32,625 nt of DNA from contig VXME01000143.1 in assembly GCA_009861545.1 (NCBI GenBank), forward strand, positions 1-32,625. The letters are read 5' to 3'. Numbering within the stretch: position 1 is the stretch's first letter; each line of letters begins with the position of its first letter. The stretch comes from Acidobacteriota bacterium (lineage in GTDB: Bacteria; Acidobacteriota; Vicinamibacteria; Vicinamibacterales; UBA8438). A program made the position numbers and the translations under genes. Shown here piece after piece: positions 1 to 32,625 of the stretch. The notes beneath the pieces are model-generated. The model searched no databases. It had not been told where the DNA came from and was given only the letters and a program-made list of their open reading frames with translations.

Positions 1-1931
1 GCCGGCTTGAAGGCGCAGTCGAACACCGGCAGGTGCGCCGGATCCAGATGCGGGGCCTCCTCGATCGTGTCGTGCTCGTCGATGTACTGCACGATGTTGT
101 TGATCTGATCGTCGGGATACCCCAGCCGCGCCAGAGCCACCGGCACCGTGTGATTGACGATCTGCATCACGCCGCCGCCCACGAGCCGCTTGTACTTCAC
201 GAGCGCGATGTCCGGCTCCACGCCGGTCGTGTCGCAGTCCATCATGAAGCCGATGGTGCCGGTCGGCGCGAGCACGGTGGCCTGCGCGTTGCGGAAGCCG
301 TGCTTCTCGCCGAGCTCGACCACGTCGTTCCACGAGTCGGCCGCCGCCTGCTGGAGGTCCTCCGACACATGCGCCCGGGAGACGTTCTTCAGCGCGTCGC
401 GGTGCTTCCGCATGACCCGCAGGAACGGCTGCTCGTTCCTGGCGTAGCCGGCGAACGGCCCGCCGCAGTCGCGCGCGATGCGGGCCGACTGGGCATACGC
501 CTCACCCGTCATCAGGGCGGTGATGGCTGCCGCGTAGTCGCGCCCCTCGTCGCTGTCGTACGGCACGCCGCGCGACATCAGCAACGCGCCGAGGTTGGCG
601 TAGCCCAGGCCGAGCGGGCGGAAGTCGTGGCTGTTGCGCCCGATCGCCTCGGTGGGATAGCTGGCGTTGCCGACGATGATCTCCTGTGCGGTGATCAAGG
701 TTCGGACCGCGGCCCGGAACGTCTCGACGTCGAACTCGCCCGGCTCGTGGGGCTTCATGAACTGCATCAGGTTCAACGAGGCGAGGTTGCACGCCGAGTC
801 GTCCAGGAACATGTACTCCGAGCAGGGATTCGACGCGTTGATGCGGTCCGTGTGCGGACACGTGTGCCAGTCGTTGACGGTGGTGTCGAACTGCATGCCG
901 GGGTCGCCGCAGACGTGCGTCCCCTCGGCCACCGCCCGCATCAGGTCGCGGGCTCGAAGGGTCTCCATGACCCGACGATCGCCGTGGACGGCCCGCGTTT
1001 GCCATTCCCCGTCGTCGACCACGGCGCGCATGAACTCGTCCGGGACCCGCAGGCTGTTGTTCGAGTTCTGGAAGAACACGGAGTTGTACGCCGGGCCGGT
1101 GAACGAGCCGTCGTAGCCGGCGTCGATCAGCGCCCAGGCCTTGCGCTCTTCCTCGACCTTGCAGTTGACGAACTCCAGAACGTCGGGGTGGTCGGCGTTG
1201 AGGATCACCATCTTGGCGGCGCGGCGCGTTTTCCCGCCCGACTTGATGACGCCGGCGAAGGCGTCGTAGCCCTTCATGAACGAGACCGGCCCCGAGGCGG
1301 TTCCCCCACCCGCGAGCAGCTCGCGCGACGACCGGATCGGCGAAAGGTTCGTGCCCGTGCCGGACCCGAACTTGAAGAGCATCCCCTCGGTCCTGGCGAG
1401 CGTGAGGATGGACTCCATCGTGTCCTCGACCGAGTTGATGAAGCAGGCCGAGCACTGCGGCGCCTTCTCGAAGCCGCAGTTGAACCAGACCGGGCTGTTG
1501 AACGCCGCCTTCTGCCGCACCAGGAGGAACTTCAGGTCGTCCCTGAACGCCTGGAGGTCCTCTGCCGTCGCGAAGTACCGCTGCCGGTCGGCCCACCCGG
1601 CGATGGTATCGACCACCCGGCCGATGAGTTGCCGGACGCTCCGCTCGCGATCCGGGGACGAGAGCTGACCCCGGAAGTACTTCGAGACGACGATGTTGGT
1701 CGCCTGCTGGGACCAGAACGCGGGAACCTCCACGCCGCGCTGCTCGAAGACGACATCGCCGCGCTCGTTGGCGATCACCGCCGACCGCGTCTCCCACTCG
1801 ATCTCCTCGAAGGGGTCCATGCCGGCGCGGCTGAACACGCGGGGAAACTCAAGCCCGGTCCCCGTCGGCGTCTCAGGATCCATCGCCGTGGTCGTCCGGG
1901 TCACGTAGTCTTGCGCAGCCCCTGCTGACAT
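1..1931 (-). CDS. nrdJ: Adenosylcobalamin-dependent (class II) ribonucleotide reductase, 5' part
   Basis: Reduces ribonucleotides to deoxyribonucleotides using a cobalamin-generated radical, so it supplies DNA precursors with or without oxygen. The visible 643 residues start at ATG 1931, preceded by a GGGGGAGAG ribosome-binding site, and run off the left edge, so the stop and the C-terminal redox cysteines are not seen. Diagnostic stretches of the long TIGR02504-type NrdJ are present: FNSPVWFNCG, then QCSACFI (C160 and C163), GSGTGTNLSPIR, NPCSEY (C370), SACNLASLNL (C381) and VLAPTGTIGFM. Residue numbers count from this start. The NPCSE cysteine and the PTGTI loop are characteristic of the ribonucleotide reductase active site. 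No NrdB-type small subunit lies nearby, as expected for class II. The gene has its own promoter with NrdR-type boxes. An anaerobic NrdD is unlikely because the B12-type N-terminal motifs are clear. Confidence 0.95.
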   Translation of the reverse strand, partial: MSAGAAQDYVTRTTTAMDPETPTGTGLEFPRVFSRAGMDPFEEIEWETRSAVIANERGDVVFEQRGVEVPAFWSQQATNIVVSKYFRGQLSSPDRERSVRQLIGRVVDTIAGWADRQRYFATAEDLQAFRDDLKFLLVRQKAAFNSPVWFNCGFEKAPQCSACFINSVEDTMESILTLARTEGMLFKFGSGTGTNLSPIRSSRELLAGGGTASGPVSFMKGYDAFAGVIKSGGKTRRAAKMVILNADHPDVLEFVNCKVEEERKAWALIDAGYDGSFTGPAYNSVFFQNSNNSLRVPDEFMRAVVDDGEWQTRAVHGDRRVMETLRARDLMRAVAEGTHVCGDPGMQFDTTVNDWHTCPHTDRINASNPCSEYMFLDDSACNLASLNLMQFMKPHEPGEFDVETFRAAVRTLITAQEIIVGNASYPTEAIGRNSHDFRPLGLGYANLGALLMSRGVPYDSDEGRDYAAAITALMTGEAYAQSARIARDCGGPFAGYARNEQPFLRVMRKHRDALKNVSRAHVSEDLQQAAADSWNDVVELGEKHGFRNAQATVLAPTGTIGFMMDCDTTGVEPDIALVKYKRLVGGGVMQIVNHTVPVALARLGYPDDQINNIVQYIDEHDTIEEAPHLDPAHLPVFDCAFKP

Positions 1932-2048
1932 CTCTCCCCCTGTTGTTGTATCGATTGCAGTGACCGACGCCGGTTCATGGCCGGCTCCAAGGCGGGATGT
2001 CGATACTGGCGAGGTATTCGGCTGATCTCATCCTGCACCGCGATCACG

Positions 2049-2090
2049 TGGGTACAATCCCGCGCGTACCAACGCGCGGGATTGTACCCA
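2049..2090. repeat. 18-bp perfect inverted repeat over the nrdJ start site
   Basis: Arms 2049-2066 and 2073-2090 are perfect reverse complements around the 6-base centre TACCAA. Each arm contains TACAAT, and the one at 2086-2081 is the −10 of the nrdJ promoter. Because the predicted start (about 2074) falls near the centre, the transcript would not contain both arms, so an operator is more likely than an RNA hairpin. It cannot terminate a plus-strand gene because none enters from the left. Confidence 0.8.
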
Positions 2091-2109
2091 GAGGTCACGG
2101 TACTGTCAA
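2081..2109 (-). promoter_or_regulatory. Sigma-70-type promoter of nrdJ
   Basis: On the minus strand TTGACA (2109-2104) is followed by exactly 17 bases and then TACAAT (2086-2081), one mismatch from the consensus hexamers overall. The predicted start is near 2074, giving a leader of about 140 nt before the nrdJ ATG at 1931. The −35 hexamer lies inside the first NrdR-type box and the −10 lies in one arm of a palindrome, so both overlapping elements could block RNA polymerase. Confidence 0.75.
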
Positions 2110-2150
2110 TATGTTGTGTCTGGCTGGCCGCCTAGCCCAACATGTTGAGA
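2104..2150 (-). promoter_or_regulatory. Pair of NrdR-type boxes upstream of nrdJ
   Basis: Two related 16-mers lie at 2104-2119 and 2135-2150. They share 11 of 16 positions, including the core CAA.ATGTTG. Read on the minus strand the first is ACACAACATATTGACA, close to the known NrdR consensus acaCwAtATaTwGwgt. The gap is 15 bp and the centres are 31 bp apart, about three helical turns, which is the arrangement known for NrdR sites that repress ribonucleotide reductase genes. The proximal box covers the −35 hexamer. No nrdR gene is in this window, so the regulator is inferred. Confidence 0.7.
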
Positions 2151-2270
2151 AACTGTGCAACAGCTGTTGATGGGCTGTGGCCGATCCACGTCTCCGTTCC
2201 GGACCGGGTCGTCTCGCCGGCACGTGAGGACCGTAGTAAAGCAGCACCCCACGATCCCCACGGCGGATGC

Positions 2271-2276
2271 TAGAGT
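2271..2276 (+). promoter_or_regulatory. Possible −10 element for a leaderless CPBP protease mRNA
   Basis: TAGAGT lies six bases before the ATG at 2283 and is preceded by TGC, resembling an extended −10. A start seven bases downstream would fall on the A of the ATG. No good Shine-Dalgarno sequence precedes this ATG and no −35 hexamer is evident, so this is a suggestion only. Confidence 0.3.
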
Positions 2277-2282
2277 CCCCGC

Positions 2283-3086
2283 ATGGACGCTCCGGAGCGC
2301 GGGCTCGGCCCCGACCGACCGGCCGCCGATCCCGACACGGGTCCCGAACCGGATTCGGCCGTTCCCGCACCCCTGCAAACTGCCCCCGGCCGCGTCGTGC
2401 CGTCGCTGGCCGAAGTGATCCTCTGCTCCGGGTTTCCGACCCAGCTCGTTCTCTCGGCCTTGCTGACCGCGGCCGGATTCGCGGCGCTCTCGCCGACCGG
2501 CGACCCGTCGTTCGGCTACATCGTCGCGCTCACGCTGCTGGACGTGGTCGTAGTGCTCGTCCTCGTCACGACCTTCCTGCACGCGCGGAACGAGTCGGTC
2601 CGCGAACTGGTGCTCGGCGCTCGTCCCCCGCAACGCGAGGCGGCGCTCGGCGTGCTGCTCACGCCGCCGATCGTCGTGGGCGCGGTCGGCGCGCTGCTGC
2701 TGATCGGATGGCTGGCGCCCGGACTGCGCAACGTGCCCGACAATCCGCTCGGCGCCATGCTCTCCACGCCGGGACGTGCGCTGTTCTTCGCCCTGGTCGT
2801 CGTTCTGGCCGGCGGACTGCGCGAAGAACTGCAGCGGGCGTTCATCCTGCGCCGCTTCGATCAGCATCTCGGCGGCGGCTGGATCGGCCTCGTCGTCTTC
2901 AGCATCGCCTTCGGCCTCGGCCACGCCATCCAGGGCTGGGACACGGTCATCGTGACCGGTGCGCTCGGCGCCCTCTGGGGCGCGCTCTATCTCCTGCGCG
3001 GCAGCGCGGTCGCCGCCATGGTGAGCCATGCCGGCTTCAACCTCACGCAGATAGCACTGGCCGTCGCCGGAACCCAGGCCGGCTGA
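2283..3086 (+). CDS. CPBP-family intramembrane glutamic endopeptidase
   Basis: A predicted membrane protease of the CPBP (CAAX/ABI) family; the substrate is unknown. The 267 residues begin with a proline-rich, acidic, non-membrane stretch of about 40 residues, followed by several hydrophobic helices. The family's active-site motifs are all present: REELQR (E181, E182, R185), FGLGH (H214) and SHAGFN (H249, N253), in the expected order within the membrane core. It is transcribed away from nrdJ and converges on the SurA-like gene 49 bases downstream. There is no bacteriocin or prenylated-peptide gene beside it to hint at a substrate. In bacteria these proteins are often of unknown role. The start at 2283 is chosen because it is the first ATG in frame and gives an uninterrupted family-length protein. 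Confidence 0.85.
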   Translation: MDAPERGLGPDRPAADPDTGPEPDSAVPAPLQTAPGRVVPSLAEVILCSGFPTQLVLSALLTAAGFAALSPTGDPSFGYIVALTLLDVVVVLVLVTTFLHARNESVRELVLGARPPQREAALGVLLTPPIVVGAVGALLLIGWLAPGLRNVPDNPLGAMLSTPGRALFFALVVVLAGGLREELQRAFILRRFDQHLGGGWIGLVVFSIAFGLGHAIQGWDTVIVTGALGALWGALYLLRGSAVAAMVSHAGFNLTQIALAVAGTQAG

Positions 3087-3135
3087 CACGCCCGCCCGAC
3101 GTCGTCGGCGTCGCATCGACGGCCCCGGAACGGTC

Positions 3136-3858
3136 TCACGGATCCACCCGCATCACCTCCGCGCGACGCAGCAGGCCGGCGATCCAGCCCGCGACCAGCT
3201 CCGCGCGGCGGTTCGTCCAGAGGTCTTCCCGGACCCGGTCGCGCACGGACTCGAACGGAAGCGGCTCTCCGCCCTCCAGAAAACGCGCGCGGTGCGCGTC
3301 GTAGTGGGTGCGCAACTCCACCTCGGTCAACCGGCCGCCACGTCCGAAACGATCCGCCACGTATTCGTCGATGCGGATATCGTCCCGCAGGATCTGCCGC
3401 AGATCGTCCATCTCGATCCCGACCATCGAGAGGAGGCGGGCGAACGCGGCGGGGTCGGCGAAACGCGCTTGCACGGCCGCCACGGCGCGCTCGACGCGAG
3501 CCGGCGAAGGCGCCGCCTGCCGGTATCGATTGACCTCGTCGAGCGCGAGCCGGCGCTCGATCAGCCGGCTCAGGCCCGCCGCTTCGCGAGCCGCGGGTTC
3601 CCGATCACGGACGCTCCACAACCCCTGCTCGTGCAAGCCGAGATCGAGGAACGCCCGCACGTCCGAGGCGAGAATCACCTGCCCGGACACCACGGCGAGC
3701 ACCCGGTCGAGAACCTGGGCCGCCGGACCGGATGGCCAGCCGAAGGATACGAGCAGCAGCAGGCAGAACAGCAGGCTGCCGGACCGGCGGTCAGAACGCC
3801 TGCCCGAAGCTGAAGTGCAGCGCCATGAGCTGCTCCTGTTGCGGGCTCGTCTCGTCAC
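3136..3858 (-). CDS. SurA N-terminal-domain periplasmic chaperone-like protein, no PPIase domain
   Basis: Probably an exported chaperone-like protein acting on outer-membrane precursors. A hydrophobic signal sequence (LLFCLLLLVSFGWPSGPAAQ) is followed by QVLDRVLAVVSGQVILASDV, the typical opening of the SurA N-terminal domain, then a helical region including LIERRLALDEVNRY and a tail VREDLWTNRRAELVAGWI. No parvulin domain is seen and the protein is about 240 residues against roughly 430 for E. coli SurA. The start is uncertain: there is no ATG near the signal peptide, and the best candidate is GTG 3858, which overlaps the end of the Omp85 gene by 68 nt. An ATG at 3912 would add residues that look like out-of-frame Omp85 sequence. 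It is the last gene of the TamB-Omp85 string, which supports a job in outer-membrane biogenesis. Confidence 0.75.
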   Translation of the reverse strand: MTRRARNRSSSWRCTSASGRRSDRRSGSLLFCLLLLVSFGWPSGPAAQVLDRVLAVVSGQVILASDVRAFLDLGLHEQGLWSVRDREPAAREAAGLSRLIERRLALDEVNRYRQAAPSPARVERAVAAVQARFADPAAFARLLSMVGIEMDDLRQILRDDIRIDEYVADRFGRGGRLTEVELRTHYDAHRARFLEGGEPLPFESVRDRVREDLWTNRRAELVAGWIAGLLRRAEVMRVDP

Positions 3859-6742
3859 CGAAGAAGTGCCGCTCGCCGAGCTTGAAGCCGATGTCGAACC
3901 CCAGCGGCCCAACCGGCGAGTTGTAGCGCACGCCGAACCCGGCGCCGCTCCGGATGCGACCGAGACTCACGTGCTCCACTCGATCATAAACGTTCCCCGC
4001 GTCCACGAACGTGACGAGGCCGATCGCCGGCGTGACGCGAATCCGCAACTCGCTGTTGAAGATGATCACGGCGTTGCCGCCCTGCGGGAAGCCGGCCTGG
4101 TCGATGGTGCCCCCGGTCTCGGTGCGGGGGTTGCCGAGACGGTCCAGGGCGAATCCGCGAACCGTGGCGTTCCCGCCCGCGAAGAACCGCTCGCTGATCG
4201 GCAGCGCGAGCGAGCCCGCCGCCGCGACTCGTCCCTCCGGGGCGTCTTCGCGGGCGTCCAGGGCCCGCGGAAATCCCCAGGCCACGCCCAGACGCGCGCC
4301 GGCCGCCAGAACGATTCTCGGGACGCCGGGCATCCTGCGATACACCGACCCGGAAACAAAGCTCTTCGAGAAGCCGACCTCGGAGCCTATCGTGCGCGCG
4401 GCCACCTCGGACTCGAGCGTCACCAGGGATCCACGGGCCGGCTCGACGGGATCGTCGCGGGTGTCGTACACCCGACTCGCGCTGAACGACGACAGGCGCA
4501 CGTTGGGAAACAGCCGGTCGACGATGTCCTCGTCCTCGCGGTTCAACTCGCGGTTGGACGTGTCGTTGTTGCCGAGACGGTATCCGATGGAGGTGCCCGT
4601 CGCCACGCCCGACGAACGCGTCACCTGCGCCGCCACGCCCCGGCTGAAGAGATCGAAACCGGGGCGGATCGCCTGCTCGACGAAACCCGACATCTGCACG
4701 TCCCAGTCGCGCCGGATCGCCCGTGGTTCGCGATAGGTGGCGAGCACGCGATACTCGTTGAACCCGAACGCGCCGCCCGTCTCCACCGGCGCGAGCAGAG
4801 GCGGGTCGTTCTTGCGACGGACGCTGACGCGCGTGAACAGGTCTATCGAGCGATTCCTGCCCCACAGATTGCGGCGGCCGATCTCGAACGAGCCGCGCGG
4901 CGCGAACTCGATCCGCTCGATCGCCCGGCTGCCCGCCGCCCGGACCTCCCGCCGGAGCCGCTGCGACAGCTCGAACCCGCCCCCGTAGGCGAGCCGGGTC
5001 GCCGCCGCCTCCTCGACCTCGATGATCACGTCCCGCCGATCGGAGCGGCCGTGACTGAATTCGCGGATGTCGATCCGCCGGAACATGCCGAGCGCGTTGA
5101 GGCGGCGGCGCGTCTCCGCAACGTCGTCGAGCCCGAGCGGGGCCCCCGGAGCCAGGGTCACCTCGCGGCGAATGGTGGCGCTGTCGACCGTCCGGTTGCC
5201 CACGATCAGCACGTGGTCGACCAGCACCTGCGGGCCCTCGACCATCCGGAAGACGAGATCGACCGTGCTCAGATCGTCGGCGAACCGCGCATCCAGCATC
5301 ACCTGCGCCTGCTCGTATCCCTCGTTCAGATAGGACTCCAGGAGGGCGTCGCGATAACGCTCGATCTGGGGTCCGTAGTACGCGTCGCCGGGGCGCACAT
5401 CGACCACCTGCTGCAGGACCGCGGAGGATTGGGCCGACGCGCCGTCGAACGCCACCTCCCCGATGATCGTCCGCAACCCTTCGTCGATCGCGATCTCGAC
5501 GCGTTGCTCCACTTCTCCGTCCTCGCCGCGCCCACCCGTGCCGCTGAAGGAGCGGACGGCCCTCACCGTGGCGAAGCCGAGACGGTTGTAGTGCTCCTCG
5601 ATGGCGGCCAGACCCGCATCGATCTCCCGGACGACGAGGGGCGCGCCGGTGGTCACGCCGAGGATGGAGCGGACCCGGTCGTCCGCAACCGCCTGATTCC
5701 CGCGCACGGCGACCGCGCGGACGCGATACAGCGGGCCGCGCGTCACGCGAAAGACGATGGAGAGCCGATCCTCGTCGCCGTCACGCGTGTGGGTCACCGC
5801 GGCGTCGCCATAGCCGAGCGCCTGCAGGTGCCCGGCAATGCGCTGGTCCGCGTCTTCGAGAAGGTCTTCGTCGACGCTCGCCTCGCGGGCGATCGGCACC
5901 AGGTCGGCCAGCCGCGCCCCCGGCACTTCGTCGCCCTCGAACGTCACCTCGACCCGCGGCCCGCGCCGAATGGCGAGCCGCACGTCGACATCGACGTCGC
6001 TCAGCCGCTCGATCTCGTGCGACAGCCGGGCCTCGTAGTAGCCGCGCCGCCGCAGGTCGCCCTCGTAGTCGCCGAGCCGCTGCACTATCTCGACCCCGTC
6101 GTAGGGCGTACGGGGATTGCGAAGACCGAGCCGGGTGCGGATCGTGTCGTGGAACACCGGCGACTCGCCGGTGATGTGCCAGCGTCGGACGCGGGCCCGC
6201 GGACCGGCCTCGATCGCCATCCGCAGAACACGCCTCGCAAGGGGCCCGGCAATCTCGGGGCGCACGCGTGCGGTGAAGAAACCGCGCTCGGCGTACGCAC
6301 GTCGCACGGTGTCCTCGACCGCGGCGGCATCGCCGGCCGGGAAACTCGTCCCGTGGCGCTGGGAAACGAAGCGGCGCAGCCACTCCTCCGGCACGCCGCG
6401 CACGCCGCTGAACTCGACCCGGTTCACGGTTTCGAGCGACCGCAGGTCGTAGACCAGCGCGACCCCGCCACGCCTGTCGCTGGCGTCCACCTCGACGCCC
6501 CTGAAGAGGCCGAGACTGAAGAGGTGCGCCAGGGTCTCGCGGACCTCCCGCATCGACAGCGGCTCGCCCGGCCGCGTCTCGACGAGTTCACGGGCGGCCG
6601 GATCGTCGAACGGCCGGCCGTCCGCCGTCAACCGCACCTCGACGACGTTCAGTCCGACGTACCGGTCCACGTCGCGCGCGGCCTGCGCGGGTGCGCCCGG
6701 CCAGCAGAGAACCGCGAGCAGGCAGAACGCCCATCCACGCAT
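3791..6742 (-). CDS. Omp85-family outer-membrane assembly protein (BamA/TamA-like) with seven POTRA repeats
   Basis: An outer-membrane beta-barrel assembly or translocation protein. The 983 residues comprise a signal peptide (1-21), about seven POTRA-like repeats (roughly 28-102, 103-180, 181-260, 260-335, 335-420, 420-502 and 502-578) and a C-terminal barrel from about 578. Repeat borders are by eye, each ending in a strand followed by a glycine turn. The barrel carries the Omp85 signature VRGF near residue 861 and ends in phenylalanine, the usual outer-membrane protein C-terminal signal. BamA of E. coli has five POTRA domains and TamA three, so this protein is longer than both. Its ATG overlaps the TGA of tamB by one base (TGATG), so the two are probably translationally coupled. 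Pairing with TamB suggests a TamA-like role, but the length and POTRA number are more BamA-like; I cannot decide between them. Confidence 0.92.
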   Translation of the reverse strand: MRGWAFCLLAVLCWPGAPAQAARDVDRYVGLNVVEVRLTADGRPFDDPAARELVETRPGEPLSMREVRETLAHLFSLGLFRGVEVDASDRRGGVALVYDLRSLETVNRVEFSGVRGVPEEWLRRFVSQRHGTSFPAGDAAAVEDTVRRAYAERGFFTARVRPEIAGPLARRVLRMAIEAGPRARVRRWHITGESPVFHDTIRTRLGLRNPRTPYDGVEIVQRLGDYEGDLRRRGYYEARLSHEIERLSDVDVDVRLAIRRGPRVEVTFEGDEVPGARLADLVPIAREASVDEDLLEDADQRIAGHLQALGYGDAAVTHTRDGDEDRLSIVFRVTRGPLYRVRAVAVRGNQAVADDRVRSILGVTTGAPLVVREIDAGLAAIEEHYNRLGFATVRAVRSFSGTGGRGEDGEVEQRVEIAIDEGLRTIIGEVAFDGASAQSSAVLQQVVDVRPGDAYYGPQIERYRDALLESYLNEGYEQAQVMLDARFADDLSTVDLVFRMVEGPQVLVDHVLIVGNRTVDSATIRREVTLAPGAPLGLDDVAETRRRLNALGMFRRIDIREFSHGRSDRRDVIIEVEEAAATRLAYGGGFELSQRLRREVRAAGSRAIERIEFAPRGSFEIGRRNLWGRNRSIDLFTRVSVRRKNDPPLLAPVETGGAFGFNEYRVLATYREPRAIRRDWDVQMSGFVEQAIRPGFDLFSRGVAAQVTRSSGVATGTSIGYRLGNNDTSNRELNREDEDIVDRLFPNVRLSSFSASRVYDTRDDPVEPARGSLVTLESEVAARTIGSEVGFSKSFVSGSVYRRMPGVPRIVLAAGARLGVAWGFPRALDAREDAPEGRVAAAGSLALPISERFFAGGNATVRGFALDRLGNPRTETGGTIDQAGFPQGGNAVIIFNSELRIRVTPAIGLVTFVDAGNVYDRVEHVSLGRIRSGAGFGVRYNSPVGPLGFDIGFKLGERHFFGDETSPQQEQLMALHFSFGQAF

Positions 6743-9700
6743 CAGAAAGCATGCCGGACCCGTACGTCGAGCGCGTAGGTCAGATCTTCGTTCTGCGACA
6801 GGACCCACGACAGCCGATCGGTGGCGTCGTACTCGAAGACCACGATGAGGTCCTGGTTGCTGCCGCTGACGGCGCGGGAGAAGGTCAGGTGCCCCCGGTC
6901 GGAGATGCGCTTGCCGATCAGCACGCGCGCGGTCGGGACGAGCTGCGTCGACTGCTGGGCCGCCGGATCGTCCAGAGACGGCGTGATCTCGAAGGTGTCG
7001 ACACCGAACGACCGCTCCACCACCCCCCCGACCTCCGCCAGAACGGGGTTGTTCAAGAGCCCCGCCCCGATGCCCTGCATCAACAGCCCCTGCTGAGACG
7101 CCTCGGGCGCCCGCAGGGTGCGGATCTCGGCCTGCTGCGGGTCCCGGACGTCGCCCAGCAGCAGCCCGACGATCTCGAACTGCTGCAGCGGCGGATCGGA
7201 CTCCAGCGTCGGCGGCTCCAGCCGATCGAGCGATCCGGTGAGGCCCAGGGTGATGCGGTACGTCTGACCCGGCACGCGGATGTCGGTCTCTGCCTCGACG
7301 TCGAGGAACGGCTCCATCGCGACGGGGTTCGTGAATCCGACGCTGCCGCGGGTCAGCCGATACCGGTTGCCCTCGAAGTAGATCTGCCCGCGCTCGATCT
7401 CCGCGTTGCCGAGCAGGGACGGCCGATCCAACGTGCCGGTCAGGGTCAGGTCGGCGCTGGCGACGATCTGGGCCCGGTTGTCCGAGATGCGCAGGCTCGA
7501 GGGCGCCGAGATGCGCAGATCGAACCGCAGGGGCAGCGTGGTCTCCGGCGGACCGTCCGCCGTTTCGTTGCCCATCAGATTCATGAGTCCGCCGTCGGAC
7601 TCGAAGAGCTCCAGCCAGATTGCGTCCTGCACGGTCACGAGACCGCCCAGCGTCGGCGCATCGACGGAACCCTGCAGAACCAGCTCCGCATCGACCCGGG
7701 ACCGAATGCCCTCGGGATAACGCAGGGAGATGTCCCGGCCGGTGGCGGTCACATCCAGATCGCCGAGGCGGTATCCCTCCAGCCCGACCCGGCCGCCGAA
7801 GCCGACCGGGCCGCCGCCGAGCTCCGCGGTCAACTCGTCGAAGCGCACCCCGCCCGGCTCCAGAATCACGCGGCCGTTGACCGCGTCGAGTGCGTGCGGC
7901 AGCGACAGATGCCGGACCCGGCCGTTCGTCACGCGAGCCGCGCCGGTGACGACAGGCGCATCGAGCGAGCCGCCGATGTCGGCCGCCAGGCGCATCGTTC
8001 CGCGGCTGCGCACGTCGGGAATCAGGCCCTCCAGAATGCCGAGCCCGGCGTTGCCCTCCGCACGCAGCGCAAACCGCTCGTCGGCCAGCGCCACGTCGCC
8101 CGCCAGCTCCAGGTTCGTCTCCTCGCCCCGCAACCGCATCCGGTCGACGTGCACCACGTTGTCGGCCAGAGAGAGACGGACCGGACCGTCGTTCTCCAGC
8201 TCGAAGTCGAACACCGTGAGTGCGAGACGATCCGCCCTGACGTCGACTCCCAACCGATCGAGGTCGAGCAGCTCCCCGTCGACCGTGACCGTGCCGCTGG
8301 CCACCAGCGCGGTCATCGCCGACAACCCCGGCTGCAGGGCGCGTGCGAACGGGTCGAGCCGGGTGTTGGTCACGCTGAAGCGAAACCGGGCGGGCGCCTC
8401 GTCCACCAACCCGATGCGGCCGGAGCCGGAAACCGCGACGTCCGGCGACGCCGCCTCCAGCTCGACGTTCATCACGCCTCCGGCAACGTCGAGACGGCCC
8501 GTCACCTCGCCGACCGCAGCACCCGCCATGGTCACGTCGGCCATCGTGCCCCGGATCTCGTAACGCGGGTCCGCGAAGGCGCCGGCGCCGGAGATGGCGG
8601 CGGCGATGCGTCCGGCGACGGCCACCGGAACGCGCTCCGCCATCCGCGACGCGGAGAGCTGCAGGCCGCGGGCATCGGCCGTGACGGAGTAGGTGCCGTT
8701 CCACTGCACGTACATCGCCCCGGTGACCTCACCGTCTCCCTGCCGTACGGTCAGGCCGTTGAGCCAGACGCCGTCGCCGTCGAACCGGAGATCGGCTTCC
8801 GCCTCGTCGAAGGGCTCTCCGTAAGCGAGGCCCGCGCCCAGTCGCATCCGCCCGAAGCCGAGCGGCGCGCCGTAGTCCCCGTACAGGCGGATCTGGCCGT
8901 ACGTCGGGCCGTCGATGGTGTATCCCTCCAGCTCGAAGGCGTCGCGGATGTACTGGGCCGGTAGTGCGTCGACCTCGAACCGGGCATTGATCTGCTCGCC
9001 TCCGGAACGCGCCGCACCGATGGCGAAGCGGCCGTCGACGGCCAGACTGGACGCCGTCTGGCGGAATCGGGCGCCCGTAACCTCCAGAATGGAGTCCTCG
9101 ACGACGATGTCTCCCGCGCCGCGGCCCCACTCGACGTTCCAGGCCCCGATCGCGTCGCCGGCGAATGCCGCCTCGATGCGCGGCGACGTCAGCGCTCCCA
9201 GCATCACGCCGGTCATCGTCCCGCTGCCGTCGATCGCCAGGTCGCCGGTCGGGCGCCCGAACGCCGTCATGACGGCGGCCATGACCCGATCGCTCTCCTG
9301 CCAGTCCGCGCTGGCGACGTGGAACGGAATCCTCGACCCCCTGCCCCAGGCGGTGCGGCCCTCGAGAGTCATCGCGGTCAGAGGCGTCGCGAACCAGCTC
9401 GGCGCAATGTCCACGCCGTCCGGCTCGAACGTGAACCGCATGTCCCCGCCGAACGGAAACCGCCACGGATCCGCGGCAGGCTCGAACGGTTGCGCGTCAT
9501 GGGGCCACCCCTCGCGCGGCGCCGGCAGCCCGCCCCGGGGCAACAGGGAGACTCCCGCCGGCGGCGCAACCGACACCTCACCGCCACCCTGCCGCTCCGC
9601 GAACCGGCCGAGCGGCCACGCCAGGCTCAACTCGCCCGCGAGCCTGCCCCGGGGACGCGCTCCTGGCACGCCCAGGTCGTCGAGCAGCGGCTCGAGGGCC

Positions 9701-11121
9701 GCCGCTCGTACTCGCGGCGTGAACGTGGCGATGCCGGGTTCGGGGACCCCCAGCGGCTTCATCGCGTAGGTGAAGTCGAGCTCGCCGCCGTAGAACCCGG
9801 CATGCGCCTGCGTGATCTCGAAGCGGTCGCGGGTCCAGACCAGATCGCCGTCCAGCTCGGGAAAGCGGAGTCCCGCCAGCGTGGCGTCCGCGCTGGCGAA
9901 CGAGCCGGTCAGCTCGCGCCCGCCCTCGAACAGATGCCACACACCGCTGAACGCGGCCTCCCCGGTGACCGTGAACTCGTCCCGCGCGAAGAAGATCTCC
10001 TTCATCGCCGGCAGGTCGATTGCCATCTCCCGCACGTTGTAGGTCGACTCCGGCCAGCTCAGCATGTCGACATGGCCGTCGACCCGCGCCGTGAAGCCGC
10101 GGTCGGCGGCCCACAGATCGATGTGCGTCAGATCGACCAGACCGCCGTCGAGCACGTAGTCGGCGTCCATGTCGATCGTCATCGGCTCGAAGTCGCCGAT
10201 GACGAGCGTCCCGCCGCGGAACTCGGCCGTCCCACCGTAGCCGGTGGATTTGCCCAGCGTCATGTCGATGTTGGGCGCGGTGATGCTCCACGGCGCCACG
10301 TGGTCCTCGTACACGAACTCGCCGTCGTAGGCGCGCAGGTGCTGCACGGTGGTGACGAAGATCCGGCCCTCTTCCCCTTCCTCCGCCACCGGTGCCGCGG
10401 CGCCCGCGTCGCCCGCGGGAAGTGTCGCTTCGGCTCCCTCGGCGCCGTCCGCCGGCTGGACGAACCGGGGAAAGCTCTGCCGCCCGTCGGAGAAAGACTC
10501 GACCAGCATGCGCCAGCCGCTCAGCTCGACGGCGTCCACGAGCACCTCGCCGTGCAACAGAGGCACCCACTCGGTCGAGATCTCGATGCGGTCCACCTGG
10601 AAGAACGGCCGGTCGCCGGGATTGAGGCCTCCGATCTCCAGGTCTTCGATCAGGAAGCGCCCCGGCGCCACATACGTGCTGAGCCGGCCGATGGTGACCG
10701 GCCGGTCGATGTAGTCGGCGAACGCCCGTTCCGCCTGTGCGCGCAGGCTCGGCCCGAGATCGATCGTGGTCACGGAGACGAGGATGCCCGCGACGACCGC
10801 CACCACGGCGATGGTCGTCCACACGAGCGACCGGCGCACTCCCGGCCGCAGGCGCCGGGCCCAACGCCACCGCAGGGGGCGCAACCCCAGCCGCCTCACC
10901 TGGCGTGTCCAAACGGTGAGGAGCGTGTTGGCGGGAGAACGCGTGTCACCGGTCTGCCGCGGGCGCTTCCAGCGCGCGAGGATGGCGGCCGCCCGCGACA
11001 CGACCGCCTTCACCGCGGGCGCGAAGTCGACACGCTTCGCTGCGGACCGCTTCGCCGGCGGCTGCTCCGCGGCCGGCGCGGCGAAGAGAATGCTGCCGGG
11101 CCGCGACGGTTCGTCTGGCAT
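6742..11121 (-). CDS. tamB: TamB / DUF490-family translocation and assembly protein
   Basis: A large AsmA-superfamily protein expected to span the periplasm from an inner-membrane anchor and to work with an Omp85 partner, or in lipid transport. It has 1459 residues, in the range of known TamB proteins. A transmembrane helix lies at about 98-120, followed by YIDRPVTIGRLSTYVAPGRF, typical of the start of the AsmA-like region, then long repetitive beta-strand sequence. The C-terminal TamB domain is recognisable in LLGNAEIERGQIYFEGNRY, GLTGSLDRLEPPTLESDPPL and QQFEIVGLLLG. The last residue is phenylalanine. The roughly 97 residues before the membrane helix are unusually long, basic and proline/alanine-rich; a later GTG start is possible. 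It lies 19 nt downstream of the biotin carrier gene and overlaps the Omp85 gene. Confidence 0.93.
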   Translation of the reverse strand: MPDEPSRPGSILFAAPAAEQPPAKRSAAKRVDFAPAVKAVVSRAAAILARWKRPRQTGDTRSPANTLLTVWTRQVRRLGLRPLRWRWARRLRPGVRRSLVWTTIAVVAVVAGILVSVTTIDLGPSLRAQAERAFADYIDRPVTIGRLSTYVAPGRFLIEDLEIGGLNPGDRPFFQVDRIEISTEWVPLLHGEVLVDAVELSGWRMLVESFSDGRQSFPRFVQPADGAEGAEATLPAGDAGAAAPVAEEGEEGRIFVTTVQHLRAYDGEFVYEDHVAPWSITAPNIDMTLGKSTGYGGTAEFRGGTLVIGDFEPMTIDMDADYVLDGGLVDLTHIDLWAADRGFTARVDGHVDMLSWPESTYNVREMAIDLPAMKEIFFARDEFTVTGEAAFSGVWHLFEGGRELTGSFASADATLAGLRFPELDGDLVWTRDRFEITQAHAGFYGGELDFTYAMKPLGVPEPGIATFTPRVRAAALEPLLDDLGVPGARPRGRLAGELSLAWPLGRFAERQGGGEVSVAPPAGVSLLPRGGLPAPREGWPHDAQPFEPAADPWRFPFGGDMRFTFEPDGVDIAPSWFATPLTAMTLEGRTAWGRGSRIPFHVASADWQESDRVMAAVMTAFGRPTGDLAIDGSGTMTGVMLGALTSPRIEAAFAGDAIGAWNVEWGRGAGDIVVEDSILEVTGARFRQTASSLAVDGRFAIGAARSGGEQINARFEVDALPAQYIRDAFELEGYTIDGPTYGQIRLYGDYGAPLGFGRMRLGAGLAYGEPFDEAEADLRFDGDGVWLNGLTVRQGDGEVTGAMYVQWNGTYSVTADARGLQLSASRMAERVPVAVAGRIAAAISGAGAFADPRYEIRGTMADVTMAGAAVGEVTGRLDVAGGVMNVELEAASPDVAVSGSGRIGLVDEAPARFRFSVTNTRLDPFARALQPGLSAMTALVASGTVTVDGELLDLDRLGVDVRADRLALTVFDFELENDGPVRLSLADNVVHVDRMRLRGEETNLELAGDVALADERFALRAEGNAGLGILEGLIPDVRSRGTMRLAADIGGSLDAPVVTGAARVTNGRVRHLSLPHALDAVNGRVILEPGGVRFDELTAELGGGPVGFGGRVGLEGYRLGDLDVTATGRDISLRYPEGIRSRVDAELVLQGSVDAPTLGGLVTVQDAIWLELFESDGGLMNLMGNETADGPPETTLPLRFDLRISAPSSLRISDNRAQIVASADLTLTGTLDRPSLLGNAEIERGQIYFEGNRYRLTRGSVGFTNPVAMEPFLDVEAETDIRVPGQTYRITLGLTGSLDRLEPPTLESDPPLQQFEIVGLLLGDVRDPQQAEIRTLRAPEASQQGLLMQGIGAGLLNNPVLAEVGGVVERSFGVDTFEITPSLDDPAAQQSTQLVPTARVLIGKRISDRGHLTFSRAVSGSNQDLIVVFEYDATDRLSWVLSQNEDLTYALDVRVRHAF

Positions 11122-11140
11122 CGATTCGTCCGCCGATCGC

Positions 11141-11668
11141 TCACTCGATGGCGGCCAACAACCGGCCGGCCTCTACCGACATGCCTTCGGTGACCGGCAC
11201 CTCGGTGACCGTGCCGGCCCGCGGGGCGCCCAGCTCGTTCTCCATCTTCATGGCCTCGACGACCACCAGCGGCTGGCGGGCCTCGACCTGGTCGCCGGGC
11301 GCCGCCAGCACCCGCACCACCTTGCCGGGCATCGGAGCGACGAGCCGCGACGCGCCGCCCGCGGCGCCGCCGGGGGCGTCCCCGGCCGCTCGCCGGCCGT
11401 TGATCACCGTATCGACGACCACGTTGCCGATGTGCACCCGCGTCAATCCGTTCGGGCCGGTCGGCACGCAGCGCACCTGCCGGCTCGCGGCGCCGGCGCC
11501 GGTCCGCACCAGCGACAGCAGCATCCCGCGCCGATCGCGTTCCACGAGGCGCGCATCGACCTCCCGCGTCGTCCCGTCCCACGACACGCGCACGCGCCCG
11601 GGGCGCGCCGCATCCGGCTCGACGCTGACGTCGCGCACGTTGCCGTTGACCTCGATCTCGATTCGCAT
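11141..11668 (-). CDS. Biotin carboxyl carrier protein of acyl-CoA carboxylase
   Basis: Carries carboxybiotin between the biotin carboxylase and carboxyltransferase encoded just upstream. The 175 residues have a beta-rich N-terminal part of about 90 residues and a C-terminal biotinyl domain. This starts at LVAPMPGKVVRV and contains VVEAMKMENEL, where K141 is the biotinylated lysine. The N-terminal part resembles the linker region found between BC and biotinyl domains of propionyl- or methylcrotonyl-CoA carboxylase alpha subunits, so this looks like a split alpha subunit. The ATG at 11668 lies 11 nt after the stop of the biotin carboxylase gene. The frame stays open far upstream, but only as overlap with the neighbouring gene, so this ATG is preferred. 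A lipoyl domain is unlikely because MKM rather than DKA flanks the lysine. Confidence 0.92.
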   Translation of the reverse strand: MRIEIEVNGNVRDVSVEPDAARPGRVRVSWDGTTREVDARLVERDRRGMLLSLVRTGAGAASRQVRCVPTGPNGLTRVHIGNVVVDTVINGRRAAGDAPGGAAGGASRLVAPMPGKVVRVLAAPGDQVEARQPLVVVEAMKMENELGAPRAGTVTEVPVTEGMSVEAGRLLAAIE

Positions 11669-11679
11669 GCCGGATGCGC

Positions 11680-13197
11680 CTATCGTAGTCCCTCGACCCG
11701 CGCCGCCTGCTTCCAGCGCCCGCCGGCCGCCGTACCCGCGCCGGGGCCGGCCCCGACTGCCGCGCGCCCCAGCGTCACGGACAACGCCGCGGCGATGACG
11801 GCGAGCTCCTCGGCGTCGTCCGGCGGGTCGACGAAATCGGTTCCGTCCCTTCCGGCCAGCACGCGGTCGAGAAACGTGGTGTCGAAGCGTGCGGCGACGA
11901 AGTCGTCGTGACGAAGCAGCCACCGGAACATCGGAACGGTGGTCGGCACGCCGCCGATGTCGTACTCCGCGAGGGCCCGGTCCATGCGATCGATGGCCAG
12001 ACGGCGATCCGCCGCGTGGGCGATCACCTTGGCCACCATCGAGTCGTAGTGCACGGGCACCTCGAAACCGGCCGCGACGCCGGCGTCGACGCGGATGCCG
12101 GGACCCTCGGGCGGACGATGCGTCTCGAGCAGTCCGGGACACGGCATGAAGCCCGCGTTCGGATCCTCGGCATAGACGCGGCACTCGATGGCGTGGCCGT
12201 CCGGTGCGAGCGCCCGCTCGGGATCGATCTCCAGACGCTCTCCCTGCGCGACCCGGAGCTGCCAGCGCACGAGATCGATGCCGGTCACCATCTCGGTGAT
12301 CGGATGCTCGACCTGCAGCCGGGTGTTCATCTCCAGGAAATAAAAGTTCCCCGACTCGTCGAGCAGGAACTCGATGGTGCCGGCGTTCGTGTACCCGACC
12401 TCCGCGGCCAGCCGGGCCGCGGCGGACGCGAGCGCGCGCCGGGTCTCGATGTGGACCACCGGCGACGGCGTCTCCTCGATCACCTTCTGATGGCGCCGCT
12501 GAATCGAGCACTCCCGCTCGACGAAGGGCACCACGCCGCCGTGCTCGTCCGCGAGAAGCTGCACCTCGATGTGCCGGCCCCGCTCGATGCAGCGCTCCAG
12601 GTAGACCGCGCCGTCGCCGAACGCCGACGCGGCCTCGGACCGCGCGCCCTGCACCGCGCGCGGCAACCCGTCCGGCTCGCGCACCAGCCGCATCCCCTTG
12701 CCGCCCCCGCCGGCGACCGCCTTGACGAAGATCGGATAGCCGATGGCGTCGCCCGCCTCCTGCAGCTCGGCCTCGGTCGCTCCCTCGGGCAGCGGGCCGC
12801 CGCTGCCCGGCACGATCGGCACGCCGGCCCGTCCAGCCGCCTCGCGCGCCGCGGTCTTGCCGCCCATCAACTCGATGACCCCGGCCGGCGGGCCTATGAA
12901 CGTGAGCCCGGCATCGGCGACGGCCTGGGCGAACCCGGCGTTCTCGGCCAGGAACCCGTAACCGGGATGCACTGCGTCGGCGCCGGTGCGGCGCGCCGCC
13001 GCGATGATCTTCTCGACGTGCAGGTAGCTGGCGGCCGGCTCGTCCGCCTCGAGCGCCACCGCCTCGTCGGCGTAGCGGACGTGCGGGGCCAGCCGGTCAC
13101 AGTCGGAATAGACGGCGACCGTCAGCAGCCCCATCTCGCGGCACCCGCGCATGATTCGGACCGCGATCTCGCCGCGGTTGGCGATGAGCACCTTCAT
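11680..13197 (-). CDS. Biotin carboxylase subunit of acetyl/propionyl-CoA carboxylase
   Basis: ATP-dependent carboxylation of biotin on the carrier protein. The 505 residues open with MKVLIANRGEIAVRIMRGCR, the standard start of the biotin carboxylase N-terminal domain. They then show DAVHPGYGFLAENA, the ATP-grasp glycine loop AVAGGGGKGMRL, ERECSIQRRHQKVIEE, and at about 289-299 EMNTRLQVEHP with metal-binding and catalytic residues. A further 50 or so residues extend beyond the usual ~450-residue AccC core, ending in a low-complexity Gly/Ala stretch. Together with the carrier gene 11 nt downstream and the carboxyltransferase gene 112 nt upstream it makes a complete acyl-CoA carboxylase. Fatty-acid AccC is possible, but the PccB-type neighbour favours an acyl-CoA carboxylase such as propionyl-CoA carboxylase. 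Confidence 0.93.
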   Translation of the reverse strand: MKVLIANRGEIAVRIMRGCREMGLLTVAVYSDCDRLAPHVRYADEAVALEADEPAASYLHVEKIIAAARRTGADAVHPGYGFLAENAGFAQAVADAGLTFIGPPAGVIELMGGKTAAREAAGRAGVPIVPGSGGPLPEGATEAELQEAGDAIGYPIFVKAVAGGGGKGMRLVREPDGLPRAVQGARSEAASAFGDGAVYLERCIERGRHIEVQLLADEHGGVVPFVERECSIQRRHQKVIEETPSPVVHIETRRALASAAARLAAEVGYTNAGTIEFLLDESGNFYFLEMNTRLQVEHPITEMVTGIDLVRWQLRVAQGERLEIDPERALAPDGHAIECRVYAEDPNAGFMPCPGLLETHRPPEGPGIRVDAGVAAGFEVPVHYDSMVAKVIAHAADRRLAIDRMDRALAEYDIGGVPTTVPMFRWLLRHDDFVAARFDTTFLDRVLAGRDGTDFVDPPDDAEELAVIAAALSVTLGRAAVGAGPGAGTAAGGRWKQAARVEGLR

Positions 13198-13309
13198 CGG
13201 CAGTTCGTCTCCCTATCGTACTGCACTACTGGCGCCGATTCGCGTCGCGTGCACCCCTGCCACACGCCCCGCTCCGAGGCGGTACGATCCGGGCACGCCG
13301 GCGCGCGGG

Positions 13310-14851
13310 TCACAGCGGGATGTTGCCGTGCTTCTTCGGGGGGTTCCGGTCCCGCTTGCCGTCGAGGCTGCGCAGGGCCGCGACGATGCGCGGGCGGGTC
13401 GTGCGCGGCGCGATGACCTCGTCGAGGAAACCGCGGCCGGCGGCGACGAACGGGTTGGCCAGCTTGTCGCGGAACTCCCGCACCTTCGACGCGCGTAGCG
13501 CGTCGGGATCCTCTGCCGCGTCCAGCTCCCGCTTGTAGAGGATGTTCACCGCTCCCTCGGGTCCCATGACCGCGACCTCCGCGGTCGGCCAGGCCAGGTT
13601 GACGTCGGTCCGGATGTGCTTGCTCGCCATCACGCAGTAGGCGCCCCCGTAGGCCTTGCGGGCGACCACCGTCACCTTCGGAACGGTCGCCTCGGCGAAC
13701 GCGTAGAGCAGCTTCGCCCCGTGCTTGATGATGCCGCCGTACTCCTGCACGGTCCCCGGGAGGAAACCCGGCACGTCCTCGAACGTCACCAGCGGCAGAT
13801 TGAACGCATCGCAGAAGCGGACGAACCGGGCGCCCTTGATCGAGGCGTCGATGTCGAGCGCCCCCGCGAGGTGCGCCGGCTGGTTCGCCACCACGCCGAC
13901 CGGCTGCCCCCCGAACCGCGCGAAGCCGACCACGATGTTCGGTGCGAAGTGCCGGTGAACCTCCAGGAACTCGCCGTCGTCGCCGACCGCCCGAATCAGG
14001 TCCAGCATGTCGTAGGGCTGGTTCGGGGACTCGGGCACGAGGGTGTCGAGCTGCGGATCCTCCCGGTCGGCCGGGTCGGCCGTCTCGACGCGCGGCGGAT
14101 CGTCGAGATTGTTGGAGGGCAGGTAGCCGAGCAGCGTGCGCAGCAGCGCCAGGCAGTCCTTGTCGGTCGGGACCGCGAAGTGGGCGGCGCCGCTCTTCGC
14201 GTTGTGCGTCATCGCCCCGCCGAGCTCGTCCTTGGTCACCTCCTCGTGGGTGACGGTGCGAATCACGTCCGGCCCGGTCACGAACATGTAGCTGGTCCCC
14301 TCGACCATCACCGTGAAGTCGGTGATAGCCGGGGAATAGACCGCTCCCCCGGCGCACGGCCCCATGATGGCCGAGAGCTGCGGGATGACGCCGGAGGCGA
14401 GCGTGTTCCGCAGGAAGATGTCGGCGTAGCCGGCCAGCGAAGCGACCCCCTCCTGGATCCGGGCGCCGCCCGAGTCGTTGAGGCCGACCACCGGCGCGCC
14501 GTTCTTCATCGCCAGATCCATTATCTTGACGATCTTCGCGGCGTTCGTTTCCGACAGCGACCCGCCGAACACCGTGAAGTCCTGCGCGAACGCGTAGACG
14601 AGGCGCCCCTCGACCTCGCCGTGGCCGGCCACCACGCCGTCGCCCGGCACGAGCTGCGTCTCCATGCCGAAGTCGCGGCAGCGGTGGGTAACCAGCTTGT
14701 CGACCTCGCGGAACGTGCCGGGATCGAAGAAGAGGTCGATCCGCTCGCGGGCGGTCAGCTTGCCCGCATCGTGCTGCCGCCGTTGCCGGGCCTCGCCGCC
14801 GCCCGCTTCCGCACGACGCTCGTAGTCCGCCAGCGTGTCCAGTCTGTCCAT
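13310..14851 (-). CDS. pccB: Acyl-CoA carboxylase carboxyltransferase subunit (propionyl-CoA carboxylase beta type)
   Basis: Transfers the carboxyl group from biotin to an acyl-CoA, most likely propionyl-CoA to give methylmalonyl-CoA. The 513 residues match the length of PccB and methylmalonyl-CoA decarboxylase alpha subunits. Crotonase-fold glycine motifs are present: [12 protein letters not shown] near the start, [11 protein letters not shown] near residue 128, [36 protein letters not shown], and [12 protein letters not shown] near residue 401. It ends in GNIPL, the usual tail of this family. The ATG at 14851 is 41 nt after the transaldolase stop. Substrate cannot be fixed from sequence alone; a sodium-pumping decarboxylase is less likely because no membrane subunit genes are present and a biotin carboxylase is. 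Confidence 0.92.
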
Positions 14852-14892
14852 GCCGTGAGTCCGTCGGTTCGAGGAGCGCGGCGCCGGCCCCG

Positions 14893-15546
14893 CTAGGCCC
14901 TGACGGCCTGCGCCTTGTCCCAGTCGGCCAGGAACTTCGCCAAGCCGATGTCGGTGAGCGGGTGATTGAACAGCATGTCGATGACCTTCGGGGGGCAGGT
15001 GCAGACGTCCGCGCCCATGCGGGCCGCCTCGACCACGTGGGCCGGGCCGCGCACGCTCGCCACGAGGACCTCGGTCTCGAACTCGTAGTTCTCGTAGATC
15101 TCGACGATGCGGCCGACCAGGTCCATGCCGTCGGTCGCGATGTCCTCGATGCGGCCGACGAACGGGCTGACGAACGCCGCGCCGACCTTGGCCGCCAGCA
15201 GCGCCTGCGCGGGCGAGAAGACCAGCGTCACGTTGACGCGGATTCCCTCGCCGGAGAGCGCCGCGCACGCCTGGACGCCGGCCTTGCCGAACGGCACCTT
15301 GACCACGATGTGCTCGTCGATGGCGGCGAGCCGGCGTCCCTCGCCGATCATCCCGTCCGCGTCCGTCGCGACCACCTCGGCGCTCACCGGTCCACCGACG
15401 GCCCGGCAGATCCGCGCGAGGGTCTCGTGCGGATCGCCCGGCTCCTTCGCCAGCAGCGACGGGTTGGTGGTCACGCCGTCGACGATGTGCAACGGGACCA
15501 GGGCCTCGACGGTCTCGGGGTTCGCGCTGTCCACGAAGATCTTCAC
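14893..15546 (-). CDS. FSA-type transaldolase / fructose-6-phosphate aldolase family protein
   Basis: A TIM-barrel Schiff-base aldolase moving a three-carbon ketol unit in the pentose phosphate pathway, or cleaving fructose 6-phosphate. The 217 residues match the short family (about 215-220) rather than TalB (about 317). Signatures are [11 protein letters not shown] at the start, [13 protein letters not shown], and HIVVKVPF with K83 as the Schiff-base lysine. These are followed by [19 protein letters not shown] and [10 protein letters not shown]. The start is GTG 15546, supported by AGGAGA at 15559-15554 and by alignment of the family N-terminus exactly there. It lies 35 nt after the FAH-family gene. 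Whether the true activity is transaldolase or fructose-6-phosphate aldolase is not decided by what I can see. Confidence 0.9.
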
Positions 15547-15553
15547 GAGCGGT

Positions 15554-15559
15554 TCTCCT
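15554..15559 (-). promoter_or_regulatory. Ribosome-binding site fixing the GTG start of the transaldolase
   Basis: AGGAGA on the minus strand lies seven bases before GTG 15546. No ATG is available at the family N-terminus, so this site decides the start. Confidence 0.6.
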
Positions 15560-15581
15560 GCATGCGGATCGGCTCCGCGCT

Positions 15582-16340
15582 TCAGCCGGCCACCACGTCG
15601 TTGACGAGCTCGCCGATGCCCTCCACGGTAATCGCCACCCGATCGCCCGGCGCGAGGGGCCCGACCCCGGGCGGGGTCCCCGTCGCGATGACGTCGCCCG
15701 GCAGCAGCGTCATCACGTGGCTCACGAACTCCACCACGCGCTCCGGCGGGAAGATCATCTCCCGCGTGCTCGACGCCTGCCGCGTGTCGCCGTTGACCGT
15801 CGAGCCGACGGCCAGCCCCGTCCAGTCCAGCCCGACGGCGATGGCCGGGCCGACCGGCGCGAACGTGTCGAAGCCCTTCGCCCGCGTGTACTGCACGTCC
15901 CGCTTCTGCAGGTCCCGATCCGTCACGTCGTTGACGCACGTCAGCCCCAGCACGTAGTCGCGCGCCTCGGCGGCCCGCACGTTGCGCGCCGTACGCCCGA
16001 TGACGATGCCGACCTCCGCCTCGTAGTCCACGCGGCCCGCGCCCGGAGGAATCACGATCGACGATCCCGGCCCGATCACGGCGGACGGCGGCTTCAGAAA
16101 GATGAGCGGCTCTTTCGGCAGCGCCTTGCCCATCTCCTTCGCGTGGTCCCGGTAGTTGAGACCGACCGCGACGATCTTCGACGGCGTCACCGGCGGCAGC
16201 ACCCGCAGGCCGGCAGGTTCGACGGCGTCACCGGGCCGATGCTCTCCGAACAGGTCGCCGTCGAGCCGGCGCCAGGCGCCGTCCCGCTCGATCACGAGCT
16301 GCGCCCGCCCGTCGATCTCGATGCGATATACGCGTGTCAT
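15582..16340 (-). CDS. Fumarylacetoacetate hydrolase (FAH) family protein
   Basis: A metal-dependent enzyme of the FAH fold, acting on a beta-diketo or acylpyruvate-like acid; the exact substrate is unknown. The 252 residues have a small N-terminal domain (1-50) and then the FAH core starting at [19 protein letters not shown]. The divalent-metal ligands are visible as VDYEAEVG (E107, E109) and [10 protein letters not shown] (D138). Further motifs are [13 protein letters not shown] and [18 protein letters not shown]. This short architecture is typical of acylpyruvases and 2-hydroxyhepta-2,4-diene-1,7-dioate isomerase-like proteins, not of the longer tyrosine-pathway FAH. There are no aromatic-degradation genes around it, so context gives no substrate. 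It starts 21 nt after the lipoprotein gene. Confidence 0.9.
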
Positions 16341-16361
16341 GAATCACCTTGCGGCCGTCAT

Positions 16362-17759
16362 CTAACGGGCTGTCTCCGTCACCGGCTCCGAAGGCGGACT
16401 CGCGTTCGGCGGGACCGCGGTATCGAGCGCCAGCACCCGGTAGACGTAGCGCCCGCCCGCCGTGACGTCGGTATCCTGGAACGCCGTCTCGACGAGCGGC
16501 TCGACCGTGAGCGGTTGGAGTGTCGCATCTGGCGGCGTTCCGCGCAAGACCACGTAGCCGGCGAGGTCGCCCTCGCCGTTGTCGTCCCAGACGAGGCTGA
16601 TGCCGTTCGTGTCGACCACCGCGATGAGGCCGGTGGGGGCCGCGGGCGGAAACGTGTCGGTCAGAACGGCGCAGGTCGCCGGCGATGCGTCGCCGAGCAG
16701 TTGCAATCCGTCCTCCGGCGACTCGTTCTGCAGACGCCTCGAGGGGACGTAGTCGAGGACGCGCACCGCGTAGCAGCGGGTCTCCGGGAAAGTCGGATCG
16801 GCGTCGGTATAGGACGCTTCGGAATCGGGATCGGCGAGCCGTTGCGGGCGCTCGACGTCGGGATCTCCGGATGCCGCCACGTCGTACACCACGTATGCCG
16901 ACGGTTCCGGCCCCTCCACGACCGGGGTCGACTCGAGAATCGGCGACTCGACCTCCTCCGCCTGCACCGGCAACCGGAACGTGGGCGGCTCCTGCCAGAC
17001 GATCTCGATCTGCCCGGCGTCGTACGACACCGCGGCCGGCCCCGGGGGCAGCGGCGGGACGACGAGCGGCACATCGACCAGATCGGACGGTTCGCCCGGC
17101 CGGTTCCGCGACGATACCGCGAACGCGACGTAGGAACGAATCGGAGGCTCCGGCGCCGGGGGAGAGACCAGCGGCATCGGGGGGACCTTCTCCGTCTCGT
17201 CGTCCTCGTCGTCCTCGTCGTCCTCGTCCGGATCACCCACGGTCACCGGTACGAGCGTCTCGGGCGTCAAGCGCTCGACCACGGTCACCGCCTCCCCCTG
17301 GACCACCTCGAAGAACGCCACCGGACCGGTAGCCGCGTCGCGGTTCTGGACATCGTCGAGCATGTCGGCGAGCGTGGGCTCGGGCTCGGAAGAAGCGTCC
17401 GCCGGTTCAACGGAGAACGCATCGTCGGGAAGGCGCACCGGCAGAACGGCGATCAGCGTCGCGACATCGAGCCAGTCTTCCGAGAATTCCTCGCGCAGCC
17501 CCAGCTCGGTCGGCTGCGTGGTCAGCGCGTAGACCTCGATCCACTCGATGTCGCCCGGCGTCGTGCCGTCGGAGTCGCTGTCCGGCGCATCGAACTCCAG
17601 GTAGACGCGGTCGCCCAGGCGGGTCGCTTCGGGGGCGGAGATCGTGTCCGGCAGGATGATCAGCGGCGGGCGCGGAGCGCCCCGTGCCCCGCAGGCCACC
17701 AGCAGCCCCCCGAGCATCAGTACGGCGACGAACCCGAGTGCCGCCCGGAAACGAGTCAC
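16362..17759 (-). CDS. Fibronectin type III-like lipoprotein
   Basis: A probable lipoprotein of unknown function. The 465 residues begin with a signal peptide ending in GGLLVAC, so C23 would be lipidated. Fibronectin type III-like beta sandwiches can be seen at the C-terminus (from [21 protein letters not shown] to YVYRVLALD, about 375-450) and, less clearly, around residue 240 ([20 protein letters not shown]). A very acidic run DEDDEDDE near 180-187 separates the N-terminal part. The start is GTG 17759, which overlaps the hslU stop by four bases (GTGA), implying translational coupling. An ATG start is not available nearby. Binding to protein or polysaccharide at the cell surface is a guess from the fold only. 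Confidence 0.8.
17197..17229. repeat. 9-bp tandem repeat coding for an acidic run
   Basis: TCGTCGTCC is repeated about 3.5 times within the lipoprotein gene and encodes the acidic Asp-Glu run on the minus strand. The unit is a multiple of three, so slippage would change length without breaking the frame. Confidence 0.7.
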
Positions 17760-19168
17760 AGAATGTAGCGGGAGAGATCCTCGTCCTCGACGATCTCCGA
17801 CAGCATGCGATCGACGTACTCTGCGTCGATGACGACGCGCGTCTCCCCCAGATCGGGCGCGTCGAACGAGATCTCGTCGAGCAGCTTCTCCATGACGGTG
17901 TGCAGGCGGCGCGCCCCGATGTTCTCGCTCCGGTCGTTGACGAGACTGGCGATCTCCGCGATCCGCCGCACCGCCCCTTCGTCGAAATGCAGGTCGATGC
18001 CTTCCGTGCCGAGCAACGCCCGGTACTGCGTCACGAGGGCGCCCTGCGGCTCGGTCAGGATGCGCACGAAGTCATCCGTCCCCAGCGCCTCGAGCTCCAC
18101 GCGAATGGGGAACCGGCCCTGGAGCTCCGGGATCAGGTCGGACGGCTTGGCCACGTGGAAGGCGCCGGCCGCGATGAACAGGATGTGGTCGGTTCTCGCC
18201 ATCCCGTGCTTCGTGTTGACGGTCGTCCCCTCCACGATCGGCAGGATGTCGCGCTGTACGCCCTCGCGGCTCACGTCCGGGCCGCCCTGCCTCCCGTCGC
18301 TGCCGGCGATCTTGTCGATCTCGTCGACGAAGATGATCCCCGCCTGCTCCACGCGCTCTATCGCCGCGCGGCCGACGCTCTCCATGTCGACGAGCTTCTG
18401 CTCCTCCTCGCGGGCGAGGTGCTCGGCCGCTTCCGGCACCTTCATCCGGCGCTTCCGGCTGCGCCCCTGAAACAGGCCCGGCAGCATGTCCTTCATCTTG
18501 ACGTCGATCTCCTCGATCGACGATCCGGCGATGACCTCGAAGGACGGAAACGACGACTCGCGAACCTCCAGCTCCACCACGCGCGCGTCGAGGCCGCCCG
18601 CGCGGAGCTGGTCCCGCAGCTTCTCGCGGGTGCGTCCCGCCGCCTCCCGCAACGCCCGGGGATCGACCGACGAGTCCGGGCCGGCCGGAGAAGCCGGCAC
18701 GACCGGCGCCGGCCGCATCGGCGGCACCAGCAGATCGAGCAGACGTTCCTCGGCGTTGGCCCGCGCCTTGTCCCGCACCTCGACGATCCGCTCGTCGCGC
18801 ACCATCGTGACGGCCAGCTCCACCAGGTCGCGGACCATCGACTCCACGTCGCGTCCCACGTAGCCCACCTCGGTGAACTTCGACGCCTCCACCTTGATGA
18901 ACGGCGACTGGGCGAGTCGCGCGAGCCGGCGGGCGACCTCGGTCTTGCCGACGCCGGTCGGCCCGATCATGAGGATGTTCTTGGGCGCGACCTCTTCGGC
19001 GAGCTCGGGGGGCAGCTTCTGCCGCCGCATCCGGTTGCGAAGCGCGATCGCCACCGCGCGCTTGGCCTGGTGCTGTCCGACGACGTGCCGGTCGAGCTCG
19101 GCCACGATCTCGCGCGGCGTGAGGGTTCCGACCGAGGAAGCGGCTGTCTCGGGCAGGTAGATGGGCAC
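17756..19168 (-). CDS. hslU: ATP-dependent protease ATPase subunit HslU (ClpY)
   Basis: AAA+ unfoldase that feeds substrates to the HslV peptidase in the cytoplasm. The 470 residues contain [17 protein letters not shown] (family N-terminus), Walker A GPTGVGKT at 69-76, the pore-loop region [16 protein letters not shown], the intermediate domain (about 110-240), and Walker [12 protein letters not shown]. Also present are the sensor region [25 protein letters not shown] and the C-terminal tail EDLSRYIL that activates HslV. E. coli HslU has 443 residues; the extra length is mostly in the intermediate domain ([16 protein letters not shown]). The start is GTG 19168, two bases after the hslV stop, and the mature sequence then begins PIYLPE. 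An upstream ATG at 19213 would only add hslV-overlapping sequence. Confidence 0.97.
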
Positions 19169-19170
19169 GA

Positions 19171-19716
19171 CTAGAGTTCCTCGATGGTGACATTGGCATT
19201 CGAATAAATGCAAATGTCGGCGGCGATGCGCATCGCCTCGTCGGCAATCGTGCGCGGGTCGAGCTCGGTGCGCCGCGCCAGCGCCTTGGCGGCGGCCATG
19301 GCGTAGGGACCGCCGGAGCCGATCGCCACGATCCCGTCGTCCGGCTCGATGAGATCGCCGGTGCCCGAGAGCAGAAACGTCGCCTTGACGTCGGCCACGA
19401 CGAGCATCGCGTCGAGGCGCCGCAGGGCCCGGTCGGTGCGCCAGTCCTTGGCCAGCTCCACCACCGCGCGCTCCAGGTTGCCGCGGTGCTGCTCCAGCTT
19501 GGCGTCGAAGCGCGAGAAGAGCGCGAACGAATCGGCGGCCGAGCCGGCGAACCCGGCCAGCACGCGGTCGTGGTAGAGCCGCCGGATCTTGCGCGCGGTC
19601 TGCTTGACCACCGTCGTGCCGAGCGTGACCTGGCCGTCGCTCGCCATCACCGCCTTGTCCTCCCGGCGGACGGCCAGGACCGTCGTGCTCCGGAATCCCG
19701 CAGACGTCGCCGTCAT
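19171..19716 (-). CDS. hslV: ATP-dependent protease peptidase subunit HslV (ClpQ)
   Basis: Threonine peptidase of the HslUV protease. The 181 residues align closely with E. coli HslV through [59 protein letters not shown] and [16 protein letters not shown]. In E. coli the catalytic threonine follows the initiator methionine directly; here the matching TTV begins at T11, so ten residues ([10 protein letters not shown]) would have to be removed first, like a short propeptide. The ATG at 19716 overlaps the stop of the transporter gene (ATGA), and there is no start codon right before TTV, which supports the longer form. It is followed by hslU after two bases. Confidence 0.97.
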
Positions 19717-21137
19717 CCGCCGTCCTCCCCGGCTGCCGCGCGGCGGCGGAACAGCAGATACAGCGGCAGGCCTGCCGCGATGAGCAGCACGCCGGCGCCC
19801 GCCGCGGCCGGCTCGCGCCAGATCTCGTTCACGACCATGGCGGCGCAGGCGGCGACGAAAATGCCGGGCGCCAGCGGATAGCCCCAGGCCCGGAACGGAC
19901 GGGGGGCCGCAGGCTCGCGGCGCCGGAGGACGAACAGCGCGGCCACGGCGGCGCCGGCGAACGTGACCACGGCGAACCCGGTGTAGAGCAGCAACTGCTC
20001 GAAAGTGCCGGCCAGCACGAGCACACCGCTCCAGATGCTCTGCGCGACGATGGCGGCCACGGGAGTCCGGTACTTCGGATGCACCCGCGCGGCGCCCGCG
20101 AAGAACTGTCCGTCGCGGGCCATGGCGAAGTAGACCCGCGGCCCGGCCAGCACCATGGCGCTGACGCTCGCGGCGATCATGATCACCGACGCGGCGGCGA
20201 GGACCGCACCGACGCCGGCCCCGAACAGCCGCTCCCCCGCCGCATCGAGGATGGGTGCACGGTCCGCGCCGAGGTCGACGGCGCCCAGATCGGCGAGCGG
20301 CATCGCGTAGACATAGAGGAGATTCAGCAGCACGTAGACGACGACGACCGTCGCGGTGCCGGCGGCTATCGCGAGCGGCACGTTGCGGCCCGGGTCCCGG
20401 ATCTCCTCCGCGACGTACGTGGCCGCGTTCCAGCCGGAATAGCTGAACATGATGGGAACGAGCGCGAGGAGCCAGAGCGCGGGTGTCACGGGCCCGCCCG
20501 GCGCGCCGAAGTGCGCCACCGAGCCGTCGCCGATCGTGAAGCCGAGAGCGACGAGCACGACGAGCACGGCGACCTTCGCGCCCGCCAGCAGATTCTGCAC
20601 GATCCGGCCCGGGCCGAGGCCGAGCACGTGGACCGCGGTCAGGGCCGCGATCGCCGTCAGGGCCACAACGGTCCGCGGCGAGATCGACAGCGTGACGACC
20701 ACCAGCGGGATGCTCACGAACGGCGTCGCATCGCCCGCCGCCGGCAGGAACCGGCCGAGGTAGCTCGCGATCCCGACGGCCCCGAGGGCGATGGCGCCCG
20801 AGAACCCCGCGATGAACGACGTCCACCCGGAGAGGAACCCGGCGGCCGGCCCGAACGCCTCCCGCAGATAGACGTACTCGCCCCCGGCCCGCGGCCGCAG
20901 CGTCGCCAGCTCGGCGTACGCCATGGCGCCGGCGAAGGCCAGCCCGCCGCCGGCCAGCCACGCCCCGAGCATCAGCCAGACGTCGGGCACCCAGACGGCG
21001 ACGAGCGCCGGCACCAGGAAGATGCCGCTGCCGATGACGTTCGAGACGATGATCGACGCGCCGTCGAGCGCACCGAGCCCCCGAACGAGCGACGGGGATG
21101 ATGTGGCGGAAGGCACGGGTGCGCCGGGAGCGCTCAC
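19713..21137 (-). CDS. APC-superfamily amino acid permease
   Basis: An inner-membrane amino acid or amine transporter. The 474 residues are almost entirely hydrophobic helices, about twelve, after a short soluble start. The first helix carries [12 protein letters not shown], the substrate-binding GSGIF motif of the APC/LAT family. Other family features are [39 protein letters not shown] and [17 protein letters not shown]. The start is taken as GTG 21137, which overlaps the stop of the upstream gene by four bases (GTGA). A longer form from 21185 would read into that gene. The substrate is not predictable from sequence. The gene is coupled to hslV at its other end by ATGA, a curious pairing of a permease with a protease. 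Confidence 0.9.
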
Positions 21138-21709
21138 TGGGTCAGCAGTTGGCGATCGATCGGGAACTCGCCCAGCTTGGCCCACTGCTCGGCGCGGTGC
21201 TTGACGAACAATTCGATCTTGACGTCGACGAAATCCCGGTGACCGAGCATTTCGGCCAGCGACTGCTCGCCGGTATAGCCAAGGCTGGACTCCATCGTGA
21301 ACGGGCCGAGGCCGTCGCCCGGCACCACCCCTTCACGGCCCACCGCGCGGACCAGGGCGCTGCCCCATTCCTGATCCTCACCCAGACAGGTCCCGGCCTC
21401 GTCGTCGGCCGGCGAGACCGGTTCCTCCGGCTCCGGCTGCCCCGCGTAGAGAACCATGCAGCGCCGGAAGACGCCGTTCAACTGCAGCGTCCGGAGGCGT
21501 TGCTCCGATACGTTCTCGAGGCGGAACGAAACCGTCGGCACCAGCTTGTTGCGGCCGAACTCGTCGAATCCGACGTCGAGCCAGCCGGTCGTCAGGTCGG
21601 TCACGTCCAGCGCGGTCTGGACGTCGAGCGGGGTGCAGGCGCTTCCGGACAGGGCGGCGGACAGCGCGAGCGCGAGCGCCGCGCGCGCCGGGCGGCGAAC
21701 CATGGACAT
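21134..21709 (-). CDS. Putative lipoprotein of unknown function
   Basis: Not recognised. The 191 residues start with a basic, alanine- and leucine-rich signal peptide ([20 protein letters not shown]) followed by SGSAC, where C25 could be lipidated, although glycine at −3 is not an ideal lipobox. The mature part is mixed alpha/beta with [38 protein letters not shown], an acidic proline-rich segment ([12 protein letters not shown]) and a C-terminal region [16 protein letters not shown]. The middle strands look like a single Ig-like or FxLYD-type beta sandwich, but this is only an impression. A second ATG at 21703 is an alternative start. Its stop overlaps the GTG of the transporter gene. Confidence 0.65.
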
Positions 21710-21761
21710 GCTGGAATTGTAGTGCAGAAGTCCACGCCGTTCTACGGCACGGACTCCCGGC

Positions 21762-22544
21762 TCAGAAGGACGAGACGTCGACCCGCGCCCGGACCTCGTC
21801 CAGCGTCATGCGGCCGGCGTGCAGCGCGGCCACGTCGCCCGCCCTGACCCGCACCGTCGTGTCCCGTCCCGGCAAGCCGCGCGTGTCGCGTGCGATCACC
21901 GTCAGCCAGTCGTTCCCGTCGAGCAGCGCGCCCAGCGGCCCGCCGTAGCCCAGGAGCGCGTCGAGGAGCATCTCCCGCAGCGCTTCCTGATACACCGTGT
22001 GCAGGTCCGGCGCCGACGCGTCCGGCGCGTTGGCTCCCCCCGGCGGGGGCGCGTCGCCGGGAGCGGCGAGCCCCGGCCGATCCGGCGCGGCCGCGGCGCC
22101 GCCCGGCGTGAAGACGACCCGCCGCCCGGCGTTCGGGTCGAGCTCGCGCAGCACCGGAGGAAGCGCCCCCGACACGCGCAGCTCCTGAAGCGCCCTCCGA
22201 ATCCTCCGCAGGTCCGCGTCCATCATCTCCAGGGACCAGAGGACGCTCTGCCGCAGCACGGGGCACTCGACGTCGAAGAAGACGCCGTACCCGGCCAGGC
22301 GGAACCCCCGCACCTGGGCCGGCCCCGCGAACAGCATGAGACCCGGCGTCCAGGGCGGCATCTGCTGCTCGACGCCGCGCGCACTCAGCGCGACCGCCCG
22401 CGACAGCACGTGCTCCAGGACCTGAATCTGCGCGGTCAGCGGGTCGGCGTCGGCCCGCTCCGCGCCCGCCGGCGCCGCGCCCTGCGCCGTCGCGGATCCG
22501 GCGCCGGCGACGGTCAGGACGACGACGAGCGTTGCGATTCCCAT
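21762..22544 (-). CDS. Exported protein of unknown function
   Basis: Not recognised. The 260 residues have a signal peptide (MGIATLVVVLTVAGAGSATAQ) and a first domain with LTAQIQVLEHVLSRAVAL, MPPWTPGLMLFAGPAQVRGF and LAGYGVFFDVECPVLRQSVLW. This is followed by a flexible Gly/Pro/Ala linker at about 155-190 and a second helical segment with TVYQEALREMLLDALLGYGG, DGNDWLTVIARD and a charged end. It lies 27 nt after the anti-sigma factor gene and is probably in the same transcript, so it may belong to an envelope-stress response. The start is the ATG at 22544. No catalytic motif was seen. Confidence 0.7.
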   Translation of the reverse strand: MGIATLVVVLTVAGAGSATAQGAAPAGAERADADPLTAQIQVLEHVLSRAVALSARGVEQQMPPWTPGLMLFAGPAQVRGFRLAGYGVFFDVECPVLRQSVLWSLEMMDADLRRIRRALQELRVSGALPPVLRELDPNAGRRVVFTPGGAAAAPDRPGLAAPGDAPPPGGANAPDASAPDLHTVYQEALREMLLDALLGYGGPLGALLDGNDWLTVIARDTRGLPGRDTTVRVRAGDVAALHAGRMTLDEVRARVDVSSF

Positions 22545-22571
22545 GTCCCTGTCCCGTGCATTCCCGCGCCG

Positions 22572-23342
22572 CTACTGCTGGGCGACGCGCACCATGTAGT
22601 CGGCAAGACTGTCGACCTCCTGCTGCATGCGCAACTGGTCCGCCTGCCGGTGCAGGTCGACCTCCTGCGCCAGCCGCATCAGTCCCGACGCGAACTCCTG
22701 CCGCTGCCGGCGCTCGCTCTCCGCCATCAGCACCTGGACCTCGCGCAGCCAATCGTCAGTGGCGGGAAGGGCCGCACCGCCCCCGCCCGGCAGGGATCGC
22801 CCGACGGCCGGAGCGGCGCCGGTCCGCTGCGCCAGGAGCTCCTCGCGAAGCGCCGCCTCCAGAGCGGCCAGCTCGGCGCGCCAGGGCGGCGTCTCTTCGG
22901 CCGCCGCCACCGGCTGCGGCCGGACCGCGCCATCCATCGGCTGCGTCTCGCCGCCGCCCGGCTCCGACCAGCCCATGCGAAACACGAAGCCGCCGTCGCC
23001 GTAGCGCACCTCGACGCTGGCGAGCGCGGCGCCCGCGACCAGGACCGTCGTCGCGGCGAGGGCGGCTCCCCATGCCGGGCGCAGCCCGCCCCCCGACCAC
23101 CAGGAGGAGGCAGACTTCGGTCGGGCCGCCTCCGCGTCGCCCTCCGCCACGACGCGGAACCCGAGCCGCGCATCCGGCGGCGCCCATGCCCGCAGCGTGC
23201 CGCGCAGCGCCGCGAAGCCGTCCAGCTCCGCCGCGCACGCCGCGCACGCCTGCAGGTGCCGCTCGACGTGCGCCCGCTCGGCGGGTTCGCACTCGTCGTA
23301 GACATAGGCCACCAGGGCTTCGTTCTCCGGGCAGTCAGACAC
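22572..23342 (-). CDS. Zinc-finger anti-sigma factor, membrane-anchored
   Basis: Predicted to hold the ECF sigma factor encoded just upstream inactive at the membrane. The 256 residues begin with a cytoplasmic anti-sigma domain carrying the zinc motif H29-x3-C33-x2-C36 within ERAHVERHLQACAACAAEL. One hydrophobic helix (AALAATTVLVAGAALASVEV, about 93-112) follows, and then a periplasmic part with a long charged helix (WLREVQVLMAESERRQRQEF to the end), likely a coiled coil. The start is GTG 23342, 12 nt after the sigma factor stop. The sigma/anti-sigma order and spacing are the usual arrangement. What signal the periplasmic part senses cannot be told. Confidence 0.85.
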   Translation of the reverse strand: MSDCPENEALVAYVYDECEPAERAHVERHLQACAACAAELDGFAALRGTLRAWAPPDARLGFRVVAEGDAEAARPKSASSWWSGGGLRPAWGAALAATTVLVAGAALASVEVRYGDGGFVFRMGWSEPGGGETQPMDGAVRPQPVAAAEETPPWRAELAALEAALREELLAQRTGAAPAVGRSLPGGGGAALPATDDWLREVQVLMAESERRQRQEFASGLMRLAQEVDLHRQADQLRMQQEVDSLADYMVRVAQQ

Positions 23343-23354
23343 TGGCTTCCCTCT

Positions 23355-23996
23355 TCAATCGCCTGCAGGGGGAGGATAGGACACCGCGCCCCGCTCCTGC
23401 AACGACGCGGCCCTGCCCAGCCCGTTCCGCTGGAGCTGCCGGCGGAGCGCGCTGAGCCCCTGGTACAGGCGAGTCTTGACCGTGCTCAGGGGACAACCCT
23501 GCAGGTCGGCGATCTCCTGAAACGTCAGGCCGTGGTACTCCTTCAACAGGATGGCGGTCCGCTGCGGCTCGGGGAGCGTCGCCATCACGCGCTCCACCGC
23601 CCGCCCGAGGTCGCGCCGCACGATCAACTCCTCCACGCTCTCCTCGGCCGGCTCGAGGGAGTGCGCCTGTTCCTGCTGCAGGTCGTCCGACGCCGGGACC
23701 ATCCTGACGCGCCGCTCCTTCCGGATCCAGTCCCGGCACAGGTTGAGCGCGATGCGGTAGAGCCACGACGAGAACCGCGCCTGCCCCTTGAACCCGCCGA
23801 TCGCCCGGAACGCCCGCAGGAACGCCTCCTGGCAAACGTCGCGCGCGTCCTCCTCGCGCCCCAGGGTGCGGTAGGCGAGCGCGAAGATCGGCCGCTCCCA
23901 GCGAACGACCAACTGGTTGAATGCGCCCGTGTCCCCGCCCGCGGCGAGGGCCACGAGCTGCTCGTCGGTGGCGTCGGTTGCTGCCGTCGCGGTCAT
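23355..23996 (-). CDS. ECF-type RNA polymerase sigma factor (RpoE-like)
   Basis: Directs RNA polymerase to a regulon probably concerned with the envelope. The 213 residues show region 2 (DARDVCQEAFLRAFRAIGGF then FSSWLYRIALNLCRDWIRKE) and region 4 (LPEPQRTAILLKEYHGLTFQ then EIADLQGCPLSTVKTRLYQG), joined by an acidic linker; there is no region 3. The ATG at 23996 places MTATAATDATDEQLVALAAG before region 2, as in related sigma factors; the frame is open further upstream but that sequence overlaps the decayed vapC. Autoregulation is common in this family, but I see no clear −35/−10 pair in the short space upstream. Confidence 0.93.
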   Translation of the reverse strand: MTATAATDATDEQLVALAAGGDTGAFNQLVVRWERPIFALAYRTLGREEDARDVCQEAFLRAFRAIGGFKGQARFSSWLYRIALNLCRDWIRKERRVRMVPASDDLQQEQAHSLEPAEESVEELIVRRDLGRAVERVMATLPEPQRTAILLKEYHGLTFQEIADLQGCPLSTVKTRLYQGLSALRRQLQRNGLGRAASLQERGAVSYPPPAGD

Positions 23997-24052
23997 GGGC
24001 TCTGGGTACTTGGACGTCGAAGAGGCCCGAATGGTCTGGCGGCGGCCCCGTA

Positions 24053-24450
24053 TCAGGCGGTCAGGCCGCGGATCGGAATACCCATCGTCCGGGCGGCGTC
24101 CGACATGCGGAGATCGTACGTTGCGAGCTCGACGGTCTGTCCGTGCTGGCGCAGGTAGTCGGCCGACGCCAGATGCAGCGCGTCGAGGGTGCGAACCGGT
24201 ACGGGAAACGCACCGAGCGCGCGCGTGAGGACGGCGACAGTTCCAGCAGGACGATGCGTCCGAGGAGCGCCGCGGCCGCCTCGCCGTGGGATTCGGCGAA
24301 CGCCCGGGCATGCAGGATGGTCCAGACCTCGTACTCGATCAGGCGACTGGCGGCGAGCGTATTGTCCCAGAAGTCGGCAGGTGGACGTCGATTCTCCAGA
24401 AAGAGGTGCGCCAAGGTTACGGAGGCGTCGATGTAGACCTCGTCCAACAT
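24053..24450 (-). pseudogene. Frameshifted VapC-like PIN-domain toxin
   Basis: A PIN-domain ribonuclease toxin broken by a one-base frameshift. The N-terminal half reads VYIDASVTLAHLFLENRRPP, then RLIEYEVWTILHARAFAES and GRIVLLELSP. The C-terminal half continues in another frame as VLTRALGAFPVPVRTLDALH, LASADYLRQHGQ and LATYDLRMSDAARTMGIPI. Restoring one base near 24232 joins them into a normal-length VapC of about 130 residues. All four acidic residues of the active site are still encoded (IDAS, EYEVW, LDALH, TYD) but on both sides of the break. No separate start is clear: the frame runs in from the vapB remnant, and ATG 24450 (MLDEVYIDAS) is the nearest candidate. As read, no active toxin would be made. 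Confidence 0.75.
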
Positions 24451-24717
24451 CTCGAGCAGTTGTTTCAGCGTCATGATCGGCGCCGGCGGCGGCTCGGCTC
24501 CGGGGGCCGCCGCCGGCGCCAGCAGGCCCTCGCGCACCATGTCGGCGAGAAAACGCGTCGGCGAGGATGCGACTCGGCCCCGCGCGTGGCGGCACGATTT
24601 CGGCTACGACGCCGTCGCGGTCCGTCACGAGCACGCGGCGTCGACGGCGGTTGCGGTCTATCCTCCGGTGCGGAATGCGCGTTCTTGCCGTCCCGGACGT
24701 TACACATGCAGTTGCAT
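24451..24717 (-). pseudogene. Decayed VapB/Phd-type antitoxin, running into vapC
   Basis: Fragments in three frames read NVRDGK, then RTRIPH and RVLVTDRDGVVAEIVPP, then FLADMVREGLLAPA and PIMTLKQLLEML. Taken together this is the layout of the antitoxin that accompanies this VapC subgroup. One-base changes at about 24694 and in the AAAA run at 24550-24553 would restore a single frame. ATG 24717 has a GGAAAG ribosome-binding site but meets a stop after five codons; ATG 24707 avoids that. The C-terminal end has no stop of its own and continues in frame into the toxin (LLEMLDE joined to VYIDAS), as if the junction had been deleted. The pair is best read as a dead toxin-antitoxin locus. Confidence 0.65.
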
Positions 24718-24835
24718 CTTTCCGGTTGAGAGGTCCAGTCCCGCTTGAGCGCGATCTGACAGAGGAACGTCCGCGGGGCAGGTCCGAGTTGCACTGGGTC
24801 GCTTTGAGCGGTTCGGACCGAGCGACACGGCACCG

Positions 24836-25540
24836 TCACTGGAAGAGCGCAGCGATATTGAACGGGATGAATACCCCCAGGAAGAAACTCGTGTTTGTAC
24901 TTGGGGCCAGGGGGCCCTTGATGAACGCATTGTCTTTCATGGTCCGCGGATCGACCAAGGGAAACCGGTCGTACGCCTTCTGACGGTCGCGGTCGCCACC
25001 GCAGTCCTCGTCCGCTATGCAGCGAAATCGTTCGTAGTCTTCTTTGTGGGCTGGATCATCGAGCAGATCGCCGACCAGTCTCTCTGCGTCGCGTTCGAAA
25101 CCCGGCGCCAACTCCTGGCCCAGACGGAGTGCATATCCTCCACCGACGCTCAGCTTCTCCTGGACCCTCCAAGCGAGCCCCAACATGACTCCGTCGAAGG
25201 CGTTCGACGTCTTCCCCTCGAAGTTCGCGGCGACCACGATGTCCAACCGCCCGACGGGGAATCGCACGCCTGGGTTCAGCGCGTACCTCTGCCTGCTGTC
25301 GTTGACGACCTGCAACTCGTCGTCGACCACTGAAAAGTCGACAACGTCGTCTTTCCCCCACGTGAAGCCGACACCCAGCACGGGCTCCATCATCCGCGGG
25401 CCAGTGGTACTGGCCGACTCACCGCTGGGTCCAGCACCTGACGCCGCTTCCGGCGTCCTGCCTGCCGTCGCTGTTGCCGTTGCCGTCCCTGTTGCCGTCC
25501 CTGTTGCCGTCCCTGTTGCCGTCGCCGTGGCGGTCGCCAC
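24836..25540 (-). CDS. Exported beta-rich protein of unknown function, 5' end frameshifted
   Basis: Not recognised; possibly an outer-membrane barrel-like protein. The open part from GTG 25540 is 234 residues: a Thr/Ala repeat at the start (12-bp DNA repeat), then amphipathic strands such as EPVLGVGFTWGKDDVVDF, QRYALNPGVRFPVGRLDIVV and DGVMLGLAWRVQEKLSVGGG. A charged segment with two cysteines (RCIADEDCGGDRD) follows, and a final strand SFFLGVFIPFNIAALFQ. The GTG is probably not the real start: the same amino acid style continues upstream as DGETGETSDTP, and a signal peptide lies in another frame at 25734-25670. Adding one G in the run at 25567-25570 would join them. It lies 143 nt downstream of the FGE-domain gene if the signal peptide is included. 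Confidence 0.6.
   Translation of the reverse strand: MATATATATGTATGTATGTATATATAGRTPEAASGAGPSGESASTTGPRMMEPVLGVGFTWGKDDVVDFSVVDDELQVVNDSRQRYALNPGVRFPVGRLDIVVAANFEGKTSNAFDGVMLGLAWRVQEKLSVGGGYALRLGQELAPGFERDAERLVGDLLDDPAHKEDYERFRCIADEDCGGDRDRQKAYDRFPLVDPRTMKDNAFIKGPLAPSTNTSFFLGVFIPFNIAALFQ
25461..25530. repeat. 12-bp tandem repeat array
   Basis: CCCTGTTGCCGT occurs three times perfectly at 25487-25522, flanked by partial copies on both sides. On the minus strand it encodes a Gly-Thr-Ala-Thr repeat in the gene's frame. The unit is a multiple of three, so copy-number change would keep the frame. Confidence 0.85.
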
Positions 25541-25734
25541 CGGTGTATCCGACGTCTCTCCGGTCTCCCCGTCTCTGTCTCCTTGTCTGTTCCGGCCGTT
25601 CCGGCCAGCGGCGTTCCGGCCTGTCTGTGTTGGTCCCGGTTCTCGTTTCGCGCTTCATGCATCACGTGCGCGGCTTGCAGGGTTGCCCCTTTTGCCGCTA
25701 CTGCGAAGACCGTCAACAAGCACCAGTAAATCAC
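25541..25734 (-). other. Out-of-frame 5' end (signal peptide) of the preceding beta-rich protein gene
   Basis: From GTG 25734 this stretch encodes MIYWCLLTVFAVAAKGATLQ, a plausible signal peptide, followed by a polar segment ending TDKETETG. At the GGGG run (25570-25567, minus strand) the natural continuation ETGETSDTPVATATA lies one frame away. Either the gene is broken or one base of the homopolymer is missing from the assembly. Confidence 0.5.
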
Positions 25735-25877
25735 TGGTTCCAGCCGAATCGCTGCACGGTTTCCGGTCCGCCTTCCGGGTCCGGATGGCGGAGTGTGCCC
25801 CGGGTTTCGCAGCTCGCCGAGATTGCGCTGGCGCACCGCGAATCGCGTAGTACGAGGTTGTCGTCGATCAAGAGCCT

Positions 25878-28559
25878 TCAGGAACCCAGTCTCCTCGCCA
25901 CGCGAAAACCGGCGGAATGAAAGTCGGGTCCGACCGACTCGCGCGGCAGATGACGCACCTCAGGGGGAATGAACCGACCGTGTTCACCCCCACGGATTAC
26001 ACGGCGGTTGCAGTGCTCCGGGCAATCGGACGTTGACGTCCACTCCGACACGTTCCCGAACATGTCCGACAGGCCGGCTTGGTTCGAGCCGTACGAACCC
26101 ACGGGGCACGTTCTAGACGGATGACCTGTCCGACTATAGTGGCACCCGAGGTCAGAACCGGAAGCCGCCCGCACCCACTCTGCCTCGCTCGGCAACCGAT
26201 ACGTCGCTCCCGTCCGCAGACTCAGCCACTGTACGTACTCCTGCGCTTCGTCCCAGCTCACAGAGTCCACCGGATGGCGGTCCGTCTGGGAAACGCGAGG
26301 ATCGAGCCAAGCGTCCGCCCCTATTCCCCCCGCGTACGGAACCGTACGCCCCCCCGTCGCCGACACGAACGCCCGATACTCCCCAACCGTCACCTCGTAC
26401 CGCCCCATGGCCAAGTCGCCGTCGGCGAGAACTACCATCTCCGGACACTCGTCGCAGTCCCGAAACACATCGCCACGACGACGGCGAAGGCCGGGATCGA
26501 GAGAAACGTACAGCGTATAGCGGTCGATCTGACCTTCACCCCGAAAGCTATCTACCTGCACGAAGCAGACGCCAGGAGACACCCGGCGCCGAATCCGAAA
26601 ATTGAACATCTCTCCACCATCGTCGTCGATGACCTCGCTTTCGTTGCTGCAATCGCCCGTGAGACGTCCCAGCGTGTCCGCATGGCCACTCGTCTCAGCC
26701 GTCAACGTGCCAGCCCTCCGGATGTTGAATCGAAAAACGTCGACGTCGTCCTGACCTTCCAGCCTTCCGCGCACGTACGACCCCAACTCGACCTCCGTTG
26801 CCGCGCTCCCGATATCGCCGTGGTCGTCTTCGGCCGCAGACCCGGGAGCGGCCACATTGACCTGCGTCAGGCTGGACATGCCGTCCAGTAGTGTTCTGGC
26901 GACGCGAAAGCCATGTATGGCCCACCGCGACTGCGGGTGCCGGGTGACGAACCGGGTGCGCACGTGCAAGCCGGAGGCGTCATCACTGGACCAGGTGCCG
27001 TAGGGGCGCACCATACGCTCGCCGCAGTCGTCCCCGCAGTCCGCCATCCACTCTCGCACGTTCCCGAGCATGCCGAATAGACCCGTCGAGTTCGCACGGT
27101 AAGAATCCACGGGGCAGGTTCCACGCCGTTCCGAACGCGCGTAGCACACCGGCCGAGAATCCGCCACCCCTGCTTCCCACTCCGCACCCGTCGGCAACCG
27201 ATACCGTGCCCCCGTCTGTCGGCTCAGCCACGACACATACTGCTGCGCCTCGTCCCAGTTCAAGCACGTCACGGGGTGGCGATCCGTCTGCGGAAAGTAG
27301 GGATCCTGCCACCCATCGGCGCAATAGTACCCGGCGCCTGGACCGAAGCGCGCACCGGCGCCCGTCGCCGACGCGAACGCACGATACTCGCCTACCGTCA
27401 CCTCGAAGCGTCCCAGTGCCACACCGGCACCCGGCAACACCACCATCTCCGGGCACACCTCGCACTCGCGGAACACGCTGCCTGGCGGCCACCGGGCAAG
27501 CCGCTCGCGTTCCGCGATCTCCCGAGACAACCTCAGTTCTCCAGAATCGAGCAGCTCCAGTGCCTCTCGATAGAATTCGCCCGCTGTACCAGCGGCTATC
27601 AGGTACTCGTTCAACGACGCGATTGCCGTCTCCGTCCGGCCGGCGGCGAAGGCCATTTGCGCGTACCGGAAGCGAAAGTCGTTTGCCAACGCGAGCCCGT
27701 GCTCCCTTTCCAGAGCGAGGACCTCGTTCATCACTTCGAGCGCGGCTTCGGGCTCCTCGGCGGCGAGAAGCCGTTCCGCCCGCACCAGATGGCGGTCAGC
27801 CATGATCTCCGGCGGCAGTTGGGCGTTCCCGGTTGCCTCCGTAGCACCGGTCTGGGCGCGTTGGGTCGGCAGTGCCGAGAGCAGCTCTAGTGCCTCTCGA
27901 TAGAATTCGCCCGCTGTACCAGCGGCTATCAGGTACTCGTTCAACGACGCGATTGCCGTCTCCGTCCGGCCGGCGGCGAAGGCCATTTGCGCGTACCGGA
28001 AGCGAAAGTCGTTTGCCAACGCGAGCCCGTGCTCCCTTTCCAGAGCGAGGACCTCGTTCATCACTTCGAGCGCGGCTTCGGGCTCCTCGGCGGCGAGAAG
28101 CCGTTCCGCCCGCACCAGATGGCGGTCAGCCATGATCTCCGGCGGCAGTTGGGCGTTCCCGGTTGCCTCCGTAGCATCTGTCTGGGCGCGTTGAGGCGGC
28201 AGTGCCGATGGCAAGGCACCCTCCAACGGCGGTGCGGCGGCCCTTCGAAGAAGCTCAACCTCCGCTCCAGTCAGGTACCCCGTCGACATCGCTCCTTGCG
28301 CCTGCTGCCAATCCCGAATCGCACCGCGAGTCCGCGGGCCGAACAGGCCATCCGGCGCGCCCGGGTCGAATCCCTCGTTACGAAGCCCCTGCTGAATCAC
28401 TCGCCGCGTTGGCCGATCCAGACTCAGCGATGCCTCCACCGCCGAGGGCGCATTCTGTCCGGCCACGGCCGCCGCCGTGGCCGACATCCCGCTCGACATG
28501 AGCAGAGTTGCGGCTAGCGCTATCAACAACAGACCGACGGTTGGCTTCTCAGGTTGCAT
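25878..28559 (-). CDS. Exported multidomain protein: peptidoglycan-binding domain, duplicated helical repeat, two FGE/SUMF1-like domains
   Basis: A large (893-residue) exported protein of unknown role. It has a signal peptide (1 to about 30), then a PG_binding_1 domain at about 48-108 (VIQQGLRNEGFDPG, DGLFGPRTRGAIRDWQQAQG), and two nearly identical 110-residue helical TPR-like repeats at 118-227 and 228-337. An FGE-sulfatase/SUMF1-like domain spans about 358-556 (CEVCPEMVVL to HGFRVARTLL), a PPC-like beta domain about 575-690 (DDVDVFRFNIRRAGTLTAET), and a second FGE-like domain about 695-893 (CDECPEMVVL to SAGFRVARRL). True formylglycine-generating enzyme uses two cysteines after the RGG motif; here VIRGGEHGRFIPPEVRHL has none, so oxidase activity is unlikely and a binding role is more plausible. 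The start is ATG 28559 with a strong GGAGGAGA site. It lies just downstream of a small secreted-protein gene. Confidence 0.88.
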   Translation of the reverse strand: MQPEKPTVGLLLIALAATLLMSSGMSATAAAVAGQNAPSAVEASLSLDRPTRRVIQQGLRNEGFDPGAPDGLFGPRTRGAIRDWQQAQGAMSTGYLTGAEVELLRRAAAPPLEGALPSALPPQRAQTDATEATGNAQLPPEIMADRHLVRAERLLAAEEPEAALEVMNEVLALEREHGLALANDFRFRYAQMAFAAGRTETAIASLNEYLIAAGTAGEFYREALELLSALPTQRAQTGATEATGNAQLPPEIMADRHLVRAERLLAAEEPEAALEVMNEVLALEREHGLALANDFRFRYAQMAFAAGRTETAIASLNEYLIAAGTAGEFYREALELLDSGELRLSREIAERERLARWPPGSVFRECEVCPEMVVLPGAGVALGRFEVTVGEYRAFASATGAGARFGPGAGYYCADGWQDPYFPQTDRHPVTCLNWDEAQQYVSWLSRQTGARYRLPTGAEWEAGVADSRPVCYARSERRGTCPVDSYRANSTGLFGMLGNVREWMADCGDDCGERMVRPYGTWSSDDASGLHVRTRFVTRHPQSRWAIHGFRVARTLLDGMSSLTQVNVAAPGSAAEDDHGDIGSAATEVELGSYVRGRLEGQDDVDVFRFNIRRAGTLTAETSGHADTLGRLTGDCSNESEVIDDDGGEMFNFRIRRRVSPGVCFVQVDSFRGEGQIDRYTLYVSLDPGLRRRRGDVFRDCDECPEMVVLADGDLAMGRYEVTVGEYRAFVSATGGRTVPYAGGIGADAWLDPRVSQTDRHPVDSVSWDEAQEYVQWLSLRTGATYRLPSEAEWVRAASGSDLGCHYSRTGHPSRTCPVGSYGSNQAGLSDMFGNVSEWTSTSDCPEHCNRRVIRGGEHGRFIPPEVRHLPRESVGPDFHSAGFRVARRLGS
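27549..28208. repeat. 330-bp in-frame tandem duplication inside the FGE-domain gene
   Basis: Copies 27549-27878 and 27879-28208 are directly adjacent. I count five mismatches in 330 bases (27558, 27847, 27849, 27864 and 27866 against +330), with the central roughly 288 bases identical. The unit is exactly 110 codons, so the frame is kept. Near identity at DNA level means a recent duplication or ongoing homogenisation, or possibly an assembly artefact. Confidence 0.95.
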
Positions 28560-28656
28560 TGTCGGTTCTCCTCCCCTACCACGTGCCGAGCGCCAGCAGC
28601 ACGATCAACGTTTCCCGGAACAGCCGCACCGGCACGTTGCCCTCGGCGTCCTGGCT

Positions 28657-28938
28657 TCAGGCCGCCACGGAGCCGTCCGCACTCGAGCGTAAACAGAGCA
28701 CACAGTTGTCGCCCACCTGCACCGGGTCGCCGGGCCGGACACCTGCCGTCGCCCCGTCGACCACCCCCCAATCGTCTCGAGATGCAACTCGGACCTCGAC
28801 CTGACCGAACCGGTTGTCGGGCTTCACCTGGACGCTGCCGGTCCGCTGCGTCTTCTGCGCGCCGGCGGCCGACGACGACACCACCGCCAGCACCGCCCCG
28901 CCTGCGGTTGCCGCCAAGCGATTGCGAATTCTCGTCAT
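28657..28938 (-). CDS. Small secreted protein of unknown function
   Basis: Not recognised. It has 93 residues with a clear signal peptide (MTRIRNRLAATAGGAVLAVV to SSSAAGAQ), then a compact, probably beta-rich domain including GSVQVKPDNRFGQVEVRV, GVRPGDPVQVGDNCVLCLRS and two close cysteines (CVLC). The ATG at 28938 has a GGAG site eight bases upstream. After the TGA at 28657 the same frame stays open for 26 more codons (SQDAEGNVPVRLFRETLIVL and so on) to a TAG at 28576, and that extension looks protein-like, so the TGA may be a recent nonsense change. It lies 82 nt after the lipase gene and about 100 nt before the FGE-domain gene. Confidence 0.6.
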   Translation of the reverse strand: MTRIRNRLAATAGGAVLAVVSSSAAGAQKTQRTGSVQVKPDNRFGQVEVRVASRDDWGVVDGATAGVRPGDPVQVGDNCVLCLRSSADGSVAA

Positions 28939-29020
28939 CGTCGTCTCCAGCCGACCGGGCCTGGTGCGGAGCCCAATAGCAGGGCGACGACACCGGGCCG
29001 CCAGAACTTACGCCAGACCT

Positions 29021-31429
29021 TCAGCAGCCAAGAGGCTCGCCGGCAGGTCGAGTCGAGCCCCGAAGTGTCACCTCGACCTCCCCCTTCGCTTGGTCGTTGC
29101 CGTTGGTCCCATACTGCCCACTCGCAACGTGCCGCACCGTAACTGCCGCGGTCCCCTTGTTGTTTCTATAGAACGCACCCCACGTAAACAGCACGGCGTC
29201 GTTCAAATAGAGATACAGTCTCCCGGACCTACGGGCCCCAATGCGAGCGATAAGCCTATCGTTCTCTTTACCAGTAACCGATCCGTATACCGCAAGAGGA
29301 TATATGTCAAATCGACTCGCCCCGACGCGGGCCACCGGTTCATACCAGTTTACGAACAAGTATCGTCGCAGTGGCGTAAAGCCGTACATGTACAGGGGCG
29401 GGTTGGTCCATCCTATAACATCAGCCCTTAGCGTCTGATCTCGCCATTCTGTCGAGATCCGGAAATCGATCTCGTACTCTTCACCTTCCTTCACCGCTAA
29501 CCCGGTGTCGAAGCAGAGCTCCGTCGGCACAAAAGTAAACTGCTGGCCAAATTCGGCCGCGACATCCGGGCGTCGCCCGCAAACGCCGCCAAGGCCTTCC
29601 GCTACGGTAAATACCAGTCGGCTGCAGGCCGCCAGTACCATAAACAACAGGAAAAAGACTGCAACCGTTTCGAGTCCGATGCGAGACGATCTACTGACAC
29701 TACTCCCCCACCGCTCCCGCCAGTCAGCCACTGTTCTGCGGAAGGAGCCCACAGCTGTGTCAACCGGCACTGTCGGTTTTGCTGCGTGGCTCCAATTGCC
29801 TCGCATCTCCGCTCGAATTGCGTCACGGACCTTCCGGCTCCACAGTAGCAGTATGCCGATGAGAGTAAGGAACCCAACGAACGTAATCGGATACTCGCTG
29901 TACCGCCCTGCCCAGCTTCCAACGAAACCTAGACCGGGAACTCTGCCAACGGTGTCCGGTATCGCGCAGACTACAACCGCCAATGTCCCGACCCAAGTTT
30001 CCAGGAACGGGATCAAGCCGTCGCCATCATCGCGGCCAGGCAGAAGAGGACAAGCGGCAAACGTGACCATCGTAATAAGGGTCGCCAAGTAGAGTAGTTT
30101 GCGAACCAAAACCTTGTTCCACAGCCAGGACTGCGTGGTCCTACGGTCGGCGGCTTGCTTCTCGGTCTCGTACCCCGCTTTGGAGCCCTCGACAATGTTC
30201 CCGGCATCTGTAAGTACGTCGTAATCGGCTGGAATGTTTATGGGCGCGTAGGCGTTACCATCTCTCAAAATGCGATCAAATACGGTGTGGTGAATCAATG
30301 GCTTTGTAATCTTAACCGAATTGTCGTGCACGTCGGCAATCGGAGTTACTCGGAGCGGAGTCGACAGGGCATTGACGTAAGCCTTTATCCAGTTGGCAAG
30401 ACCGGGCTTGCTGTCGTCATTCAACTGTTCGATGTTCCGAGGGGCATAGCGATAGAAGGCACCGTCGCCACTCCTGCTGTCGTGCGCAGGTGCATATGTG
30501 GCGGCTTGGTTTCTCAAGGAATTGTACTCGTGGGTCAGATACTGCAAGCCGTGATGCGTACTCTCATCTACAATCCACATAAGCGGGACCAATGCCAGTG
30601 CGTCGTCCGGATAGCCCCCTCCGACATTGGCGTGCACACCAGGAAACCAGGCCTGAGCCAAACGGGCGTCCGTAACCTTGGTGCCTCTGCAGTGGTTGTG
30701 TTCATTCCATAGCATCGGTTCGAATGACTCGCGCTGCTCGTCAAGAGACAAAGCGTGGCGAGCGTGTTCGACGCGATTGGATAGATTGCGATCCTTGGCA
30801 GTTAGGGGCCAAACAACCATATCCCACGCACGAGTAAGCTCATCAATCGGAAGACCGTAGGCATCGACTGTGTCCCATACGCCAACGAACTTCACGAGGG
30901 AAGGACACATGATGTTCAGGGATTTGTTGTAAGGCGGGAGTCCTCGAAATCCGTGACAGACGTGAAGAAACCAGTCACGGACCGGCCTCAAGAAGAAGGA
31001 CAAGAACGACGGGGTAAAGTTCTCTCGCCTAAACCGATGATAGGCCGCAGCAATTAACCGGTCGAGGTCGTTTTCGTCGGAGACTCGAGTGCGGTCAATG
31101 ATTCCTTGGTTAGCGATGAGCGCGACGACCATGCGTATGGTGAAAGCACCGCGGCTGAACCCGAAGGCATAGATCGCATCTCCGGGATCGTACGTGCGGC
31201 ACAGAAAACCGTAAATCTGTTTCACGTTTCGAGCTACACCCCAACCGAATGCGAGTCCGAGGATCGCGAACGGCGTGAATGATGACGTCCCGACACCGTT
31301 GTCGTAAAAGGCGACTTGGTTGCTATCAGGCGTGCGGTCCAGCGCCTGGTATGCGCGCCAGACGTTGGTCTTTTGGGGGCTGGCTGAGCTGTTACCAGTA
31401 CCATCTGCGAAGAGAACTATTTTCTTCAT
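29021..31429 (-). CDS. DUF2235 / Tle1-like alpha/beta-hydrolase (putative phospholipase) with transmembrane region
   Basis: A predicted lipase of the DUF2235 family, which includes the Tle1 phospholipase effectors. The 802 residues begin with the family motif VLFADGTGNS. The nucleophile elbow GFSRG gives S92, GVWDTVDAYG gives D186 and PGVHANVGGGY gives H266, making a complete Ser-Asp-His set. After about residue 400 come four hydrophobic helices (about 442-460, 474-492, 514-534 and 584-604) and a C-terminal domain of about 190 residues with mixed beta strands, not recognised. No VgrG, PAAR, Hcp or immunity gene is visible, so secretion by a type VI system is not supported here. Base composition is visibly richer in A/T than the rest of the window, suggesting acquisition. 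The ATG at 31429 has only a weak ribosome-binding site. Confidence 0.85.
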   Translation of the reverse strand: MKKIVLFADGTGNSSASPQKTNVWRAYQALDRTPDSNQVAFYDNGVGTSSFTPFAILGLAFGWGVARNVKQIYGFLCRTYDPGDAIYAFGFSRGAFTIRMVVALIANQGIIDRTRVSDENDLDRLIAAAYHRFRRENFTPSFLSFFLRPVRDWFLHVCHGFRGLPPYNKSLNIMCPSLVKFVGVWDTVDAYGLPIDELTRAWDMVVWPLTAKDRNLSNRVEHARHALSLDEQRESFEPMLWNEHNHCRGTKVTDARLAQAWFPGVHANVGGGYPDDALALVPLMWIVDESTHHGLQYLTHEYNSLRNQAATYAPAHDSRSGDGAFYRYAPRNIEQLNDDSKPGLANWIKAYVNALSTPLRVTPIADVHDNSVKITKPLIHHTVFDRILRDGNAYAPINIPADYDVLTDAGNIVEGSKAGYETEKQAADRRTTQSWLWNKVLVRKLLYLATLITMVTFAACPLLPGRDDGDGLIPFLETWVGTLAVVVCAIPDTVGRVPGLGFVGSWAGRYSEYPITFVGFLTLIGILLLWSRKVRDAIRAEMRGNWSHAAKPTVPVDTAVGSFRRTVADWRERWGSSVSRSSRIGLETVAVFFLLFMVLAACSRLVFTVAEGLGGVCGRRPDVAAEFGQQFTFVPTELCFDTGLAVKEGEEYEIDFRISTEWRDQTLRADVIGWTNPPLYMYGFTPLRRYLFVNWYEPVARVGASRFDIYPLAVYGSVTGKENDRLIARIGARRSGRLYLYLNDAVLFTWGAFYRNNKGTAAVTVRHVASGQYGTNGNDQAKGEVEVTLRGSTRPAGEPLGC

Positions 31430-31745
31430 GTGTGTCTTGCCATCTAGTGGTGGTGTGTCACTAGAGCAAATCTACAGTGCAACTTCCGTGGCGTTGCGGC
31501 CCTGCCGCCCACAATCGCCGCGGAAATCGGGCGTTTCTGCGAGCCGTCGGCCGCGCGCGGCAAGGTGTAAGGGACACACTAGCTTCCCTGGACTAGCGGC
31601 GGTGTGTGGCGCAGCGAGCCAGTGACAACGCGCGCCCTCGGGGTTCGCTCCGGGTTCGCCCCCAGGGGCGTCCAATTCACCACGGCGGCATGTGTGCGCA
31701 CGCTCAGGTCCATGTTGACAGAAGGCCTACTTATCAGACCCAGCG
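31430..31745. other. Intergenic region upstream of the lipase gene
   Basis: A 316-base stretch without a convincing gene. It holds a short inverted repeat CTAGTG/CACTAG (31444-31449 and 31459-31464), 15 bases before the lipase ATG, a possible regulatory site. On the plus strand TTGACA occurs at about 31715, but no matching −10 or plus-strand gene follows. The downstream part should contain the end of the MORN gene transcript, yet I see no clear terminator hairpin. Confidence 0.4.
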
Positions 31746-32507
31746 TCAGCGGACATCTTCGCCGCCTAGCGTGAGGAAATTCGTTTCGCGTTCTTCCCCA
31801 TCCTCGAAGAGCACTTCGGCGACGCTGTCGCCGTCGGCGCTACGCCAGGTCCAACGACCGTGCTCCACGCCGTTCACGAAAGGGCCTTCCATGATGTTCC
31901 CATCCGCGAAGCGGGCGACCCAGTGGCCGTTGCGTGCGCCGTCGACAAAGGGACCCTCGCTGACATCCCCATCGGCGGAGCGAAGGACCCAGTGGCCGTT
32001 CCGCTCGCCGTCAACCAGCGGACCCTCCTCGACGCCCCCGTCGGGGAAGCGGAGGAGCCAGCGGCCATTGGGTTCGCCGTCAACCATGGGACCTTCCTGG
32101 ACGCCGCCGTCCGCGAGGCGCAAGACTCCATGGCCGTTCGCTTTCCCATTCACCCAGCGCCCGGTGATCGTCTGCCGATTCCCGTCCCAGGCCCACGTGA
32201 GCGTGCCCATGCCCTGGGTGAAGCCGCCTGTACATTCCCCCGTCCACGTTGCAGTCGAACCCGGCTGGCGCCCCGGATTCCAGACGTAACACCCAGGCTG
32301 CAGGGAAATCTCCTGCCAGCAAGCCGCCTCCGCCGGTTGGCCGGCGCATGTCGGACCGGTGCGCAACTCCGCACGCGGACCGCGCAACGTCCCCAGTCGA
32401 TTCTGCGCCAGCTCACTGAACACCCCGTTCGGGAACCGGCGCAGATATGCCTCGAAGTCCGCCGGGTTCGTGCTGTTCTGGACCGACTGCCAGAACACGA
32501 CTTCCAC
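31746..32507 (-). CDS. MORN-type repeat protein, N-terminus missing
   Basis: A partial protein: 253 residues are visible from GTG 32507 but the frame looks continuous with sequence lost in the damaged contig end, so the true start is unknown. The first part, VVFWQSVQNSTNPADFEAYL then RRFPNGVFSELAQNRL, is a motif commonly found next to caspase-like (peptidase C14) or FGE-type domains in bacterial proteins. A cysteine-containing segment (CAGQPAEAACWQE) follows. Then come about five MORN-like repeats of 24 residues, with the pattern NGxWxxRxxDGxxxEGPxVDG, between about 119 and 240. MORN repeats often bind membranes or proteins. The 24-residue period is regular but the copies differ at DNA level, unlike the duplication in the FGE-domain gene. 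It reads toward the lipase gene after a 316-base gap. Confidence 0.75.
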   Translation of the reverse strand: MEVVFWQSVQNSTNPADFEAYLRRFPNGVFSELAQNRLGTLRGPRAELRTGPTCAGQPAEAACWQEISLQPGCYVWNPGRQPGSTATWTGECTGGFTQGMGTLTWAWDGNRQTITGRWVNGKANGHGVLRLADGGVQEGPMVDGEPNGRWLLRFPDGGVEEGPLVDGERNGHWVLRSADGDVSEGPFVDGARNGHWVARFADGNIMEGPFVNGVEHGRWTWRSADGDSVAEVLFEDGEERETNFLTLGGEDVR

Positions 32508-32625
32508 TCCGGGGGGGGGGGGCGGCCCCGCCCCCCGGGCGGCGGCGCGGCGGCGCCCGGGGCCGCCCCCCCCCCCACACCGCCCCCCCCCCCGGGGCGA
32601 ATAAAATAAAGTAAGTAAAAATAAA
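32508..32625. other. Low-quality contig end
   Basis: Long runs of G and C (for example at 32511-32521) change abruptly into an A/T-rich tail of AAATAAA-like repeats. Neither part resembles coding sequence from this genome. The break falls inside the MORN-protein frame. It is most likely a sequencing or assembly artefact rather than biology. Confidence 0.75.

Follow-up and report, generated by a model that had tools for sequence, protein, structure and literature searches.

When loaded with ATP and dATP, the repressor NrdR forms a tetramer that occupies both boxes of a paired operator, bending the DNA and blocking RNA polymerase; ATP alone does not support binding (PMC9110341, PMC12176259, PMC12051234). 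The spacer between the boxes is usually 15–16 bp, the box centers lie an integer number of helical turns apart, and four NrdRs bind best to operators with spacers of 15–17 bp (PMC12051234). In S. coelicolor, the GC pairs conserved in the boxes are needed for binding, and residues D15 and R17 and a run of four arginines (RRRR) are tied to DNA binding (PMC9110341). The position of the boxes relative to the promoter elements varies: in one case, box 2 lies on the −35, and in another, both promoter elements lie downstream of the boxes (PMC12051234).

We examined a window of 32,625 nucleotides, which is contig C143 of a 99%-complete genome (6.35 Mb in 174 contigs) whose nearest named relatives are Acidobacteriota metagenome-assembled genomes, several of them labelled Vicinamibacterales. 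The closest described system is the nrdRJ operator of S. coelicolor (PMC9110341; PDB ID codes 7p37, 7p3f, and 7p3q). Both loci have two boxes at the promoter of a class II ribonucleotide reductase (RNR) gene, and both genomes encode an NrdR with a zinc ribbon, an ATP-cone, and the DNA-binding residues D15 and R17. However, in S. coelicolor nrdR precedes nrdJ in one operon, whereas here it lies on contig C89, away from nrdJ. In Streptococcus pneumoniae, the −35 falls within box 2 at nrdDG, which is also the case in the window, and the boxes at nrdHEF precede the −35, the arrangement of most relatives compared here; however, the spacers of these operators are 24–26 bp instead of 15–16 bp, and the genes belong to classes I and III instead of class II (PMC12051234). 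The Escherichia coli nrdHIEF and nrdDG operators likewise pair two 16-bp boxes across a 15-bp spacer at the promoter, but they control other RNR classes and are subject to additional regulators, including Fur and Fnr (PMC12176259). A literature search, with most subscription papers outside its scope, found no study of the NrdR regulon in Acidobacteria.

The nrdJ promoter, its paired boxes, and the repressor gene

The gene downstream of the boxes is the 5′ part of nrdJ (2–1931, minus strand; an open frame with its ATG at 1931). Profile searches assigned it to the class II (adenosylcobalamin-dependent) RNRs, as an earlier sequence-only reading had proposed, with matches to PF08471 and PF02867 and with NF005122 and TIGR02504 above cut-off. 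The contig edge truncates nrdJ in the window, and its missing end is probably the start of contig C171. Searches of the genome found no second class I/II large-subunit gene (PF02867) and no class III RNR (NRDD/nrdD), so that no RNR catalytic gene other than nrdJ was detected. No ATP-cone was present in the window’s part of NrdJ or in a near-complete NrdJ from a congener. An additional nrdJ-like gene, 69–74% identical to the query part, occurs in two of the congeners (G003:C54:18524-19303, with its upstream region in L079, and G001:C133:36321-37133, with its upstream region in L080); by eye, neither copy has an NrdR box pair upstream.

The near-consensus promoter TTGACA-17-TACAAT that the same reading had described spans 2109–2081 on the minus strand, upstream of the ATG at 1931. 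Its −35 hexamer, TTGACA (2109–2104), and its −10 hexamer, TACAAT (2086–2081), are 17 bp apart and together match the consensus at 11 of 12 positions. No other sigma-70-like match lies between positions 1800 and 2400, a span in which shuffles gave an expected count of 0.1. The spacing falls within the 16–18 bp of sigma-70-type hexamers, and in relatives, the hexamers are mostly 17–18 bp apart. The three congeners have CATCAT or CATGAT where the window has TACAAT. Transcripts from sigma-70-type promoters begin about 7 nt past the −10; we place the predicted nrdJ start at ∼2075, 6 nt past the −10, which would give a leader of ∼144 nt (1932–2075, minus strand).

Two 16-bp boxes lie at this promoter on the minus strand: the distal box 1, TCTCAACATGTTGGGC (2150–2135), and the proximal box 2, ACACAACATATTGACA (2119–2104), 31 bp from box to box with an intervening spacer of 15 bp (2120–2134). 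Box 2 ends in the −35 hexamer, which makes up its final six bases. Both boxes keep C4 and G13 and are palindromic with an AT center, and they deviate in their outer bases, with TTGGGC and TTGACA in place of TTGTGT. They match a symmetric consensus built from the relatives, ACACAATATATTGTGT, which agrees with the NrdR consensus. The promoter and boxes described in the sequence-only reading are confirmed.

We scored the pair with an asymmetric matrix trained on 66 pairs, all from outside the genus. The window pair reached 16.0 bits on the minus strand, where it was the best pair of the intergenic region, and none of 5,000 shuffles of that region attained this value (top shuffle, 12.5 bits). Read on the plus strand, the pair scored higher with this asymmetric matrix (25.6 bits), which we attribute to the TGTCAA created by the −35 and not to an inverted operator. 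With a symmetric matrix, the pair scored 36.1 bits, whereas nothing in 400 kb of this genome scored above 5.1 bits. We also searched all 6.35 Mb with a degenerate pair pattern, allowing at most one mismatch. At a spacing of 31 bp, it matched the window site alone; at 32 bp, it gave one unrelated match with one mismatch, a yield equaled by the reversed-pattern control. Within these limits (spacings of 31 and 32 bp, one mismatch at most), no other credible pair occurs in the genome, and the search offered no credible second NrdR target. The nrdR locus (L001) contained no box pair, and a single-box match at C141:6136 was rejected since it falls within a large open frame.

The genome carries a single nrdR, the gene whose presence the sequence-only reading had made a check on its proposal. 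By profile search, its product has both a zinc ribbon and an ATP-cone; it scores 186.8 bits against TIGR00244 (cut-off, 124.65), matches solved NrdR chains, including 7p37 from S. coelicolor, with E values of 2e-34 or better, and contains D15, R17, and the RRRR run.

As a whole, the locus is best explained as an NrdR operator fused to the nrdJ promoter that would confer dATP-dependent repression, a reading to which we give a probability of about 0.88. With plentiful dATP, NrdR would be loaded with ATP and dATP and would assemble into a tetramer, setting one zinc-ribbon dimer on each of the two boxes, which lie about three helical turns apart. The bound repressor would bend the DNA and occlude the −35, so that RNA polymerase would be excluded and nrdJ transcription would fall. 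When dATP drops, NrdR would leave the boxes, and the near-consensus promoter would fire. In this scheme, the nucleotide switch, tetramer binding, bending, and repression are carried over from published NrdR work to a promoter, boxes, spacing, conservation, and gene content established by computation. Because NrdJ is without an ATP-cone, no cone-mediated inhibition by dATP is expected; NrdR is therefore the likely dATP sensor and probably the main site of dATP feedback on NrdJ.

Conservation of the pair and its register relative to the −35

We compared the regions upstream of nrdJ in 78 loci, consisting of the window and 77 loci from a genome collection, nearly all from Acidobacteriota. The best pair had a spacing of 31–32 bp in 74 of them (32 bp in 61 and 31 bp in 13). 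In Markov resamples of these regions, strong pairs were few, and spacings of 31–32 bp were not favored. The box pair is thus kept in relatives, a comparison on which the sequence-only reading had staked its proposal, and the paired NrdR operator at nrdJ is real and conserved, a further case of a known kind. Between the boxes (L083–L162) lies another conserved element, TGnCCTAAAA, with CTAA present in 48 of the 65 spacers outside the genus; the window’s genus has lost it, and it may act in DNA bending.

For 76 loci with a pair at 30–32 bp, we measured the offset from the start of box 2 to the start of TTGAC. In 65 of these, TTGAC begins 22–26 bp past the start of box 2. In this common register, box 2 ends 6–10 bp ahead of the −35, and the pair stands 12–16 bp further upstream than in the window’s genus. 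An offset of 10 bp was found in exactly four loci, the window and its three congeners, so that all four members of the genus place TTGAC identically with respect to box 2. Six loci had no TTGAC in the searched range after box 2, and L138 was scored at 17, yet its sequence has TTGACA at 24. DnaA-box-like words also appeared near the pair: in the three congeners (L083–L085), TTTCCACA precedes box 1 by 11–22 bp, and a weaker TGTTGCACA occupies the matching place in the window (2154–2162). Such words occur in just 9 of the 76 loci overall, and we therefore make no claim for DnaA.

Cover of the −35 by a box is specific to the window’s genus (four of four members) and therefore cannot be NrdR’s general mode at nrdJ in the order. 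Judged by the register outside the genus, which leaves the −35 free, occlusion of this element is not a conserved requirement. In the common register, NrdR would act from just upstream, by a bend or by contact with polymerase. The interpretation offered by the sequence-only reading is supported in silico by the presence of nrdR and the conservation of the pair, but the overlap behind its prediction of direct repression is confined to one genus, and most loci leave the −35 free. For the window, repression by cover of the −35 is plausible, and the placement of box 2 on the −35 has a published precedent at S. pneumoniae nrdDG (PMC12051234).

Alternatively, NrdR may bind the pair and repress because it bends or wraps the promoter DNA, with the −35 overlap in the genus being incidental. 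This is a variant of the operator–promoter explanation and does not exclude it. The placement of the pair upstream of the −35 in 65 of 76 loci at the same 31–32-bp spacing argues for it, as does the sharp 180° turn of the DNA in the S. coelicolor NrdR–DNA structure (PMC9110341). However, the overlap in the window is exact, and direct cover is its simplest reading. We rate incidental overlap as possible, although well short of even odds.

The relationships among the NrdJ proteins bear on how the genus came by its register. In a tree of 45 rows, the four sequences with an offset of 10 bp formed one clade (support, 100/97), which is nested in an 11-row clade (100/99), and none of these 11 has the common 22- to 26-bp register. 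Read by eye, the sister genera (L089–L091, L086, L088, and G005) tentatively carry their boxes near the −10 or the start, with some partner boxes weak and the promoters themselves assigned by eye. In L102, elsewhere in the tree, box 1 lies between TTGACA and TACTGT. The genus register may have arisen by loss of the bases that separate box 2 from the −35: a 14-bp deletion from the TTG of box 2 to the TTG of the −35 would convert a register of 24 into one of 10. This is not the only route; the sister genera appear to have other registers. A more inclusive account, which we consider doubtful, would have the same pair, at the same gene and the same 31- to 32-bp spacing, moving along the promoter within one family, so that it precedes the −35 in some members, covers it in others, and in others again lies on the −10 or start, with NrdR repressing through the bend and not through cover of any one element, and with a second control based on a palindrome over the −10 possibly added in the window’s species.

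A palindrome over the −10, the leader, and the divergent gene

The sequence-only reading missed a perfect inverted repeat with 19-bp arms and a 4-nt loop (2049–2090) that spans the −10 and the predicted start. Its upstream arm includes the −10, and its center falls close to the predicted start, so the nrdJ transcript would not include the full hairpin. No perfect hairpin with a loop of up to 12 nt and arms of more than 12 bp was found in 400 kb of the same genome, which makes a chance origin unlikely. The exact 19-bp arm has no other copy in the genome, nor one with fewer than three mismatches, and a dispersed repeat or mobile element was rejected on this ground; the one match on a viral contig is a single arm without a partner. 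The repeat is absent from the three congeners and from the other relatives examined. The congeners show a similar core at this spot, flanked by short stems: CCGTTGCCATACGG and CCCGTTGGATACGGG, compared with CGCGTTGGTACGCG in the window. Elsewhere in the window lies a second long perfect inverted repeat (24479–24520), with 15-bp arms and a 12-nt loop.

We lean modestly toward a mutational origin of the palindrome with no settled function. Template switching, a mutational route to palindromes, is one example, although the template arm cannot be named since neither arm equals the congeners’ sequence. It is also possible that the palindrome is a second operator, and a further regulator may thereby act at the −10. 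Carried further, this would mean that the NrdR boxes are real but that another dimeric regulator on the 42-bp palindrome exerts the main control of nrdJ, with NrdR only tuning it. The perfect 19-bp arms at the −10 and +1, far longer than those of the perfect hairpins in the 400-kb sample, speak for this reading. We nevertheless consider it improbable: the arms are longer than those of usual operators, no second copy exists in the genome at fewer than three mismatches, the three congeners do not have the repeat, and there is no candidate regulator.

Since a class II RNR requires adenosylcobalamin and the leader is ∼144 nt long, a cobalamin riboswitch or another RNA switch might control nrdJ in place of NrdR. 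This is very unlikely, and we rejected it: at gathering scores, neither the window nor any of 20 relatives matched an Rfam model; at E values up to 1, the search returned nothing credible, with the cobalamin riboswitch models unmatched; and the leader folds no better than its shuffles (z score, 0.25). That the boxes are chance AT-rich dyads at an unregulated promoter is scarcely credible given the shuffle result, the 36.1 bits against a 400-kb background of 5.1, and the conservation of the pair in relatives, which refutes it.

On the other side of the intergenic region, a divergent CAAX-protease-like gene (PF02517) begins at an ATG at 2283. An extended −10, TGCTAGAGT, stands six bases before this ATG (2268–2285), which suggests that the transcript is leaderless. 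Similar TGnTAnAGT-ATG arrangements occur in some relatives.

Meaning for RNR control in Acidobacteriota

Leaving aside the palindrome, the finding in the window is itself ordinary and well explained. Its wider value lies in the comparison, which places NrdR control of what is apparently the sole RNR in these Acidobacteriota on a firm footing. The relatives also provide a natural series of operator positions at constant box spacing, which could be used to separate occlusion by NrdR from bending.
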